A DNA stretch of 64,000 bases from Oscillospiraceae bacterium (lineage in GTDB: Bacteria > Bacillota > Clostridia > Oscillospirales > CAG-272), in NCBI GenBank assembly GCA_015064155.1, contig SVST01000008.1:1-64000 (forward strand), read 5' to 3'. This document shows positions 1 to 64,000 of this stretch, in pieces. Below the pieces are notes generated by a model, which searched no databases, was not told the DNA's origin, and worked only from the letters and a program-made list of their open reading frames with translations. The translations under genes were made by a program, and so were the position numbers. Position 1 is the stretch's first letter. The number at the start of each line of letters is the position of its first letter.

Positions 1-152
1 CCAACGAAAAAGCGAATCGCCTTTAGGTGGTTCGCTTTTTCGTTTCCTTTCTTTACTGAAATTGAACCCACGACATTCATTTGCGACAGACAGCTCCAAC
101 GCAGTTGGAACTGACGCGTACTTTTCGGTTCCGCTTGCGGAATGCCCACGTT
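1..152. repeat. 152-bp direct repeat, copy 1
   Basis: This stretch is repeated at 268-419 (offset 267) with one mismatch seen, G versus T near the end. It begins with a perfect inverted repeat: AACGAAAAAGCGAA at 3-16 pairs with TTCGCTTTTTCGTT at 31-44, and the loop can extend the stem. A second hairpin, GCCCAC/GTGGGC at 144-160, straddles its right end. Short ORFs across it differ between frames and look non-coding. It may continue to the left of the window. Confidence 0.85.
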
Positions 153-267
153 GAGTGGGCAAGAAAATACGCCGCTGCCGTAGGCAGCAGTGTTAACTCA
201 GGGTGGGATAGAGACTTCTCTCTATCATGAATTGTTGCTTTTTTTCTTTCAAGTCCAGCAGGGGGAG

Positions 268-419
268 CCAACGAAAAAGCGAATCGCCTTTAGGTGGTTC
301 GCTTTTTCGTTTCCTTTCTTTACTGAAATTGAACCCACGACATTCATTTGCGACAGACAGCTCCAACGCAGTTGGAACTGACGCGTACTTTTCGTTTCCG
401 CTTGCGGAATGCCCACGTT
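268..419. repeat. 152-bp direct repeat, copy 2
   Basis: Second copy of the repeat at 1-152, including the perfect 14-bp hairpin arms at 270-283 and 298-311. The right end differs: the GCCCAC hairpin seen after copy 1 is here cut and followed by a T run (418-424). The 115 bp between the copies contains a GCTGCC/GGCAGC hairpin at 174-188 and no gene. Function unknown; no transposase is present, so a non-autonomous intergenic repeat family is the simplest view. Confidence 0.85.
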
Positions 420-508
420 TTTTTGACAGACAGTAAATAGCAGTTTGCAAAAAATCGAAGGAGTTCTGTTTACAGACACTTCGTGAAAGATTTTTCTTGG
501 GCAAAAAA

Positions 509-1312
509 TTACGGTTGCAGGTCTGTCTCCCGAATCTTTTTCAATAAGAGGGGATAAAGTTGTGCATTTGCAGCGATTATAGGGGTGGGTTCGGTATAAT
601 CAAGCGGGTTTCCGTTCATTTGGGAAATGAAACCGCCTGCTTCGGTAACCAGAAGTGCGCCCGCCGCGATGTCCCAAGGGGAAAGACGATACTCAAAAAA
701 GATATCGTTGCGCCCTGCCGCAAGGTATGCAAGATCCAATGCCGCGGAGCCGCAACGGCGAAGATCCGAACAACAAAGGAAGAGTTCTTTGAGCAATCCA
801 AAGGTTTTTTCGCCGAATTGTTCCCTGTAGTAGGGGGCTGTTCCAAACGCGACCAGTGCCAGTTCCAAAGGGTGTTCTGAGACGTGAATGGGTGTCCCGT
901 TTAAATAGGCTCCTTTTCCGCGCTCTGCCCAAAACAGTTCGTTTAGATAGGGATCATATACCGCGCCGAATACGGGCACTCCGAAGGAGAACATTGCCAC
1001 CGAGATCGCGGAATGATGATAATCGCAGATAAAATTGGTGGTACCGTCAATGGGGTCAATCAAAAAACAGAATTCCCGCGAGAGGATCGAGGTGTCATTT
1101 TCTTGCTCTTCCGCAATAAAGCATGCCGTTGGGATCTGCTTTTGAATTTCTTGCATCAAAAAATCTTGAATTGCCACGTCGTAAACCGTTACAAAGTTGG
1201 CATCTCCCGGTTTTACGGTGATATTTTCACGGCTGTCCACGTTGCGGGCGTCCAACATGGTTTTTCCCGCTTGACGGATCAACGGTGTGATCCATTCCCA
1301 AATTGATTGCAT
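509..1312 (-). CDS. Inositol monophosphatase family protein
   Basis: A 267-aa Mg2+-dependent sugar or inositol phosphatase of the IMPase/SuhB/CysQ superfamily, predicted cytosolic. The metal-binding signatures are complete: Glu pair at 68-69 (AEEQ), DPIDGTTN at 86-93, and WDIAAG at 213-218. Length is normal for the family. The start at 1312 has a GGGAGG ribosome site just upstream and a strong promoter at 1348-1376. It is monocistronic here, so the substrate (inositol phosphate, PAP or a sugar phosphate) cannot be chosen from context. Family assignment is firm; substrate is not. Confidence 0.9.
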   Translation of the reverse strand: MQSIWEWITPLIRQAGKTMLDARNVDSRENITVKPGDANFVTVYDVAIQDFLMQEIQKQIPTACFIAEEQENDTSILSREFCFLIDPIDGTTNFICDYHHSAISVAMFSFGVPVFGAVYDPYLNELFWAERGKGAYLNGTPIHVSEHPLELALVAFGTAPYYREQFGEKTFGLLKELFLCCSDLRRCGSAALDLAYLAAGRNDIFFEYRLSPWDIAAGALLVTEAGGFISQMNGNPLDYTEPTPIIAANAQLYPLLLKKIRETDLQP

Positions 1313-1347
1313 TTACCAATAAACCTCCCTGAATAGAGTGCGAGAAT

Positions 1348-1376
1348 ATTATAGCACGAATTTTGCAAGTTTGCAA
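1348..1376 (-). promoter_or_regulatory. Promoter of the IMPase-family gene
   Basis: On the minus strand a -35 TTGCAA (1371-1376) and a -10 TATAAT (1348-1353) are 17 bp apart, about 36 bp before the start codon. Confidence 0.75.
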
Positions 1377-1379
1377 GTT

Positions 1380-1600
1380 TTTTTGGGAGGAAGGCTTTTT
1401 GCGGTTTTGGTTGCGGAATGCGGACCTGACGGGTCTGCAAGCCAAAGGCTAATGCGGGGTGTCGTTGTCCCCTCGCTGTCTTGCCTTGCGGTGTAGCGTT
1501 CTTTCGGCGTATGCTACCGGCTACAAGGTTTCGCACCGTAGGCTCGTTTTTGCTTGCTTCTCAACGATCCGTTTATAAAAACAACCGAAACTGAACAATA
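1380..1600. other. Intergenic stretch without a gene
   Basis: About 220 bp between two divergent promoters. Two small hairpins are visible: GCGGACC with GGTCTGC (about 1418-1436), and a GTAGC/GCTAC pair near 1492-1518. No convincing ORF or known RNA was recognised. It resembles decayed intergenic repeat sequence. Confidence 0.4.
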
Positions 1601-1606
1601 CGGTTA

Positions 1607-1635
1607 TTGTAATTTCAGGTGTCGTTTGTTATAAT
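1607..1635 (+). promoter_or_regulatory. Promoter of the XRE-TPR regulator
   Basis: TTGTAA (1607-1612) and TATAAT (1630-1635) with a 17-bp spacer, followed by a GGGGGGAGG ribosome site before the ATG at 1681. Confidence 0.75.
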
Positions 1636-1680
1636 ATATTCAGAACAAGCGCTTGTTATTTTTTTGGGGGGAGGAATCCG

Positions 1681-2748
1681 ATGAATATTTTTTTGAGTGA
1701 GCAGTTGAAAAAATTGAGAAAAGAAAAAGGCAACACGCAGGAGGAATTGGCTGTCCATCTTGGTATTACGATGCAGGCGGTTTCCAAATGGGAACGCGGC
1801 GAGGGGTATCCCGATATTACGCTTTTGCCCGCGATTGCATCCTATTATAACGTAAGCGTTGATGATTTACTCGGAGTTGGAGAGATTGAAAAAAAGAAAA
1901 AGCTCGATGAATATTTTAATAAAAGTCATGAGTTACACCGAGTTGGAAAGGTTGAGGAGCGTGTGGCTTTATTGCGTGAAGCTCAAAAAGAGTTTCCCAA
2001 TGATCTGTCTGTCATTCATGAGCTGATGTATGCTTTGGACGCGGAGGACAGCAAGAAAAATGAAGATGAGATCCTTGCATACGGGAAGAAAATTTTAGAA
2101 GAGTCAACGGATAATTGTTTAAGAGCCGGGGCAATTCAGGTGCTTTGCTTTGCCTATAGTTTTAAGGGCGATAAAGATAAGGCAAAAGAATATGCCCGTA
2201 TGGCGAACAACTACTACGTGACCTCGAATCAGCTGATGGCAAGAGCACTTGAGGGAGAAGAGGCGGTTGAATTCTGTCAAGGCAATATTCAATCACTTGT
2301 AGAGCTCATTGGCTCGAATGCTTTGGTGATGCTCGGAAACGGAACGTATGGACAAGAGGATAGGATCAGGGTATTGGGGTTTGTTATTTCATGCTATGAG
2401 TTGCTTTATTATGACGGAAATTGCGGGTTCTATCACACGAGGCTATCGGAGCTTTATGAATATATGGCGCAAACGTATCTAACGCTCGACGACGAAGACA
2501 AGGGGATGGAATGCCTTGAAAAATCCGCGGAGCATGCAATGAAATTTGATACCGTGGGGGAGGGAATGTTTACCTCGTTTATGGTCAATAAAGTCAAAAT
2601 TTCTTCTATTTGCGCCGTCAAAAATCATACGGAAAACCGATCGGGGCTACTTTTAAAAGCCCTGAAAAAAGAGAAATTTGCACGCTTGCAAAATCATCCC
2701 CGTATGCAAAAAATCATTGAAAAGCTAACTCCCGTAGCGGTTATGTGA
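1681..2748 (+). CDS. XRE-family regulator with C-terminal helical (TPR-like) region
   Basis: A 355-aa protein. Residues about 7-62 form an XRE/Cro-type helix-turn-helix (recognition helix [10 protein letters not shown]), which binds operator DNA as a dimer in this family. The rest is alpha-helical and resembles TPR sensor regions of Clostridia regulators (residues about 80-340). It has its own promoter and a downstream terminator, so it is a single-gene unit. It lies directly before the retron, but the terminator and separate promoter argue against cotranscription. Targets are unknown. Two further XRE genes (4952, 5719) share the same N-terminal signature but have unrelated C-termini. Confidence 0.85.
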
Positions 2749-2821
2749 TCAAGTTGCGAGACGGAGGAGGTTGTAAAAACATAAAAATATGCCGAAACAA
2801 TCCATCACCGCCTTTGGCGGA

Positions 2822-2855
2822 GCTCCCTTTACACAAGGGAGCCTTTCTTTTTTGG
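2822..2855 (+). terminator. Terminator / REP-like hairpin after the XRE gene
   Basis: GCTCCCTT (2822-2829) pairs with AAGGGAGC (2835-2842), followed by a T-rich tract. A small CCGCC/GGCGG hairpin precedes it. This pair of hairpins resembles an interspersed repeat seen in Clostridia genomes (recalled, not checked). Confidence 0.65.
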
Positions 2856-3004
2856 AGCTTTGTGTATGATTCCTTTTGTGCAACAGTTCCTTTTTTCTAT
2901 CCAAGCCGACAGGAATGGATGCCCCCCATTTGGGACGAATTGCTCGGGTGCTGATGATTGTAAGATGCGAGATGATTGTTTCTCATAAATATTGGCGAAA
3001 CGAC

Positions 3005-3033
3005 TTGCATTATATAAAAAATTATGATACAAT
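3005..3033 (+). promoter_or_regulatory. Promoter of the retron
   Basis: TTGCAT (3005-3010) and TACAAT (3028-3033) with a 17-bp spacer. Predicted transcription start is near 3039-3041, exactly at the left arm (a1) of the candidate msr-msd RNA. Confidence 0.7.
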
Positions 3034-3038
3034 AAAAA

Positions 3039-3271
3039 CAGAACAACAGTGTATTTCGGTTTCTACGAAAGGGATGACGAGTCGTCATCTTTTCACTCAT
3101 ATTGATCGTATTCGCGGCACAAGTCCTACAAAAGCTTTTCTCGAAAGCTTTTGCTTAACGGACTTGTTCCGTTCAGCCTAACCGCGCCACTGTAGTCACC
3201 GCAAGGCTCCGCACGCTTCACCTTGCTAAACTACACCTCTGCGATTAGCCATACAAATTCGTGTTGTTCTG
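3039..3271 (+). ncRNA. Candidate retron msr-msd non-coding RNA
   Basis: This 233-nt region lies between a promoter and the reverse transcriptase, the standard place for a retron template RNA. Its ends are complementary: a1 CAGAACAACA (3039-3048) pairs perfectly with a2 TGTTGTTCTG (3262-3271). After a1 come two short hairpins typical of msr: TTTCG/CGAAA (3054-3070) and GATGACGA/TCGTCATC (3073-3089). The msd half holds ACAAGTCC/GGACTTGT (3119-3126 with 3160-3167) enclosing AAAAGCTTT/AAAGCTTTT (3130-3152), and a compound stem TGTAG, GCAAGG with CCTTGC, CTACA (3191-3235). The priming guanosine would be G3049 or G3051, just after a1. Boundaries and the msr/msd junction are inferred by eye. Confidence 0.72.
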
Positions 3272-3294
3272 AAAAATCGGGAAAGGAGAGCTGT

Positions 3295-4206
3295 ATGATC
3301 GTTTACAAAGAACTGGCTTCAATTGAGCAAGATCTGGGGTTTTCGGCGAAAACCTTGTACGGATTGAGCAATCGTCTTGAAAAACACTATCATACTGTGT
3401 ACGTTCCGAAGAGTGACGGAACCAAACGGAAGCTCTCCGTTCCCGATTTGATTTTAAAATTGGTACAAAAATCGATCGCCGACAACATTCTTGTTCAATA
3501 TCCGATTTCAAGATATGCCAAAGCATATAAGGTAGGAAGCAACGTTCAAAAAAATGCACATCCGCACGTAGGAAAAAAGAAGCTTCTGAAGCTGGACATA
3601 GAGGGGTTTTTTGATCATATTTTGTATTCACAGGTCAAGGACATTGTTTTCTATCAAGAAAAATACGCAGAGCCCATTCGGATCCTTTTAACGATGCTTT
3701 GTTATTATCACGACTCCCTTCCGCAAGGAGCACCGACCTCACCTGCGATTACGAATATTATTATGTATGATTTTGATGAAACGGTTGGGGCATTTTGCGA
3801 TTCTAAAAATATTGCATACACAAGATATTGCGACGATATGACCTTTTCGGGCGATTTTTCCGAAAAGGAGATGATCGGCTTTGTAAAAAACGAGCTATCC
3901 AAGCTTGGGCTGCATTTGAAAAAACGCAAAACGGCAGTCATTCCTGCGACAAAGTGTCAATGTGTAACCGGGATCGTCGTGAATGAAAAAATGAATCTCA
4001 CAAAGGATTACAAAAAGAAGATTCGTCAAGAAATGTATTTCATCAAGAAATTTGGACTTGACGGACACTTAAAGAAAATGGGTGTATCCGACAAGGAGCA
4101 ATATCTTCTGTCCCTCAAAGGAAGAATCGCTTACGTGCTTCAAACAATTCCGAATAACGACGAATTTACGGAATATAAAAAAATTCTACACTCCATTCGG
4201 GTTTAA
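3295..4206 (+). CDS. Retron-type reverse transcriptase
   Basis: A 303-aa reverse transcriptase that would copy part of the upstream RNA into branched msDNA. Visible motifs: NAHPH (87-91), matching the retron-specific NAXXH of region X; LDIEGFFD (100-107) with the first catalytic Asp; LPQGAPTSP (142-150); YCDD (178-181) in place of the common YADD; and VTG (224-226) of retron region Y. Length fits stand-alone retron RTs, and there is no maturase or endonuclease domain, which argues against a group II intron. The ATG at 3295 follows GGAAAGGAGAG; an in-frame start at 3223 would lie inside the RNA. It starts 24 bp after the a2 arm. No fused effector domain is seen. Confidence 0.92.
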   Translation: MIVYKELASIEQDLGFSAKTLYGLSNRLEKHYHTVYVPKSDGTKRKLSVPDLILKLVQKSIADNILVQYPISRYAKAYKVGSNVQKNAHPHVGKKKLLKLDIEGFFDHILYSQVKDIVFYQEKYAEPIRILLTMLCYYHDSLPQGAPTSPAITNIIMYDFDETVGAFCDSKNIAYTRYCDDMTFSGDFSEKEMIGFVKNELSKLGLHLKKRKTAVIPATKCQCVTGIVVNEKMNLTKDYKKKIRQEMYFIKKFGLDGHLKKMGVSDKEQYLLSLKGRIAYVLQTIPNNDEFTEYKKILHSIRV

Positions 4207-4393
4207 AAGAGTCGAGTGGGATTGAGTTGCCATTTTGCCCTTTTTGTTTTTATTTGTTCTTTATTGTTTGGCTGCGCCAAAAGAAAAATAGAAGCTCAAA
4301 GATTGCTTTTTGGCATATAGCTTCAAGAAAGGCGGTGCAACGGTGAAAGAAAAAGCAACGATTGCGGAAAGATCTCCAAATGCAAGAGGAAAA

Positions 4394-4807
4394 ATGAAAT
4401 TTCCCTCATTTGTTTTTATCTTGGGTTGTATCATACTTGTTTTTACAGGCTGTACGATAGCTCCCGATGCACCATCCGAAGGGATTTGGTATTGTGAGGA
4501 ATTAAAGCTTGCGATCGAGTTTGAAGGAAGAGAAGCTTCTGTTTCCTCATACGATGAAAAACTATCTCATATGGATTTGCAGCTTAGAAATTGGATTGAC
4601 GGTGGGGTTGATATTGTATATCAAAATGAAGAGGGACAGATCGTTGAAATATACAGCGGCTGGAGAAAATCCAAGCGCAACGATACGTTTGTCATCCGGC
4701 TTTATCGAAAAGCAAACCCGGAAGACAATTACCAAACACAAATAGAGCTTAATGATGAAAAACATACGTTTGTCAAAATAGAAAGTTATGATGAAATAAA
4801 GAAATAA
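4394..4807 (+). CDS. Small predicted lipoprotein downstream of the retron RT
   Basis: A 137-aa protein with a short basic N-terminus, a hydrophobic stretch and the lipobox FTGC at residues 17-20, so it is probably lipid-anchored outside the membrane. The mature part is beta-rich, with SEGIWYCEELKLAIEF near its start, and matches no family I recognise. The ATG at 4394 follows AGAGGA and gives a normal signal peptide; a GTG at 4343 with GGCGG upstream would add 17 residues. It is 187 bp after the RT with no clear terminator between, so cotranscription is possible. Whether it belongs to the retron is unknown. Confidence 0.7.
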   Translation: MKFPSFVFILGCIILVFTGCTIAPDAPSEGIWYCEELKLAIEFEGREASVSSYDEKLSHMDLQLRNWIDGGVDIVYQNEEGQIVEIYSGWRKSKRNDTFVIRLYRKANPEDNYQTQIELNDEKHTFVKIESYDEIKK

Positions 4808-4951
4808 AGGATGGTCGATACAAGCTGTTTTTCCAACCAAACGGAGAATTTTTTTGCGGTAAATCTCCAAACAAGTGCTTTACTTTCCTGCTTTCTTGGT
4901 TTATAATGGGGTTACAGAATCGATTTTGAATTTGATTTTAGGAGAGTTCTT

Positions 4952-5680
4952 ATGTCTATTGGAGAAACTATTGCTAAACTGAGAAAAGAAAAGGGTCTTA
5001 CGCAAGGGGAGCTTGGAGGACGGCTTGGGGTGTCCAATCAGGCGGTTTCCAAATGGGAATCGGGAATGACAGCCCCTGATATTATGTTATTACCGATATT
5101 GGCTGACGAGTTCGGTTGTTCGATTGATCGGTTGTTTTCAAGAGAGGGCAAATGCGAAGCGAAGCCCGAAATTCATTACGATCACTGTGCCCGGTTTCCT
5201 TGGCCCGATGATACCACCATTCGCGGGGTGGTTTGCGAGGGAAGAAAAATCTTGAAATGTGACGCACTGGTTGATCGATTTACGTTTGAGATCATAGGCG
5301 ATGCCAAGAACGTACAAAGTGAATGTAATATCGAAGTCGACGGAAACGTATCAGGCGGATGCAAAGCCGAGGGCGATATCCATGCCAATGGCAACGTATC
5401 GGGTGGATGTACGGCAGGTCGTGACATTGTTATAGCAGGTCATCTTTCCGGTGGATGCAATTGCGGATCTTCGGTCACGGTAGGTGGGAGCTTGTCAGGT
5501 GCTTGTACCGCGGGCGGAGAAATCACTTGTGGCGGAAATCTTTCGGGAGATATCTTGTGCGGCGGTGACGTAGTAGTGCGTGGTGACGTAGAATCCGAAA
5601 AGATCAAGGGGAACGTCATCTGTAGCTCGCTAAAATGCGAAAAGGTTGAGGGAGATGTCATTTTGACAAAAGGCAGCTAA
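4952..5680 (+). CDS. XRE-family HTH fused to a bactofilin-like beta-helix
   Basis: A 242-aa protein. Residues 5-60 are an XRE helix-turn-helix. Residues about 90-130 form a linker, and 132-211 are five consecutive repeats of exactly 16 residues (pattern N/H/S-V/L-S-G-G-C then A-G-x-D/E-I), followed by degenerate turns to 240. Such G- and V-rich periodicity is typical of right-handed beta-helices such as bactofilin-like or polymer-forming domains. Cysteines recur at the same position (137, 153, 169, 185). The fold suggests DNA-binding coupled to self-assembly or metal/redox sensing, but that is inference. A TATAAT with a weak TTTACT lies upstream; the next gene starts 38 bp downstream. Confidence 0.8.
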   Translation: MSIGETIAKLRKEKGLTQGELGGRLGVSNQAVSKWESGMTAPDIMLLPILADEFGCSIDRLFSREGKCEAKPEIHYDHCARFPWPDDTTIRGVVCEGRKILKCDALVDRFTFEIIGDAKNVQSECNIEVDGNVSGGCKAEGDIHANGNVSGGCTAGRDIVIAGHLSGGCNCGSSVTVGGSLSGACTAGGEITCGGNLSGDILCGGDVVVRGDVESEKIKGNVICSSLKCEKVEGDVILTKGS

Positions 5681-5718
5681 CCTTTTGATTCTGTTTTGAC
5701 AACGTAGTAGGAGTGTAT

Positions 5719-6321
5719 ATGGAATTTCACGAAAAACTGCAAGAATTACGAAAACAAAAGGGTCTTACGCAAGAGGAGCTTGCATCGGAGCTTTACGTAT
5801 CCCGAACTGCGGTTTCCAAATGGGAATCGGGCAGGGGATATCCCAATATCGAATCGCTCAAGGCGATTGCGGTCTTTTTCTCGGTGACGGTCGATCAGCT
5901 TCTTTCCTCCGACGAGATACTCACCATTGCCGAGAAACATCAAAAAAACACCGAAAATCACTTTCGGAATTTGGTGTTTGGGCTTGGTGACGTTTGTATG
6001 CTGTTGCTGTTCTTTTTGCCGTTCTTTGCCGTACGGACGGACGGCTCTGCCCGTGCGGTGTCACTTTTGACAGCGGAGGGGGCACCGTGGTTGAAAATTG
6101 CATATTTTGCCGTTTTGATCGGGGGGGTGATGACGGGGCTTCTGACACTTGCCCTCCAAAACGTGCAGGCATTGGCTTGGCAGAGGTGCAAGGTGCCGAT
6201 TTCCTTGACGCTGAGTGCTGTGGCTGTGCTTTTGTTTGCACTCAGCTTACAGCCGTATGCCGCGGTGTTTTCCTTTGCCGTGCTTTCGATGAAGATATTG
6301 GTGCTCTTGAAACGAGCGTGA
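5719..6321 (+). CDS. XRE-family regulator with four membrane segments
   Basis: A 200-aa protein with an N-terminal XRE helix-turn-helix (residues about 5-58, signature VSRTAVSKWESG) and about four hydrophobic segments between residues 83 and 200, so the DNA-binding domain is tethered to the membrane. This architecture is common in Bacillota, where it is thought to sense membrane or envelope state. The ATG at 5719 is preceded by TAGGAG; GTG at 5713 is a less likely start. It is 38 bp after the HTH/beta-helix gene and shares its N-terminal signature, so the two may form an operon. Confidence 0.82.
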   Translation: MEFHEKLQELRKQKGLTQEELASELYVSRTAVSKWESGRGYPNIESLKAIAVFFSVTVDQLLSSDEILTIAEKHQKNTENHFRNLVFGLGDVCMLLLFFLPFFAVRTDGSARAVSLLTAEGAPWLKIAYFAVLIGGVMTGLLTLALQNVQALAWQRCKVPISLTLSAVAVLLFALSLQPYAAVFSFAVLSMKILVLLKRA

Positions 6322-6427
6322 CACGAATCGTGTCGCAGACGTGACGCCTCGTTTCTTGCATTTTTTTGTATCGTCCTTTATACTGGAGCTTGGCGAAAGC
6401 CGAATGCTGAAAAGGATGGAGAAAAGA

Positions 6428-7075
6428 ATGAGTAAGAAACGAAACCAAAAATTTTTGATGGCGGGATGTCTGCTTGTCGGCTTTGTTTTGTGGACCGTGT
6501 TGGTTCGCTATGTGGACGTACAGCCGATCGGACCGAGAGGATCAAGCGTAGGTTTTGCAAGTGTGAACCGTGCGGTGCATGAATGGACGGGTGTGCACAC
6601 GTGGCTCTATACCGTAACCGATTGGTTGGGGCTTGTTCCGATTGCGGTGGCTTTGGGCTTTTCCGTTTTCGGCATGGTGCAATGGATTCGACGGAAACGC
6701 TTTTTATCGGTTGACCGAAGCCTTTTCGCGCTCGGTGGGTTTTATCTTGCCGTAATGACAGTGTACGTCTTTTTTGAGCTTTTCGTTGTAAATTACCGCC
6801 CCGTACTGATCAATGGGCATTTGGAGGCATCTTACCCCTCGTCAACCACGCTTTTGGTGCTGTGCGTGATGCCAACGGCAATGATGCAGCTGTCGTCCCG
6901 TATCATAGGGCAGGGAATTAAACGGGGAGTGACGGTCATGATGTCTGTTTTCGTTGGCTTTATGGTGATCGGACGACTTGTATCCGGGGTACATTGGGTT
7001 ACCGATATCATTGGTGGTGCATTGCTGGCTTTTGGATTGGTAATGCTTTACCGCGCTGTTGCAGAATCGGATTGA
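6428..7075 (+). CDS. PAP2-superfamily membrane protein
   Basis: A 215-aa integral membrane protein of the PAP2 lipid phosphatase superfamily with about five to six hydrophobic segments. The first motif appears as VNYRP and the third as GRLVSGVHWVTD, containing the expected His and Asp. The middle PSGH motif is replaced by YPSSTT, so the usual general-acid His is absent at that site. Either the enzyme uses another residue or it has lost phosphatase activity. The ATG at 6428 follows GGAG; upstream in-frame ATGs at 6404 and 6416 lack good ribosome sites. Likely acts on lipid pyrophosphates or phosphatidate at the outer membrane face (inferred from family). Confidence 0.75.
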   Translation: MSKKRNQKFLMAGCLLVGFVLWTVLVRYVDVQPIGPRGSSVGFASVNRAVHEWTGVHTWLYTVTDWLGLVPIAVALGFSVFGMVQWIRRKRFLSVDRSLFALGGFYLAVMTVYVFFELFVVNYRPVLINGHLEASYPSSTTLLVLCVMPTAMMQLSSRIIGQGIKRGVTVMMSVFVGFMVIGRLVSGVHWVTDIIGGALLAFGLVMLYRAVAESD

Positions 7076-7090
7076 TAATACGTAGACGTG

Positions 7091-7124
7091 AAAGGGAAGC
7101 GTTCTTTTGATAGAGGACGTTTCC
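7091..7124 (+). terminator. Terminator after the PAP2-like gene
   Basis: GGAAGCGTTC pairs with GGACGTTTCC (two G-U pairs) followed by a short T-rich stretch. Confidence 0.55.
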
Positions 7125-7196
7125 TTTCCTTGATGGGACGATGAAATGAGGATAAAAAGTTTTTTGAATAAAAGCAAAAGTTTTTTTGAAATTCTC

Positions 7197-7225
7197 TTGA
7201 CAAAACGGAAAGCTTGTGATATAAT
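7197..7225 (+). promoter_or_regulatory. Consensus promoter of the tRNA operon
   Basis: TTGACA (7197-7202) and TATAAT (7220-7225) with a 17-bp spacer, both perfect consensus, 26 bp before the first tRNA. Confidence 0.9.
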
Positions 7226-7251
7226 GTTTGAGTACTTGTGAGAAAGAGCAT

Positions 7252-7325
<74 letters not shown>

Positions 7326-7365
7326 CACATGAGATTGCTTCCGTTGTGGAAGCAATTTCATTGAT

Positions 7366-7442
<77 letters not shown>

Positions 7443-7451
7443 TTTTTACAT

Positions 7452-7529
7452 GGTGGGATTAGCACAGTTGGTTAGCGCGTCAGGTTGTGGCCCTGAAGGT
7501 CGTGGGTTCGAATCCCATATCTCACCCCA
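7452..7529 (+). tRNA. tRNA-His (GTG)
   Basis: Acceptor GTGGGAT/ATCTCAC with the extra 5' G (7452) opposite C73, as is diagnostic for tRNA-His. The anticodon is GTG and CCA is encoded. Its last 11 bases form the left end of a 31-bp perfect palindrome with the downstream sequence, and its 3' half is the source of the repeats at 7573-8088. Confidence 0.95.
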
Positions 7530-7582
7530 ATAGAAAGAGTGGACACCGATTTCGGTGTCCACTCTTTCTATTGGGGTGAGAT
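7519..7582 (+). terminator. 31-bp palindrome that includes the tRNA-His 3' end
   Basis: Positions 7519-7549 are perfectly complementary to 7552-7582 with a two-base TT centre. The inner part acts as a plausible terminator hairpin for the tRNA operon. The outer ATCTCACCCC is the acceptor strand and CCA of tRNA-His itself, so an inverted copy of the tRNA 3' end sits directly downstream. No clean T run follows. Confidence 0.7.
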
Positions 7583-7700
7583 TTACGCGACATATTCGAA
7601 CCCATGCAAAAGCGAAGCGTTGCCAATAACGCGCGTAAAGAAAGCAAACCGGGACAGGAATGCAACGCGCGTTCGGGTTCAGAATCCCATATCTCACCCC
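7573..7700. repeat. tRNA-His-derived inverted-repeat unit A
   Basis: A 128-bp unit that begins with GGGGTGAGAT and ends with ATCTCACCCC, and has ATTCGAACCCA and TGGGTTC-like T-arm sequence inside the ends in inverted orientation. The termini are therefore two facing copies of the tRNA-His 3' end around a GC-rich core. The core shares GCAAAAGCGAAGCGTTGCC with units B and C but diverges afterwards. No coding function is credible. Confidence 0.8.
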
Positions 7701-7754
7701 AAATAGAAGAACAGCATGCCTTTTGGCATGCTGTTCTTCTATTTGGGGTGAGAT
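7691..7754. repeat. 30-bp palindrome joining units A and B
   Basis: 7691-7720 pairs perfectly with 7725-7754 around TTTT. The outer 10 bp on each side are tRNA-His-derived termini of units A and B. The inner arm AGCATGCC/GGCATGCT differs from the hairpin after the tRNA, so the spacer hairpin sequence is not conserved but the palindromic plan is. Confidence 0.85.
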
Positions 7755-7903
7755 TTACGCAATATATTCGAACCCAAGCAAAAGCGAAGCGTTGCCGATA
7801 ACGCGCGGCGGCAAGGTGCCGCACCCAACAAAAGGTGTTTTTCGGGGAATTCAAGTCACGTAAAGAGGGCGCGCGCCTGGGTTCAGAATCCCATCTCTCA
7901 CCC
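7745..7903. repeat. tRNA-His-derived inverted-repeat unit B
   Basis: A 159-bp unit with the same GGGGTGAGAT start as unit A and a tRNA-like right end (GGGTTCAGAATCCC then CTCTCACCC). It is nearly identical to unit C (offset 184 bp), with three substitutions noticed. Its core contains GGCGGCAAGGTGCCGCACC hairpins. Confidence 0.85.
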
Positions 7904-7928
7904 TTTGGGGCATGCTGTTCTTCTATTT

Positions 7929-8088
7929 GGGGTGAGATTTACGCAATATATTCGAACCCATGCAAAAGCGAAGCGTTGCCGATAACGCGCGGCGGCAAGG
8001 TGCCGCACCCAACAAAAGGTGTTTTTCGGGGAATTCAAGTCACGGAAAGAGGGCGCGCGCCTGGGTTCAGAATCCCATATCTCACCCC
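7929..8088. repeat. tRNA-His-derived inverted-repeat unit C
   Basis: A 160-bp near-copy of unit B, so B and C form a tandem duplication of 184 bp that includes the CATGCTGTTCTTCT spacer arm. Between B and C the left half of the spacer palindrome is deleted, which dates the duplication after loss of that arm. It ends with ATCTCACCCC 37 bp before the stop codon of the convergent operon. Confidence 0.85.
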
Positions 8089-8125
8089 TTGAGAGGCATC
8101 CTCTTCTTTGATTTTTACATAACGG

Positions 8126-9805
8126 TTATGGTCTTATGATTTCAATTTTTACGTTAAGTGTATTTTGATCGGTTGCAAGGAACACACGGTAATGCCCGTT
8201 TCGGTTGGCGGCAACTTGATGCAGATCCGAGATCGTTCCGCTTGTGGTATATCGGCAGACCCATCCCTCATAAGCCACCGTCAGCGAGTTTTCCTCGGCA
8301 ATGATCTCGGGAAACGCTTCTCCGTCAAAGCAAAACGCGGGGAGTGCGAATCCGATTGCTCCGTCGCCCTCAATTCTGATTGACACACCGTGCTCATTTA
8401 CCGCGTAATGTTCTTTGACGGTTCGATCATTCGGAAACTTGCATAGAATTGTCGCCGATGCGTTTTCCCGATTTGTTCCGCTTTCCAATACTTCGTATGC
8501 CGTGCCTTCTTTTGCTCCCATATACCAGCCGTCCTTTTCGCGAATAGCGGAACACATCGAAAAAGCAAAGGGCTTTTCAAGATCGACCGTGTAAACGGGC
8601 TTTTCGGGGCAGGGACAAGACAAGCAAATGGTCGACGGAGCCCCCGCGCGGTGAATTCGCCCCAGCCCGTTTGCGTCTTGGATGGGGTCGGCATCAAAAT
8701 CGAATTCCAGCCCGTAGCCTCCGCTTTTGAGGAAAAGCTTGTGAAAATGTTTTGACGTAACGGCAATTTTCGACTCACTGTCGGGGATTTCCTCGTACGC
8801 AATCGAATCATCGCAGGTCAGATATGCGGTGTATAAGAAAGACGCCGCCGTGATCATATACTTATCAAAATAGGCATACGCTTCACAGCCGTATTTGGTT
8901 TCGGTGGGGAAGCGGTTTTTGATGTGGCGGATGGGATTTTTGGAAAGCCAGTGCTCGGTCACAGCCAAGGCGCGCGCACTCGCTGCCGAAAAGGCGGCGG
9001 TAAGTGCAACATTGCCCTCCCGTTTATACCGCTTCGCCTCGTATTCAAAAACGGTGACCATCCAAGGCTCATTGTGCAAAAACTGATTGCTGCGACCGCC
9101 AAATGGCAGCTCCCCGTTCGGAGATTGCGTGTCGAGCATGAGGAGGGCCGCTTTTTTGAGATGATCGTCAATTTGCCCGTAAAACCTACCCCGATAGCCC
9201 CGATCCAACAGCAAAGTAAAAAGACCTCTTGCTACCAGATCGTATACCATAGGTTGGTGAATGTCGGCTTTCGCATAGTCGCGGTACATACTCATTTCAT
9301 CGAACCATTGCAGCTGTTGCTCAATCTGCAGCTCAATGAAGTCAATCGAGCCGCCAATGCCTGCATCCAAGCGGAAATACTCACTGACGGCAGTGAAAAG
9401 CGCCCAGTTCCGAACGTTGTCGGTGGTGGCTTTTGCAAATTTGTTATAGCATTTTACGGGGTCAATGGTTGCAAGATAGCCTCTCCAACGCTCGGTGTCT
9501 TCTCGGGGAACGATCTTGTTTTTCTCAATTTCAAGCAAACAGCAAACGATCTCGCGAACCGAAAAGTCGTTTGCCGCTTTGACGGTTGGAATCGTTTTGC
9601 AACAAAACTCCATCATCTCCCGAAAAATCGGTAACAGATCGTGACGTCTTCCGTGTGCGATCAAAATACCGATGTTTGAGGTCAGACGCGGAAAGCCGTG
9701 CTCGGTCAGTCCGTTTTCTTTTACCTCGTTAAAATAGCTTTGAATATGCTCGTCCGTATAGGCGGAGAGCGCTTTTTCCATCAGTTCAATATATTTTTCT
9801 TTCAT
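8126..9805 (-). CDS. Predicted (alpha/alpha)-toroid carbohydrate-active enzyme, last gene of catabolic operon
   Basis: A 559-aa cytosolic protein without signal peptide. The first about 350 residues are helical with repeated aromatic motifs and a conserved-looking GELPFGGRSNQFLHNEPW segment; the last about 200 are beta-rich. This matches the general plan of helical-toroid plus beta-sandwich polysaccharide lyases or glycuronidases, but I cannot name the family. The ATG at 9805 follows GAGGAG; an upstream in-frame start at 9820 would overlap the preceding gene. It is the sixth gene of an overlapping operon rich in oxidoreductases, so its substrate may be an oxidised or unsaturated sugar. Function is inference. 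Confidence 0.5.
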   Translation of the reverse strand: MKEKYIELMEKALSAYTDEHIQSYFNEVKENGLTEHGFPRLTSNIGILIAHGRRHDLLPIFREMMEFCCKTIPTVKAANDFSVREIVCCLLEIEKNKIVPREDTERWRGYLATIDPVKCYNKFAKATTDNVRNWALFTAVSEYFRLDAGIGGSIDFIELQIEQQLQWFDEMSMYRDYAKADIHQPMVYDLVARGLFTLLLDRGYRGRFYGQIDDHLKKAALLMLDTQSPNGELPFGGRSNQFLHNEPWMVTVFEYEAKRYKREGNVALTAAFSAASARALAVTEHWLSKNPIRHIKNRFPTETKYGCEAYAYFDKYMITAASFLYTAYLTCDDSIAYEEIPDSESKIAVTSKHFHKLFLKSGGYGLEFDFDADPIQDANGLGRIHRAGAPSTICLSCPCPEKPVYTVDLEKPFAFSMCSAIREKDGWYMGAKEGTAYEVLESGTNRENASATILCKFPNDRTVKEHYAVNEHGVSIRIEGDGAIGFALPAFCFDGEAFPEIIAEENSLTVAYEGWVCRYTTSGTISDLHQVAANRNGHYRVFLATDQNTLNVKIEIIRP

Positions 9806-9816
9806 CAATTTTCTCC

Positions 9817-10818
9817 TCATGCCATCGTTTTAAGCATTGCTTCGCTCACTTCGTATTGGGTGGGTGATCCCGATAGATATGCTTTTGCTTCGCATAACAT
9901 CAGTTCTCCCATTCGCGCCACCTCATCCCCCGCGCTGCCCGCGATATGAGGGGTAAGACGGCAGTTGGGAAGCGTATAAAACGGGTGGTGTTCCACCGGC
10001 GGCTCGGGATCGGTTACGTCCAAGAGTGCCGTCAGATCGGGACGCTCCCGCAGGACGCGCACCAAATCCTCCTCTACGACCTGTGCGCCGCGTCCCGTAT
10101 TGATAAACACGGCACCTTCTCTCATTTTGGAAAATAGCGGATAATTCAACATCCCAACGGTTTGCGGATTGTTCGCCAGATGATTGGAAACGACGAAGGA
10201 ACGCTCAAAAAGCTCCGAAAGCTCGCACTTTTCAACACCGAGCTCCTCTGCCTTTTCTTGGGGGAGAAACGGATCGAACACAAGCACCTTCAATCGGTAG
10301 CTCTTGAGCATTTGAATAACCAGCTTACCGATCATGCCCGCACCGATGATGCCTACCGTTTCACCGTAGTTTCCGGTGCATTTTTGAAAGGCTGCCTTGG
10401 CGGCTGCTCTGCCGCTTGCATGATAGAGTCGGGAGGTCAAAAAATATCCTTTATTCGCAAGGATGATCTGCGCCACGGTCATCTCGGCAACGGGGACCCC
10501 ATTTGCCGCCCAGGCGGAAAACACCTTGACACCGCAATTCAGAAAGGGTCTGGCAAATTTTTGTACCGAGCCGGCTCCGTAGAAGAGGACTTCAAGCCTT
10601 GGAAAACAGCGTTTGATTTCCGCTTCCGAAAAGACGGGCATTCCCCAAGTGGAGAAGATCATCTCAACCTCATGAAATGACGCAGGGTCACGGAGCACGT
10701 CCTCCTTGGTGTAAATGGTTTTTTGGACGTTCGTTAGCTTTTGCAATTCGCAAACGGCTTCGGGGGCATATACCTTGAATATCTTATCATTTTTTTCACA
10801 AAGAAATATTGCTTTCAT
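9817..10818 (-). CDS. D-isomer-specific 2-hydroxyacid dehydrogenase family protein
   Basis: A 333-aa NAD(P)-dependent oxidoreductase. The Rossmann dinucleotide site VGIIGAGMIGK lies near residue 150. The catalytic triad context is present: INTGRGAQVV (Arg), DVTDPEPP (Glu) and LTPHIAGS (His). Family members reduce 2-keto acids to D-2-hydroxyacids or the reverse. The start has GGAG seven bases upstream and overlaps the stop of the preceding gene by 4 bp. Within the operon it may process an acid released from a sugar-like substrate (inferred). Confidence 0.88.
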   Translation of the reverse strand: MKAIFLCEKNDKIFKVYAPEAVCELQKLTNVQKTIYTKEDVLRDPASFHEVEMIFSTWGMPVFSEAEIKRCFPRLEVLFYGAGSVQKFARPFLNCGVKVFSAWAANGVPVAEMTVAQIILANKGYFLTSRLYHASGRAAAKAAFQKCTGNYGETVGIIGAGMIGKLVIQMLKSYRLKVLVFDPFLPQEKAEELGVEKCELSELFERSFVVSNHLANNPQTVGMLNYPLFSKMREGAVFINTGRGAQVVEEDLVRVLRERPDLTALLDVTDPEPPVEHHPFYTLPNCRLTPHIAGSAGDEVARMGELMLCEAKAYLSGSPTQYEVSEAMLKTMA

Positions 10819-11576
10819 ACGGTTTCTCCTATGATCGATTTAAGTGCCGATGCTTCGTCTGCAAGCTCGTCCGCGCTTCCGTTCGGCATAAATTCCAACA
10901 GCAGGGTGCGAGGAACCGAAAATTCATGCAGATAGGCTTGCCATTCGTCGGTAGCATCCTTTAACGGGAGCTTTTGATCGCCTTTCCAATGAAATACGTG
11001 GATATGCTCAACGAAAGGTGCGATTGCCCGTGCGTACGAGAGATTTTGCGCTGCCGATTGCCACTGAAAGGGCTGCCAATACATCCGAAAGGATGGGGAA
11101 TCTACCGCGTGCATCAGGGAAAGGGCGTCCTTAAGCCTTTGCGTATAGGTGTTTTTGTGACACTCCATGCAAAGCTTTACTCCCTCTTTTTCCGCCAATC
11201 GAGCCGCCTGCTTGCATTGCAAGATCAATTCCTCTTTTTCCTCGTCGGAATATTGCTCTCCGCTACGGTGACCGCACCATAGGCGCAAGGTATCCGTCCC
11301 CAGGATTTTTGCGGCGGCAACGTAGTCGGACAGTTCAGCTAAAGGGGATTCCAAAAAGCGAAAATAGGTACCGTAGGAGGAACATTCGATCCCATATTGC
11401 TTTTGCAAGGCGGCAATTTCGTGCAAGCGGGTTGTGTCGTGACAGGGAGCGTGTACGTCGCTGCCCCATTCGATGCAGGATAGCCCTGCTTTTTTTGTTG
11501 CTTCCAGGATTGCTTTTGGGGATAGCTGCCTGAAGGATACCGACACAACCCCCAAGCGGTAATTATTTTGCTCCAT
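10815..11576 (-). CDS. Sugar phosphate isomerase/epimerase family TIM-barrel protein
   Basis: A 253-aa member of the AP-endonuclease-2-like TIM-barrel superfamily (xylose isomerase-like), which includes sugar isomerases, 3-keto-sugar epimerases and dehydratases. Candidate metal ligands are the Glu in KLCMECHKN and the Glu in LLLEFMPN. The ATG at 11576 follows GGAGGAG and overlaps the stop of the flavoprotein gene by 14 bp. The exact reaction is not predictable. Confidence 0.8.
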   Translation of the reverse strand: MEQNNYRLGVVSVSFRQLSPKAILEATKKAGLSCIEWGSDVHAPCHDTTRLHEIAALQKQYGIECSSYGTYFRFLESPLAELSDYVAAAKILGTDTLRLWCGHRSGEQYSDEEKEELILQCKQAARLAEKEGVKLCMECHKNTYTQRLKDALSLMHAVDSPSFRMYWQPFQWQSAAQNLSYARAIAPFVEHIHVFHWKGDQKLPLKDATDEWQAYLHEFSVPRTLLLEFMPNGSADELADEASALKSIIGETV

Positions 11577-13362
11577 GCTCAAGCTCCTCCTTTTTTCTTG
11601 CCAACAGCGTTTCAAACCAAAGCTCGGGCTCGGGCATCGGAGAAACGGCTTTGATCTTTGACACCGTGTTTTCCGTTACGGTACGGGTTTGACGAAGCCT
11701 TCCGTTGCTCCGATCGGGCAGACGGTCTACGAGTGCCGATCCGTGCGTTCCGATCGCTTCTGCCGAGCAGAGCATTGCCGATAGGACGGCGCGTTGTGTC
11801 AGTACCGTGTCGTACAGTCTGAACAGATCTGCCGTTTGGGATCGATCCTTGATGACGGCTGCTTCAAAAAACGCGTCACACAGCCGATTGACTCGGTCAA
11901 ACAGCACTTTCATGCCGCCCGTGCTTCTGTCAAAATCGGCAATACGGCTCATTTCGGTTTGAAGCTCGGTTCTTATTTTTTCGATAGTTGAGTGACCGTA
12001 TTGGATGGGAGGCGGCGTGTACTCGGGCTTTCCGCAACCGCGGTTCTTTTTCTTCGAAATATGCTCTGCGGCACGCAAGCTTCCCACCTGCGTGGAGTTG
12101 AGCGCGCTTCCGCCGGGACGGTACACCCCAAACGTACCTGCCGCTTCACCCGCTGCGTACAGTCCCTCAATCTCGCTTTGCCAATTCTCATCCACCGCCA
12201 CACCGCCGTTGCAGTGCTGGGCGCAGACGGCAATTTCAAGAGGCTCACGGGAAAGGTCAATGCCGTGGGACGCGTAAAGCTCGATTGCCCCCACATTCAT
12301 TTTTTTAAGACGCTCGATCGGTGTGCCGAAAAGAGCCCCCGATTTTTCAAGATACACGTATGCTTCGTCGGGAAGTACGGAAAAGCCCTTTTCCAAGCCT
12401 TTCGGATTTTTTGTGAAATCGAGAAACACCTTGTTGCCTTGCTTGATCTCTTCCGCAACGAGAAGATCGACCCGCGACGAACCGTCGAGCTTTCGCGTAT
12501 CAAACGGCCATTGATAGCCCTTCAGGAAAATCAAGCCGAGCGATTCAACGCCCAATTTTTCATATAGGAATTCCGTTTCGTTTCCGTCCTTATCAATCGA
12601 AACGTATCTTGGCAGCACCTGCTGATACGTTCCCGAAAGATTCCAACGGAAGCTCGTGCTTGCTATGCCGTATTGCCACTGTTCCATATTGGAAAGTGCT
12701 GCTCCCGCGTCAATGGCAAGCCCCGTCGCGCCGTGCTGGCTTTCGGGATAAACGGTATTTTTATAGATTCCTGCGGGACCTCCGGTGCAGAGAATGACGT
12801 TTTGACAACCGATGACCGAGATTTCTCCCGTCACCGTATGGACGCAAGCCACACCCGTAACGGCATTGTTTTCGGTGAGGATCTTTACCACTCGCTGAAA
12901 ATCTATGATTTCAATGCGTTTGGATAAAACGGAACGCTCCAGTGCCTCGGTCATGTATTTTGAGGTCAGAGGACCGCACGAGGTAGCGCGTGTGCGTGGG
13001 TCGTGGTCGGTCTTATAGCCCGCATATTCACCGAATTCGTTGGTGGGAAAGGGAACACCCAGCTCTACCAGGCGCATAAAGCAACGCGTGGAATATGCCG
13101 CCTCGCAGAGCGCATGCTCCCCCATCACACCGCCGCCCGAATAAAGCGTGTTTGCCATTTCGCGAACACTGTCACCGTCCGAGCCGCAAAGCGAGAGCTT
13201 ATAGTAGGTCTGCTTGTCGCTGCCCGTGTTGCGTGAGGTTCCCATCAATCTGCCCTCGGTGACGATTGCAATATCCCGTACGCCGAGGTCATAGAGCCGG
13301 TCTGCGGCATTGTAGCCCGCACAGCCCGTACCGATAATTAACGTATGATATGCTTTTTTCAT
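11563..13362 (-). CDS. FAD-dependent oxidoreductase, fumarate reductase/aspartate oxidase-like
   Basis: A 599-aa flavoprotein. An N-terminal Rossmann FAD site (IIGTGCAGYNAADRL, residues 9-23) is followed by a substrate domain and the C-terminal FAD segment RPGGSALNSTQVGSLRAAEHI. A helical C-terminal domain, as in succinate dehydrogenase/fumarate reductase flavoproteins and aspartate oxidases, completes it. No signal peptide or haem motif is seen, so it is probably a soluble dehydrogenase. Start overlaps the SDR gene by 4 bp. Together with the Old Yellow Enzyme homologue it suggests redox chemistry at C-C bonds of a ring or keto-sugar, but the substrate is unknown. Confidence 0.82.
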   Translation of the reverse strand: MKKAYHTLIIGTGCAGYNAADRLYDLGVRDIAIVTEGRLMGTSRNTGSDKQTYYKLSLCGSDGDSVREMANTLYSGGGVMGEHALCEAAYSTRCFMRLVELGVPFPTNEFGEYAGYKTDHDPRTRATSCGPLTSKYMTEALERSVLSKRIEIIDFQRVVKILTENNAVTGVACVHTVTGEISVIGCQNVILCTGGPAGIYKNTVYPESQHGATGLAIDAGAALSNMEQWQYGIASTSFRWNLSGTYQQVLPRYVSIDKDGNETEFLYEKLGVESLGLIFLKGYQWPFDTRKLDGSSRVDLLVAEEIKQGNKVFLDFTKNPKGLEKGFSVLPDEAYVYLEKSGALFGTPIERLKKMNVGAIELYASHGIDLSREPLEIAVCAQHCNGGVAVDENWQSEIEGLYAAGEAAGTFGVYRPGGSALNSTQVGSLRAAEHISKKKNRGCGKPEYTPPPIQYGHSTIEKIRTELQTEMSRIADFDRSTGGMKVLFDRVNRLCDAFFEAAVIKDRSQTADLFRLYDTVLTQRAVLSAMLCSAEAIGTHGSALVDRLPDRSNGRLRQTRTVTENTVSKIKAVSPMPEPELWFETLLARKKEELEHGAK

Positions 13363-14090
13363 AATCTTCTGACGTGCATTCCCCCGTCAAGAATCAACGA
13401 TTCTCCGGTCATATATCCAAGTGTGCCGTCACACAAAGCCACAACAGCTTTGGCGATATCCTCGGGCAGTCCCCATCTGCCAAGGGGAACAAGACCGCCT
13501 GCGATCAGATTGTCGTATTTTTCCTTGACCGCCTCGGTCATCCCGGTGGCAATAATCCCCGGGCAGATTTCGTTGACCGTGATTCCCTCGCTTGAGAGTC
13601 GGTCGGCAAATAGCTTGGTAATCATCGAAACGCCTGCTTTGGAGATACAGTATTCACCGCGACTTGTAGAGCTGGTGTATGCGGAGCAAGACGAAATATT
13701 TACGATCGAGCCGCCTTCTCCCTGCTTTACCATTTGATTTGCCACCGCTTGGGTCAGAAAAAGCGTTCCTTTTGTATTGATCCCCATCACGTAATCGTAG
13801 CTGTCCTCGGTCATTTCAAGAAGATCGCAACGCGTTTTGGGAGCTACACCGGCAACGTTGACAAGCACCGAAACCGTTCCTTTGGCAACAGCGGCATCAA
13901 GCAATTTGCGTCTGTCTTCTTTTGACGATATGTCACCTTGCACGTATTCCACGTCAAGCCCCTCAAAATCCGAAAGGTTGGGAGAGTCACTCCGTCCCAT
14001 TCCCACTACGGTAAATCCTTTTTGAGCAAGCATCAATGCGCTCGCTTTCCCGATTCCGCCTGCCATTCCCGTAACGATTGCAATGCTCAT
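13359..14090 (-). CDS. SDR-family NAD(P)-dependent oxidoreductase
   Basis: A 243-aa classical short-chain dehydrogenase. The cofactor motif TGMAGGIG starts at residue 7; NVAG follows in the middle. The active-site Ser lies in NISSCSAY and the catalytic pair is YCISK. Family members interconvert alcohols and ketones on sugars, steroids or acyl chains. It overlaps both neighbours by 4 bp, so translation is probably coupled. Confidence 0.9.
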   Translation of the reverse strand: MSIAIVTGMAGGIGKASALMLAQKGFTVVGMGRSDSPNLSDFEGLDVEYVQGDISSKEDRRKLLDAAVAKGTVSVLVNVAGVAPKTRCDLLEMTEDSYDYVMGINTKGTLFLTQAVANQMVKQGEGGSIVNISSCSAYTSSTSRGEYCISKAGVSMITKLFADRLSSEGITVNEICPGIIATGMTEAVKEKYDNLIAGGLVPLGRWGLPEDIAKAVVALCDGTLGYMTGESLILDGGMHVRRL

Positions 14091-15283
14091 TTCTTGATCT
14101 CCTTATAAAGATTTCTGTAATAATCATGGAACACGGCGCACCCCGAAATCTGCCCCGCGCGCATCAATTCGGTGCATTTGGAGCAGGCAAGGCAGCATTG
14201 CTTCGGATTGAAGTCACCGTTTAAATAATCTCTGTAAAAGCTCGGGTATGCCAGCCACATTCTGCCAAAGCCCACGAGATCGCATATCCCCTTATCAAGC
14301 TGACGCTCGGACTGCTCAAACAGATCTTCTCTGTAATAGGAAAGCCCCGAGCCGACGACGGGCAGAGTGGGGAATTGCTCCTTGATATGCTTTTCAATTC
14401 TCTCAAACCGTGCAAGACCCGTTTGTGCCGATTCGGGCGCAACGTAGCCGCCCTTTCTGTAGGGTCGGTTGACGTGGGGATTGTAATACGGATTGCCTAC
14501 GGTTACGTTCAGCAGCTGTAGCCCCTCGTTCAAAAGCATACCGATCAGCCGATCGGGCTCGTCAAGGTCAAGCTCGTTTTGCTCGGTGGTTCCAAAGCCA
14601 TAGGGCTTCGGAACCATATCCGAAACGCTCAGCCGTGTTGTCAGCAGAATATGGGAGGGAATTGCTTCCTTGACAGCGCGGAAGCAATCGAGATACAACC
14701 GCGTGCGATTTTCAAAGCTTCCGCCGTATTTTCCGACTCTTGTAAAGGCCGACAAAAGCTCTTGAAAAAGATACCCGTGACAGGATTTTACGTCCACTCC
14801 GTCAAACCCCGCCTCAACCGCCAGGCGTGCCGATTCGGCATATTTTGCGGCAAGCGTGTCCAAATATTCGTCGGTGACAATCTTTTCGTCGGTAACGGGT
14901 CGCTTTTCCTCGTAGATCGTGTGGCGGTAGGCAATCATCGGGACGATGCTTTGCCTGCCCGAGTGCGTTAATTGTAAAATGAAAATCGGACGAATGTCAC
15001 ATTCCTTTTTTGCAATTTCCCTCATTTGCCGGAGAAGATTTTTGAAAAAAGGCAGATTTTCCTTGGTCAGCATCATCTGTCGGGGATTTGTTCTTCCCTC
15101 GGGGCAAACGGCATTCGCCTCAAACCAAACAAGAGCCGCACCGCTTCTTGCCGCCTTCCGGTATTTTTCCACAGTCAACTCGCTCGGGCTGCCATCCGTA
15201 TTGCAGTCACAGCCTTCCATTGGCTGTAACACCACGCGGTTTTCCAGCCTTTTTTTGCCTATTTGAATTGGGTTATGAATCAT
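14087..15283 (-). CDS. Old Yellow Enzyme-family NADH:flavin oxidoreductase with Fe-S motif
   Basis: A 398-aa TIM-barrel FMN enzyme, first gene of the operon. QLTHSGRQS and the DGVDVKSCHGYL...YGGSFENR signature are typical of the family. Near the C-terminus, CCLACSKC plus Cys 11 residues later matches the 4Fe-4S site of 2,4-dienoyl-CoA reductase-type members, but the following FAD/NAD domains of those long enzymes are absent. It may therefore need a partner for electrons, possibly the adjacent flavoprotein. ATG at 15283 is preferred; GTG at 15295 is too close to the GGAAAGG site. Confidence 0.87.
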   Translation of the reverse strand: MIHNPIQIGKKRLENRVVLQPMEGCDCNTDGSPSELTVEKYRKAARSGAALVWFEANAVCPEGRTNPRQMMLTKENLPFFKNLLRQMREIAKKECDIRPIFILQLTHSGRQSIVPMIAYRHTIYEEKRPVTDEKIVTDEYLDTLAAKYAESARLAVEAGFDGVDVKSCHGYLFQELLSAFTRVGKYGGSFENRTRLYLDCFRAVKEAIPSHILLTTRLSVSDMVPKPYGFGTTEQNELDLDEPDRLIGMLLNEGLQLLNVTVGNPYYNPHVNRPYRKGGYVAPESAQTGLARFERIEKHIKEQFPTLPVVGSGLSYYREDLFEQSERQLDKGICDLVGFGRMWLAYPSFYRDYLNGDFNPKQCCLACSKCTELMRAGQISGCAVFHDYYRNLYKEIKK

Positions 15284-15316
15284 CTGACAATACACCTTTC
15301 CATTGCGTTCGTTTTC

Positions 15317-15345
15317 ATTGTATCATCAAATAAAGGAAATGTATA
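15317..15345 (-). promoter_or_regulatory. Probable promoter of the six-gene operon
   Basis: On the minus strand TATACA (15340-15345) and TACAAT (15317-15322), 17 bp apart. The -35 is weak (4 of 6), consistent with activation by the divergent AraC regulator. Confidence 0.5.
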
Positions 15346-15366
15346 TGATTAATTTTGCATTTTATA

Positions 15367-15395
15367 TTGCTTTTCTTGCAAATTCGTGCTATACT
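15367..15395 (+). promoter_or_regulatory. Promoter of the AraC-family regulator
   Basis: TTGCTT (15367-15372) and TATACT (15390-15395) with 17-bp spacing; it runs back to back with the operon promoter. Confidence 0.65.
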
Positions 15396-15417
15396 GTACC
15401 AAAAGGACGGTGATGGG

Positions 15418-16170
15418 ATGAAACCTTGTGAATTTGACGTTGCATATCTCGAAAGCGAAATGGATCGCCACGTTTTGTGGGAAAGCCATTGCCACGCGCA
15501 ATTTGAAATGATCGCGGTGGCAAACGGAGATATTACCGTTATGATGGAAGGACAAACGTATCGGTTACAGAAAAATCAGATCCTCATTATTCCGCCGCTT
15601 TTCTATCATTCGGTTACGGCAAACGAGAAAGGACGCTATCGCAGAATTACTGCGTTGTTTGGAGTTGATTGCATCCCAAGCGTTCTGCAAAATGAATTTT
15701 TGGGACAAGGAAGAACCGCGGCGATCGATTCCTCTCGGATCGAAAAGTTAGAGCGTATCTGTCAAAAGCAAGATTTGGCGTTCTATGCGCCGTTGCTGCA
15801 AAGCTTGATGACAGAGATCTTTTATGATACCTTGCAGGTACCGCAAGCTCCTGCCAAAATGGAAGCTGACGAGTTCTTACAAAAAGCATTTGAGTATATT
15901 GACCGACATTTACACGAAAAAATTTTGCTTGACGATCTTGCCAAAGCAACAACCCGATCAAAATCCTCGTTTTGCCATTTGTTTGAAGAAAAAATGAAGA
16001 TTTCCCCCAAGCAGTATATCTTGCAAAAAAAGCTTGCACTTGCAAGCAAGCTGATCGATGACGGGGTACCGCGTACCGTGGCCGCAATGCAGGTTGGCTA
16101 TGATAATTACAGCAATTTTTACCGTATACACTTAAAACACTTTGGAATAAACAATCCCCCCAATAAATGA
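15418..16170 (+). CDS. AraC-family regulator, divergent to the oxidoreductase operon
   Basis: A 250-aa protein with an N-terminal cupin-like ligand domain (HCHAQFEMIAVANG, residues about 20-90) and a C-terminal pair of AraC helix-turn-helix motifs (residues about 155-250). AraC proteins of this layout usually activate an adjacent catabolic operon when they bind a sugar-like ligand. The divergent arrangement with the operon at 8126-15283 makes that operon the likely target. ATG 15418 follows a GGACGG/TGGG-rich site. Confidence 0.88.
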   Translation: MKPCEFDVAYLESEMDRHVLWESHCHAQFEMIAVANGDITVMMEGQTYRLQKNQILIIPPLFYHSVTANEKGRYRRITALFGVDCIPSVLQNEFLGQGRTAAIDSSRIEKLERICQKQDLAFYAPLLQSLMTEIFYDTLQVPQAPAKMEADEFLQKAFEYIDRHLHEKILLDDLAKATTRSKSSFCHLFEEKMKISPKQYILQKKLALASKLIDDGVPRTVAAMQVGYDNYSNFYRIHLKHFGINNPPNK

Positions 16171-16242
16171 CGATGTAGCCGGTTGCCGATCATTTTCTTG
16201 ATGACATGCTTGTATCCCTATGATAGGATATCTCAAAGCAAC

Positions 16243-16284
16243 AAAAGACCAAGATCAATCATTCCGAGTTGACCTTGGTCTTTT
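16243..16284. terminator. Bidirectional terminator
   Basis: AAAAGACCAAGATCAA (16243-16258) pairs with TTGACCTTGGTCTTTT (16269-16284) with one mismatch-like G-T position. It separates the AraC gene from the convergent M55 peptidase gene. Confidence 0.8.
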
Positions 16285-16296
16285 GTTATATATGGT

Positions 16297-17121
16297 TTAT
16301 ATGCAGTTGATAAATTGCTCCATGTTATGGACGTTTGACACAACGGAGTGCGCGTCCTTTCCAAGCAGGTCATCGTCGGGGTGACAGGCATCAATCCCTT
16401 TTTCACGGAGCTTTTTCAGATAGATTGCCGCGTCTTCCATACGCTTAAAGGATTTTTCCATGACCGCGGGGAAGGTCAGCGTGCGATAAGGGTGTTCTGT
16501 GGAAACCGCTTGTACGATTTTTTCTCTGATTTCGGCAAACAGCTCCTCGTTGTTACGGAAGATCGCCTCGTTGCGAGAAAGCTCCTGCTTGGTGACAACC
16601 GTCACAAGGTTCGGAACGGCACGCTTTGCCTGTGCACACGTGATGTTTCCGGCTGCAAAAAAGCAAGCGGGAATTCCCATTGATGCGGCAATGTAGGCAT
16701 CCATGTCGATTTCTCCGACGTATTTACCGTTCAGCTTGTAATACTGAACCGATTTACTGCTCATGGTGTGCGCAAGAACACCGCCGAGCGTTCCCTCCAT
16801 GGCGTGATATCCGAAAAGGCAAATACAGTCGTATGCTCCCCGTGCAAAGTCCATGCGAGGATGACGGGCAGGATCCAACAACCGGATACGAGGATCCAGG
16901 TCAAGAGGATCTACGTTGTGGCTTTTGCCGTGATTGTCCCAAAGAGCTACTTCGACGACTCCCGCCGCAAAAAGGGCGTCTGCCGCCGCGTTGACCTCAA
17001 GGGCTGCCTGACGTCTTGCAATTTCCCATTGTTCGGTATCGCGCAAAAGCCCGATGTAGGGCTCACCAACCACGTGATTGACGCCTTCCAAGTCCAGTGC
17101 CAATAGGATTCTTTGATACAT
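16297..17121 (-). CDS. M55-family metallopeptidase (D-aminopeptidase-like)
   Basis: A 274-aa protein of the DppA/M55 zinc peptidase family, which in the characterised case removes D-amino acids from peptides. Candidate metal ligands are visible: DLEG (Asp10, Glu12), His in DNHG, His in FGYHA and Glu in GEID. It is monocistronic here, without the dipeptide transporter genes that accompany Bacillus dppA. It probably recycles peptidoglycan-type or dietary peptides in the cytosol (inferred). Confidence 0.85.
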   Translation of the reverse strand: MYQRILLALDLEGVNHVVGEPYIGLLRDTEQWEIARRQAALEVNAAADALFAAGVVEVALWDNHGKSHNVDPLDLDPRIRLLDPARHPRMDFARGAYDCICLFGYHAMEGTLGGVLAHTMSSKSVQYYKLNGKYVGEIDMDAYIAASMGIPACFFAAGNITCAQAKRAVPNLVTVVTKQELSRNEAIFRNNEELFAEIREKIVQAVSTEHPYRTLTFPAVMEKSFKRMEDAAIYLKKLREKGIDACHPDDDLLGKDAHSVVSNVHNMEQFINCI

Positions 17122-17231
17122 TTTTGATTCCTCCTCGGATTTTGGGTGCTTTTATTATACCCGTTACGGATTGGAAAGTCAAGTAAATTCGTTCGGTTCC
17201 GGTCTTTTTTGTAAAAAAAGAAAAAAAGGTA

Positions 17232-17260
17232 TTGTAAAGTAAGAAAAAATTTGCTATAAT
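17232..17260 (+). promoter_or_regulatory. Promoter of the membrane protein-metG unit
   Basis: TTGTAA (17232-17237) and TATAAT (17255-17260), 17-bp spacer, followed by GGAGGGAGG before the ATG at 17307. Confidence 0.75.
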
Positions 17261-17306
17261 ATACTTTAAGATTTTTAAGAACTTGATTTGCAGAGGAGGG
17301 AGGCAG

Positions 17307-18095
17307 ATGAAACGGCGCGGAACCAAGACCGCAGAGTCAAGGCTTGCGGACGTTCGCGAGCAGGCCTCGGAGATCCTCTCGGAAAACGGAAACCGCTTGA
17401 TGCTGATTGAAGCACTCGGGCTTTGCTTGCTCACCGTTCCCTTATACGTTGCCTTACATACCTTGTGCATGATGGGCGTGCGATTGCTTCCACAGCTTCC
17501 CCTTTTGGTTTGGGAGTGGATATTGGCGGGGCTTATCTTCTTTTTGACACTGTTGGTCACGCTTCCTCTTTTGTACGGTGTGGCGCGCATGGCAAGCTGC
17601 ATGGAGCGTGGGGAAGAGGTTTCGCTTTCCGATTTGTTTGCTCCCTTTACGTCGGGCAGACGCTATTTTTACGCGTTGCACGCATCCTTTCATACGTTGC
17701 GCTTGCTTTCGCTCGTCGTTTTGATGATTTGGATGACCGAATCGGCAATCGCCGCGCTGATCGTAGATCCCGTACTTGCTTGGGGGATCGGTGTTCTTTG
17801 CTTTTTGGCGGAAGCGGTTATTGGAATCTGTCTTTTGTACGGTCAATTTCCGTTGCTTGCCGTGACCGTGCACGAGGAATGTGATGCGGACACGCACGAA
17901 AGTCTTTCGGCTTTGTCTGCGTCGAGCAGCCAACGCTATGCAAGCCGCTTTTTCGGAGGATTTTTCTTCCGTATTCTGTTGGGAGTTCTCTCGTTCGGCA
18001 TTCTTTTGCTGTGGGACGTGATTCCTTTGATGTTGGTTTCTTATTTTCGATATTGCAGACGTATAAACGACAATGATGATTTGATCGGAGGATAA
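17307..18095 (+). CDS. Multi-pass membrane protein of unknown function
   Basis: A 262-aa protein with a charged N-terminal about 40 residues and roughly six hydrophobic segments, ending in a hydrophilic tail rich in Asp and Asn. It vaguely resembles DUF975-type integral membrane proteins, but I see no diagnostic motif. It lies 3 bp before metG and shares its promoter, so it is expressed with methionyl-tRNA synthetase. Function unknown. Confidence 0.75.
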   Translation: MKRRGTKTAESRLADVREQASEILSENGNRLMLIEALGLCLLTVPLYVALHTLCMMGVRLLPQLPLLVWEWILAGLIFFLTLLVTLPLLYGVARMASCMERGEEVSLSDLFAPFTSGRRYFYALHASFHTLRLLSLVVLMIWMTESAIAALIVDPVLAWGIGVLCFLAEAVIGICLLYGQFPLLAVTVHEECDADTHESLSALSASSSQRYASRFFGGFFFRILLGVLSFGILLLWDVIPLMLVSYFRYCRRINDNDDLIGG

Positions 18096-18098
18096 AAA

Positions 18099-20069
18099 AT
18101 GAGTGAAAAGTTTTATTTGACAACTGCGATTGCGTACGGTTCCAAAAAGCCGCACTTTGGAAACACCTATGAAGCGATCATGACCGATGCGGTAGCGCGT
18201 TACCGCCGCGAAATGGGATATGACGTTTTTATGTGTACGGGAACCGATGAGCACGGTCAAAAGATCGAGGAGCTGGCACGTGATGCGGGGATTACCCCCA
18301 AGCTGTACGTGGATAACGTGGCGGGCGAGATCAGATCGCTTTGGGATCACATGAACGTAAAGTACGATCACTTTATTCGTACGACCGACGATTATCACGA
18401 AGCGGCAGTCAAGAAGATCTTTACGCGCTTTTACAAGCAAGGGGATATCTACAAGAGCCGCTACGAGGGCTGGTACTGCGTTCCCTGTGAGTCCTTCTTT
18501 ACCGACACGCAGGCGGTGGATTGCAAGTGTCCCGACTGCGGACGCGACGTGCAAAAGGCAAGCGAGGAAGCGTATTTCTTCAACATGAAGAAGTATGCGG
18601 ACCGTTTGATGGAATATATCGAGGCGCATCCTGAATTTATCGAGCCCGAGAGCCGTAAAAAGGAGATCGTCAACAACTTCCTCAAGGCGGGACTCCAGGA
18701 TCTTTGCGTTTCGCGTACCTCCTTTACGTGGGGAATTCCCGTGGAGATCGATCCCAAGCACGTGACCTACGTTTGGCTGGATGCACTGACCAACTATATC
18801 ACCGCACTCGGCTACGATCCCGATAAAACCTTTGAGGAGCAAAGCGAAAAGTTCCGCAAGTATTGGCCCGCCGACGTGCATATCATCGGTAAGGACATCA
18901 TCCGATTCCATACCATCTACTGGCCGATTTTCCTGATGGCGTTGGATTTGCCGCTGCCCAAAAAGGTATTTGCGCATCCGTGGTTCAATTTTGGAATGGA
19001 TAAGATGTCCAAATCGCGCGGAAACGTGATCTATGCCGACAAGCTGGCTGACAGATTTACCGTAGACGGTGTTCGTTACTACGCGCTTGCCGAAATGCCC
19101 TACGCAAATGACGGCTCGATTACCTATGAAAACGTCATCAAGCGATTCAATACCGATCTTGTCAACAATCTCGGAAACCTTGTGAAGCGTACCTTGGATA
19201 TGCAGAAGAAGTATTTCGGTAGCGTAATTCAGGCACCGAGCGCAAAGGATGCTTTGGATGACGAGGTGGTTGCCGCCTGCGTAAAGGCTTATGAAAAGGT
19301 TGTTGAAAACATGAACGGCTACCGCGTGGCGGATGCGTTGGAGGAGATCTTCGCAATGCTCTCTCGCGCAAACAAGTATATCGATGAAACCACACCGTGG
19401 ACACTTGCAAAGGATGAGAGTCAGCGCGAGCGCCTGGGAACCGTGCTCTATACGCTTTTGGAGGCAATTCGTTGGGGGGCTGTGTTACTGCATCCCTTTA
19501 TTCCCACCACGGCAGAGGAGATCCTTTCCGAGCTCAATACCGATGCAACCGGCTATGCTTCGATCGGCAGCAAAGAAAAGTTTGGCGCACTGACCGCAGG
19601 AACGGTCGTTCAGGATTCCAAGGTGCTGTTTGCCCGTTTGGACGAGGCAAAGGTGCTGGCGGAAATCGAAGCAGAGCGTCAAAAGCAGGTTGCCGAGGCA
19701 GAGGCTGCGGCAAAGGCAAACGAGGTACCCGAAAAGCCCGAGGGCTGTGCCTTGATCGGAATTGAGGACTTCATGGGCGTGGAGCTGCGCTCGGCAAAGA
19801 TTTTGGAGTGCGAAAAAGTTCCGAAAGCGAAGAAGCTGCTCAAGCTCAAGGTTGATTTGGGATATGAGCAAAGACAGGTCGTGTCGGGAATCGCAAAATG
19901 GTACGAGCCCGAGGCTTTGATCGGCAAAAAGATCATTTTGGTTGCCAACCTCAAGCCCGCAACGCTTTGCGGCATCGAATCCAGCGGTATGATCCTTGCG
20001 TCGGGTGAGGAAACCGTACGGGTAGTCTTCCTTGCCGAGGATACCCCCTTGGGAGAAAGAATCAGATAA
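18099..20069 (+). CDS. metG: Methionyl-tRNA synthetase
   Basis: A 656-aa class I synthetase that charges tRNA-Met. The HIGH-type motif is HFGN (19-22), the zinc knuckle is CVPC and CPDC near residues 127-150, and the KMSKS loop is DKMSKSRGN. A C-terminal EMAP/Trbp-type tRNA-binding domain (from about residue 555, starting IGIEDFMGVELR) completes the usual Bacillota architecture. The start is 3 bp after the membrane protein gene. Confidence 0.97.
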   Translation: MSEKFYLTTAIAYGSKKPHFGNTYEAIMTDAVARYRREMGYDVFMCTGTDEHGQKIEELARDAGITPKLYVDNVAGEIRSLWDHMNVKYDHFIRTTDDYHEAAVKKIFTRFYKQGDIYKSRYEGWYCVPCESFFTDTQAVDCKCPDCGRDVQKASEEAYFFNMKKYADRLMEYIEAHPEFIEPESRKKEIVNNFLKAGLQDLCVSRTSFTWGIPVEIDPKHVTYVWLDALTNYITALGYDPDKTFEEQSEKFRKYWPADVHIIGKDIIRFHTIYWPIFLMALDLPLPKKVFAHPWFNFGMDKMSKSRGNVIYADKLADRFTVDGVRYYALAEMPYANDGSITYENVIKRFNTDLVNNLGNLVKRTLDMQKKYFGSVIQAPSAKDALDDEVVAACVKAYEKVVENMNGYRVADALEEIFAMLSRANKYIDETTPWTLAKDESQRERLGTVLYTLLEAIRWGAVLLHPFIPTTAEEILSELNTDATGYASIGSKEKFGALTAGTVVQDSKVLFARLDEAKVLAEIEAERQKQVAEAEAAAKANEVPEKPEGCALIGIEDFMGVELRSAKILECEKVPKAKKLLKLKVDLGYEQRQVVSGIAKWYEPEALIGKKIILVANLKPATLCGIESSGMILASGEETVRVVFLAEDTPLGERIR

Positions 20070-20081
20070 AGACGAATGAAA

Positions 20082-20128
20082 AAGGGGAAGGAACGCTGTT
20101 GCTTGAAAGTGGTCCTTTCCCTTGACCT
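20082..20128 (+). terminator. Terminator after metG
   Basis: AAGGGGAAGGA (20082-20092) pairs with TCCTTTCCCTT (20113-20123) with one G-U pair; a CTTTT tract follows shortly. Confidence 0.6.
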
Positions 20129-20194
20129 TTTACGACGAGATGTTTTGAAAACCGCAATTTATACAATGCTGTGAATCTTTGTGGAGGTGAGTCT

Positions 20195-21154
20195 ATGAAA
20201 ATAACGATTATTGGCTGCGGACGGTGGGGTTCTCTGATTACTTGGTATCTGGATGGCTTGGGACATGAAGTGACTTTATACGGACGGGAAACCTCCTCGC
20301 ATATGCAGACTTTTTTGCGAACAAGAAGCAACGGATTGCTGACTTTACCCCCGAGTGTTCGGCTATCTACGACACTTGACTGTGTGAAAGATGCCGACGT
20401 CATTATTATATCAATCGGATCGCAAGGCTTGCGTGCTCTGATGGAAAAAGAGCTTGCGGGTTTGCAATTGAAAAACAAAATTTTTGTGCTGTGTATGAAA
20501 GGAATTGAAATTCAAACCGGGAAGCGACTTTCGGAAATTGTGGAAGAATTTACAGATTCATCCAACCGTGTAGCGGTTTGGCTGGGTCCCGGACACGTAC
20601 AGGAGTTTTATGCGGGGATTCCGAACTGTATGGTAATTGACAGCTTCGATGACGTGGTAAAACAGCAATTGGTGGAAGAATTTTCCGGTGATCTAATTCG
20701 CTTCTACTACGGTCAGGATATGATTGGAAACGAAATCGGAGCCGCGTCGAAGAACGTGATTGGAATTGCGGCGGGATTTCTTGACGGTATGCGACTTACC
20801 ACGCTCAAGGGGGCGTTGATGAGTCGAGGCACAAGGGAGATTGCCCGATTGATAGATGCAATGGGCGGCAACCCGGTTTCCGCGTACGGACTTTGCCACC
20901 TTGGGGATTACGAGGCAACCGTCTTTTCCCCGTATTCTCATAACCGCCGCTTTGGCGAATGCTTCATCAAGCAGGAAAAATTTGATGCCCTTGCCGAGGG
21001 GTACTATACGGTTGCCGCACTGAGAACGCTTGCGGAACGTCAAGGCGTTGAACTGCCGATTTGCGATACGGTTTATCGGATTCTGTATGAGAATACCGAT
21101 TTTCAAAAGGAAATGGACCAGCTGTTTCGACGTAGCCTGAAAAATGAATTTTAA
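20195..21154 (+). CDS. gpsA: Divergent NAD(P)-dependent glycerol-3-phosphate dehydrogenase
   Basis: A 319-aa two-domain dehydrogenase that would reduce dihydroxyacetone phosphate to sn-glycerol-3-phosphate for phospholipid synthesis. The N-terminal Rossmann motif is IIGCGRWGS; KGIE, LGPGH and SKNVIGIAAG (catalytic Lys) are recognisable. The C-terminal substrate signature reads GDYEATVFSPYSHNRRFG, versus the usual GDL..TC...SRN, so it is a diverged member. ATG 20195 follows GGAGGTGAG. It overlaps into the tatD start region, 10 bp apart. plsY (56046) supplies the next step of the same pathway. A paralogue with another substrate cannot be excluded. Confidence 0.8.
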   Translation: MKITIIGCGRWGSLITWYLDGLGHEVTLYGRETSSHMQTFLRTRSNGLLTLPPSVRLSTTLDCVKDADVIIISIGSQGLRALMEKELAGLQLKNKIFVLCMKGIEIQTGKRLSEIVEEFTDSSNRVAVWLGPGHVQEFYAGIPNCMVIDSFDDVVKQQLVEEFSGDLIRFYYGQDMIGNEIGAASKNVIGIAAGFLDGMRLTTLKGALMSRGTREIARLIDAMGGNPVSAYGLCHLGDYEATVFSPYSHNRRFGECFIKQEKFDALAEGYYTVAALRTLAERQGVELPICDTVYRILYENTDFQKEMDQLFRRSLKNEF

Positions 21155-21164
21155 GAGGTTCGGT

Positions 21165-21995
21165 ATGCTGAAAATTTTTGATACCCATGCACACTATTAC
21201 GACAAGCGATTTGCAGCCGAATTGTCGGGCGGTGCGCACGAATTGTTGAGTCGGGTTATGCCGAATCCCGTCTGTGCGGTCATTAACGTCGGTACCGACT
21301 GTGAAAACGCAAGGCTTGCCATCGAGCAGGCACAGCGGTACGACGGAATGTATGCCGCAATCGGGATTCATCCCGGGGACTGTCACTATGCGAAAGATCC
21401 CGATGCCGAGCTTGCAAAAATACGGGGACTTTTGGGAAGTGCCGAAAGCCGCAAAGCGCAAAAGATCGTTGCCATCGGGGAGATTGGCTTGGACTATTAT
21501 TGGCAGGAGTACGACGGCGGAATCCCCATGGACAAGGCAAAGGAAGCCTACTTTTTTGACGCGCAAATGTCGCTTGCCGAGGAGCTTGACCTGCCGGTGA
21601 TCATTCACGACAGGGAAGCGCACGGCGATTGCTTTGACACGGTTATGCGTCATCCAAACGTGCGCGGCGTTTTTCACAGCTACAGCGGCAGCGCGGAGAT
21701 GGCAAGGGAGCTGGTACGGCGCGGATGGTACATTTCCTTTTCGGGGACGCTGACCTTCAAAAATGCTGCGCGCGTTCGCCAGGCAGCCATGGCGGTTCCG
21801 CATGACCGCTTGCTGATCGAAACCGATGCCCCCTATCTTGCACCGCACCCACACAGGGGAAAGATGAACCATTCGGGGCTTTTGCGTCACACGCTGGAAA
21901 CGCTTGCCGAGCTTTGGGAATGCTCCGAGGAGGAGGCAAGCCGACAAACCTATGAAAATGCGGAACGGCTTTTTTTGAAGCACTTTTTTGTGTAA
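21165..21995 (+). CDS. tatD: TatD-family metal-dependent hydrolase
   Basis: A 276-aa amidohydrolase-fold protein of the TatD/YcfH deoxyribonuclease family. Metal ligands appear as FDTHAH at the N-terminus, EIGLDYY, HDREAH and ETDAPYL. Family members are Mg2+-dependent DNases or D-aminoacyl-tRNA deacylases linked to DNA repair. It follows gpsA by 10 bp; in other Bacillota tatD often sits near metG, as here. Confidence 0.92.
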   Translation: MLKIFDTHAHYYDKRFAAELSGGAHELLSRVMPNPVCAVINVGTDCENARLAIEQAQRYDGMYAAIGIHPGDCHYAKDPDAELAKIRGLLGSAESRKAQKIVAIGEIGLDYYWQEYDGGIPMDKAKEAYFFDAQMSLAEELDLPVIIHDREAHGDCFDTVMRHPNVRGVFHSYSGSAEMARELVRRGWYISFSGTLTFKNAARVRQAAMAVPHDRLLIETDAPYLAPHPHRGKMNHSGLLRHTLETLAELWECSEEEASRQTYENAERLFLKHFFV

Positions 21996-22055
21996 TATGG
22001 ACAAAAAATGTTCTTGCAATTCTACATGCTGTATCGAAAAAGTTGAAAATATCCC

Positions 22056-22084
22056 TTGAAAATTTTGGATTTGTATTGTATAAT
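22056..22084 (+). promoter_or_regulatory. Promoter of the EF-G-like gene
   Basis: TTGAAA (22056-22061) and TATAAT (22079-22084), 17-bp spacer, with a 110-nt leader before the ATG. Confidence 0.75.
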
Positions 22085-22194
22085 AAGAGAAAGTGGAGGA
22101 AAATCAGACCGTGATTGCCCGTTGAAATGCAGACGAGCAATTGGTGTTGCCGCCGCTTAATCGAATGAAAGGTACTCAAAAAAGGACTACTACC

Positions 22195-24243
22195 ATGGCG
22201 AAGATTGAAACCAAGAACATCAGAAATATTGCGTTGCTCGGACACGGCGGTTCGGGAAAGACCTCCTTGGCGGAGGCAATGCTGTTTATCACCGGCGAAA
22301 CCGACCGTCTTGGAAATACGACCGCAGGAAATACGGTTTGTGACTATGATGCGGAGGAGGTTGCAAGAAAGATTTCGATTTCTGCGTCCTTGGCTCCCAT
22401 GACATGGAAGAACGTAAAGATTAACGTGATCGATACTCCCGGTTATCTTGATTTTTCGGGTGAGGTGGTTCAGGCGTTGCGCGTTGCCGACAGTGCGATC
22501 ATTACCATCGACGGTAAGGCAGGTATCGAGGTTGGTACCGAGCTGGCTTGGGATTACGCCGAGGCGGCAGGTCTGCCCCGCGCATTCTTTATCAATAAAT
22601 TCGACGACAACGAAGCGCGCTTTGCTCGCGTTCTCGACGCATTGCACCTGACCTTCGGTAAGCAGGTATGTCCCTTGACCATCCCGATGGTGAAAAACGG
22701 TGAGGTTGTCGGTGCGATCGACCTGATCGACGAAACCGCACACGTATTCGATAACAACGGACGTCACAGCGTAGAGCTGATTCCCGAGGAGTCCAAAGAG
22801 GCTGTTGCGAAGTATCGCGATATGCTGATGGAGGCGGTTGCAAGCACCAATGAGGACTTGATGATGAAGTTCTTTGAGGGTGAGGAAATCTCCCACATGG
22901 AGGCAATCAACGCGGTTCACGAGGGTATCATCCACGGTGATATCGTTCCCGTATTCTGCGGCGCGGCTTCCAAGCTGTGGGGCGTTTGGACGATGCTGGA
23001 TAAGATCACCGAATCCTTCCCGCGTCATACCGCTAAGAAGAACGAAATTCTTGCAAACGGCGATGAAATGGAAATCAATCCCGACGGTGAGCCCGCAATC
23101 TTCGTGTTTAAGACCGTTGCAGACCCGTTCGTTGGCAAGATGTCCTTCTTCAAGGTTATGAACGGTACGGTGAAGCGCGATTTGACGCTCAAGAATACGA
23201 CCACGGGTGACAGCGAAAAGCTTTCTCACATCTACGTGATGAAGGGCAAGAAGCAAACCGAGGTTGACGAATTGGCGTGCGGTGATATCGGTATGGTGGC
23301 AAAGCTTTCCAACACCAACACCAACGATACCTTGACCTGGAATAACGATTTTGCATATAGCCACGTTGAATATCCCACGCCTTACCTTGTAAAGGTGATG
23401 ATCCCCGTTTCCAAGGGTGACGAGGGTAAGATCTCCCAGAGCATTGCAAAAATGGCAGAGGAGGACTATACCATTCGCTTTGAAAACGATGCGGAAACCA
23501 AACAGCTGCTCATTTACGGTTTGGGTGACGTACATCTGTCGGTTCTCTCGGCAAGATTGAAGGGACGCTTTGGATTGAACGTTCGTTTCGATACTCCCAA
23601 GGTTGCTTACCGTGAAAAGATCACCAAGTCGGTTGACGTAGAAGGAAAGCACAAGAAGCAGAACGGCGGATCGGGTCAGTACGGTCACGTTAAGATGCGC
23701 TTTGCACCGGGCGAGGGTGAGGGCTTGACCTTTACCGTATCGGTTGTGGGCGGCACCGTTCCGAAGAACTTTAACCCTGCCGTTGAAAAGGGTATTCAGG
23801 ATTCGATGGCAAAGGGTGCATACGGCTATCCGCTTGTATGCTTGGCAGCCGATTTGTACGACGGCTCTTATCACGCGGTTGACTCGGATGAATTGTCCTT
23901 TAAGACGGCGGCATCCTTGGCATATAAGAAGGCACTGGAATTGGCAGGTCCCGTATTGCTGGAGCCCGTCGGAGATATGGCAATTACCGTTCCCGAGTCC
24001 TTGGTGGGCGACGTAATGGGTGACCTCAACAAGCGTCGCGGAAGCGTTATGGGTATGGAGCCCGCCGCAAAGAAGGGCTACACCGTGGTGCAGGCGGTTG
24101 CACCTAAGGCAGAGCTGATGGATTATCCGATCGTTCTGCGCGCAATGACGCAGGGTCGCGGTTCCTATTCGTTCAGCGTAACGGGATACGACGTAGTTCC
24201 CGCGAACATCACCGCAAAGGTTATTGCAGACAATAAGGAATAA
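22195..24243 (+). CDS. Elongation factor G-like GTPase (EF-G paralogue)
   Basis: A 682-aa translational GTPase with the complete EF-G domain order. The P-loop is GHGGSGKTS (16-24) instead of the GHVDAGKTT usual in EF-G proper; DTPGY and NKFD are the G3 and G4 motifs. This P-loop variant marks the fusA2-type paralogue family, found beside the canonical EF-G in many bacteria and of uncertain role (ribosome recycling or rescue). It stands alone, away from ribosomal protein genes, which supports a paralogue. Upstream in-frame starts at 22141 lack a better ribosome site. Confidence 0.88.
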   Translation: MAKIETKNIRNIALLGHGGSGKTSLAEAMLFITGETDRLGNTTAGNTVCDYDAEEVARKISISASLAPMTWKNVKINVIDTPGYLDFSGEVVQALRVADSAIITIDGKAGIEVGTELAWDYAEAAGLPRAFFINKFDDNEARFARVLDALHLTFGKQVCPLTIPMVKNGEVVGAIDLIDETAHVFDNNGRHSVELIPEESKEAVAKYRDMLMEAVASTNEDLMMKFFEGEEISHMEAINAVHEGIIHGDIVPVFCGAASKLWGVWTMLDKITESFPRHTAKKNEILANGDEMEINPDGEPAIFVFKTVADPFVGKMSFFKVMNGTVKRDLTLKNTTTGDSEKLSHIYVMKGKKQTEVDELACGDIGMVAKLSNTNTNDTLTWNNDFAYSHVEYPTPYLVKVMIPVSKGDEGKISQSIAKMAEEDYTIRFENDAETKQLLIYGLGDVHLSVLSARLKGRFGLNVRFDTPKVAYREKITKSVDVEGKHKKQNGGSGQYGHVKMRFAPGEGEGLTFTVSVVGGTVPKNFNPAVEKGIQDSMAKGAYGYPLVCLAADLYDGSYHAVDSDELSFKTAASLAYKKALELAGPVLLEPVGDMAITVPESLVGDVMGDLNKRRGSVMGMEPAAKKGYTVVQAVAPKAELMDYPIVLRAMTQGRGSYSFSVTGYDVVPANITAKVIADNKE

Positions 24244-24250
24244 TAAAAGC

Positions 24251-24290
24251 AGAGGGGAAGCGAGCCGAATGGCTTTCTTCCCCTCTTTTT
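24251..24290 (+). terminator. Terminator after the EF-G-like gene
   Basis: AGAGGGGAAG (24251-24260) pairs with CTTCCCCTCT (24276-24285), with AGCC/GGCT inside, followed by five T. Confidence 0.9.
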
Positions 24291-24300
24291 GGGGAGAGAA

Positions 24301-24328
24301 AGAGCAGCAACGCGCGCGTTGCTGCTCT
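24301..24328 (-). terminator. Terminator of the RHH-SPFH unit
   Basis: AGAGCAGCAACG pairs with CGTTGCTGCTCT around CGCG, followed on the minus strand by a T/C-rich tail. Confidence 0.75.
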
Positions 24329-24339
24329 CATATTTCTTG

Positions 24340-24540
24340 TTAAATATCCAAATCGGGCGGCACGTCGATTTCATCGGACACGTACTTGCCGTTCTTTTTT
24401 CGTTGGCGCACACATTCGCTCAGCAGATACTCGATCTGACCGTTTACCGACCGAAAATCGTCCTCCGCCCACGCGGCAATGGCCTCATAAAGCTTTGGCG
24501 AGAGGCGCAACGGAATCTGCTTTTTTTGCTGGTCGTTCAT
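24340..24540 (-). CDS. Arc-like ribbon-helix-helix protein
   Basis: A 66-aa protein with the pattern [35 protein letters not shown], typical of Arc/MetJ ribbon-helix-helix DNA-binding domains. The C-terminal tail is acidic. The ATG at 24540 follows AAGGGG. It lies 14 bp after the SPFH gene and is cotranscribed with it; it may autoregulate that promoter, whose tandem 22-bp repeats could be its operator (inferred). It is not obviously a toxin-antitoxin partner because no toxin gene adjoins. Confidence 0.8.
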
Positions 24541-24554
24541 GGACACCCCTTAGA

Positions 24555-25565
24555 TCAATAGAGGCTTCCCGAGTTGACAACGGGCTGCGCATCGTGGTTG
24601 CCGCAAAGCACCACCAACAGGTTGGATACCATTGCAGCCTTACGCTCGTCGTCCAGCTCGACTACCTTGTTTTCGTTCAAGCGTTCCAATGCCATTTCCA
24701 CCATGCCGACCGCACCGTCAACGATCATTTTGCGTGCGTCGATAATGGCGGATGCTTGCTGTCTTTGCAGCATAACTGCCGCAATTTCGGTTGCATAGGC
24801 AAGATAGGTGATGCGTGCTTCGACGATCTCAATGCCGGCTTCGTCTACACGCGCCTGGATCTCGTTGCGGATTCGGTTTGCAACGATCTCACTGGAGCCG
24901 CGCAGGCTGCCGTCGTCGGCAAGTCCGTCACCCGTGGTATCTACGTTGGGGGCAACGTCGTACGGATAAATGCGAACGATGTTTCGCAGAGCACTGTCAC
25001 ACTGCAGGGAAAGGTATTCCTTGTAGTTGTCCACGTTGAACACCGCTTTTGCCGTGTCCACGATTCTCCACGTCACGGCGATGCCGATCTCAATGGGATT
25101 ACCCAAGCAGTCGTTGACCTTTTGGCGGTTATTGTTCAGCGTCATGATCTTCAAGGAGATTTTCTTGTTGGTCAGATCAACGTTGACACCCGATGCACCC
25201 TGTGCCAAGGTGGACGCAACGGTTTTGACGTCGCCGCTTTGGTTCAGGTGGGTCTTTGCGGCAGGGTTGACTGCCACGCAGAAGGGGTTGACCGCGTAAA
25301 AGCCGTCGCCCTTGATGGTACCGATGTACGTGCCGAACAGCGTCAGCACCAAAGCTTCCTGGGGCTTGAGGACACGCAAGCCGCACAAGGGAATCCAGCC
25401 TATGCAAAGAACGGCTGCGCTGACGATCAGAATGACAGGAGATCCGTCATTTTCTACTTGAATGCCACCGTAAATGGCACCCGCCGTTGCAAGAGCCAAA
25501 AGCAGAAGCGTTGCAATCAGGACGAGCATGCCGTTTTTCTTCTTGGTTAAAATTTTTTCTTTCAT
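24555..25565 (-). CDS. SPFH/Band 7 domain membrane protein
   Basis: A 336-aa protein with an N-terminal membrane segment (residues 12-60, two hydrophobic stretches) and a Band 7/stomatin domain, including the characteristic [18 protein letters not shown] and [12 protein letters not shown] regions. SPFH proteins oligomerise as membrane scaffolds and protect against envelope stress. ATG 25565 has GGAGG eight bases upstream; a 46-codon upstream extension would run through the promoter. It is followed by the RHH gene. Confidence 0.9.
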
Positions 25566-25599
25566 GATATCCTCCATATTTTTTGATTGTGATATTAAA

Positions 25600-25629
25600 A
25601 TGATATCATAAAAACTCTTTCTTGTCAAG
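25600..25629 (-). promoter_or_regulatory. Promoter of the SPFH gene
   Basis: On the minus strand TTGACA (25624-25629) and TATCAT (25600-25605), 18 bp apart. The -10 lies inside the motif TATGATATCAT, which recurs at two other promoters (33626, 52884). Confidence 0.7.
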
Positions 25630-25637
25630 TAATTTTT

Positions 25638-25681
25638 GAGAAAAAATGAAATTTCAAATGAGAAAAAATGAAATTTCAAAT
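25638..25681. repeat. Two tandem 22-bp repeats between divergent promoters
   Basis: GAGAAAAAATGAAATTTCAAAT occurs at 25638-25659 and again at 25660-25681 without mismatch. Each contains the palindrome TGAAATTTCA. They sit exactly between the divergent -35 boxes, so they are a good candidate operator, though a chance tandem duplication is possible. Confidence 0.65.
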
Positions 25682-25687
25682 GTGTTA

Positions 25688-25716
25688 TTGACATTTTTTT
25701 CATAATGTGCTATACT
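25688..25716 (+). promoter_or_regulatory. Promoter of the small membrane protein
   Basis: TTGACA (25688-25693) and TATACT (25711-25716), 17-bp spacer. Confidence 0.8.
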
Positions 25717-25763
25717 AACAGCAGATCGGTTTGGTCTATTAAATTTATTTGGGAGGTTTGAAA

Positions 25764-26006
25764 ATGGATTTGTTGAAAAAGGTATGGCCTACACCCTTTA
25801 AGATCAAGGAGAAGGATTTTACATCTTTTCTGATTCAGCTGATCATCTTTATCGTGATCTGCGCGGTATTGGGCGTTGTGATCGGTCTTTTGGCAAAGAT
25901 CCCCGTCGTAGGCATCATCATCGGTGCTGTTGGCGGCTTGATGGGACTGTATAGCTTGATTGGCATCGTCCTTTGCATTTTGAAATACTTGGCTGTCATC
26001 GATTGA
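25764..26006 (+). CDS. Small two-helix membrane protein
   Basis: An 80-aa protein with a charged N-terminal 25 residues and two long Ile/Val/Gly-rich hydrophobic segments (about 27-47 and 50-77), the second with GAVGGLMG packing motifs. It resembles uncharacterised DUF-type small membrane proteins of Clostridia. The ATG follows GGGAGG. It is divergent from the SPFH gene across the tandem repeats, which suggests a shared envelope role (inferred). Confidence 0.75.
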   Translation: MDLLKKVWPTPFKIKEKDFTSFLIQLIIFIVICAVLGVVIGLLAKIPVVGIIIGAVGGLMGLYSLIGIVLCILKYLAVID

Positions 26007-26020
26007 GTTTTTTCGAAAGA

Positions 26021-26062
26021 GGCTATCGCGGTGAGTGATCTTACTGCGATAGTCTTTTTTTT
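26021..26062 (+). terminator. Terminator after the small membrane protein
   Basis: GGCTATCGC (26021-26029) pairs with GCGATAGTC (26046-26054) and is followed by a run of eight T. Confidence 0.9.
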
Positions 26063-26103
26063 GTTTTCAAAGCAAAAAAAGAACACCGTGTGTCAAGGAA
26101 GCC

Positions 26104-26132
26104 TTGACTTTTTCGGTGGGATATGATATGAT
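26104..26132 (+). promoter_or_regulatory. Promoter of the large surface protein
   Basis: TTGACT (26104-26109) and TATGAT (26127-26132), 17-bp spacer. The -10 region TATGATATGAT is close to the shared TATGATATCAT motif. Confidence 0.7.
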
Positions 26133-26204
26133 ATAAGATAGAAAACAAGATCGTTTGTATTGATATGGTGCAGTTTACGATCCCAATTTGGAGGTATCGA
26201 ATCG

Positions 26205-29200
26205 ATGAAACGGGCAGTAGGAATGCTGTGGATATCCTTTGTGTCGCTGCTTTTGTGCGCGGTCATGCTCGCAACGCCGGTGTCTTCCGTTGCGGTTGCC
26301 GCGAGTGAGAGCTCTCCCTTTGATTTTGGAACCGATGCGGCGGCAAAGCATGAAACGCTAGACGCGAATACGCTGATCGAGATTCTCGTGGACGGTGAGG
26401 TTTCCGCCGCGGAATCCGATTATTTGAAACGTTTTTCCGAAATTACCATGCGTTACAGTAATTTCATTCCCGAAAGCAATATTACAACGCATTACGATCG
26501 GGAGCGTCACAGCTTGGACGTTACCGTACATCCGTACTCCTATACGGCAAACAACGGAGCAACCGTGCGCTGGATTCCCACCGAGGTGTTGCTTGATGGC
26601 AAGGTGTGTGCCTTGACCCTTTCGGCGGACGGCGGATACGCTTGTACCGTGGAGGAGGTCCTGCACACGGGGATCTTCGAAATGGAGGTTCGGTTTGAAT
26701 GGAACGTGACGTTGCCGGATGATGCTGTAAATCTTTTGTTGAATGCCGCGTACACGGCGGGAAGCGATGCGCTGGAAGAGATTCTCGCGCACGAGCTGTT
26801 GGTAACGGATTACGAGGCGCGTGTTGAGGCATACCGCAAATACGTGCAGTATTTGGAGGATAAGACAGCGTACGACGTATATTGCGACGCGTATGCGGAA
26901 TATGAGCGTCAGCTTGAGGCATACAACGTCTATTTGGGTGAATTGGCGGTGTACAAAGAGCAAAAGGCACTGTACGATGCATGGCAACGCTATTTTGCTT
27001 ACGTTGATTTTCAAACCAACCGACTTCCCGATTTCAACAAGTACGTTGCATATCAGCAGCAGGTGGATGCCGTCAAGGCAAAGCTGCAGCCCCTGGAAAG
27101 TCTGTTCGTGTGGGATAGCAACGGTCGTCAGTTTTATGCCGCGCTGATGGGCAATTTGGTTACGTTGGTTCTCAAGGAGGAAAACAAGGCGGATTTGATT
27201 GCGGCAGGCTGTACGAAAGCCGACGTAAATGCCGCAGGTGTTGCGGCGGTTGCTTTGCGCGAATTGATGGAGCCCTATGCCGAATTGAGAAAGGCAAAGT
27301 ATGCGTCCTCGCACGAGAAATATACCGCGTTGTATGCGTATTACACCGAGCATCACGCCGCCCTTACCAAGCATTTTTCCGATCTTTGCAGTGCGCTTAA
27401 TTCGCTTTGCGATTGTTCGGTTTTGATTATCAATTTGGACAAGGAGAATAAGCTGGAGCATTATCGCAAGTTCGTGGCACAGCTTTACGTAACGGCAACC
27501 GCCTTGGACGACAGTGTCAAGCGGGATCCTGCGTGGACGGTAAACAAAAGGGTATGGAGCACCGTCATCCAGGAATGTAACATTGTGCCTGACGATATTC
27601 TTGCCGACCCCTCTACCGCTTCCATGCCCGCGGACGAGGTACCGCCCGTGGAGGAGGTGCCGGAGGCAACCCGTCCGGAGGGAGAACAGCTGCGCGAAGA
27701 ACCCACCGCACCCAAGACTGTCGAAGAGCCAAGCGAACCCGAAGTCGTTGTGAACCCCGATCTTGCGGGGATTCCGCCCGTTGCCGAGAAGCCGGAGGAT
27801 ACGGCACCCATCGCCCCCGTGATTGATGAAACGCTTCGTACGCTTGCGCTGCAAATTCGGGAGGGAAGCTTTGCTTCCCGCGATCCTGCCGAAGCCAATC
27901 GCTCGTTTTGCTTGCAGACCTCGGTCAGCCGTTCGGTTTCGGTAGATAATCGCAAGCAGATTCGATTCTATGCGTCCGACCGTACGACGCTGTTGGCAGA
28001 GAAGTGGGTAGAGTACGGAACCGCCTTTTCTGCCGACGGAATTGAAGCAACCCGACCCTCCGACGCGCAATATCATTATCGGTTTGACGGTTGGAGGTTG
28101 TCCGACGGAACAGCTCCCTCGGACGTTGTTGAATCGGATATGACGCTGATTGCGCAGTTTGTACCCGAATTGCGCTCGTATACGGTAACCTGGATTTTGA
28201 ATGCGGCAACCAGAACCGAGGAGGTCTTTTACGGAACGGTTCCGACACCGCCGTTTTCACTGACTCCCACTCCGTCGGTTGGTCATCAATACGTTTTTTC
28301 GGGTTGGTCACCAAGCGTTGAGCCGGTTACGGGGGACGTAACCTACCAAGCAACGCTTCTTTTGGAGCCGCTTCTGTATACCGTGACGTGGAATTTTGGA
28401 GATCGAGTGGAAACCACGACCGTAGCGTATGGGTCTGTGCCGGAGTATACGGGTGACGTTTCCCGTGCGCCCGACAATGCTCGCTATGAGTTTGAGGGAT
28501 GGTTCGATGCGTGGAACGACGCTCCGATGGGCATTACCGGGGACGTTACCTATACGGCGAGATATAAGCGGATTGCGCTTGCGACCAAGACCGATCAGAA
28601 AACCGAGTTGACGGTCAGCCATACCGAGAGCGCGATCGTGGTTGAATGTGCGTCGGTTTCCGATTTGTACGTGCGCGAGGCAGCACGGCTTGCGCGAGAA
28701 ACCGGAAAATCCTTGACGTTGCAGTTTGAGCAGCTATCAATGACCGTCAAGGCGGAGAATTTGGGCATTTATTTGGAGTCCGCGTGCGAGCGAATCAAGC
28801 TTCACTCGAAGCAAGAGAATAACGGATTGCTTTTGGAGCTGCAATACCTCGATCAAACCAATACGAGTATTCCGATCGAGCTGCCCGTATCGCTGAATTT
28901 GCAGATGGATTCGGCAAACGTTTCGGTTTCCGATGGAGAAAATTCGAAGCCGATTGAAAACGGAACGGTAGACGTGGTTGGATCGGTCAATCTTCAAGTC
29001 AAGCCGATTCACAGCGTGGCGGTATCGGTAAACGGGAATCAAAACTGCGACGTTTCCAAAATTCCCGTCAGGGCAGAGGTTGGTACGTTGATTGATTTGC
29101 GTGTCAGCTGCGATTTCGGATATGAGATTTCGGGCGCGCGTGTCCGCACCGCGGACGGTGTTGAGATTGCCGTCGATCAGCTTTGCTTCGTGATGCCGAA

Positions 29201-29609
29201 TGCCGATGTGACGGTGGAGCTGCAGATTTCGCGGATTGTGTATACGGTGGTCTTCCGTGTGGACGGACAGGTCATTTCGCAAAGCACGTACGGGCTTGGG
29301 GAGAAGATCGTCTTGCCCGCAACACCGACAAAGCCCTCCGACGGACAATACGACTACACCTTTAAGAGCTGGACTCCCGATCCGTTGACCGCAATCGGAG
29401 AGGTTCGGGAGCTGTATTTCGACGCGATTTTTGAAGCGTTTCCCGTTACCCACGGAAATCCGTATCACTCGGGTCGGAACAACAACTTTATGTTAACCGT
29501 CATTTTGCCGATTTTGGCGGCGGTGTTAGTGGTTGGGATCACCGCTTTTGTCGTGCGTCGCAAAAGAAAGAAAAAGAAGGCGAACGCGAGCGCAAGCACC
29601 GATACGTAA
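26205..29609 (+). CDS. Large membrane-anchored surface protein with InlB B-repeat-like domains
   Basis: A 1134-aa protein predicted to be exported and anchored. Order of parts: signal peptide (1-30); beta domain; helical region with repeated YxxYxxxLxxYxxY heptads (about 190-420); Pro/Glu/Val-rich linker (about 475-535); several Listeria-Bacteroides (InlB B) repeats with the pattern YTVTW...GWSP...DVTYQA (about 590-800); beta domains including a further repeat near the end; then one membrane helix (about 1095-1115) and a Lys/Arg tail. No LPXTG is seen, so anchoring is by the C-terminal helix. Likely adhesin or cell-surface scaffold; ligand unknown. ATG 26205 follows GGAGG. Confidence 0.85.
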   Translation: MKRAVGMLWISFVSLLLCAVMLATPVSSVAVAASESSPFDFGTDAAAKHETLDANTLIEILVDGEVSAAESDYLKRFSEITMRYSNFIPESNITTHYDRERHSLDVTVHPYSYTANNGATVRWIPTEVLLDGKVCALTLSADGGYACTVEEVLHTGIFEMEVRFEWNVTLPDDAVNLLLNAAYTAGSDALEEILAHELLVTDYEARVEAYRKYVQYLEDKTAYDVYCDAYAEYERQLEAYNVYLGELAVYKEQKALYDAWQRYFAYVDFQTNRLPDFNKYVAYQQQVDAVKAKLQPLESLFVWDSNGRQFYAALMGNLVTLVLKEENKADLIAAGCTKADVNAAGVAAVALRELMEPYAELRKAKYASSHEKYTALYAYYTEHHAALTKHFSDLCSALNSLCDCSVLIINLDKENKLEHYRKFVAQLYVTATALDDSVKRDPAWTVNKRVWSTVIQECNIVPDDILADPSTASMPADEVPPVEEVPEATRPEGEQLREEPTAPKTVEEPSEPEVVVNPDLAGIPPVAEKPEDTAPIAPVIDETLRTLALQIREGSFASRDPAEANRSFCLQTSVSRSVSVDNRKQIRFYASDRTTLLAEKWVEYGTAFSADGIEATRPSDAQYHYRFDGWRLSDGTAPSDVVESDMTLIAQFVPELRSYTVTWILNAATRTEEVFYGTVPTPPFSLTPTPSVGHQYVFSGWSPSVEPVTGDVTYQATLLLEPLLYTVTWNFGDRVETTTVAYGSVPEYTGDVSRAPDNARYEFEGWFDAWNDAPMGITGDVTYTARYKRIALATKTDQKTELTVSHTESAIVVECASVSDLYVREAARLARETGKSLTLQFEQLSMTVKAENLGIYLESACERIKLHSKQENNGLLLELQYLDQTNTSIPIELPVSLNLQMDSANVSVSDGENSKPIENGTVDVVGSVNLQVKPIHSVAVSVNGNQNCDVSKIPVRAEVGTLIDLRVSCDFGYEISGARVRTADGVEIAVDQLCFVMPNADVTVELQISRIVYTVVFRVDGQVISQSTYGLGEKIVLPATPTKPSDGQYDYTFKSWTPDPLTAIGEVRELYFDAIFEAFPVTHGNPYHSGRNNNFMLTVILPILAAVLVVGITAFVVRRKRKKKKANASASTDT

Positions 29610-29627
29610 TTTTGAGGAATGAAAAAA

Positions 29628-29652
29628 GATGGGCTGTCTACGACAGCCCATC
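29628..29652. terminator. Bidirectional terminator
   Basis: GATGGGCTGT (29628-29637) pairs with ACAGCCCATC (29643-29652). On the minus strand six T follow, so it mainly ends the pseudouridine synthase gene. Confidence 0.8.
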
Positions 29653-29662
29653 AGCTTCCATT

Positions 29663-30349
29663 TTATTCCGATGCTTTTTGCGCACCGAGAAAATCCTCAA
29701 AAATCGGTGCGTCGGGCTCCTTTTCAAACGAGAGGAGCTGTTTGGTTTTGGGATGCTCAAGCGTCAGGCGGTGTGAAAAAAGCGCGATGGGACAGTGATC
29801 GTTTGCACCGTATTTTCCATCCCCCACCAACGGGTGACAGCGAGAGGAAAATTGTACGCGAATTTGATGGGTACGTCCCGTTTGCAGCGTGATGGCAACG
29901 AGCGATACTTTCCCGTATGCGGGGTGATCCTTTGCGGCTAACACGCGATACTCAAGGCGTGCCTCCTTGACGCCTTTTCGCGCGCGGTCAACCACAAAGC
30001 TTTTGTTGCGCGCGCGGTCGTAAAACAAAAGATCGGAAAGACTGCCCCGGGGCGACTGCGGTTCTCCGTGGACGACTGCTAAATATTCCTTTTTGACGCG
30101 GTTTTCAGAAACTGCGCGCGACAGGGAAGCCGCAGCCTCCGGGGTGCGCGCGTAAACCATCACACCGCCGACACCGCGATCCAAACGGTGAATAACGCCA
30201 ACGTAGCCGTTTTTGTTCCGTGTTGCCAGCCACCGCGCCAGGCTTTGGGGAGAGTCGCTGTCCTCGGAAAGCATTTGCGGCGGCTTTACCACCACCGTCA
30301 GATAGGGGTCTTCGAATACAATTTCGGGAAATAGTTCGGGATTCATCAT
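29663..30349 (-). CDS. RluA-family RNA pseudouridine synthase
   Basis: A 228-aa enzyme that would isomerise specific uridines of rRNA or tRNA. The catalytic motif GVIHRLDRGVGG (Asp nucleophile) and the RTHQIRVQFSS segment are present. It lacks an N-terminal S4 domain, like short RluA/TruC forms. ATG 30349 with AAAAGGA upstream is chosen; a much longer upstream frame would overlap birA on the opposite strand. The target uridine is not predictable. Confidence 0.9.
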   Translation of the reverse strand: MMNPELFPEIVFEDPYLTVVVKPPQMLSEDSDSPQSLARWLATRNKNGYVGVIHRLDRGVGGVMVYARTPEAAASLSRAVSENRVKKEYLAVVHGEPQSPRGSLSDLLFYDRARNKSFVVDRARKGVKEARLEYRVLAAKDHPAYGKVSLVAITLQTGRTHQIRVQFSSRCHPLVGDGKYGANDHCPIALFSHRLTLEHPKTKQLLSFEKEPDAPIFEDFLGAQKASE

Positions 30350-30378
30350 AATTTTTCCTTTTTTGTGGAGATTTGAGT

Positions 30379-31155
30379 ATGGAAAAAGACGTATTGAACT
30401 TAGAAAGCGTGCAACGCGAGCTGGGAGAACTCCCGATCGAGCTGTGCGTGCTGGATTGCGTGGATTCCACCAACGAGCAGGCAAAGCGCATGGCAATTGC
30501 GGGAGAGCGCCGTACCGTTTTAATTGCCGCCGAGCAGCAGACGCGCGGGCGGGGACGGTTGGGAAGAAGCTTTTTTTCACCTGCGTCCACCGGCATTTAT
30601 TTCAGTATTTTGCATACGGTTGACCGTCCGCTTCAAAGCGCGGTTTCGTTGACGGGTGCCACAGCCGTAGCCGTTATGCGTGCGCTTCGCACCAAAACGG
30701 GGCGGCAGACCCAAATCAAATGGGTGAACGATCTGTATTTAGACGGAAAAAAGGTTTGCGGGATTCTTGCCGAAGCCCTTTCGGGCTTGGAAGAGGGGCG
30801 TCAACAGTTGATCGTTGGAATCGGAATCAATCTGCGTACCGATGCGTTTCCCGACGAGCTTTCCGAGAAAGCCGGCGCGGTTCACGGGTCGTACGCGACA
30901 CGTGCTTCCTTGATTGCCGAGATTTACCGTGAGCTGAAGCCCTTTTTGGAGAATCTCGAGGATCGCACGTGGCTTGAGGATTACCGAGCCCATTCCTGCG
31001 TGATCGGGAAGGAGATTACGTGGACGGACGGAGAGAATACCCGAAGCGGCAGAGCAGTGGGAATCAATTCCCTGGGGGAATTGGAGGTGCAAACCCCTGC
31101 AAACGAAGCTTATACGTTGCGAACGGGAGAAATCTCGGTTCGCGTGCAGAACTGA
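30379..31155 (+). CDS. birA: Biotin--[acetyl-CoA-carboxylase] ligase
   Basis: A 258-aa biotin protein ligase that activates biotin with ATP and attaches it to a carboxylase lysine. STNEQAKRMA, the biotin/ATP loop TRGRGRLGRSFFSP and KWVNDLYLDGKKVCGIL are clear, with a small C-terminal SH3-like domain. There is no N-terminal HTH, so it is a class I ligase that does not repress transcription directly. The ATG follows GGAG. Confidence 0.94.
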   Translation: MEKDVLNLESVQRELGELPIELCVLDCVDSTNEQAKRMAIAGERRTVLIAAEQQTRGRGRLGRSFFSPASTGIYFSILHTVDRPLQSAVSLTGATAVAVMRALRTKTGRQTQIKWVNDLYLDGKKVCGILAEALSGLEEGRQQLIVGIGINLRTDAFPDELSEKAGAVHGSYATRASLIAEIYRELKPFLENLEDRTWLEDYRAHSCVIGKEITWTDGENTRSGRAVGINSLGELEVQTPANEAYTLRTGEISVRVQN

Positions 31156-31161
31156 TCGGTT

Positions 31162-31189
31162 GGGTGAGGGTTGCTCCTCACCCTTTTTT
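31162..31189 (+). terminator. Terminator after birA
   Basis: GGGTGAGG (31162-31169) pairs with CCTCACCC (31176-31183) and is followed by seven T. It overlaps the last codons of the convergent AraC gene. Confidence 0.9.
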
Positions 31190-32005
31190 TGCGGTTTTTC
31201 GGTAGTGGGTCGGAGAAACACCGATTTTTCTTCGAAACAGTCCCGAGAAATAAAACTCGTCCTCAAAGGATAAATAGGCGGCAATGTCGCGCACCGACAT
31301 ACCCGTTTCGGTTAACAGCTGGCAGGCAAGCGTGAGCTTGCGGTTCAGGACGTAGCGGTAAGGAGGCATTCCGATTGCCGTTCGGAACAGCCGTTCGGCT
31401 TGCGAGGACGATTTGCCGGCAACGGCGGCAAGCTGTTCCAAGCGGATTGCATCGGTTTCATGCTGTTCGATGTAGTCAAGCATGGCTTGCACGGGGGTGC
31501 GGGCAGGTTGCTCGCTGGCAGAGAGTGCCAAGGACATTCGGTGGAGGAGCTGCGTGAGCAGTGCAACACACTTTTCGGTGGTATGTGCGCCGTTTGGATG
31601 CTCGGCATAATACTGGAACTTTTGCAGAAGATCGGAGGTGTCCAATGCGGGGAAATAATAGGTGTGCGTGAGGTCAAACTGACGAAGCAGCTCTTCTACG
31701 TAACTCCCCGAGAGATTGATCCAGATTTTTTTCCAAGGGGCTTTGCGATCACTGTAGTAGTGATGATCCTTTCCCTGCGGCAGGCAGTAGGTATCGCCGG
31801 CTTTCGGAGAAAATTGCCGATCTCCGATTTCGACGTGTCCGCATCCCGAAAGAATGTATTCGATGCACATGACGCGAGAAGCGGGACGGTCGATGGAATA
31901 GTTTTTGTTTGGGTAGGTCGTGCCGCACAGATGAAATCGCAGATCCACGCTTTTGGGAAGACCTTCGTTAATCGATTTCATTTGACAGATTTTTTCTTTG
32001 AGCAT
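31178..32005 (-). CDS. AraC-family regulator
   Basis: A 275-aa regulator with an N-terminal AraC cupin domain (about 15-140; EYILSGCGHVEIG, PQGKDHHYYSD) and a C-terminal double HTH (about 170-275). The ATG at 32005 has GAGGGA upstream. It is not divergent to any obvious catabolic operon, so its target is unknown. Confidence 0.87.
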   Translation of the reverse strand: MLKEKICQMKSINEGLPKSVDLRFHLCGTTYPNKNYSIDRPASRVMCIEYILSGCGHVEIGDRQFSPKAGDTYCLPQGKDHHYYSDRKAPWKKIWINLSGSYVEELLRQFDLTHTYYFPALDTSDLLQKFQYYAEHPNGAHTTEKCVALLTQLLHRMSLALSASEQPARTPVQAMLDYIEQHETDAIRLEQLAAVAGKSSSQAERLFRTAIGMPPYRYVLNRKLTLACQLLTETGMSVRDIAAYLSFEDEFYFSGLFRRKIGVSPTHYRKTAKKG

Positions 32006-32108
32006 GGAGATCCCTCGCTTTCGGCTTTTATTATAGCAGAGAAGCCCTCGAATGTCAACCGTTTCCATCCATGGAATAATTTGGCACATGAGGATTTTTT
32101 GCATATCG

Positions 32109-32137
32109 TTGCTTTTTCGCTTGAAATATGGTACAAT
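32109..32137 (+). promoter_or_regulatory. Promoter of the phospholipase C-like gene
   Basis: TTGCTT (32109-32114) and TACAAT (32132-32137), 17-bp spacer. Confidence 0.65.
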
Positions 32138-32166
32138 AAAAACAGCATTTTGGGCAAGGAGGCTAT

Positions 32167-32736
32167 ATGAAACAAAAGGATCACAAGGCATTGGGCTTGT
32201 TTTTATTGGACAGCGCGAAGGATCAACGGGTTTGGCAAAGAACCTGGCATCGCCGCTTTTTTTTATATGGGTGCGTGGGACCCGATTATTTTCCGCTGAC
32301 CTATTTTTGCGGCTTTCGCAAAGGACACACAATGAAAGGGCATCATGCGGAGTATTCGCAACAAAAGATCGGTCGGTCGATTCGACGGTTGCAAGAGCGA
32401 GGCGTTCGCCGATTGCGCGACTGCTTCCGATTGGGGACGCTGATGCATTATTTATCGGATTCCTTTACCTATTCTCATACCGAGTCGTTCTTTGGGGATA
32501 TGCGTGAGCACCGCGATTATGAAAAGAAATTGCATCCCTGCTTTGCCTCCTTCTTGACAGCGGCAGATCACGATCATTGCCGCAGGGGCGAGAGGGGCAA
32601 AGAGACACTTCACGAGTGGCTTTTTCGGAAGCGTTGCGAATACCGTGCCGAAAAAAAGGGGACGGAACGCGATTGCAGCTATATTTTGCATGCGTGTACG
32701 ACCCTATTTTGGGGATTGTGTGAGGAGCGCGGCTGA
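32167..32736 (+). CDS. Zinc-dependent phospholipase C-family protein
   Basis: A 189-aa protein with regularly placed His/Asp pairs: a Trp-Arg-His start, GPDY, GHHAEYS, and RLGTLMHYLSDSFTYSHTES, the signature of the zinc-dependent phospholipase C/S1-P1 nuclease fold. No signal peptide is visible, unlike secreted toxins, so it is probably cytosolic. Such short forms are common and uncharacterised in Clostridia. Confidence 0.7.
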   Translation: MKQKDHKALGLFLLDSAKDQRVWQRTWHRRFFLYGCVGPDYFPLTYFCGFRKGHTMKGHHAEYSQQKIGRSIRRLQERGVRRLRDCFRLGTLMHYLSDSFTYSHTESFFGDMREHRDYEKKLHPCFASFLTAADHDHCRRGERGKETLHEWLFRKRCEYRAEKKGTERDCSYILHACTTLFWGLCEERG

Positions 32737-32750
32737 CGAAAAGAGAAACG

Positions 32751-32779
32751 AAAAAGGGCTGTTTTGGGACAGCCCCTTT
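32751..32779. terminator. Terminator between convergent genes
   Basis: AAAAAGGGCTGT pairs with ACAGCCCCTTT around a short loop and is followed by GTTTTGTT. Confidence 0.75.
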
Positions 32780-32796
32780 GTTTTGTTGTATCAAGT

Positions 32797-33492
32797 TTAT
32801 TTAAAGTAGTATAAACCGCTGAATCCGTGGCTTTGGAATTCCTTTTGATATTCTTCGGGGGTCATCCAGCTTTCTTTGGTGTAGTCATCAAAGAAGGTTC
32901 CCAATTCGCGGTTATAATAGGAAACGCAGGAGTTGTATTGTCTGTCTGCGGAGTGATATGCCAGTGAAATGCGCATATAGGGGATCAGCTTTCCGCTTTC
33001 CCATACGTACAGTGTGGTGGCATCGGTGATGGTTGTGTCAGCGTTTTTGTCGGTTACAACCGTGTGTGTAAAGCCCAAAATTCCTTGCTGCTCGGGGTTC
33101 GGCTGTACGTTATACAGCTCGTTCAGCTCCTTGTTTGATACGTATTCCTGGGTTGCGGGGTTGTACAAAAAGCAAGCGTAGGATACGCAATCCTCTGTGA
33201 CGGCGGTTGCAATGCGCAGATCTCTGTGTCCGTCAAAGTTCAAATCCTCTGCGTAAAAGCCGTAGGTTTCATTTTTGTTTCCGATTCTTTTGGAAACCTT
33301 TACCTTTTTCTGCCAAAGCACCGAGTCGCCGTTTTTAACGACGATCTGTTTTGCCCGCGAACCCGATCCGCGGACACAGTAGGTGATGCCGTCGTAGCTG
33401 ACCTCGTACAAAAGGTCGTATTTTTCTTTTGCGCAGGAGCAAACCGTCAACAACAGTGCCATGCAAAGCAAAAGGGACAAGATTTTTTTCAT
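32797..33492 (-). CDS. Predicted lipoprotein of unknown function
   Basis: A 231-aa protein with a clear lipoprotein signal (LLLTVCSC, lipid-modified Cys about residue 20). The mature domain includes YAEDLNFDGHRDLRI, an Asp-rich FG-GAP/EF-like turn seen in XAC2610-type proteins. No family was otherwise recognised. It is divergent from the ABC exporter genes and has its own promoter. Confidence 0.78.
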   Translation of the reverse strand: MKKILSLLLCMALLLTVCSCAKEKYDLLYEVSYDGITYCVRGSGSRAKQIVVKNGDSVLWQKKVKVSKRIGNKNETYGFYAEDLNFDGHRDLRIATAVTEDCVSYACFLYNPATQEYVSNKELNELYNVQPNPEQQGILGFTHTVVTDKNADTTITDATTLYVWESGKLIPYMRISLAYHSADRQYNSCVSYYNRELGTFFDDYTKESWMTPEEYQKEFQSHGFSGLYYFK

Positions 33493-33530
33493 GCGGGAGC
33501 CCTCCCTCGGAATTTGTATTCATCTTTTTT

Positions 33531-33559
33531 ATTATATCAAATTTCGGCTTCCTTGTCAA
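33531..33559 (-). promoter_or_regulatory. Promoter of the lipoprotein gene at 32797
   Basis: On the minus strand TTGACA (33554-33559) and TATAAT (33531-33536), 17-bp spacer. Confidence 0.85.
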
Positions 33560-33607
33560 TGGCCGCGCTTGATTTTGCATTTGATTTGAAAAAAATCAAA
33601 AAAGCTA

Positions 33608-33648
33608 TTGACAAACAAATGCTTTTATGATATCATTATGATATCATA
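33608..33648 (+). promoter_or_regulatory. Promoter and palindromic operator of ABC exporter 1
   Basis: TTGACA (33608-33613) and TATCAT (33631-33636), 17-bp spacer. TATGATATCAT occurs twice in tandem (33626-33636 and 33637-33647), covering the -10 and the predicted transcription start. Such placement fits a repressor site. Confidence 0.7.
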
Positions 33649-33673
33649 AGCTAACGAAAAGGGGTGTAACAGG

Positions 33674-34588
33674 TTGCATACAGTGATCGAAATAAACGGC
33701 TTGCAAAAACGATTTGGTGATATTTGTGCGGTTGACAATCTATCCTTTCGGGTTCGAAAGGGCGAGCTGTTTGCGTTTTTGGGTGTAAACGGTGCGGGAA
33801 AATCCACAACGATCAATATTTTATGCGGTCAGCTTCCCAAGGACGGAGGAACCGTCCGTATCAACGGATGCGACATATCGCAGCAACCGAATGCGGCAAA
33901 AAAGAGTCTTGGCATCGTGTTTCAAAATTCTGTTCTGGATCGTGCATTAACGGTTTGGGAGAATCTGGAGAGCCGAGCTGCGCTTTACGGGATCTACGAC
34001 AAAGAGCTGCGAGCGCGTGTCAAGGAGCTTTCCGGGATGCTGGATTTTGAAGATCTTCTTTCGCGCCGTGTCGGGAAGCTTTCCGGCGGACAACGGCGGC
34101 GGATCGATATTGCCCGCGCTTTGCTTCATCATCCGCAGATTTTGATTTTGGACGAACCGACCACGGGACTGGATCCGCAGACCCGAAGGCTTTTGTGGGA
34201 TGTTTTGAACGATTTGCGAAAGCGGGAGCAAATGACGGTCTTTTTAACCACGCATTATATGGAGGAAGCCGCAGATGCCGATGACGTTCTGATTCTGGAT
34301 CACGGCAGAATCGTGGCACAGGGAACACCCCTGGAGCTGAAAAACACCTACACGGGAGATTTTATTACGTTGTATCGAGTATCGGAGGAGGCGGTGGCAG
34401 CATTGGGGCTGCCTTATGAGTGCTTGCGCGATGCGTATCGGATATCGATTGCGAATACCGCGGAGGCAACCGCGCTGATTACGGCGAATCCAACGCTCTT
34501 TACCGATTATGAGATCACCAAGGGAAAGATGGACGACGTATTTCTTGCCGCAACGGGGAAATCCTTGACGGGAGGTGATTCCGTATGA
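33674..34588 (+). CDS. ABC transporter ATP-binding protein (exporter 1)
   Basis: A 304-aa ATPase of the drug/antibiotic-exporter type. Walker A GVNGAGKST, signature LSGGQRRRID and Walker B ILILDEPTTGLD are intact. A C-terminal accessory domain of about 80 residues follows the ATPase core. The TTG start at 33674 is nine bases after AAAGGGG; GTG at 33683 is an alternative. The stop overlaps the permease start (ATGA). Confidence 0.92.
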   Translation: MHTVIEINGLQKRFGDICAVDNLSFRVRKGELFAFLGVNGAGKSTTINILCGQLPKDGGTVRINGCDISQQPNAAKKSLGIVFQNSVLDRALTVWENLESRAALYGIYDKELRARVKELSGMLDFEDLLSRRVGKLSGGQRRRIDIARALLHHPQILILDEPTTGLDPQTRRLLWDVLNDLRKREQMTVFLTTHYMEEAADADDVLILDHGRIVAQGTPLELKNTYTGDFITLYRVSEEAVAALGLPYECLRDAYRISIANTAEATALITANPTLFTDYEITKGKMDDVFLAATGKSLTGGDSV

Positions 34589-35481
34589 AAACTCTGAAAT
34601 GTCTGATTTTGCGCAACGTGCGACTGTTTTTTAAGGATAAAGCGATGTTCTTTACGTCGTTGATCACCCCGTTGATTCTCCTGGTGCTGTATATGACCTT
34701 CCTTGGGAACGTTTTTCGCGATAGTCTGTTGTCGGGACTTCCGGCAGGGGTCGTGTTGAGCAACGAGCTGGTCAACGGATACGTGGGAGGACAGTTGATT
34801 TCTTCCATTTTGGCGGTTTCTTGCGTGACGGTTTCCTTTTGCTCCAATATGCTGATGGTGCAGGACAAAGCCAACGGAACCTTGAAGGACCTTTCTGTTT
34901 CTCCTGTCCGTCCGTCGATTTTATCACTCTCCTATTATTTTGCAACGCTGATTTCTTCATTGATCGTTTGCTTGTCAGCCACAGCGGTTTGCTTTGTGTA
35001 CGTGGCAAGCGTGGGCTGGTTTTTGTCGGTAGCTGACGTGCTGCTTCTTTTGCTTGATGTCTTTTTGCTTGTCATGTTCGGAACGGCACTTTCCTCGGTC
35101 ATCCATTTCTTTTTGTCCACGCAGGGGCAGATTTCTGCGGTTGGATCGGTGGTCAGCTCGGGATACGGCTTTTTGTGCGGTGCGTATATGCCGCTGTCGC
35201 AGTTTTCGATTGGTTTGCAACGCGTTCTGCATTTTTTGCCCGGGACCTATGGAACGGTGCTGGTACGAAATCACGCCATGCGAGGCGTATTCGGCGAAAT
35301 GAGAAGAGTGGGTGTTTCGGAAGAGGTGACGGAAATGCTCGGGGATGTGATCGATTGCAATCTCTACTTTTTCTCAACCCGTGTCAGCCTTGGCAGTATG
35401 TATCTGGTGCTGATCGTGTCGATTGCTGCCCTGATCGGTGTGTACGTGCTGTTGAACATCTTGTGCGCAAGAAAAGCTTGA
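34585..35481 (+). CDS. ABC-2 type permease (exporter 1)
   Basis: A 298-aa ABC-2 permease with six predicted membrane segments and the family pattern of a long extracytoplasmic loop after the first. It forms the membrane channel for the ATPase upstream, with which it overlaps by 4 bp. Exports lipids, drugs or peptides in related systems; substrate unknown. Confidence 0.9.
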   Translation: MKTLKCLILRNVRLFFKDKAMFFTSLITPLILLVLYMTFLGNVFRDSLLSGLPAGVVLSNELVNGYVGGQLISSILAVSCVTVSFCSNMLMVQDKANGTLKDLSVSPVRPSILSLSYYFATLISSLIVCLSATAVCFVYVASVGWFLSVADVLLLLLDVFLLVMFGTALSSVIHFFLSTQGQISAVGSVVSSGYGFLCGAYMPLSQFSIGLQRVLHFLPGTYGTVLVRNHAMRGVFGEMRRVGVSEEVTEMLGDVIDCNLYFFSTRVSLGSMYLVLIVSIAALIGVYVLLNILCARKA

Positions 35482-35488
35482 TTTGCTA

Positions 35489-35517
35489 TTGACAGAAGAA
35501 AGGGATATGTGTATAAT
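35489..35517 (+). promoter_or_regulatory. Consensus promoter of ABC exporter 2
   Basis: TTGACA (35489-35494) and TATAAT (35512-35517), 17-bp spacer. It begins just after the first exporter, so the two pairs are separate units. Confidence 0.9.
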
Positions 35518-35548
35518 AAGATCATAACCGTGATAAAGGAGATTTGAG

Positions 35549-36259
35549 ATGCTGAGAATTGAACATTTGACCAAAACGTATGGAGAAAAGCGCGCGGTTG
35601 ACGATCTGTCGCTCCATATTTGCAAAGGGGAAATTTACGGGTTTATCGGTCACAACGGTGCAGGAAAAACCACAACCATCAAAGCAATTTGCGGGATTTT
35701 GCAGTTTGATGGCGGCGACATTTTTGTAGACGGTGTATCTGTGAAGAAGGATCCGTTGTCCTGCAAGCGTAAGATTGCTTATATTCCCGATAACCCCGAT
35801 TTGTACGATTTTATGACGGGGATTCAATTTTTGAATTTTACCGCCGATATTTTCGGCGTGGATGCGGATACGCGACAGACCTTGATCCGAAAGTATGCCG
35901 ACGTCTTCTCCCTGACCTCTGATCTTGCACAGCCGATCTCTGCTTATTCGCACGGTATGAAGCAAAAGCTGGCGATTATCGCGGCACTTTTGCACGAGCC
36001 GAAGCTGATCATTATGGACGAACCCTTTGTGGGGCTTGACCCCAAGGCTTCGCATCTTCTCAAGGAGATCATGCACGAGCTTTGCAAGGCGGGCGCGGCA
36101 ATCTTCTTCTCCACACACGTCCTGGAGGTTGCCGAGAAGCTGTGCGATAAGGTTGCCATTATCAAGAACGGTAAGCTCGTGCGCGCGGGTACAATGGATG
36201 AGGTGCGCGGCGATATCTCCTTGGAGGAGGTCTTCCTGGAGCTGGAGGCAGAGCAATGA
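35549..36259 (+). CDS. ABC transporter ATP-binding protein (exporter 2)
   Basis: A 236-aa ATPase core with Walker A GHNGAGKTT and Walker B LIIMDEPFVGLD. The signature region reads ISAYSHGMKQKLAI, the SxGMKQ form common in BcrA/EcsA-like exporters. It is 4 bp overlapped with the downstream permease. Confidence 0.92.
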   Translation: MLRIEHLTKTYGEKRAVDDLSLHICKGEIYGFIGHNGAGKTTTIKAICGILQFDGGDIFVDGVSVKKDPLSCKRKIAYIPDNPDLYDFMTGIQFLNFTADIFGVDADTRQTLIRKYADVFSLTSDLAQPISAYSHGMKQKLAIIAALLHEPKLIIMDEPFVGLDPKASHLLKEIMHELCKAGAAIFFSTHVLEVAEKLCDKVAIIKNGKLVRAGTMDEVRGDISLEEVFLELEAEQ

Positions 36260-37851
36260 CAAAGGCATTATTAAAAAAGCAATTTCTTGAGATTTTTGCT
36301 TGGTTCCGTTACAATGCAAGGAACGGCAAAAGGCGTAAGGGAATCGCGCTTTTCGGTTTTGCGGCACTGTATCTTTATTTGTTTGGCTTTTTGGGGTACT
36401 TTTTCTTTATGTTTGCCGATGGGTTGGCTCCTCTGTATTCCATCGGAAAGGGCTGGATCAGCATGCTGATCATGAGCCTTGTCGGAATCCTTCTCGGAGT
36501 CATCGGAAGCATTTTCAGTACCTATAACATCTTGTATCGGGCAAAGGATAACGATCTGTTGCTGTCCCTGCCGATCCCGCCCTCCAAAATTTTGTTCGTT
36601 CGTCTGCTTGGTGTCTATCTGATGGGGCTTTTGTATGAGCTGCTTGTGATGGTACCTACGCTGATCGTTTTCTTCCAACACGCAAAGCCCTCGGTTGCGG
36701 GAGCCCTTTTTGCCGTGCTGCTTCCGTTCGTGCTGTCGCTGTTCGTTTTGACCCTTTCTTGTCTGTTAGGCTACGTCATTGCGTGGATCACGGCAAGAAT
36801 GCGCCGCAAGAACCTTTTAACGGTGCTTGCCGCATTGCTCTTTATGGTTCTGTATTATTTTGGTTACAGCAAGATGATGACAGCACTGTCAAAGATTTTG
36901 ATGTATGCCGACGCATTGGAAAGCAAGCTGCGCTGGATCTACCCCTTTTACCACCTTGCCATGGGGACCGAGGGAAATCTTTTGTCCATGCTGATTTCTA
37001 CGGCGATCTTTGCCTTGTTGTTTGCGGTAACGGTTGCGGTTCTTGCAAAGAGCTTTTTGAAGCTGGCTACGACGAATCGCGGAGAGAAGAAAAAGGTCTA
37101 CCGCGAAAGTCGCGTCAAGGCGGGAGGTGTGAGCAGCGCGCTGTTGAAGAAGGAGCTGCGCCGCTTCCTCTCCAGTCCCGTTTATATGCTTAACTGTGCG
37201 CTTGGCTCGGTTTTCATGGTGGTTCTTGGCGTGCTTGTACTGATCAAGGGTCGGAATCTTTTGTCAACAGTTTCCGCAACGCCGATGTTAGGCACGGAGG
37301 GGCTGACCGTTTTGATCTTTGCGGCATCCCTTTGTATGATTGCCTCCATGAATGACGTTACGGCTCCGTCGATCTCCCTGGAGGGGAAGTGGATCTGGTT
37401 GGTTCAGGTGCTTCCCGTGCGCCCGATCGACGTATTGCTTGCCAAGCTCAAGCTGCATCTTTGGGTAACGCTTCCTCCCTTGTGGTTTTTCGCGGCAGCC
37501 TCGTTGATCGTTTTGCAACCGACCTGGTACTACCTCCTCTTGTTGCTTTTGGTGGCAACCGTGTTTGCCGTGATGATGGCGTTGATCGGACTTTGCTTGA
37601 ATTTGAAGTTCCCCAATTTGAAGTGGGTGAACGAGGCGGTTCCCGTAAAGCAGAGCATGAGCGTGCTGCTGTCGATGTTTGGCGGCTGGGGCATTGTACT
37701 GACTGCGGGACTTTTGTACTGGCTGACGATGGACTTCCTTTCTCCTGTTTTGTTTTTGGGAATTGTGGTTTGCCTGATCGCGGCGGCATGTATCCTGCTG
37801 TGGCAGTGGTTGCGGACGCGCGGTGCCAAAATTCTGGCATTTTTGACTTGA
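36256..37851 (+). CDS. Large ABC permease (exporter 2)
   Basis: A 531-aa membrane protein with about twelve hydrophobic segments in two sets separated by a charged loop (about 275-300), resembling EcsB-like or putative ABC exporter permeases. The long form suggests that one chain supplies both transmembrane halves. Substrate unknown. Confidence 0.87.
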   Translation: MTKALLKKQFLEIFAWFRYNARNGKRRKGIALFGFAALYLYLFGFLGYFFFMFADGLAPLYSIGKGWISMLIMSLVGILLGVIGSIFSTYNILYRAKDNDLLLSLPIPPSKILFVRLLGVYLMGLLYELLVMVPTLIVFFQHAKPSVAGALFAVLLPFVLSLFVLTLSCLLGYVIAWITARMRRKNLLTVLAALLFMVLYYFGYSKMMTALSKILMYADALESKLRWIYPFYHLAMGTEGNLLSMLISTAIFALLFAVTVAVLAKSFLKLATTNRGEKKKVYRESRVKAGGVSSALLKKELRRFLSSPVYMLNCALGSVFMVVLGVLVLIKGRNLLSTVSATPMLGTEGLTVLIFAASLCMIASMNDVTAPSISLEGKWIWLVQVLPVRPIDVLLAKLKLHLWVTLPPLWFFAAASLIVLQPTWYYLLLLLLVATVFAVMMALIGLCLNLKFPNLKWVNEAVPVKQSMSVLLSMFGGWGIVLTAGLLYWLTMDFLSPVLFLGIVVCLIAAACILLWQWLRTRGAKILAFLT

Positions 37852-37870
37852 AATAAAAAATTATAACGAC

Positions 37871-37916
37871 AAAAAGAGAGAACAAATCGGTTCAAGCCGA
37901 ACTGTTCTCTCTTTTT
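37871..37916 (+). terminator. Strong terminator after exporter 2
   Basis: A 14-bp perfect stem (37871-37884 with 37903-37916) with TCGG/CCGA inside and a T run within the right arm. Confidence 0.9.
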
Positions 37917-37963
37917 CTGTTAGGGAAGTTTTCGCGATCGCAACTATGCCAAAGGCTTCATCA

Positions 37964-38019
37964 TTTGCCCGCAAGGGCAAACAGTATTTAGCGTGAGCAC
38001 TCCCGGAGGAGCCTCACGC
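37964..38019 (-). terminator. Two hairpins after rnpB
   Basis: GCGTGAG/CTCACGC (37991-38019) and TTTGCCC/GGGCAAA (37964-37981) lie just past the rnpB 3' end. They probably end or process the transcript. Confidence 0.6.
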
Positions 38020-38020
38020 T

Positions 38021-38374
38021 GTAACAGCTTCGTCTGTAAGCCGGGTTCTGTCTTAAACGGCCATCAATCTGCGCGTCGCGTCACCGTGACGCTTCAGGAG
38101 TTCTCCTGTGCCACCCCCAAGACTGTGTCGGACAAACGCTTGTTGGGGTGTTGCTTCGGATAGGGTTTACAGCGGACCTATGTTACCATAGGAACTGGTG
38201 AGCTCTTACCTCGCCTTTCCATCCTTACCGCTTGCGCGGCGGTTTCTTTCTGTTGCACTTTCCCGACGGTTACCCGTGGCTGACGTTATCAGCTATCCCG
38301 TCCTGTGAAGCCCGGACTTTCCTCACGGTAATACCTTACGGCACCATACCGCGCGGCCGTTCGGCGGAGCTGTC
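38021..38374 (-). ncRNA. rnpB: RNase P RNA, class A
   Basis: The catalytic RNA that removes tRNA 5' leaders. On the minus strand the conserved GAGGAAAGTCCGGGCTTCAC lies near the 5' end, and ACAGAACCCGGCTTACAG near the 3' end. P1 is ACAGCT/AGCTGT. The layout is the ancestral A type, unlike the B type of Bacillus. About 354 nt; the 5' end is set from the promoter and the 3' end from the P1 pairing. Confidence 0.95.
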
Positions 38375-38379
38375 CCCTT

Positions 38380-38408
38380 ATTATACTCCACAAGCCCGCT
38401 TTTGTCAA
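38380..38408 (-). promoter_or_regulatory. Consensus promoter of rnpB
   Basis: On the minus strand TTGACA (38403-38408) and TATAAT (38380-38385), 17-bp spacer. Confidence 0.9.
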
Positions 38409-38468
38409 GCCCAATGTGCAAATCAGCGTGTATCGACGTATAACAGAACGGTTTTTTTACGAAGAGAG

Positions 38469-39278
38469 TCAGGTGATTCTTGAGGGGGATCTGCCCATCA
38501 GCCGCTTATAGGTTCTGGAAAAATACGAGAGTGTTTCAAAGCCGTTTTCAAGGGCTGCCTCGGTTACGGTCATGCCGTTTTGGATGCAGATTTCGGCGTG
38601 CTTACATCGCAGAGAGTTCAGATAGGTAAACATTGTTTGGGCGGTATATTTTTTGAATTCACGCTCCAGGTGAAATTTGCTGAGTCCTACCGCTTTTGCA
38701 ATTTCGTCCAGCGTGATGGGGCGCGTATAGTTTTCGCTCATAAAAAGCAGTGCTTTTTTGATTGAGTCGTCGGTTTGTCCTTCGATTCTTGGGCGAGCGT
38801 TGTCGGGAATCGTATGCCACTCAAACAGATCGATAAGAAGCTCCATTGCAAAAACACGGTTTTTGGCAACCTCGTACGGCGGGGCATTCTCCGTGCTTTT
38901 TCGAAGCTGCTCGGCAAGACGGACGAAGAGGTTTTGGGTGGCATCGTTCCGAAAAAGCTCTTCAAAATAGGCTTGCGAGGTATCCAAACCGTTTTCCTTG
39001 CAGAATTGCTCGTCAATGATGACGCAATCGTAGTCGATTCCGTCGTCACTGTAGATGCGATGGATTTTTCCCGAGTTAACCACAACCAGGTCCTCTTTTG
39101 CAAGGGAATAGTCGTAAGTGCCGTACCGAATATGACCGTTTCCATTTTTAATAAACAGAATCTCAATGTTTTTGTGCCAGTTGCATTCGGTGTTGCGCAA
39201 CGAATTTCCAACCCGCAGAAAAAAGGGGGAGAGCTTATTTTGACGGATGGCAGCGTGATGTTCATAGCGTGGTTGCAT
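38469..39278 (-). CDS. AraC-family regulator, divergent to the PIG-L/Gfo-Idh operon
   Basis: A 269-aa regulator with a cupin ligand domain (about 25-100; NIEILFIKNGNGHIRYG) and two C-terminal AraC HTH motifs (about 170-269; TLDEIAKAVGLSKFHLEREF). It is divergent to the operon at 39411-43035, which it probably controls in response to a sugar-related ligand. Confidence 0.88.
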   Translation of the reverse strand: MQPRYEHHAAIRQNKLSPFFLRVGNSLRNTECNWHKNIEILFIKNGNGHIRYGTYDYSLAKEDLVVVNSGKIHRIYSDDGIDYDCVIIDEQFCKENGLDTSQAYFEELFRNDATQNLFVRLAEQLRKSTENAPPYEVAKNRVFAMELLIDLFEWHTIPDNARPRIEGQTDDSIKKALLFMSENYTRPITLDEIAKAVGLSKFHLEREFKKYTAQTMFTYLNSLRCKHAEICIQNGMTVTEAALENGFETLSYFSRTYKRLMGRSPSRIT

Positions 39279-39330
39279 TTCCGTTCACCTCAAAACCGCA
39301 ATATTGTGAAAGTAAACGGCAAGATAGTGG

Positions 39331-39359
39331 TTGCCGCTTGTTTAAGATCAGTATACAAT
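39331..39359 (+). promoter_or_regulatory. Promoter of the PIG-L/Gfo-Idh operon
   Basis: TTGCCG (39331-39336) and TACAAT (39354-39359), 17-bp spacer; weak -35, as for activator-dependent promoters. Confidence 0.6.
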
Positions 39360-39410
39360 AAAAGCAAGAAAAAGTCAAGTGCTTGATTGTATTTTAGGGA
39401 GGATACCGTT

Positions 39411-40262
39411 ATGCGGATTTTGGCAATCGGTGCGCACCAGGACGACAACGAATTTCGTTGCGGAGGTCTTGCGAGCAAATATGTGAAAATGGGACACGAG
39501 GTTCGGTTTCTGTCCCTGTGTAACGGATCCGGCGGACATCATTTGATGACTCCAAAGGAAACCGTTGCGCGAAGAGCCGAGGAATCACGCTCCGTGGCGG
39601 CGTATTTGGGAATCGTTTACGACGTATGGGATATTGAAGACTGTACGCTGGTGCCCGATCTTGCTACGCGCGAGAGGTTGATTCGGTATATTCGCACCTT
39701 TTCGCCCGATTTGATTATCACGCACCGTCCAAACGATTATCATGCCGATCACCGTGCCGCAGGACAGCTCGTGCAGGATGCGGCTTATATTCTGACCGTT
39801 CCGCATACTTGCCCGGACGTGCCTGCGATGAAGCGGTTGCCCATTATTTTGTATTACGAAGACCGATTCAAAACACCCGAATTTCGAGCCGATCTTGTGT
39901 TTGACATGGACGATGAGATCGAAACGAAACTGTACATAGCGCATCTGAACGAAAGCCAGGTGTACGAATGGTTACCGTATAACGACGGTTACGATGACGT
40001 TCCGAGCAACGAGCAAGACCGTTTTGAGTGGCTTAAGGGAATGAACGTCACTGCCGAAACCACCGATGCCGAAATCCTGGCAGCGGGGCGCGGGTATGCG
40101 ATCCGCTTTGCAAGAGTGGCGGCTCGCTTTCGGAGAGAATTGATCGAAAAATACGGGGAAGAACAGGGTAGTCGAATTCGATTTGCCGAGGCGTTTGAGC
40201 TTTGCGAGTACGGAAGACAGCCGAGTGAAGTCGATCAAGCAACGCTTTTTTTAGCAATATGA
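39411..40262 (+). CDS. PIG-L/LmbE-family deacetylase
   Basis: A 283-aa zinc-dependent N-deacetylase-fold protein. The metal motif is AHQDDNE (usually AHPDDxE) and the second site is HRPNDYHADHRAA. Family members deacetylate N-acetylglucosamine conjugates or act on glycosides and small amines. The ATG follows GGGAGG. As first gene of an operon with an oxidoreductase and two isomerases, a sugar-conjugate substrate is likely. Confidence 0.88.
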   Translation: MRILAIGAHQDDNEFRCGGLASKYVKMGHEVRFLSLCNGSGGHHLMTPKETVARRAEESRSVAAYLGIVYDVWDIEDCTLVPDLATRERLIRYIRTFSPDLIITHRPNDYHADHRAAGQLVQDAAYILTVPHTCPDVPAMKRLPIILYYEDRFKTPEFRADLVFDMDDEIETKLYIAHLNESQVYEWLPYNDGYDDVPSNEQDRFEWLKGMNVTAETTDAEILAAGRGYAIRFARVAARFRRELIEKYGEEQGSRIRFAEAFELCEYGRQPSEVDQATLFLAI

Positions 40263-40284
40263 AACAAAAAACGGAGGAAAAGAT

Positions 40285-41295
40285 ATGAAAGCCGTATTGA
40301 TTGGAAACGGATTTATCGGTGCAGAGCACAGAGCCGCATACCGCAAACTAAAAGAAGAAGGCTCGGATGTTGAGCTGGTGGCAATTTGCGATATTCGTCC
40401 GGAAAGACGTACCGAGGAGGTTTGCGACGGTGCGCGTGTGTACGCTTCGGTGGATGAGATGCTTGAACGGGAGTCGGGAATCGATTACGTTGATATTTGT
40501 CTTCCCACCTTTCTGCATGCGGAATATGCTGTGAAATGTATGAATGCAGGACTCAACGTCCTGTGCGAAAAGCCGATGGCACTCACCGAGGAGGAGGGCA
40601 GACGCATGTTGGATGCCGCCGCACAAACCGGGAAACGCTTGATGATTGCACATTCATCGCGCTTTTTGAACCGACATCAGACCTTGCGGAATTTTGTCAA
40701 GGAAGGGCGGCTCGGCAAACCGCAGTCGGCATTCTTGATAGCGGCAGACGGTTTTCCGCGTCACGGTTGGAATAACTGGTTCTCCGATGCAAGTCTGTCA
40801 GGCGGTGCGATGCTTGATTTGCAGGCGCATCAAATTGACCTTGTCAACTCTTGGTTCGGGTGTCCCGATTCCACCTCTACGGTCGCGATGGAGCGCGGTG
40901 ATTTTCGGGGAAATTCCTCGGTTTCCGCCAACCTCATCTACGGTAAAAATTTGTTCGTGCATATTTGGACCGACTGGAGCGTTTCCAAAAACCGATTCAA
41001 TAACCGAACGATTCGCATTAACTTCGAGCGCGGATACGTCTATCTGCTCAATCGCGAGCCCGACGGTATCGTTTGGGTGGATAACGAGGGAAATCAGGGG
41101 ATTGTGGAGCAGGTTCCGTACTTCCGCCCCGACACGGCATCGTATTTTAACGAGATCGAATACTACACAAATTGCGTAAAAAGCGGCGAGGCATTTGCGC
41201 TTTGCCCTCCCGAGGAATCGATTCGCGTCATTTCCGTGATGCGTGCACAGGAGCGTTCCGCGGCGGCAGGCGGTGCCAATATTTCTATTCGGTAA
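40285..41295 (+). CDS. Gfo/Idh/MocA-family oxidoreductase
   Basis: A 336-aa NAD(P)-dependent sugar oxidoreductase. The Rossmann motif is LIGNGFIGAEH and the hallmark CEKPMALT follows near residue 95. The C-terminal domain has an HQIDLVNSWFG segment that would contribute active-site residues. Such enzymes often oxidise C3 of glycosides. It is 22 bp after the deacetylase gene with an AGGA site. Confidence 0.92.
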   Translation: MKAVLIGNGFIGAEHRAAYRKLKEEGSDVELVAICDIRPERRTEEVCDGARVYASVDEMLERESGIDYVDICLPTFLHAEYAVKCMNAGLNVLCEKPMALTEEEGRRMLDAAAQTGKRLMIAHSSRFLNRHQTLRNFVKEGRLGKPQSAFLIAADGFPRHGWNNWFSDASLSGGAMLDLQAHQIDLVNSWFGCPDSTSTVAMERGDFRGNSSVSANLIYGKNLFVHIWTDWSVSKNRFNNRTIRINFERGYVYLLNREPDGIVWVDNEGNQGIVEQVPYFRPDTASYFNEIEYYTNCVKSGEAFALCPPEESIRVISVMRAQERSAAAGGANISIR

Positions 41296-41307
41296 AGGAG
41301 AGCTTTC

Positions 41308-42135
41308 GTGAGAGTCGGACTTTTGGTGGACATTACAACCGATTATGGTGAAAAAATCAGGCATGCCAAGCGGTTGGGCTTTGATTGCGGACAGCTCGTC
41401 ATGTGGGATATGGACTTCTATACCGAAGAGAATCTTTTTGGACTTCGAACGGTGTTGGAGAAAGAGCAATTTGAGGCAACGGGATTTTGGTGCGGATGGT
41501 CCTCTCCCGTGATTTGGAAATATCCCGAGATGTACCGTTCTCTGGGGCTGGTTTCCGATGCATATCGCGAACGACGCTTGCAAGATTTGCGTCGAGGCGC
41601 GAAGTTCGCGTATGATTTGGGTGTGAAAAACGTCATTACGCACACGGGCTTTTTGCCGGATGATCCGCAAGACCCAAGACACGTTGCGATTGTAAAGGAG
41701 CTGTGCGCTTTTTGCTCCGAATTGAAAGCGCGCGGACAGAGCTTTTCCTTTGAAACGGGAGAAGAGCTTCCCCTGACGCTCAGCCTTTTGATCGGTGAAA
41801 TCGGTCTTGACAACGTGGGAGTGAACTTTGACCCTGCCAATTTGATTACGTTGGGAAGAGGAAATCCGCAGGATGCTATGGAGCTTTTGGTGAGCAGTGT
41901 GGTCGGAATGCATGCCAAGGACGGTGTTCCGCCGCGTTTTGGAGAGGCTAAGGGGAAGCAGGTGCCGATCGGAACGGGACGCGTCGATTTTTCTCGGTTG
42001 CTGACACAGCTTCGTGACGGCGGTTATTCGGGCGATATTTTTATTGAGCATGAAATGGCGGAAAGCGTTGACCGTGACGGTGAGCTTTTGCAAGCCAAGC
42101 GGTATTTGGAAAATCTTATCAAGGAGATCTTTTGA
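41308..42135 (+). CDS. Sugar phosphate isomerase/epimerase family protein 1
   Basis: A 275-aa AP-endonuclease-2-like TIM barrel. Candidate metal ligands are the Glu in FSFETGEE, Asp in VNFDPAN, His in GMHAKD and Glu in FIEHEM. GTG start with GGAGAG upstream, 12 bp after the oxidoreductase. Homologues such as YcjR epimerise or cleave 3-keto sugars made by a Gfo/Idh/MocA partner; applied here this is inference. Confidence 0.87.
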   Translation: MRVGLLVDITTDYGEKIRHAKRLGFDCGQLVMWDMDFYTEENLFGLRTVLEKEQFEATGFWCGWSSPVIWKYPEMYRSLGLVSDAYRERRLQDLRRGAKFAYDLGVKNVITHTGFLPDDPQDPRHVAIVKELCAFCSELKARGQSFSFETGEELPLTLSLLIGEIGLDNVGVNFDPANLITLGRGNPQDAMELLVSSVVGMHAKDGVPPRFGEAKGKQVPIGTGRVDFSRLLTQLRDGGYSGDIFIEHEMAESVDRDGELLQAKRYLENLIKEIF

Positions 42136-42141
42136 GAAGCT

Positions 42142-43035
42142 ATGAAAACTTGTATCAGCACCTACAGCTTTGATCGGTTGCTCAAGGCGGGGCAGTTTAC
42201 GCACTACGATGCGATTGATACTGTGAAAAGATTGGGAATGGATGCAGTAGAACTGCAATTGGATGCCAAGCGTCCACCCGCGGGCGAAAGCTTTCTTTCC
42301 TACACCGAAAAACTGGTATCTTATGCGCACAGCGTTGGGTTGACGGTTCCGATTCTTACGGTAACTGCCAATTTCCACTGCGACGATCCCGAAAGCGAGG
42401 TTAAGCGGATTTGCGGATGCGTTGACGTAGCGGCAGCTTGTAAGATCCCGATGCTTCGACACGATGTGACTTACGCATATTTGGAAAGCGACACGGTCAA
42501 GACACCGCAGGCGGTCATTGCGCACGTAGCCCCCTATATTCGTGAGGTTGCCGAATATGCCGCATCGCAGGGTGTGCGCACGTGTACCGAAAATCATGGC
42601 AGGCTCCTGCAGGACAGTGACCGTATGCAAGCACTTTTGGACGCGGTGAAGCATCCCAATTTCGGTTGGCTTTGTGATATCGGCAACTTCGGCGCGGTAG
42701 ACGAGGACTCGGTCACCGCCGTGTCGCGCCTTTTGCCAAGCCTTTGCTTTGTGCATGCCAAGGATTGCTTTGTTCGCTCGGGAATGCTGTATCATCCGGG
42801 GCGCGGATTTGTGGCAACGCGCGGCGGTAATTTCAGACGTGCTACGATTTTCGGACACGGTGACGTACCCGCCTATCAGATTTTGCGAGCAATTCGCAAT
42901 ACGGGCTATGACGGATACGTTTCGATTGAGCATGAGGGAATCGAGGAGCCTCTATTGGCAATCGAGATGGGTGCTGAAAATCTTTGCAGGATGCTTGCCG
43001 ATTTGGATGCCGAAGCCGATCGCTTCAAAAAATAA
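42142..43035 (+). CDS. Sugar phosphate isomerase/epimerase family protein 2
   Basis: A 297-aa second TIM-barrel isomerase-like protein. Metal-ligand positions appear in CTENHGRL, CDIGNFG, FVHAKD and SIEHEG. It is clearly diverged from the preceding paralogue and starts 6 bp after it, so the two probably do successive steps. It ends the operon. Confidence 0.87.
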   Translation: MKTCISTYSFDRLLKAGQFTHYDAIDTVKRLGMDAVELQLDAKRPPAGESFLSYTEKLVSYAHSVGLTVPILTVTANFHCDDPESEVKRICGCVDVAAACKIPMLRHDVTYAYLESDTVKTPQAVIAHVAPYIREVAEYAASQGVRTCTENHGRLLQDSDRMQALLDAVKHPNFGWLCDIGNFGAVDEDSVTAVSRLLPSLCFVHAKDCFVRSGMLYHPGRGFVATRGGNFRRATIFGHGDVPAYQILRAIRNTGYDGYVSIEHEGIEEPLLAIEMGAENLCRMLADLDAEADRFKK

Positions 43036-43040
43036 ACCGA

Positions 43041-43089
43041 AAAAAGGATCTGTAACAACGGCAATACGCTGTTGAAACAGACCCTTTTT
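43041..43089. terminator. Bidirectional terminator
   Basis: AAAAAGGATCTGT (43041-43053) pairs with ACAGACCCTTTTT (43077-43089) with one mismatch. It ends both the sugar operon and the convergent thiT. Confidence 0.85.
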
Positions 43090-43094
43090 GTTTT

Positions 43095-43676
43095 TTATTT
43101 GTCGGTAGGAAGAATCATTTTTTTGATCTGCGGAATTTTCAACAGAACAGCACCCACACCAACCGTCAATACGGTTTCTGGGAGCATATACACGCCGTTG
43201 TAGCAGATCGAATACAAAACGGGACGGTTGATCCATTCCTTTCCAAACGCCACAAACTCTTCAAAGTTTGCCCACAGGATAATTCCCGCAAGAAAATGGA
43301 TGAGAAAGCGCAGGGCGCAAACCAAAGCAATACCGCCAAGCATACCCCAAAATCCTTTTTTACGGAAAATGCCCGCAAGTCCCAGTACGGTATATGCGGC
43401 GATGTAGTCCAAAAAGAGGGAAGAGATCAGCATCACGGGAGTGAGCCCCCATGCGAAGATACCGCCTTGCAGAATTTGGAACCACGAAAAGCAGAAAGCC
43501 GTTCCCAAGCCCCATTTGATGCCGTGCCTGATGGCGATCAGACAGACGGGAAGCATGGAAAAGAGGGTGATCGAGCCGTCGAATGGCAGCTTGAAAAATT
43601 TGATGTAGCTCAATACGATCGAAAGAGCCAAGAGAATCGCGCACTCGCAAAGGGTACGCACTTTTGTGTTGTGCAT
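43095..43676 (-). CDS. thiT: Thiamine ECF transporter S component
   Basis: A 193-aa membrane protein with six hydrophobic segments and the ThiT pattern (LLALSIVLSYIKFFKLPFDGSITL near the N-terminus). It binds thiamine and docks onto a shared ECF energising module that is encoded elsewhere. The TPP riboswitch directly upstream confirms the thiamine role. ATG 43676 follows GGAGGTG; a start at 43709 would lie in the terminator hairpin. Confidence 0.95.
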   Translation of the reverse strand: MHNTKVRTLCECAILLALSIVLSYIKFFKLPFDGSITLFSMLPVCLIAIRHGIKWGLGTAFCFSWFQILQGGIFAWGLTPVMLISSLFLDYIAAYTVLGLAGIFRKKGFWGMLGGIALVCALRFLIHFLAGIILWANFEEFVAFGKEWINRPVLYSICYNGVYMLPETVLTVGVGAVLLKIPQIKKMILPTDK

Positions 43677-43702
43677 AAACGCACCTCCATAAAGTAAAAT
43701 TA

Positions 43703-43725
43703 ACCGCACGAAATCTCCGTGCGGT
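43703..43725 (-). terminator. Expression-platform terminator of the TPP riboswitch
   Basis: ACCGCACG/CGTGCGGT with a 7-nt loop, followed on the minus strand by TAATTTTAC. It lies between aptamer and thiT, as for a premature terminator. Confidence 0.75.
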
Positions 43726-43780
43726 CAATTTACGATAGCGATGAAAAAAGCGTCGACTTTCCTTTCTCGCTCGTCTATGG

Positions 43781-43863
43781 AAATCTCCCTACGCCGGCAT
43801 TATCCGTATCAGGTTATAGGGTTCGGCAAAGCCATCTCAGCCGTCACTCGGACAGCACCCCCG
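43781..43863 (-). promoter_or_regulatory. TPP (THI-box) riboswitch aptamer
   Basis: On the minus strand the conserved parts appear in order: GGGGTGCTG, GGCTGAGATGG, ACCCTATAACCTGAT, and GGATAATGCCGGCGTAGGGA. TPP binding should promote termination and lower thiT expression. Confidence 0.96.
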
Positions 43864-43882
43864 ATTTTATGCGGTTGCATTG

Positions 43883-43911
43883 ATTATAGCATACTCTTTT
43901 GTGTTTGTCAA
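43883..43911 (-). promoter_or_regulatory. Consensus promoter of the riboswitch-thiT unit
   Basis: On the minus strand TTGACA (43906-43911) and TATAAT (43883-43888), 17-bp spacer, ending about 20 bp before the aptamer. Confidence 0.9.
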
Positions 43912-43928
43912 CAGCTTTTTGACTTTTT

Positions 43929-45293
43929 TTAATAGAAACTGTTCACCTCGACCGTTTTCATTGAGGGAGCCTTGGCAAGCACCTTTTCGTTGATCTTGAT
44001 ATAGTCCACGTATTTGTGACACTCGTCCAGGAAAAGCTTGTTGATTAAGTTTGCGTTGAAGTTCTCGAAATAGCTTTCATTGGCGGCATTGGAATAAGCA
44101 TTCGGGGTGTTCTCGTATTTGCGGATGATATGATATCCCGTAGGGGATTCAACCAGGCAAACGTCACCCTGCTGCATGCTTGTAAGGTTCGACGCAATGG
44201 TGTTCAGATAGGCTTGACCGTCCCCCATTAAGGAGTAATCCAGGTCGGTACGCAGATAAATTCCGTCGGTATACTCACTGACGTCGGTATCACCGTCACT
44301 TTCCTTGGACAACAGCTGCTCAAACTCTTCCGCCGTCATCGTTTTTGCTTTTTCAAGCAGCGAGCTTACGCGTTCATTCAGCGCATTTTTCTCCTCTTTG
44401 GTCATTTCCCGAACCTTAACCTCACCGGTTGTTTCGTCGGTAGCAGGCTGGGGCTCTCCCTTTACGTTGTCGTATGCGATTTTTGTAAACGTACCGTCGT
44501 CAACGTAATAAATTTCATCTCCGTTACTATCCTTTTTTACCTCTCCGTCCTCTGTCTTAGTGACACCGTTTCCGGTATCGTAGCAGATGCGGTGCGTTTG
44601 TCCTTCCTCGGTACGGAAATAGATTTCTTCGTCGTTGGAGTCGGTCAGGTAAACGACGGGCTGGGACGTCAGGTAGATCTGTCGGAAATGAACGTAATAT
44701 TCGTTCATAAACTGGTTCTTTACGTTGTCACCCACGTTGGAGGCGTTTGCACCGTACAGATGGGTTTTCAGCGTTTCGATTTTATATTCCAGCGTGTAGA
44801 AATTCTTTAGCAGATCGTAGTTAACGCCGTATTTGCCCAATACTGCGTTGAGCTTGTTTTTGGAGCCTCCGCCGTCGGTGCGGAGCAGCTCGTCCATCAT
44901 TTTTTGTACGTTTTCCTTTTGGGTTGCCGAGAGCCGGAGCTTTTCACGCTTGAACAGATATTCTGCGATCATGTTGACCTTGCAGGTGTTCAGCACGCTG
45001 TTGCTGTAAAAGGCATCATAGCTTTGAAAGGTGGTTCCGTCGAACGTATCCTGGTAATCCCAAAAGGCATTCTGCGTGGGCGAGGCACCGTTTTGGGTTG
45101 CTCTGGAGGCTACCAGCAGTCCCTTGGAGCGAGAGAGCAAAAATTCGTACAGATTCACCGAAAAGCTGACGCTGATCCCGTCCTTTTTCATGGTGAGCAG
45201 CTTCTTTCCCTTTCCCGCGCAAGAGGAAAAGGAGGAGAGCAGCATCACCAAGGCAAGCAAGCATGCAACGAAGCGAAGTGTTTTTTGTTTCAT
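43929..45293 (-). CDS. PrsA-like foldase lipoprotein (parvulin-type)
   Basis: A 454-aa lipoprotein with a signal peptide and lipobox SSFSSC (Cys about 25). The N-terminal helical part resembles SurA/PrsA chaperone regions; a segment at about 330-420 (TAEEFEQLLSKESDGDT ... GDVCLVESPTGYHIIRK) matches the parvulin peptidyl-prolyl isomerase pattern. A charged insertion near 215-290 is unusual. It probably helps exported proteins fold. The active-site residues of parvulin are not all recognisable, so it may be a chaperone only. Confidence 0.8.
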   Translation of the reverse strand: MKQKTLRFVACLLALVMLLSSFSSCAGKGKKLLTMKKDGISVSFSVNLYEFLLSRSKGLLVASRATQNGASPTQNAFWDYQDTFDGTTFQSYDAFYSNSVLNTCKVNMIAEYLFKREKLRLSATQKENVQKMMDELLRTDGGGSKNKLNAVLGKYGVNYDLLKNFYTLEYKIETLKTHLYGANASNVGDNVKNQFMNEYYVHFRQIYLTSQPVVYLTDSNDEEIYFRTEEGQTHRICYDTGNGVTKTEDGEVKKDSNGDEIYYVDDGTFTKIAYDNVKGEPQPATDETTGEVKVREMTKEEKNALNERVSSLLEKAKTMTAEEFEQLLSKESDGDTDVSEYTDGIYLRTDLDYSLMGDGQAYLNTIASNLTSMQQGDVCLVESPTGYHIIRKYENTPNAYSNAANESYFENFNANLINKLFLDECHKYVDYIKINEKVLAKAPSMKTVEVNSFY

Positions 45294-45350
45294 AAAAAGA
45301 GTCCTTTCATTTAGGCTCGGTCGGTCATAGACCGATGCTTTCCTTTATTT

Positions 45351-45379
45351 ATTATACAAGAAAAAGACGCGTTTGTCTA
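45351..45379 (-). promoter_or_regulatory. Promoter of the PrsA-like gene
   Basis: On the minus strand TAGACA (45374-45379) and TATAAT (45351-45356), 17-bp spacer. The -35 overlaps the mfd stop codon region. Confidence 0.75.
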
Positions 45380-48300
45380 TGCTTTTTCATTGCGGATTTC
45401 AAGATATTTTTCAAACATTTTGTGAATAAGCGAGAGCGCGTCGTCCCCCTTTTGTAGCCGTAGACAGATATGGGGGTCCCCCGACATCAGCATACGAAGT
45501 CGTCCGAACTCGGCGGAAAGCTCCGACCAAATATCGATATCCAAGCTTTGCGGATAGATGTGGATCTCACCGCCGTCTTGGCGAATCGAGGTGATTCCGC
45601 ATTTCACCGCCAAATTATGGATCTGTGAGATCTCTAAGAGGTTCTGCGTGGCGCGAGGCGGTTCTCCGAAGCGGTCCAACAGCTCGTCGGTGATATCCGA
45701 AAGATCCTCGTCGGTTACGATCAACGCAATTTTTTTGTACAGTGCCATCCGCTGTGCGGGGAAGGGGACGTAGCTGTCGGGCAAGAACGCATCGAAATTG
45801 AGGGATACGGTGCATTCGACCTCGGGCTCCTCGTGCTGTCCCTTTTCCTCCAGAACCGCACGGTTGAGCAGCTTGATATAGAGGTCGTAGCCGATGGCGT
45901 CCAGATGCCCGTGCTGCTCGGCACCCAAAAGGTTCCCGGCACCGCGGATCTCCATGTCGCGCAGAGCAATTTTAAAGCCCGCGCCGAATTCGGCATATTC
46001 GCGGATTGCCTCAAGCCGCTTTTGCGCGATCTCGGGAATCGACCGATAAGGCGGATAGGTAAAATACGCATAGGCACGTCTTGACGAGCGACCGATCCGT
46101 CCACGAATCTGGTGGAGCTGTGAAAGTCCCAGCTTGTGAGAATTGGAAACGATCAGCGTGTTGGCGTTCGGAATGTCCACGCCGGTTTCGATGATCGTGG
46201 TACAGACCAAAATATCGATCTCGCCCGCCAGCATTTCCTCCCAAATTTTTTCCAGCTCTTCCTTTGCCATTTTTCCGTGCGCTACGGTGATTCTTGCTTC
46301 GGGAATATCGGCGGAAAGCTTGGCGGCAACGCTGTTGATGGTTTCCACCGTATTGTGCAGGTAGAAGACCTGACCGCCGCGTCGCAGCTCTCTGCGAATG
46401 GCTTCCTCCACGATGAGGTCGTCGTTTTCCAAAACGTAGGTTTGCACGGGAAGCCGATCAACGGGCGCGTCGTCCAAAATAGAGATGTCGCGGATGCCGC
46501 CCATTGCCATATTCAGGGTTCTGGGAATCGGGGTTGCAGAGAGGGAAAGAACGTCCACTCCGTCGCAAAGCTGCTTGAGCTTTTCTTTTTGGGCAACACC
46601 GAAGCGTTGCTCCTCGTCGATCACCACCAAGCCGAGATCGTGGAACGCAACGTCCTTGGAGAGCAAACGGTGAGTACCGACGATAATATCGACCTCGCCG
46701 CGCGATAGACGGCGTAGCGTCACTGCCTGTTGCTTTGCCGTGCGGAATCGCGAGAGCATATCGACGTTTACCGCAAAGGCGCGCATACGGCTGACAATGG
46801 TTTGATAATGTTGAAGCGCCAAAAGCGTGGTCGGCACCAAAATGGCAACCTGCTTGCCGCCAAGCACCGCCTTGTACGCGGCACGAAGTGCAACCTCGGT
46901 TTTGCCGTATCCAACGTCACCGCACAAAAGACGGTCCATCGGAACGGCTTGCATCATGTCGTTTTTGATTTCGGCTACCGCACTGAGCTGGCTGTCGGTT
47001 TCCTCGTAATCAAAGGCATCCTCAAAGGCTTTCTGATAGCTGTCATCGGCAGGGAACGCGTGCCCGGGTCGACGCATACGCTCGGCATAAAGCTTGATCA
47101 GCTCCTTTGCCATATCCTGTACCGCGCTCTTTACGCGTGCTTTTGATTTTTTCCAGCTGTCGCTGCCCATTTTGGAGAGCTTGACCAATCCGTCGTCGGC
47201 GTGTGCTCCAATGTATTTGGACACCTTGTCAAGCTTTTCTACCGGCAGAAACAGCTTATCACTGCCGGCATAGCGAATGCCGATATAATCCTTGGTGACC
47301 CCGTCGCAGGTCAGCGTTTCAATGCCGGTATATTGTCCGATACCGTAGGTTTCGTGTACTACGAAGTCCCCCACCTCAAGCTCTGCGTAGGAGAGGATGC
47401 TTTTGGTGCTTTTGCTTTTCTTTTTGCGCAAGGAGGTCTTCGAGGAAAGCGAAAGACCGCCCGTGCGCGTGTCGGGCATGATCGACAGCACGGCAATCTT
47501 GGGCATCATCAATTCAAAGCCCGAAAGCAATTCACCCGAGAGAACGGTGACGCTTCCGCGCTCCAGTGCCTCGGGGGTTGCGGGGGCATCACCGACGACA
47601 AATCCTCGGTCTGCAAGCCTTTCTGCGGTACGCGCGGCTTCTACCTCGTTCTCGGTCAGAACCAAGCAACGGTAGCCGCCCTTGACGTATTGGTCAAGAT
47701 CTTCCAGGAACAGCTCCTCGTTTTCGGCATACGAAACGGTGTGACGGGAACGAAAGCCGAACAGTCCTGCCAAACGCTTGTCACTGACGTGATATGCGAT
47801 CGAATCAATGTGAAGCGTGACGTGGCTGTCGCAAAACAGATCGAAATTGACGATCGGCTTCTGATATTCCGCGTATTTCGGTGCAATGGTTCCGCTTTCC
47901 AAAAGCTCGGTGAGCGTTTGAGTCAGGTGCCATTCGGATGCACGCAGACGGTCCTGCACGGCATTTGTTCCGCGCATGAGGACTAAAGTTTTTTTGTCCA
48001 GATAATCCAAAAGGCAACAGCGGGCGGGATAAACCAATGAAATATATTTGTCCAAAAAGCAAATCTCACCATCGCCGTTTTTGGCGCGGTCGATTGCCGC
48101 GGATTCCTTAATCAGCTCTTCGGACGCGCGCTCGTCGGTGCTTGCCTTGAACTGTGCCGAAACCGCTTTTTTCAGACGGTCGAGCGCATCCCGATCGGGC
48201 AACAGCTCGCGAGCCGGCGTGATGGTTGCGCGAAGGACGTCACAGGTCATTCGCTGCGAATCGGGATCAAACAGCCCCATTCGGTCGATCTCATCCCCAA

Positions 48301-48943
48301 ACAGCTCGATCCGCAAGGGGAATGCACCGTTCTTTTCGGCACCGTTCTCGTCGGTAAAGCAACCGTTTGGCGGATAAACGTCCACGATGCCTCCGCGAAG
48401 CGCGAATTGTCCGGGGCTGTCCACCAGATCAACACGGACGTATCCGAGCGAAACCAACCGTCTGTTGAACTCCTTGAGGTCGATTTCCTCGGTGGCATCA
48501 ATCGAGAAGAGCAGGTCGGCAAGCAGGGTAGGAGGTACGGTATAACCGAGAGCTGCATCGGGGGTTGTGACAACGACGTCGAATTCATCGGTCAAAAGAC
48601 CCGAAAGCACGCGAAGCCTCTCATGCTCGTACTCATGGGAGGCGGTAATGTTATAAAAGGTGAGATCTCTTGCCATATAAAAGGCGGTGCGCAGACCGTA
48701 ACGCTCCAAAAGACCCATTGCGCGTACGCAATCCTTTTCCTCCGCGCAGACCAGCAAAGCGGTTTTTGATCGATAGGCAAGAGAATCCTGCAAAAGCGAG
48801 ATCAAAAAGGCATCGGCGGCACCGTCGGAGAGTCCCGACGCAAGAATCGGCAACGGATTCTGGCGAAAATCACGCTCCAGCGCGCGAAGGAGCTGCTTAT
48901 ATTCGCTGTCCAAGCGAACCGTGCTCGTGAGAAGATTCATCAT
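45377..48943 (-). CDS. mfd: Transcription-repair coupling factor
   Basis: An 1188-aa SF2 translocase that removes stalled RNA polymerase at lesions and recruits UvrAB. The order is complete: UvrB-like N-terminal domains, RNA-polymerase-interacting domain (VGDFVVHETYGIGQYTG, about 525), helicase core with Walker A GDVGYGKTE, DEEQRFG box, and the TRG motif, then the C-terminal inhibitory domain. The start is MMN with AAAGGA upstream. It follows pth by 9 bp, the usual Bacillota order. Confidence 0.97.
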   Translation of the reverse strand: MMNLLTSTVRLDSEYKQLLRALERDFRQNPLPILASGLSDGAADAFLISLLQDSLAYRSKTALLVCAEEKDCVRAMGLLERYGLRTAFYMARDLTFYNITASHEYEHERLRVLSGLLTDEFDVVVTTPDAALGYTVPPTLLADLLFSIDATEEIDLKEFNRRLVSLGYVRVDLVDSPGQFALRGGIVDVYPPNGCFTDENGAEKNGAFPLRIELFGDEIDRMGLFDPDSQRMTCDVLRATITPARELLPDRDALDRLKKAVSAQFKASTDERASEELIKESAAIDRAKNGDGEICFLDKYISLVYPARCCLLDYLDKKTLVLMRGTNAVQDRLRASEWHLTQTLTELLESGTIAPKYAEYQKPIVNFDLFCDSHVTLHIDSIAYHVSDKRLAGLFGFRSRHTVSYAENEELFLEDLDQYVKGGYRCLVLTENEVEAARTAERLADRGFVVGDAPATPEALERGSVTVLSGELLSGFELMMPKIAVLSIMPDTRTGGLSLSSKTSLRKKKSKSTKSILSYAELEVGDFVVHETYGIGQYTGIETLTCDGVTKDYIGIRYAGSDKLFLPVEKLDKVSKYIGAHADDGLVKLSKMGSDSWKKSKARVKSAVQDMAKELIKLYAERMRRPGHAFPADDSYQKAFEDAFDYEETDSQLSAVAEIKNDMMQAVPMDRLLCGDVGYGKTEVALRAAYKAVLGGKQVAILVPTTLLALQHYQTIVSRMRAFAVNVDMLSRFRTAKQQAVTLRRLSRGEVDIIVGTHRLLSKDVAFHDLGLVVIDEEQRFGVAQKEKLKQLCDGVDVLSLSATPIPRTLNMAMGGIRDISILDDAPVDRLPVQTYVLENDDLIVEEAIRRELRRGGQVFYLHNTVETINSVAAKLSADIPEARITVAHGKMAKEELEKIWEEMLAGEIDILVCTTIIETGVDIPNANTLIVSNSHKLGLSQLHQIRGRIGRSSRRAYAYFTYPPYRSIPEIAQKRLEAIREYAEFGAGFKIALRDMEIRGAGNLLGAEQHGHLDAIGYDLYIKLLNRAVLEEKGQHEEPEVECTVSLNFDAFLPDSYVPFPAQRMALYKKIALIVTDEDLSDITDELLDRFGEPPRATQNLLEISQIHNLAVKCGITSIRQDGGEIHIYPQSLDIDIWSELSAEFGRLRMLMSGDPHICLRLQKGDDALSLIHKMFEKYLEIRNEKA

Positions 48944-48952
48944 AAATATCCT

Positions 48953-49600
48953 TTACTCGTGTTCGGGATGGTAGGAGTTACAAAGCTGTACGGCGGTATC
49001 AAAATCCCCCGACAACAGCTTTTCGATACCCGGCTTGCAAGCCGCAATCGCACCATAGAGCCGGGGACGCTCATCGGGACGAAACTCCGACAGCACCCAG
49101 TCGGCAAGATTGAAATCGGGATGCGGCTTGGCACCGACTCCCATTCGAAGGCGCGGAAAGGCATCGGTTCCAAGGCAAACGATAATATCGTTGAGCCCCT
49201 TTTGACCGCCTGCACTGCCTTTGCGGCGCAGACGCATCCGTCCCACGTCCTGCGCGATATCGTCTGAAATCACCAGGATGTTTTCGGGCGCAATCTTGTA
49301 AAAGGCGGCGGCTTCCTGCACGGCAAGCCCCGAAGCATTCATCAAAGTTTGCGGCTTGAGAAAGAGAATCCCCTTGCCCATCACGGTTCCTTCCCCGCAA
49401 AGCGCGTGGAATTTTGCTCGGTCGATCCGAACGCCGTATTGCTCGGCAAGGTGGTCTATCGTGAGAAATCCCGCGTTATGACGGGTCATCTTATATTTTT
49501 CACCGGGGTTTCCAAGACCGACGATCATGTGTGTGATCGGAGCCTTCGGGGTGTCCTCTTTTTTGGAAATCTGTCGGAACAGGTCAAATATATCTGCCAT
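48953..49600 (-). CDS. pth: Peptidyl-tRNA hydrolase
   Basis: A 215-aa enzyme that frees tRNA from dropped-off peptidyl-tRNA. MIVGLGNPGEKYKMTRHNAGF carries the catalytic His and Asn; GKGILFLKPQTLMNASG and DIAQDVGRMRLRRKGSAGGQKGL follow. About 24 extra residues precede the family start. ATG 49600 has AAGGAAGGA upstream. Cotranscribed with mfd. Confidence 0.97.
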   Translation of the reverse strand: MADIFDLFRQISKKEDTPKAPITHMIVGLGNPGEKYKMTRHNAGFLTIDHLAEQYGVRIDRAKFHALCGEGTVMGKGILFLKPQTLMNASGLAVQEAAAFYKIAPENILVISDDIAQDVGRMRLRRKGSAGGQKGLNDIIVCLGTDAFPRLRMGVGAKPHPDFNLADWVLSEFRPDERPRLYGAIAACKPGIEKLLSGDFDTAVQLCNSYHPEHE

Positions 49601-49700
49601 GATGCTTCCTTCCTTTCGGCAAAACGGGGTATTCCAATACAAAACGCGCCCGATCCCACCAAGGGGACCCGCCGCTTTCCGTTTTTATAGGGTATTACAT

Positions 49701-49729
49701 ATTATACAATAACTTTTTGAGTCTGTCAA
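49701..49729 (-). promoter_or_regulatory. Consensus promoter of pth-mfd
   Basis: On the minus strand TTGACA (49724-49729) and TATAAT (49701-49706), 17-bp spacer. Confidence 0.9.
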
Positions 49730-49823
49730 ACGGATTTTGCCATTTTGTCTGCTTGTTCACATAATATTTACAAATATCAGGTGGGTTTCTATGAGAAAGG
49801 GTATGGAAAAATCAGAAAAAATA

Positions 49824-49832
49824 TGGTATAAT
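49824..49832 (+). promoter_or_regulatory. Extended -10 promoter of ppdK
   Basis: TGGTATAAT forms an extended -10 (TATAAT at 49827-49832) without a good -35, with a leader of about 90 nt. Confidence 0.65.
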
Positions 49833-49930
49833 ATCCTGTACCGTGAGCGACAGACAGCAAAAAACGGCTTTTTGTTGTGCGTACGGACAATCTCGTTCAA
49901 AAATATATTTATATATGGAGGAATACCAAA

Positions 49931-52555
49931 ATGGCAAAGAAGTATTGCTATCTCTTTTCCGAGGGTAACGCAAACATGCGTGAGATCCTTGGCGGTAAGG
50001 GCGCGAACCTCGCGGAAATGACCAACATCGGTCTTCCCGTTCCCCAGGGCTTCACGATTTCTACCGAGGCGTGCACACAGTATTATGAGGACGGCCGTCA
50101 GATCAATGACGAAATCATGGCTGAGATCATGGTTTACATTGAGAAGATGGAGGGCATCACCGGCAAGAAGTTCGGTGACCTTGAGAATCCTCTGTTGGTT
50201 TCGGTTCGTTCGGGCGCTCGCGCATCCATGCCCGGTATGATGGATACCATCCTCAACCTCGGCTTGAATGAAGAGGTAGTTGAGGTTATGGCAAAGAAGT
50301 CCGGCAACGCTCGTTGGGCTTACGACTGCTACAGAAGATTTATCCAGATGTACTCCGACGTCGTTATGGAGGTTGGTAAGAAGTACTTCGAGGAGCTCAT
50401 CGACAAGATGAAGGAAGATAAGGGCGTTAAGCAGGACGTTGAGTTGACCGCTGACGACCTCAAGGAGCTGGCTAACCAGTTCAAGGCAGAGTACAAGGCA
50501 AAGATCGGCGCAGATTTCCCCTCCGATCCTAAGGAGCAGCTGATCGGCGCAGTAAAGGCAGTATTCCGTTCTTGGGATAACCCCCGTGCGAACGTATACC
50601 GCCGCGACAACGATATTCCCTACTCTTGGGGTACCGCTGTAAACGTACAGGCAATGGCATTCGGTAACATGGGTGACAACTGCGGAACCGGTGTTGCGTT
50701 CACTCGTGACCCCGCTACCGGTGAGAAGAAGCTCATGGGTGAGTTCCTGACCAACGCACAGGGTGAGGACGTTGTTGCAGGTGTTCGTACGCCTATGCCC
50801 ATCGCAGAGATGGCAAACAAGTTCCCCGCAGCTTTCGAGCAGTTCGTAAAGGTTTGCGAGATTCTTGAGAACCACTACCACGATATGCAGGATATGGAGT
50901 TCACCATCGAGAACGAGAAGCTCTACATGCTGCAGACCCGTAACGGTAAGAGAACTGCTCCCGCAGCTCTCCAGATCGCTGTTGACCTCGTAGCAGAGGG
51001 CCACAAGACCAAGGAAGAGGCAGTTCAGATGATCGACCCCAGAAACCTGGATACCTTGTTGCATCCTCAGTTCGATGCAAAGGCACTCAAGGCAGCTACC
51101 CCCATGGGTCGTGGCTTGGGCGCATCTCCCGGTGCTGCTTGCGGTCAGATCGTATTCTCCGCTGAGGATGCAGAGGCTTGGAAGAACGCAGGCAAGAAGG
51201 TTGTTCTGGTTCGTCTGGAGACCTCTCCCGAGGATATCACCGGTATGAAAGCAGCTCAGGGTATCCTGACTGTTCGCGGCGGTATGACCTCTCACGCAGC
51301 CGTTGTTGCTCGTGGTATGGGTAAGTGCTGCGTATCCGGTTGCGGCGATATCGCTATGGATGAAGAAAATAAGAAGTTCACTCTGGCAGGCAAGACCTTC
51401 GTTGAGGGTGACTACATTTCGATCGACGGTTCTACCGGTAATATCTACGACGGTATCATCAAGACCGTTGACGCAGAGATCTCCGGTAACTTCGGCACCA
51501 TCATGGGTTGGGCTGATGAGTTCCGTACGCTGAAGGTAAGAACCAACGCTGATACTCCCGCAGATGCAAAGAAGGCTCGCGAGCTGGGTGCTGAGGGTAT
51601 CGGTCTGTGCCGTACCGAGCATATGTTCTTCGAGGCAGACAGAATTGCGGCATTCCGTGAAATGATCTGCTCCGACACCGCCGCAGAAAGAGAAGTTGCT
51701 CTGGAGAAGATTCTTCCTTACCAGCAGGCTGACTTCGAGGCTCTCTATGAGGCTCTTGAGGGTTGCCCCGTTTGCATCCGTTTCTTGGATCCCCCTCTCC
51801 ACGAGTTCGTTCCTACCACTGAGGAAGACATTGCAGCTCTTGCAAAGGCTCAGGGTAAGACCGTTGAGGATATCAAGGCTGTTATCGCATCCTTGCACGA
51901 GTTCAACCCCATGATGGGTCACCGTGGATGCCGTTTGGCAGTCACCTATCCCGAAATCGCCGCTATGCAGACCAAGGCAGTTATCCGTGCCGCAATCAAC
52001 GTTCAGAAGAAGCACGCTGACTGGATTGTAAGACCCGAGATCATGATCCCGCTGGTTGGCGACGTGAAGGAATTGAAGTACGTTAAGAGCGTTGTCGTTG
52101 CAACCGCTGATGCAGAGATCGCTGCAGCAGGAGCGAAGATCGACTACGAGGTTGGTACCATGATCGAGATTCCTCGTGCATGCCTGACCGCTGACGAGAT
52201 TGCTGCAAACGCTGACTTCTTCTGCTTCGGTACCAACGACCTGACGCAGATGACCTACGGCTTCTCCCGTGACGATGCAGGTAAGTTCCTCGGTGCATAC
52301 TACGATGCAAAGATCTTCGAGAACGATCCTTTCGCAAAGCTTGACCAGACCGGTGTTGGTAAGCTGATGAACATGGCAGTTACGCTCGGACGTCCCGTAA
52401 ACAAGGATCTCCACGTTGGTATCTGCGGTGAGCACGGTGGCGACCCGTCCTCCGTTGAGTTCTGCCACCAGATCGGACTTGACTACGTATCTTGCTCTCC
52501 CTTCCGTGTTCCGATCGCTCGTCTGGCAGCAGCTCAGGCAGCTCTGAAGAAATAA
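49931..52555 (+). CDS. ppdK: Pyruvate, phosphate dikinase
   Basis: An 874-aa enzyme that interconverts pyruvate, ATP and Pi with PEP, AMP and PPi; in Clostridia it often serves glycolysis in the PPi-using direction. The swivelling catalytic His is in GGMTSHAAVVARGMGKCC and the C-terminal PEP-utiliser part ends with the CGEHGGDPSSVEF region. Codon choice differs from neighbours, with abundant GCT, CGT, AAG, AAC and CTC, typical of a very highly expressed gene. ATG 49931 follows GGAGG. Confidence 0.98.
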   Translation: MAKKYCYLFSEGNANMREILGGKGANLAEMTNIGLPVPQGFTISTEACTQYYEDGRQINDEIMAEIMVYIEKMEGITGKKFGDLENPLLVSVRSGARASMPGMMDTILNLGLNEEVVEVMAKKSGNARWAYDCYRRFIQMYSDVVMEVGKKYFEELIDKMKEDKGVKQDVELTADDLKELANQFKAEYKAKIGADFPSDPKEQLIGAVKAVFRSWDNPRANVYRRDNDIPYSWGTAVNVQAMAFGNMGDNCGTGVAFTRDPATGEKKLMGEFLTNAQGEDVVAGVRTPMPIAEMANKFPAAFEQFVKVCEILENHYHDMQDMEFTIENEKLYMLQTRNGKRTAPAALQIAVDLVAEGHKTKEEAVQMIDPRNLDTLLHPQFDAKALKAATPMGRGLGASPGAACGQIVFSAEDAEAWKNAGKKVVLVRLETSPEDITGMKAAQGILTVRGGMTSHAAVVARGMGKCCVSGCGDIAMDEENKKFTLAGKTFVEGDYISIDGSTGNIYDGIIKTVDAEISGNFGTIMGWADEFRTLKVRTNADTPADAKKARELGAEGIGLCRTEHMFFEADRIAAFREMICSDTAAEREVALEKILPYQQADFEALYEALEGCPVCIRFLDPPLHEFVPTTEEDIAALAKAQGKTVEDIKAVIASLHEFNPMMGHRGCRLAVTYPEIAAMQTKAVIRAAINVQKKHADWIVRPEIMIPLVGDVKELKYVKSVVVATADAEIAAAGAKIDYEVGTMIEIPRACLTADEIAANADFFCFGTNDLTQMTYGFSRDDAGKFLGAYYDAKIFENDPFAKLDQTGVGKLMNMAVTLGRPVNKDLHVGICGEHGGDPSSVEFCHQIGLDYVSCSPFRVPIARLAAAQAALKK

Positions 52556-52617
52556 TCCGAAAAGGGAACCTTTTGTGAAAAGGCAAACCGCCCGATGACA
52601 TGAAAGGATAACAAAAT

Positions 52618-52653
52618 AAAAGCCATCGCGCAAAATCTTGTGCGATGGCTTTT
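52618..52653. terminator. Bidirectional terminator between ppdK and tRNA-Arg
   Basis: AAAAGCCATCGC (52618-52629) pairs perfectly with GCGATGGCTTTT (52642-52653) and is followed by T on the plus strand. Confidence 0.9.
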
Positions 52654-52654
52654 T

Positions 52655-52729
52655 TGGCACCCGCAACGGGAATCGAACCCATAACTACCCCTTAGGAGGG
52701 GGCTATTATATCCATTTAACTATGCAGGC
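52655..52729 (-). tRNA. tRNA-Arg (CCT)
   Basis: Minus-strand cloverleaf with acceptor GCCTGCA/TGCGGGT (two G-U pairs), anticodon loop CTCCTAA (anticodon CCT), T-arm GGGTTCGATTCCC and encoded CCA. Confidence 0.93.
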
Positions 52730-52865
52730 AACTATTTGGATGATACGTACGTTATTATACCATACGGCGCGCGAAAAAGCAAGAGGTTTTTACGCGGTTT
52801 TCATCGTTTTATTCGTTTTTTGGAATTGTGCAAAGTGCCAAAAATGAAAAAAAAACAAAAAGCCG

Positions 52866-52894
52866 TTGCATTCGAATGTGAAATATGATATCAT
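52866..52894 (+). promoter_or_regulatory. Promoter of the DivIVA-like gene
   Basis: TTGCAT (52866-52871) and TATCAT (52889-52894), 17-bp spacer. The -10 lies in TATGATATCAT, shared with the SPFH and exporter 1 promoters. Confidence 0.7.
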
Positions 52895-52975
52895 ATAAAA
52901 GTAGAAAAGTAGATTGGAGAGCGTCTTTCCGATGCGCTTTTTTACGCATTATGCTTCAAATTGGAGGATTTGGGT

Positions 52976-53617
52976 ATGTCAGAGCTTTCTGTTCGTTTTA
53001 CCGGAAAACGAAATGGTTACAATAGAGAAGAGGTTGACCAGTTTGTCAAGGACGTGGAGTCGATGCTTCAGGAGCGCGCGGCTACCATTGCAGGTCTGCA
53101 ACAGCAAATTGCAAATCTTGAGGCTCGCCTGCAAAAAATGACGGGTGACGATGCCACCGTAGAGGAAAAGGTCGAGCTTTACGATAAACTGATGAAGAAA
53201 ATGGACGGTGACTACACCAACCTCTTAGCTCCCGCAATTGCCAAGGCAAAAAAGATCGAGGCAAAGGCGGAGGAAGAGTATGCCGTTCGAATCGATCAGG
53301 CTCGTTATACGGCGGAGGGGATCTACCGCGAAACCGCCGATCGCATTGCCGCCGCAGTAGACGATAACGTGGATCGACTGTACGGTTTGCTTGACAGTTA
53401 CATTTATTCGCAATCTCTCCCCGGAAAAATTGATTCGTTCTTCGATAGCTGTCAGGTTGTGTCCCAGAGAATTGCACGTCGGGCGCGTAAGATGTCCAAG
53501 TTGCCCGCAAAGGCACAGAAAAAGGTGCAAAAGACCTACAGCGGTGCTGCCAACGCAGTGAAGAAGAAGGCGAACACCTACCGAAACAACATTGTGGCTT
53601 ACAAGGAAGCCGATTGA
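52976..53617 (+). CDS. DivIVA-like coiled-coil protein
   Basis: A 213-aa protein. Residues 1-35 (FTGKRNGYNREEVDQFVKDVE) match the N-terminal membrane-binding domain of DivIVA/GpsB proteins, which recognise curved membranes at poles and septa. A coiled coil (about 30-60, then 75-150) and a basic C-terminal tail follow. The basic tail is unusual and could bind nucleic acid or wall polymers (speculative). ATG 52976 follows GGAGG. Confidence 0.82.
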   Translation: MSELSVRFTGKRNGYNREEVDQFVKDVESMLQERAATIAGLQQQIANLEARLQKMTGDDATVEEKVELYDKLMKKMDGDYTNLLAPAIAKAKKIEAKAEEEYAVRIDQARYTAEGIYRETADRIAAAVDDNVDRLYGLLDSYIYSQSLPGKIDSFFDSCQVVSQRIARRARKMSKLPAKAQKKVQKTYSGAANAVKKKANTYRNNIVAYKEAD

Positions 53618-53640
53618 TCCAAAGCAGCAGATTTGTTTGT

Positions 53641-54525
53641 ATGAACATTGGTGAGAAAATTCGGGAGTTGCGCGTTGCCAAGCTGATGACCCAATCGGAG
53701 CTTGCAGGCACGCAGATTACCCGCAACATGTTGAGCTGCATTGAAAACGGCTCTGCCCAGCCCTCGCTCTCCACGATCCTATACATTGCCAAGCGGTTGA
53801 ACGTTCCTGCCGGCTTTTTGTTGGCAGAGGAGGGGGATGAGCTGATCTATCGCAAAATGAGCAGCTTTGGAAATATCAAGCGCGCGTATTTGGCGGGGGA
53901 CTTGCACGGCTGCCGTAGTCTGTGTCTGTCAAGCTGTCCGCATCCGGATGATGAAATCAGCCTTTTGCTGGCAGAGTGTGACGTGGGAATTGCCGAAGAG
54001 GAGTTTTGGAGTGGCAGATTGCGCGCGGCTTGTCGGTTCTTTGACGAAGCGTTGGTTTATACCGACAAGACCATGTACCCCACGGGGCATATCGAAGCGC
54101 GGGTCGGTATCTTCTTCCGCTATATGCACCGCATTTCGCCAACGCTGTATTCCGACGTGTTGGACGAAGAAAAAGTGCTTCCCGTGGCATGGAAGTCGCC
54201 CTTTGCAAGCTATACCGAGGCGTTGGAGGCGATGGACGAGGGTGAGTATGCGCGTGCCGGCGAGTTGCGTGAGCAGATCGGGGGAGATCCCTTTTTTGCT
54301 TTGCATTTAGATTCTTGCTTTTTGATGGCGGAGGGCAATTACCGCGGCGCAAAGCAAGCCCTGCAAGCCCTTTTGCAGGCGGAGAACCCGTTGAACGAGA
54401 TCGAGCTTTACACGGTGCTTTGTGAGTTGGAGATCTGTTGTCGCGAAACCGAGGATTACAAGGGAGCCTACGGTTATGCTTCGGAAAAGGTCCAGCTTTT
54501 GGAACAGCTTTTGAAAGAGATCTAA
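53641..54525 (+). CDS. XRE-family regulator with TPR-like C-terminus
   Basis: A 294-aa protein. The XRE helix-turn-helix spans about 5-60 (QSELAGTQITRNMLSCIENG) and the rest is helical repeats resembling a PlcR/Rgg-type TPR sensor. The start is uncertain: ATG 53641 has a weak ribosome site, while TTG 53614 overlaps the DivIVA stop and would give translational coupling. It is cotranscribed with the DivIVA-like gene. Confidence 0.82.
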   Translation: MNIGEKIRELRVAKLMTQSELAGTQITRNMLSCIENGSAQPSLSTILYIAKRLNVPAGFLLAEEGDELIYRKMSSFGNIKRAYLAGDLHGCRSLCLSSCPHPDDEISLLLAECDVGIAEEEFWSGRLRAACRFFDEALVYTDKTMYPTGHIEARVGIFFRYMHRISPTLYSDVLDEEKVLPVAWKSPFASYTEALEAMDEGEYARAGELREQIGGDPFFALHLDSCFLMAEGNYRGAKQALQALLQAENPLNEIELYTVLCELEICCRETEDYKGAYGYASEKVQLLEQLLKEI

Positions 54526-54526
54526 A

Positions 54527-54559
54527 AAGAACCCGCAGAATCAAGTCCTGCGGGTTCTT
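54527..54559. terminator. Bidirectional terminator
   Basis: AAGAACCCGCAG (54527-54538) pairs with CTGCGGGTTCTT (54548-54559), followed by a T-rich tail. It lies between the XRE gene and the convergent rhaA. Confidence 0.9.
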
Positions 54560-54564
54560 TCTTT

Positions 54565-55815
54565 TTATCTTTCTGCAAGTACGGTTTGCTCGTATTCGCG
54601 GATTTCCTCAAACCATGCGGCGTCGCCTGCAATGCCTGCGCGTGCGCAAAATTCGTTCCAAACGTCGCCAACCGGCAGGAATTTGATTTCTTCCTGCAGC
54701 ATCATCAATTCGGTAAATTGCAACGTGTCCTGCAGCTCCTTGAGCTTCTTGTTGGGGCTGAGCAGGGAGGACAGCAAGGACTTCTGTACCGAGCGCATAC
54801 CGATTACCCATGCGGCAATACGGTTGATCGATGCATCGAAATAGTCGGTTGCAAGGATGACACGGTCAAGCGCATCGTTGCGAACCACCTCTTTCATCAT
54901 TTCCAGGGTTTCGTCATCGTAGCGTACGACGTGGTCAGAATCCCAACGGACACCGCGTGTGACGTGAAGCGCAATCTTGGGATTGAAGCAGAGCAATGCC
55001 GAAATCTTATCCGAAACAACCTCGGTGGGATGGTAATGTCCGTTGTCCATCAAGGGAACGATGCCGCGAGAGGTTGCATAGGAGAGCGCAAATTCAGCCG
55101 AGCCTGCGGTGTAGGATTCCACACCGATGCCGAACACCTTGGATTCAATGGTGACGTTTACCAACGTCTTGTCATAGCCGCAGCCGAGGATACGGTCAAG
55201 AGAATCCATGTAACGCATTCTGGGTCCCATGCGGTCGGCAGGAACGTCCTTAAAGCCGTCGGGAATCCATATGTTCATCAAGCAGGGGAAGCCCGTTTCG
55301 CGCGCGAAATATTCCGAAATGCGGATGCAGGCGATGCCGTGGCGGATCCAAAAATCACGAATTTCTTCGTTGGGATTGGTCAGCGTACCGTTTTCTGCCA
55401 ACGGATGCGAGAAATAGGTGGGGTTAAAGTCAAGTCCGATGCCGCGTTCCTTTGCGAAGCGAACCCAGGGCTCGAAATGCTCGGGGCGAATTGCGTCACG
55501 GTCGGGAATAGTTCCGTCCGTGTAGATGCCGTAGCAAGCGTGTACGTTGACCTTGTGCTTGCCGGGGATCAGGGAGAATGCCTTGTCAATATCCTGCATC
55601 AGCTGCTCGGGAGTGTATGCCGCACCGGGGTAATTACCGGTTGTTTGGATACCGCCGGTCAATTCACCCGAATTTTCAAAGCCTTTTACGTCATCTCCCT
55701 GCCAGCAGTGCATGGAAATCGAAACCTTGGACAGTGCGTCAATCGCAGCATCGGTGTCGATTCCGTACTGCGCGTATCTTTCTTTTGCAATTTGATAGAG
55801 TTCCTTCTGCGTCAT
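54565..55815 (-). CDS. rhaA: L-rhamnose isomerase
   Basis: A 416-aa metal-dependent TIM-barrel enzyme that converts L-rhamnose to L-rhamnulose, the first step of rhamnose use. The family signatures SMHCWQGDDVKGFE, NVHACYG, MNIWIPDG and MDNGHYHPTE are clear. It stands alone: no kinase, aldolase or regulator adjoins, so the rest of the pathway must be elsewhere. Confidence 0.96.
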   Translation of the reverse strand: MTQKELYQIAKERYAQYGIDTDAAIDALSKVSISMHCWQGDDVKGFENSGELTGGIQTTGNYPGAAYTPEQLMQDIDKAFSLIPGKHKVNVHACYGIYTDGTIPDRDAIRPEHFEPWVRFAKERGIGLDFNPTYFSHPLAENGTLTNPNEEIRDFWIRHGIACIRISEYFARETGFPCLMNIWIPDGFKDVPADRMGPRMRYMDSLDRILGCGYDKTLVNVTIESKVFGIGVESYTAGSAEFALSYATSRGIVPLMDNGHYHPTEVVSDKISALLCFNPKIALHVTRGVRWDSDHVVRYDDETLEMMKEVVRNDALDRVILATDYFDASINRIAAWVIGMRSVQKSLLSSLLSPNKKLKELQDTLQFTELMMLQEEIKFLPVGDVWNEFCARAGIAGDAAWFEEIREYEQTVLAER

Positions 55816-55848
55816 GAGAAAACCTCCGTTATTCTATAGATTGACTCT

Positions 55849-55877
55849 ATTATAGCGCATGATCTTGAATTTTTCAA
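55849..55877 (-). promoter_or_regulatory. Promoter of rhaA
   Basis: On the minus strand TTGAAA (55872-55877) and TATAAT (55849-55854), 17-bp spacer. Confidence 0.8.
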
Positions 55878-55967
55878 GAGAAAATAAAAAAAAGAGTAAA
55901 AACAACCGCTTTTAAACAAAAATCACCTATCGGACGGGAGAAAAAAATTTATATTTTTTGAAAAAGA

Positions 55968-55996
55968 TTGACAAGTTTTCTTTTTGGTTGTATAAT
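55968..55996 (+). promoter_or_regulatory. Consensus promoter of plsY
   Basis: TTGACA (55968-55973) and TATAAT (55991-55996), 17-bp spacer. Otherwise the region 55878-55967 is AT-rich with nothing recognised. Confidence 0.88.
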
Positions 55997-56045
55997 ATAG
56001 GTATACGGAAACAAATACTGTGCGGAAAGGAGTGGCGACATACGA

Positions 56046-56705
56046 ATGAAGCTTATTTTGATGATTGTGATCGGTTATGTAATCGGAAGCATTAACCCTG
56101 CGTATTTGATTGCAAGGGCGCGCGGCTTTGATATTCGTCGGCGCGGCTCCGGCAACGCAGGTGCGTCAAACGCGTTGATTGTCATGGGCAAAAAGGCGGG
56201 GCTTGTCAGTGCGCTTTTCGATATTTTCAAAGCGTTTGCGGTTGTCAAGATAGCACAGCATCTCTTGCCGTCAATTGCTTATGCCGGAATCGTTTCGGGG
56301 GTTAGCTGTGTGTTCGGGCACGTTTTTCCCTTGTTTATGCATTTTCACGGCGGCAAGGGCTTGGCTTGCCTTGGTGGGTTGATTCTTGCGTTTGACTACC
56401 GCTTGTTTTTGGTCATGTTTATTTTGGAGTTGATCCTGGTTCTGATCGTGGATTATATCTGCGTGGTTCCGATCAGCGCGTCGATCGCTTTTCCTTTGAT
56501 CTATAAGATCTTAACGGGAGATACTCGCGGTTCTGTTGCGCTGGGCATCATGGCACTGTTGATTTTTTACAAGCATATTGAAAACATCAAGCGGATACGC
56601 AGCGGTGCGGAGGCTCATTTCAGTTTTCTGTGGAAACGGAATCAAGAGGTTGAACGCTTGCGTGATACGGTGGAAGACGACATGGCGGAAGAGAAAGAAG
56701 AATGA
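56046..56705 (+). CDS. plsY: Acyl-phosphate:glycerol-3-phosphate acyltransferase
   Basis: A 219-aa membrane enzyme that makes lysophosphatidate from acyl-phosphate and glycerol-3-phosphate. The three PlsY loops are visible: GSINPAYLIAR, RRGSGNAGASNA with the phosphate-binding Gly/Ser, and FHGGKGLA. About six membrane helices. A charged C-terminal tail of about 25 residues is longer than usual. Confidence 0.95.
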   Translation: MKLILMIVIGYVIGSINPAYLIARARGFDIRRRGSGNAGASNALIVMGKKAGLVSALFDIFKAFAVVKIAQHLLPSIAYAGIVSGVSCVFGHVFPLFMHFHGGKGLACLGGLILAFDYRLFLVMFILELILVLIVDYICVVPISASIAFPLIYKILTGDTRGSVALGIMALLIFYKHIENIKRIRSGAEAHFSFLWKRNQEVERLRDTVEDDMAEEKEE

Positions 56706-56714
56706 TGATACGAA

Positions 56715-56748
56715 GTGGGTGGGTGCCGGCGGTACACACCCACTTTCT
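56715..56748 (+). terminator. Possible terminator after plsY
   Basis: GTGGGTG (56715-56721) pairs with CACCCAC (56737-56743), followed by TTTCT; a weak T run. Confidence 0.5.
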
Positions 56749-56788
56749 GGGATAGGGGAATTTCTGCGTCAAGGATAGAGGAGATTGG

Positions 56789-58057
56789 ATGGAGAGTAAA
56801 TATTATCTGTGTATCGATCTGAAAAGCTTTTTTGCGTCGGTAGAATGCGTGGAGCGTGGATTGGATTCCATGCGCGCGCATCTTGTGGTTGCCGACCAGG
56901 CACGGGGAAGCGGTGCGATTTGCTTAGCGGTTTCTCCCGCGCTCAAGGAAAAGGGGGTCAGAAACCGTTGCCGTCTGTATGAGATCCCCAAAAATTTGAC
57001 GTATATTACCGCGCTTCCGCGTATGAAAAAATATATGGAGTATTCCGTGCGGATTTATTCGGTCTATCTGAAGTACGTCAGCGCAGAGGATATTCACGTC
57101 TATTCGATTGACGAATGCTTTCTTGATATCACCCAATATTGCCGCTTGTACGGGAAAACCCCAAAGGAAATGGCAAAAATGCTGACCGATGCAGTGTATC
57201 GGGAAACCGGCATCTGCGCCACGGCAGGCATCGGGACCAATCTGTTTTTGGCAAAGGTTGCACTGGATATCACCGCCAAGCACACGGACGATCATTTGGG
57301 GTATTTGGATGAGGCGGAATTTAAGCGGACGATCTGGCACCATCAACCGATTACCGATATTTGGAATGTGGGCCGCGGCATTGCCAAGCGGTTGGAGCAA
57401 TTCGGGATTTACGATCTGTACGGTGTGGCACATTTTGACGAGGCGCGACTGTACCGCGAGTTTGGAGTCAATGCGGAATTTCTCATTGATCACGCGCATG
57501 GGGTAGAGCCCTGTACCATTGCCGATATTCATGCATACCGTTCCAAAAGCAGCTCGATGTCAAACGGGCAGATTTTGTTTGAGGATTACAGCTTTACCGA
57601 TGCGCTTTTGATTTTGCACGAGATGGTGGATCTGATGACGCTGGAGCTGGTAGACAAGCATCTTGTTACCGATTCGATTTCGCTTTCTATCGGGTATTCG
57701 GGAGATCGGAAAGCGACCGATGGCGGAACGATGAAGCTTGGGGAAACGACCAATTCCTTCAAAAAATTAGACGCGTATTTTACAGAATACTATCATAGAC
57801 TTGCTTCCCGTCAGCATCCGATTCGGCGGATCACCGTGGGAATGAATCATTTGCAGGACGAAAGCTTTGCAACCTATGATCTGTTTACCGATCTTGCGGC
57901 AGAGCAAAGGGAGCAGGATTTGCAAAGGACAGTGATCGGCATCAAAAAGAAATACGGAAAAAACGCCATTGTCAAGGGAATGAGTCTGGAAGAGAAGGCA
58001 ACTGCGCGTATCCGAAATCGGTTGATTGGAGGGCATAACGGTGGAGAAGAACAGTAA
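56789..58057 (+). CDS. Y-family DNA polymerase (UmuC/UvrX-like)
   Basis: A 422-aa translesion polymerase. The palm motifs are LCIDLKSFFASVEC (first catalytic Asp) and SIDECFLDIT (second acidic pair); a helix-hairpin-helix region (DIWNVGRGIAKRLEQFGI) and little-finger domain follow. The pairing with a YolD-like gene downstream matches UvrX/YqjW systems of Bacillota. No LexA box was identified by eye upstream. Confidence 0.92.
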   Translation: MESKYYLCIDLKSFFASVECVERGLDSMRAHLVVADQARGSGAICLAVSPALKEKGVRNRCRLYEIPKNLTYITALPRMKKYMEYSVRIYSVYLKYVSAEDIHVYSIDECFLDITQYCRLYGKTPKEMAKMLTDAVYRETGICATAGIGTNLFLAKVALDITAKHTDDHLGYLDEAEFKRTIWHHQPITDIWNVGRGIAKRLEQFGIYDLYGVAHFDEARLYREFGVNAEFLIDHAHGVEPCTIADIHAYRSKSSSMSNGQILFEDYSFTDALLILHEMVDLMTLELVDKHLVTDSISLSIGYSGDRKATDGGTMKLGETTNSFKKLDAYFTEYYHRLASRQHPIRRITVGMNHLQDESFATYDLFTDLAAEQREQDLQRTVIGIKKKYGKNAIVKGMSLEEKATARIRNRLIGGHNGGEEQ

Positions 58058-58361
58058 AGCCGACCGCGCACGGCAATTTATGCCGTTTTCGCCGTTGAGA
58101 GGCTTTGAAGAATTGATCCGTGCAGAGTTGAAGGACGAGAGCCCAAAGCGAGAGCTTTCCGAATACGACGCACAGCGGTTGTCCCAAAAAATGCAAGCGG
58201 TGGAGAAGGGATGTCTTGTCCGAGTGACCTATTACGAGGGGGACGGGTACGTTACCACCGAGGGCATCGTTTCGGATTTTGATATTCCCATGCGCCGTTT
58301 ACGCGTGGTGAAAAAAGAGATTTTGTTGGATGACATTTGGGACATTGAACGAATCCATTAA
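58041..58361 (+). CDS. YolD-like family protein
   Basis: A 106-aa protein with RARQFMPFSPLRGFEE near its N-terminus and a beta-rich second half (VRVTYYEGDGYVTTEGIV), as in YolD-like proteins that accompany Y-family polymerases. The GTG at 58041 follows GGAGGG and overlaps the polymerase gene by 17 bp, so translation is coupled. Thought to act as polymerase accessory, by analogy with UmuD. Confidence 0.85.
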   Translation: MEKNSKADRARQFMPFSPLRGFEELIRAELKDESPKRELSEYDAQRLSQKMQAVEKGCLVRVTYYEGDGYVTTEGIVSDFDIPMRRLRVVKKEILLDDIWDIERIH

Positions 58362-58374
58362 GCTTGCAACGAAA

Positions 58375-58405
58375 AAAGAGAGGTGACGAACCTCTCTTTT
58401 TTTGT
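58375..58405. terminator. Bidirectional terminator
   Basis: AAAGAGAGGT (58375-58384) pairs with ACCTCTCTTT (58390-58399) and continues in T, between YolD and the convergent trpS. Confidence 0.9.
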
Positions 58406-58408
58406 GTC

Positions 58409-59512
58409 TTATTGTTTTACTGCTTTGAAGTGATCCTTTGCATCGGACAAAAAACTCGTATCCTCAAAGTAGTTGATCTTCATGGCGGCGCGTACCTGCT
58501 TTAAGGTTGCGTTTGCCTGTCTGTTTGCTGCTTTGGTGCCGTTTTTCAAAATGTCGAACACCTCGTCAAGATGCGACTCGTAGTAAGCACGCTTCTCGCG
58601 AATGGGGGCAAGCAGCTCCTCTAAGACGTTGATGAGGAATCGCTTGCACTTGACGTCGCCCAAGCCTCCGCGCTCGTAGTGTGCCTTCATTTCGTCGAGA
58701 TTCTTGTATTCGGGCAGATATTTTGCAAAATGCGATTCATCGGCAAAGCAGGAAAGATACAAGAAGACGGGATTGTTCTTGGTATCCCCGGGATCGGAAA
58801 CCTGAATATGATTGGGATCGGTGTACATGGACATGACCTTTTTCTTCAAGGTTTCGCTGTCGTCGGAGAGATAGATGCAGTTGCCGAGCGACTTGGACAT
58901 TTTCGCCTTTCCGTCGGTACCGACCAAGCGCATGCAGTTTTCATTGGTTGGTAACAGAATCTTAGGAGTTACCAAAACGTCACCGTAGATCGAATTGAAT
59001 TTTGCAACGATCTCTTCGGTTTGTTCAACCATGGGCTTTTGGTCTTCTCCTGCAGGAACGGTGGTTGCCAAAAATGCCGTAATGTCGGCGGCTTGCGAAA
59101 CGGGATAGGTCAAAAAGCCGGCGGGAATTGAGTTTTCAAACTCGCGCATTTTGATCTCGTTCTTGATGGTGGGGTTGCGCTGCAATCTGGAGAGTGTGAC
59201 CAGATTCAGGTAATACATATTCAATTCGGTCAGTGCGGGGATCGAAGACTGAATAAAAATATTGGTTTTTTTGGGATCGATTCCAACAGACAGGTAGTCG
59301 ATTGCAACCTCCAGGATATGATCTCGGATTTTTGCCGGGTTTTCGGCATTATCGGTGAGTGCCTGCGCATCGGCAATCATGACAAAGATTTTATCGTATT
59401 CTCCGCTGTTTTGAAGCTCTACACGGCGGCGAAGGCTGCCAACAAAGTGCCCGAGATGGAGCTTGCCCGTGGGTCTGTCGCCGGTCAAAATGATTTTTTT
59501 CGTTTTTTTCAT
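58409..59512 (-). CDS. trpS: Tryptophanyl-tRNA synthetase
   Basis: A 367-aa class I synthetase. The HIGH-type motif is GDRPTGKLHLGHFVG near the N-terminus and the KMSKS loop is KAKMSKSLGN. The insertion between Rossmann halves and the length fit the family, slightly longer than Bacillus TrpS. ATG 59512 with GGAAAGGA is chosen; ATG 59542 is too close to the transcription start. No T-box is seen in the short leader. Confidence 0.96.
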   Translation of the reverse strand: MKKTKKIILTGDRPTGKLHLGHFVGSLRRRVELQNSGEYDKIFVMIADAQALTDNAENPAKIRDHILEVAIDYLSVGIDPKKTNIFIQSSIPALTELNMYYLNLVTLSRLQRNPTIKNEIKMREFENSIPAGFLTYPVSQAADITAFLATTVPAGEDQKPMVEQTEEIVAKFNSIYGDVLVTPKILLPTNENCMRLVGTDGKAKMSKSLGNCIYLSDDSETLKKKVMSMYTDPNHIQVSDPGDTKNNPVFLYLSCFADESHFAKYLPEYKNLDEMKAHYERGGLGDVKCKRFLINVLEELLAPIREKRAYYESHLDEVFDILKNGTKAANRQANATLKQVRAAMKINYFEDTSFLSDAKDHFKAVKQ

Positions 59513-59551
59513 AGCGGTATCGGTTCCTTTCCAATTGCTCATAACCAATAT

Positions 59552-59580
59552 ATTATAGCACGCTTTGCGGGAATTGTCAA
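59552..59580 (-). promoter_or_regulatory. Consensus promoter of trpS
   Basis: On the minus strand TTGACA (59575-59580) and TATAAT (59552-59557), 17-bp spacer. Confidence 0.9.
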
Positions 59581-59600
59581 TCGTTCCAACCGATTTTTAG

Positions 59601-59633
59601 AAAAAATCCGAGCCCGGATTTTCAGGCTCGGAT
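59601..59633 (-). terminator. Terminator of the feo operon
   Basis: On the minus strand ATCCGAGCC pairs with GGCTCGGAT (59606-59614 with 59625-59633), followed by six T. Confidence 0.92.
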
Positions 59634-59644
59634 CAATTTTGGTT

Positions 59645-59839
59645 TTATTGCTGCTTGCTGTTTTGTTTTTCGTTGCATTGGGAGGAACAGCAATGACACG
59701 CATTTTTTTGGCAGCAAGAGGAACTGTCGGGACACCCGATGCATTTCTTACCGCTTTTCTTTGCCTTAACGATGTAGGCAACGGCACCTCCAATGATCAA
59801 CGTAATTACAGCAATTACGATCCAATCTGTAGGCTTCAT
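59645..59839 (-). CDS. FeoB-associated Cys-rich membrane protein
   Basis: A 64-aa protein with one membrane helix (about 6-26) and a Cys-rich tail with CIGCPDSSSCC and CHCCSSQC. This small family regularly follows feoB in Clostridia and probably helps handle Fe2+ at the membrane. It is 24 bp after feoB. Confidence 0.92.
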   Translation of the reverse strand: MKPTDWIVIAVITLIIGGAVAYIVKAKKSGKKCIGCPDSSSCCQKNACHCCSSQCNEKQNSKQQ

Positions 59840-59863
59840 AGCGTTTCACCTCCTGAAAAAAGC

Positions 59864-61906
59864 TTATGCGGATGCTTTGGAAAGTGTGTATTCTTTCTTG
59901 AACTGCTGATTCTTTTTGACGATCAGAACCGTCAGAATAGCGGCAAACAGACCAACGATTGCCCAACCGACGATCGGCATCCAAATTGACGAGAAGCCGA
60001 CACCGCTGAAGAGGGTTCCGAAGAAGTAAACCAGGAATCCTACCGAATAGCCAACGCCAAACTGTAAGCCGATGCCTGCAAACAACCATTTTTTGCTCTT
60101 CAATTCGGCATTCATGGCACCGATTGCGGCAAAGCAGGGCGGGGTGAAGAGGTTGAACATCAAGAATGCCAAAGCGGCAACCTTTGTGATGGCAAATACG
60201 GCGGCAACCTCGGAGCCCGCACCCTCCATCAGTGCAAGTTCTTCGGTATCGATCAAATTTTCAAGTCCAACGAAGCATACTGCCAGCGTTCCCACGACGT
60301 TTTCCTTGGCAATAAAGCCCGTAATGGAGGCGGCGGCAAGCTGCCACGCAACCACTCCTACGATGGGAGCGAAGAGATAGGCAAAGGGCGTTGAGATAGT
60401 TGCCAGAATCGAATCGGCGGCATTGTCGACGGGTTGGAGATTCCAACCAAAGCTTTGCATCAGGTGGATTGCAAAGTTACAAACGAGAATGATGGTTCCT
60501 GCTTTTACGATGTAAGCCCAGCCGCGCTGACACATGGAAAGGAATGCCTTCCAAAGGCTGGGGGCCTTGTATTCGGGAATTTCTATGATGAAGTAGTTCT
60601 TTTTGTTTCTGTTTCCTGTAAGCAGATTGATCAGCAACGCACATACAAAGATCAGCACGATGCCAACAAAATACATCAGTGTACCCACCCACGAGGCATC
60701 CCCGAAAAATGCACTCGCAAACAGCGCGATAACAGGGAGCTTGGCACCGCAGGGCATAAAAGGGGTCAAAAGTGCTGTAGCTTTCCGTTCGCGGTCATCC
60801 CGGATCGTTCGGCAAGCCATTACACCGGGAACCGTACAGCCTGTTCCCATGATAAAGGGAATGACCGATTTTCCGGACAGCCCCACTTTTTTGAAGATCG
60901 GGTCAAGCACGATTGTGACACGTGCCATATATCCACAGTCCTCAAGGAGTGCGAGCAGGAAGAACATCACCATAACAAGTGGCAAAAATCCAACAACGGC
61001 ACCGACACCGCCGATGATGCCGTCCACTACGATCGATTGGAGCAGGGGATTTGCCCCTTCCATCAAGCCGCTGACCCAGCCGCCGAAGAGATCGATCAAG
61101 GTGACAAGTCCCGGAATTTCGGTTCCATTTTTGAGTGTCACTCCCTCTGCGATCCATGCACCGAGCCATGCCTGAGAGATCTGAAATACCAAAAACATGA
61201 CAGCCGCAAAGATCGGAATACCAAGCCATTTGTTGGTGAGGATTGCATCGACCTTATCTTGCTTGTTTCGTGTTCCGGTGAGACTTTTTCTCGTTTCCAC
61301 TGCCGATACAATCTCTTTGACAAAGGAAAATCGTTCCCGATCGGCTTCTTCCACCGCTTCGCGGTCGTTCAGGTCGATCTCTTTTTGAACGTAGGGGGCT
61401 GTTTGCGGCTTGCCGATCTGTGCGACCGCTGCTTTGACCAGCACATCCAAGCCCTTTTGGGTAGTAGAAACCGTTTCAAACACGGGGCATCCAAGCTTTT
61501 GGGATAGAAGCATTGTATCAATTTTGTTTTCTTTTTTGGTGTTTGCATCGGTTTTGTTCAATGCTACGACCATCGGGATTCCAAGCTCCAAAAGCTGTGT
61601 GGTGAAGAACAGACTGCGGCTCAGATTGGTTGCATCTACAATATTGATGATCACATCGGGATTCTCGTTTTTGACGTAAGAGCTGGCAATGCTTTCCTCG
61701 GATGTAAAAGGAGACATGGAATATGCTCCGGGAAGGTCAACTGCGATCACGCGCTCCTCTGACTTATAAAAGCATTTCTTAATTGGATGCTCGTTGCGGT
61801 CAACGGTAACGCCAGCCCAGTTGCCGACCTTTTCATTTTGCCCGGTCAAGGCATTGTACATGGTTGTTTTGCCGCTGTTTGGATTGCCTGTTAAAGCAAT
61901 TCTCAT
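59864..61906 (-). CDS. feoB: Ferrous iron transporter B
   Basis: A 680-aa Fe2+ transporter. The N-terminal G domain has GNPNSGKTT (7-15), DLPGAYSM and NKTD motifs; the membrane part has paired Gate motifs around Cys (MGTGCTVPGVM, TPPCFAAIGAM). ATG 61906 follows GGAGGACC. It lies 122 bp after feoA, with a palindromic operator between. Confidence 0.96.
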   Translation of the reverse strand: MRIALTGNPNSGKTTMYNALTGQNEKVGNWAGVTVDRNEHPIKKCFYKSEERVIAVDLPGAYSMSPFTSEESIASSYVKNENPDVIINIVDATNLSRSLFFTTQLLELGIPMVVALNKTDANTKKENKIDTMLLSQKLGCPVFETVSTTQKGLDVLVKAAVAQIGKPQTAPYVQKEIDLNDREAVEEADRERFSFVKEIVSAVETRKSLTGTRNKQDKVDAILTNKWLGIPIFAAVMFLVFQISQAWLGAWIAEGVTLKNGTEIPGLVTLIDLFGGWVSGLMEGANPLLQSIVVDGIIGGVGAVVGFLPLVMVMFFLLALLEDCGYMARVTIVLDPIFKKVGLSGKSVIPFIMGTGCTVPGVMACRTIRDDRERKATALLTPFMPCGAKLPVIALFASAFFGDASWVGTLMYFVGIVLIFVCALLINLLTGNRNKKNYFIIEIPEYKAPSLWKAFLSMCQRGWAYIVKAGTIILVCNFAIHLMQSFGWNLQPVDNAADSILATISTPFAYLFAPIVGVVAWQLAAASITGFIAKENVVGTLAVCFVGLENLIDTEELALMEGAGSEVAAVFAITKVAALAFLMFNLFTPPCFAAIGAMNAELKSKKWLFAGIGLQFGVGYSVGFLVYFFGTLFSGVGFSSIWMPIVGWAIVGLFAAILTVLIVKKNQQFKKEYTLSKASA

Positions 61907-61974
61907 GTGTTGGTCCTCCAAAACTTCTTGGTTTGTTTGTACGGTCTTTCGGTGAAAACAGTTGTGATTTTTTG

Positions 61975-61990
61975 GTTAGCATATGCTAAC
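61975..61990. promoter_or_regulatory. Palindromic operator before feoB
   Basis: GTTAGC-ATAT-GCTAAC, a perfect 16-bp inverted repeat. The same half-sites with a 4-bp spacer occur before feoA at 62274-62289. Resembles the half-site arrangement of DtxR-type iron regulators (inferred). Confidence 0.7.
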
Positions 61991-62028
61991 TTCTGCGTAA
62001 AAAATAATGTAAAAAAGGAACTGCCCGA

Positions 62029-62244
62029 TCATTCTGTCAAGATCGCAGCGGCAAGGTTTCGGTCGATATGATAACGTCCGTCCTTGATCGATACGATACA
62101 TCCGCTTTTGCGACGTGAAATGACGGTGATCGGTTCACCGCGGTAGCATCCGAGAGAAAAGAGAAAGGCATTCAGGTCATCATCGTTTGTGTGGATCGCC
62201 TTGACGGTGTATTCCTTTCCGATGTCTGCAGTATACAAATTCAT
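62029..62244 (-). CDS. feoA: Ferrous iron transport protein A
   Basis: A 71-aa SH3-like protein that assists FeoB. Shape and position are typical: ADIGKEYTVKAIH, LFSLGCYRGEPITVISRR. First gene of the feo operon, with a repressor-type site over its transcription start. Confidence 0.9.
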   Translation of the reverse strand: MNLYTADIGKEYTVKAIHTNDDDLNAFLFSLGCYRGEPITVISRRKSGCIVSIKDGRYHIDRNLAAAILTE

Positions 62245-62273
62245 ATGCTTTCCTCCATGCTTCCTTGATGATG

Positions 62274-62289
62274 GTTAGCGGCTGCTAAC
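62274..62289. promoter_or_regulatory. Palindromic operator at the feoA promoter
   Basis: GTTAGC-GGCT-GCTAAC lies immediately downstream of the -10, over the predicted start site, ideal for repression. Confidence 0.75.
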
Positions 62290-62296
62290 TGCATAT

Positions 62297-62325
62297 ATTA
62301 TACTGAAAAAAGGTCTTTTTGTCAA
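62297..62325 (-). promoter_or_regulatory. Consensus promoter of the feo operon
   Basis: On the minus strand TTGACA (62320-62325) and TATAAT (62297-62302), 17-bp spacer. Confidence 0.9.
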
Positions 62326-62416
62326 TAGAATTTTATGATTTTTTTGTATTTTGTAATTTTTGTGTACGAAAAAAAAAGGATTGCTTTCTTTTTTGTAATT
62401 TTTCCATAAAAATACA

Positions 62417-62446
62417 AAAAAGCCCGACTTGACGTATCAAATCGGG
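62417..62446 (-). terminator. Terminator of the pfl operon
   Basis: On the minus strand CCCGATTTGA pairs with TCAAGTCGGG around TACG (62423-62446, with one G-T), followed by a T run. Confidence 0.88.
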
Positions 62447-62455
62447 AAGAGAATA

Positions 62456-63205
62456 TTACTTTTTATTTCGGACTTCTATCACCGCATTCAGGATGATCTT
62501 TTTCGCTTCTGCCGCATCGGATTTCGGAAGAGCGGGAACTCCCTCCAAACGGTAAGGAATTCCGAGCTCGCGATATTTTTGGACACCCATGGTGTGATAG
62601 GGAAGCACGTCAAGCGCATACAGATTGGAAAGCGAACCTATGAAGTGCCCCAACCGGCGCAAGTCCTCGGGATCGTTGGTATAGCCGTCTATCACCACGT
62701 GTCGGATCCAAAGTGGGATTTTTTTGGACTCTAAATATTTGGCGAATGCCAAAACGCGCGTGTTGCTGTGCCCGGTCAATTCCTTGTGCTTATCAGTATC
62801 GATTTGCTTGATGTCAAGCATCACGAGATCTGTCAATTCCATCAAACGGTCAAGCTTTTGCAAATACACCGTGTCGGTCAGGTCAAAGGTGATTCCGGAG
62901 GTGTCGATACAAGTGTGGATGTCCTCTTGTTTTGCCAGTTGAAAAAGCTCCAACAGAAAATCGATCTGCAAAAGCGGTTCGCCTCCGCTGACCGTCAAGC
63001 CACCCTTGCTGTAAAAGGCTTTGTTTTTGCGGTATTCGGAGAGGATCTCCTGTGCGTCAACCTGACGACCAACCCCGACACGCCAGGTGTCGGGATTGTG
63101 GCAATACAGGCAACGCATGGGGCAGCCCTGCAAAAATACGACGTAGCGTATGCCGGGGCCGTCTACCGTTCCAAAGCTTTCGGTTGAATGGACGTATCCC
63201 CGCAT
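62456..63205 (-). CDS. pflA: Pyruvate formate-lyase activating enzyme
   Basis: A 249-aa radical-SAM enzyme that installs the glycyl radical on pyruvate formate-lyase. The Fe-S motif is C28-M-R-x-C32-L-Y-C35, followed by TVSGGEPLLQ. The start overlaps the stop of the glycyl-radical subunit gene (TGATG), so the three pfl genes form one operon. Confidence 0.96.
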   Translation of the reverse strand: MRGYVHSTESFGTVDGPGIRYVVFLQGCPMRCLYCHNPDTWRVGVGRQVDAQEILSEYRKNKAFYSKGGLTVSGGEPLLQIDFLLELFQLAKQEDIHTCIDTSGITFDLTDTVYLQKLDRLMELTDLVMLDIKQIDTDKHKELTGHSNTRVLAFAKYLESKKIPLWIRHVVIDGYTNDPEDLRRLGHFIGSLSNLYALDVLPYHTMGVQKYRELGIPYRLEGVPALPKSDAAEAKKIILNAVIEVRNKK

Positions 63206-63447
63206 CAGATCTGATCGTGGAAGGTTCTGGAAATAACCTCGTCCTGCTGCTCCTTGGTCAATTTAATAAAGTTGACCGCGTAGCCGCTGACACGAACGGT
63301 GAGCTGGGGATATTTTTCGGGATGCTTCTGGGCATCCAAAAGCGTTTCCTTGGTAAATACGTTGACGTTGAGATGGTGTCCGCCTTTTTGTACGTAACCG
63401 TCCAAAAGCGCAACCAGATTATCGATTTGTTGTTGATTTGCTGCCAT
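63205..63447 (-). CDS. Separate glycyl-radical subunit of pyruvate formate-lyase (GrcA-like)
   Basis: An 80-aa protein that equals the C-terminal glycyl-radical domain of [39 protein letters not shown] with the radical Gly at residue 55, and a RTFH ending. It resembles E. coli GrcA (YfiD), but here it replaces, rather than supplements, the domain of the main subunit. It has its own GGAGG eight bases before the ATG, 24 bp after the main subunit stop, so the split looks functional, not a recent frameshift. Confidence 0.85.
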
Positions 63448-63471
63448 AATAGGGAACCTCCGTTTTTCAAA

Positions 63472-64000
63472 TTATTGGTTGTCCAACCCTTCGAAAAGTG
63501 TGGGGGACACGCACGCACCGGTGGTACAGTCAAAGTTGATCTCTATATCACCCGCAAAGATCTGATCGTCCTTGCCAAGCGCACCGGGGATGATCGAGAA
63601 GGTGTTGGAAATGCCGTCCTGCGCATCGCGGAAGGGCATTTTTGCAACCGATGCCAGGGAAGCAACTGCTCCGTGGGTGTCGCGTCTGTGCATGGGGTTT
63701 GCGCCGGGTGCAAAGGGCTCGCCGCGTTTACGACCGTCGGGGGTCGCACCGGTTGCCTTTCCGTAAACCACGTTGGACGTGATGGTTAGAATTGAGGTGG
63801 TGGGAATACTGTCGCGGTAGGTGTGATTCTTACGGATATGCTCCATGAAGAGGTGGACTACGTCATAGGCAATCGAGTCTACTCGGTCGTCGTCGTTTCC
63901 GTATTTCGGGAAATCGCCCTCAACCTCATAATCCACGGCAAGCCCCGCCTCGTTACGAATGACCTTTACCTTTGCGTACTTGATTGCGGACAGAGAGTCT
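63472..64000 (-). CDS. pflB: Pyruvate formate-lyase main subunit, lacking glycyl-radical domain (partial)
   Basis: The 3' 529 bp of the gene; the start lies beyond the right edge. The translated part ([17 protein letters not shown] ... [17 protein letters not shown] ... [18 protein letters not shown]) follows PFL closely. It then ends with [20 protein letters not shown] and a TAA stop, just where a normal PFL would enter the glycyl-radical domain. That domain is encoded by the next gene. The catalytic Cys pair should lie outside the window. Cleaves pyruvate to acetyl-CoA and formate once activated. Confidence 0.92.

Follow-up and report, generated by a model that had tools for sequence, protein, structure and literature searches.

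An Ec107-like retron from an Oscillospiraceae genome that appears to travel without a linked effector gene

Current descriptions usually present retrons as tripartite systems, composed of a reverse transcriptase (RT), an RNA, and an effector or toxin. The portion of the literature drawn on here defines a retron RT by NAXXH (region X), VTG (region Y), and YXDD, which reads YCDD in Ec107, and describes a process in which the two arms of the RNA pair, the RT binds an msr stem, and the 2'-OH of a G primes copying of the msd, with the template being trimmed by RNase H (PMC6868368). For effector-bearing retrons, the relevant part of a second source states that the complex keeps the toxin in check; the same part describes Retron-Sda1, a III-A1-like RT lacking PRTase and WH genes whose neighbours defend without Retron-Sda1, as well as Retron-Bth1, for which no effector is apparent (PMC12548924). 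As far as these excerpts reach, Retron-Sda1 and Retron-Bth1 are the nearest published cases that we found to the effector-less retron reported below. The literature searched, with some key retron papers lying outside it, yielded no paper on an Ec107-like group by that name, nor on pyrE-linked msDNA.

Here we describe a retron located in a 64,000-nt stretch of an Oscillospiraceae bacterium genome (contig SVST01000008.1 of GCA_015064155.1; hereafter the window), for which a sequence-only reading had proposed a complete retron. Its features are collected in Table 1; relatives are referred to by genome (G) and locus (L) numbers where needed.

Table 1. Features of the retron unit, in window coordinates
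Feature	Position	Strand	Basis and remarks
Retron cassette	2987..4217	+	blastn 85% match to nearest relative G016 (L235) and boundary alignments; G016 flanks otherwise differ
Promoter, sigma-A type, TTGCAT-17-TACAAT, weak by consensus	3005..3033	+	Raw sequence; -35 box 3005-3010, -10 box 3028-3033
Arm a1, 5' inverted repeat, CAGAACAACA	3039..3048	+	Raw sequence; conserved in relatives
Predicted 2'-5' branching G	3049	+	Directly 3' of a1; A and G invariant in 26 rows; rule from the part of PMC6868368 used here
msr hairpin A (UUUCG...CGAAA)	3054..3070	+	82.6% of cells paired; double changes in 5/5 pairs
msr hairpin B, likely recognised by the RT; 9 bp, AGU loop	3071..3091	+	96.2% of cells paired; double changes in 7/9 pairs
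Predicted RT-DNA, ~159 nt, 3' end uncertain	3103..3261	-	107 nt counted back in the E. coli element, carried over by eye
msd stem	3108..3254	+	Helices 3108-3111/3251-3254 (89.0% of cells paired), 3178-3181/3245-3248 (msd base, 90.4%), and 3192-3195/3231-3234 (msd middle, 93.3%)
Extra hairpin	3119..3170	+	Stems 3119-3126/3160-3167 and 3129-3139/3143-3153; window and six closest relatives
Arm a2, 3' inverted repeat, TGTTGTTCTG	3262..3271	+	Raw sequence; conserved in relatives
Ribosome-binding site AAGGAGAG	3283..3290	+	Raw sequence
Retron reverse transcriptase, 303 aa, Ec107-like	3295..4206	+	PADLOC, Pfam, phmmer, alignment, tree, dN/dS

The cassette, its reverse transcriptase, and their genomic sites

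The RT reading frame opens with an ATG behind the ribosome-binding site and runs for 303 codons plus a stop. All three motifs picked out by the sequence-only reading are present in the translation (N87-A-H-P-H91, Y178-C-D-D181, and V224-T-G226) and conserved across 21 aligned RTs, in which YCDD and VTG are invariant, as are A88 and H91 of NAXXH, with N87 nearly so. The best PADLOC model is RT_Ec107-like (E 2.8e-123), followed by RT_III-A (1.3e-99), and the 25 families listed among the 69 matched are all retron RT models. Pfam assigns RVT_1, the best solved chain by sequence is the retron Ec86 RT (phmmer E 1.1e-27), and a group II intron model reaches 2.1e-18, at 66.6 bits against a cut-off of 300. 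Two NCBIfam toxin-subunit matches, each covering ~30 RT residues, fell far below their cut-offs and were set aside as chance.

The RT tree contained 98 rows (quick search, SH-aLRT support with no bootstrap, and no group II, DGR, or Abi RTs among the rows). Relatives comprised 20 selected regions, a set that omits G312, the cut or broken G025 and G194, and weaker matches, and wider relatives drawn from the best 80 of 575 matches, from which L055, L062, L063, and L068 were removed as copies of loci already included. The window RT falls in a clade of 62 rows, namely 61 loci and E. coli Ec107 (SH-aLRT 89), which also includes Pseudocitrobacter, Leminorella, Budvicia, and Yokenella; its nearest rows come from genomes of the same genus and the same family. 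Judged by its sequence, the unit is a genuine retron that joins the Ec107-like branch as a new member. Codon comparisons place the RT under purifying selection, with a dN/dS of 0.094 against G016 and of 0.06-0.07 against G007, G064, and G089 at dS >2, two more pairs being saturated. A clear RT relative was found in 5/35 genomes of the genus (its own included, and one on a cut contig).

Both the promoter with its 17-bp spacer ahead of the first arm and the perfect complementarity of a1 and a2 over 10 bp, ahead of the RT, lie in the raw sequence where the earlier reading had placed them, and transcription would start at a1. This promoter site agrees with consensus at 8/12 positions by our own count; the promoter scan favoured a different placement, also at 8/12. 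Across the 26 loci of the RNA alignment described below, the best-scoring promoter site has its -10 box 4-8 nt 5' of a1 in 16, and in the other 10, the window included, it is not at this distance. A gap of 23 nt separates a2 from the RT start codon. Shuffling the same two stretches produced an arm pair of at least 10 bp in 15/5000 cases, so that the arms are modest evidence on their own.

Comparison with G016, whose RT is 86% identical, showed DNA similarity that begins at 2987 and ends at 4217, except for an intergenic repeat at 2756-2854 that is also found near the G016 retron. This confinement delimits a bare unit of ~1.23 kb that consists of promoter, RNA, and RT. No empty site with both flanks was found among relatives of the upstream gene (G011, G024, G001, G030) or of the downstream gene (G004), hence the cassette is best regarded as putatively mobile. 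Its DNA matched nothing in phage or plasmid collections, and the best RT protein identities among the matches listed were 41.5% for phages, 38.6% for plasmids, and 38% for viral contigs (best 80).

A relative in Pseudocitrobacter led to an E. coli locus with the same best PADLOC model, RT_Ec107-like. Matches to this locus were found in 373/5426 complete E. coli genomes, one per genome and on the chromosome, and the two inspected copies (L241, L242) are flanked by pyrE and slmA. We take this element to be Ec107 itself, from the name of the model and the published passage on Ec107. The retron stands directly behind pyrE, a housekeeping phosphoribosyltransferase gene, in E. coli and Pseudocitrobacter. 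K-12 has no retron and keeps pyrE, followed by a 36-bp palindromic pyrE-slmA gap, which agrees with the palindromic 34 bp that Retron-Eco5 (Ec107) replaces according to the excerpt used (PMC6868368). No pyrE-like gene was found within 5 kb at the other clade loci searched, and pyrE proximity was thus taken as a common site. Ec107-like retrons were also observed in Enterobacterales of the genera Pseudocitrobacter, Budvicia, Leminorella, and Yokenella (L071, L073, L079, L080, L087). The K-12 palindrome raised the idea of terminators as insertion targets, for which no clear enrichment was seen: terminator-like sites occurred upstream at 10/58 loci vs 16/158 controls, and downstream at 16/58 vs 107/438.

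Several other features were noted in the window. A repeat array at 7494-8091 extends from the 3' end of a tRNA-His gene (7453-7529), with four copies of a ~35-nt unit resembling the tRNA tail and perfect inverted repeats of 30-31 nt (7519-7549/7552-7582 and 7691-7720/7725-7754); it may stem from successive insertions at the end of the tRNA gene or from degenerate copies of the tRNA. An intergenic direct repeat of 152 nt (99%) occupies 1-152 and 268-419, of which parts 86-205 and 353-417 also match G011. The minus strand carries a bacterial class A RNase P RNA (38021-38372) and a TPP riboswitch (43769-43872).

Architecture and distribution of the msr-msd RNA

The RNA alignment comprises 26 RNAs from 31 inspected loci, out of the 61 loci of the clade. 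The arm search selected for complementarity and gave extra weight to an AG following the first arm; helix 1 is thus partly circular, unlike the other four helices, and the position of the branching G partly selected. The arms of L045, L046, L049, and L053 were placed by hand, and L061, L064, L067, L070, and L074 were left out because the search chose another pair, although the model described below later found all five. Five helices recur: the arms, paired in 99.6% of cells, msr hairpins A and B, and the base and middle of the msd stem (Table 1). Double changes occur in 25/31 pairs, none of 500 shuffles scored as high on any of five measures, and pairing reaches 93.9% of cells in register vs 38.6-51.3% with partners slid. 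The hairpins that had been reported between the arms are therefore present and kept with compensatory changes in the relatives, and this persistence of arms and hairpins is decisive where the arm pair alone was not. The fold of 3039-3294 was also more stable than all 200 shuffles (z -3.58). Helix 3108-3111/3251-3254 is absent from the minimum-energy fold of the window RNA and shows double changes in one pair of the alignment. The context of the branch is CAGT in the window and TAGC in many relatives; for validated retrons, the part of PMC6868368 consulted gives mostly TAGC, with CAGC and others.

A covariance model (R1) was built from the 26 RNAs and run on 78 sources at a threshold of E 0.01, with the gap to the RT checked. 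Among the 35 clade loci outside the training set, 29 had a match that passed this threshold no more than 170 nt ahead of the RT. Outside the clade, an RNA in this position and at the same threshold was found in 2/36 loci (L113, L129). No adjacent match at E 0.01 was obtained at six held-out loci (L072, L075, L077, L091, L097, and L084), where L091 has a match at E 0.017, that of L097 lies 1.7 kb away, and L084 has 21 nt of upstream sequence. Besides that of L097, stray matches fell on the minus strand within the L065 RNA and, more weakly, in L132, L078, and L059. Within the genus, 4/35 genomes have a match (own included), each with an RT and each as a single copy, no extra copies appearing among 78 candidates scored per genome.

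The sequence-only reading had likened the RNA to no named retron and suggested that its msDNA may be new. Rfam indeed gave no match to the window RNA, even at E 10; R1, however, which was built on relatives of the window, detects the RNA of the enterobacterial Ec107-like retrons and matches two E. coli Ec107 loci (E 8e-9 and 3e-8, these E-values being rough). This points to a diverged relative of the Ec107 RNA rather than an unrelated new msDNA.

The window and its six closest relatives (G016, G007, G064, G003, G089, and G382) carry 52-73 nt at the site of an extra hairpin, where the other 19 RNAs have 0-3 nt, and by sequence comparison the hairpin is a lineage-specific feature of this group. 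Its cells are 86.2% paired vs 21-61% when slid. Double changes occur in 3/22 pairs, a level reached by 70/500 shuffles, and 431/500 reach its number of pair types; support hence comes from conservation more than from covariation. The outermost msd helix (3108-3111/3251-3254) encloses the hairpin, which is probably inside the reverse-transcribed part. The Ec107 RT-DNA is presumably 107 nt long, as the name of the retron indicates, and if this length is counted back from a2, the DNA of the E. coli element would end shortly beyond hairpin B; the corresponding position in the window was read by eye from the R1 alignment. Folded as DNA, the predicted window product would form two hairpins (z -5.86).

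Neighbouring genes and alternative readings

Neighbouring genes were clustered within 2.5 kb on each side (phmmer, E 1e-3) wherever 1.5 kb or more of sequence was available in both directions, i.e. at 51/61 loci in the clade and 30/36 outside. No neighbour family of the clade recurs at more than 5/51 loci, and the largest one has no fixed position. The same clustering outside the clade, as a positive control, recovered a ~290-aa gene at a fixed position in 17/30 loci; PADLOC identified it in examples as PRTase_III-A, and its neighbour as WH_III-A. Overall, a PRTase occurs at 0/61 clade loci, including 10 with <1.5 kb on one side where a neighbour could be hidden, vs 18/36 loci outside. From these gene neighbourhoods, the Ec107-like branch appears to travel without the usual retron toxin gene. 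The description of the window unit as a complete retron accordingly stands in the classical sense, with a promoter and an msr-msd RNA upstream of the RT, complementary arms, and a G beside the first arm, but not in the tripartite sense, which calls for a linked effector gene, nor in that of type III-A, with PRTase and WH genes upstream. We consider it about 90% probable that this is a stand-alone Ec107-type retron, forming an RT-RNA-DNA complex without a dedicated linked effector.

Four Flavobacterium loci (L103, L105, L106, L110), whose RTs fall outside the Ec107-like clade, also have no PRTase and share flanking genes, and may represent a further branch without effector that occupies a single site in the chromosome.

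Among the alternatives, an effector acting in trans, such as a host protein or a type III-A PRTase encoded at a distance from the retron, survives best, and we regard it as rather unlikely. The PRTase and WH genes upstream in the nearest loci outside the clade speak for it, as does the enterobacterial retron's place behind pyrE, itself a phosphoribosyltransferase gene, albeit a housekeeping one that K-12 keeps without any retron and that is not found near the other clade loci examined. Two of the five PADLOC PRTase_III-A models, run on seven retron-bearing genomes, found nothing in the whole window genome, which is 86% complete, so that the assembly might simply lack the gene for such an effector. 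They gave one weak 58-residue match in G016 (1.6e-4) and none in the other five, and the model behind the weak match is also positive in 4/14 control genomes.

Far less probable is a tripartite retron whose effector is one of its neighbours, either the XRE-TPR regulator at 1681-2748 or the lipoprotein at 4343-4807. In PADLOC, type VI retrons do have an HTH model for their partner, HTH_VI, which the XRE-TPR protein matches at 1.1e-10, but a second XRE gene (4952-5680) also matches it at 1.4e-8, and XRE proteins occur across the genus, with 16 matches in the window genome and between 4 and 44 in each of 35 genomes. The XRE neighbours are thus best seen as background. Apart from XRE regulators and from spurious ORFs that overlap the RNA, the seven closest retrons have no neighbouring genes in common. 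Neither candidate is found in the 9.7 kb around the G016 retron, the lipoprotein has a match in 3/35 genus genomes (own included), and both were rejected as partners. In the product of the second XRE gene, the HTH domain is fused to a glycine-rich region, which matches Bactofilin below the threshold.

We give equally little credit to a decaying remnant that lost its effector and is drifting: its patchy presence in the genus and want of a partner gene would fit, but the low dN/dS, the invariant YCDD and VTG in 21 RTs, and the compensatory changes of the RNA indicate selection. That the locus is no retron at all, and instead a group II intron, DGR, or Abi RT beside a chance inverted repeat, has the rate of chance arm pairs in its favour and is very improbable in view of the RT scores on retron and group II intron models, the match to the Ec86 RT, the clade shared with Ec107, the covarying RNA, and its detection at held-out loci.

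Proposed mechanism and comparison with described retrons

For a stand-alone retron of this type, the DNA synthesis, branch point, RT-DNA ends, and biological role that we infer would be as follows. A single transcript starting at a1 would carry both the msr-msd RNA and the RT; a1 and a2 would pair, and the RT would bind hairpin B. Priming would take place from the 2'-OH of G3049, with the template beginning just 5' of a2, and the RT would copy the msd stem back to ~3103, leaving a branched RNA-DNA molecule bound to the enzyme. The resulting complex would most likely act in a phage or stress response, either by itself or in partnership with a factor of the host or an effector encoded elsewhere. 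A wider reading, which we hold tentatively and at somewhat less than even odds, is that Ec107-type retrons form a whole lineage of effector-less units of RT and RNA, moving as ~1.2-kb cassettes and working by means of the RT-DNA complex itself, and that the RT-DNA of the window sub-lineage is two-armed because its second hairpin, of 52-73 nt, would be reverse-transcribed along with the usual msd stem.

The interest of this locus lies in an effector-less branch rather than in the existence of one more retron. A branch that is selected, widespread, and devoid of a linked toxin turns retron function without an effector into a directly testable question, and the cassette is small enough for transfer to a laboratory host. 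In addition, the RNA alignment provides a usable covariance model for Ec107-type msr-msd RNAs, for which Rfam gave no match here.

Among described systems, Retron-Eco1 (Ec86) provides the closest solved RT structure by sequence, with region X and VTG, a comparison made at the level of the RT; for its accessory protein, the part of the source used predicts an NDT type (PMC8989520). Both the RT models and the tree make type III-A retrons, with PRTase, WH, and RT, the nearest relatives that carry an effector; they differ from the clade in the PRTase found at half of the loci outside it and at none within. The closest likeness is to Retron-Eco5 (Ec107), with which, as far as it is covered by the excerpt of PMC6868368, the window retron shares the best RT model, the clade, YCDD, the lack of an accessory ORF, an RNA detected by R1, and an intergenic cassette. 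It differs from Ec107 in its shorter arms (10 bp, against 17-18 bp for the RNAs of E. coli and Pseudocitrobacter), in its extra 52-nt hairpin, in the phylum of its host, and in its setting, the two inspected Ec107 loci lying at pyrE-slmA whereas the Clostridia copies have differing neighbours.
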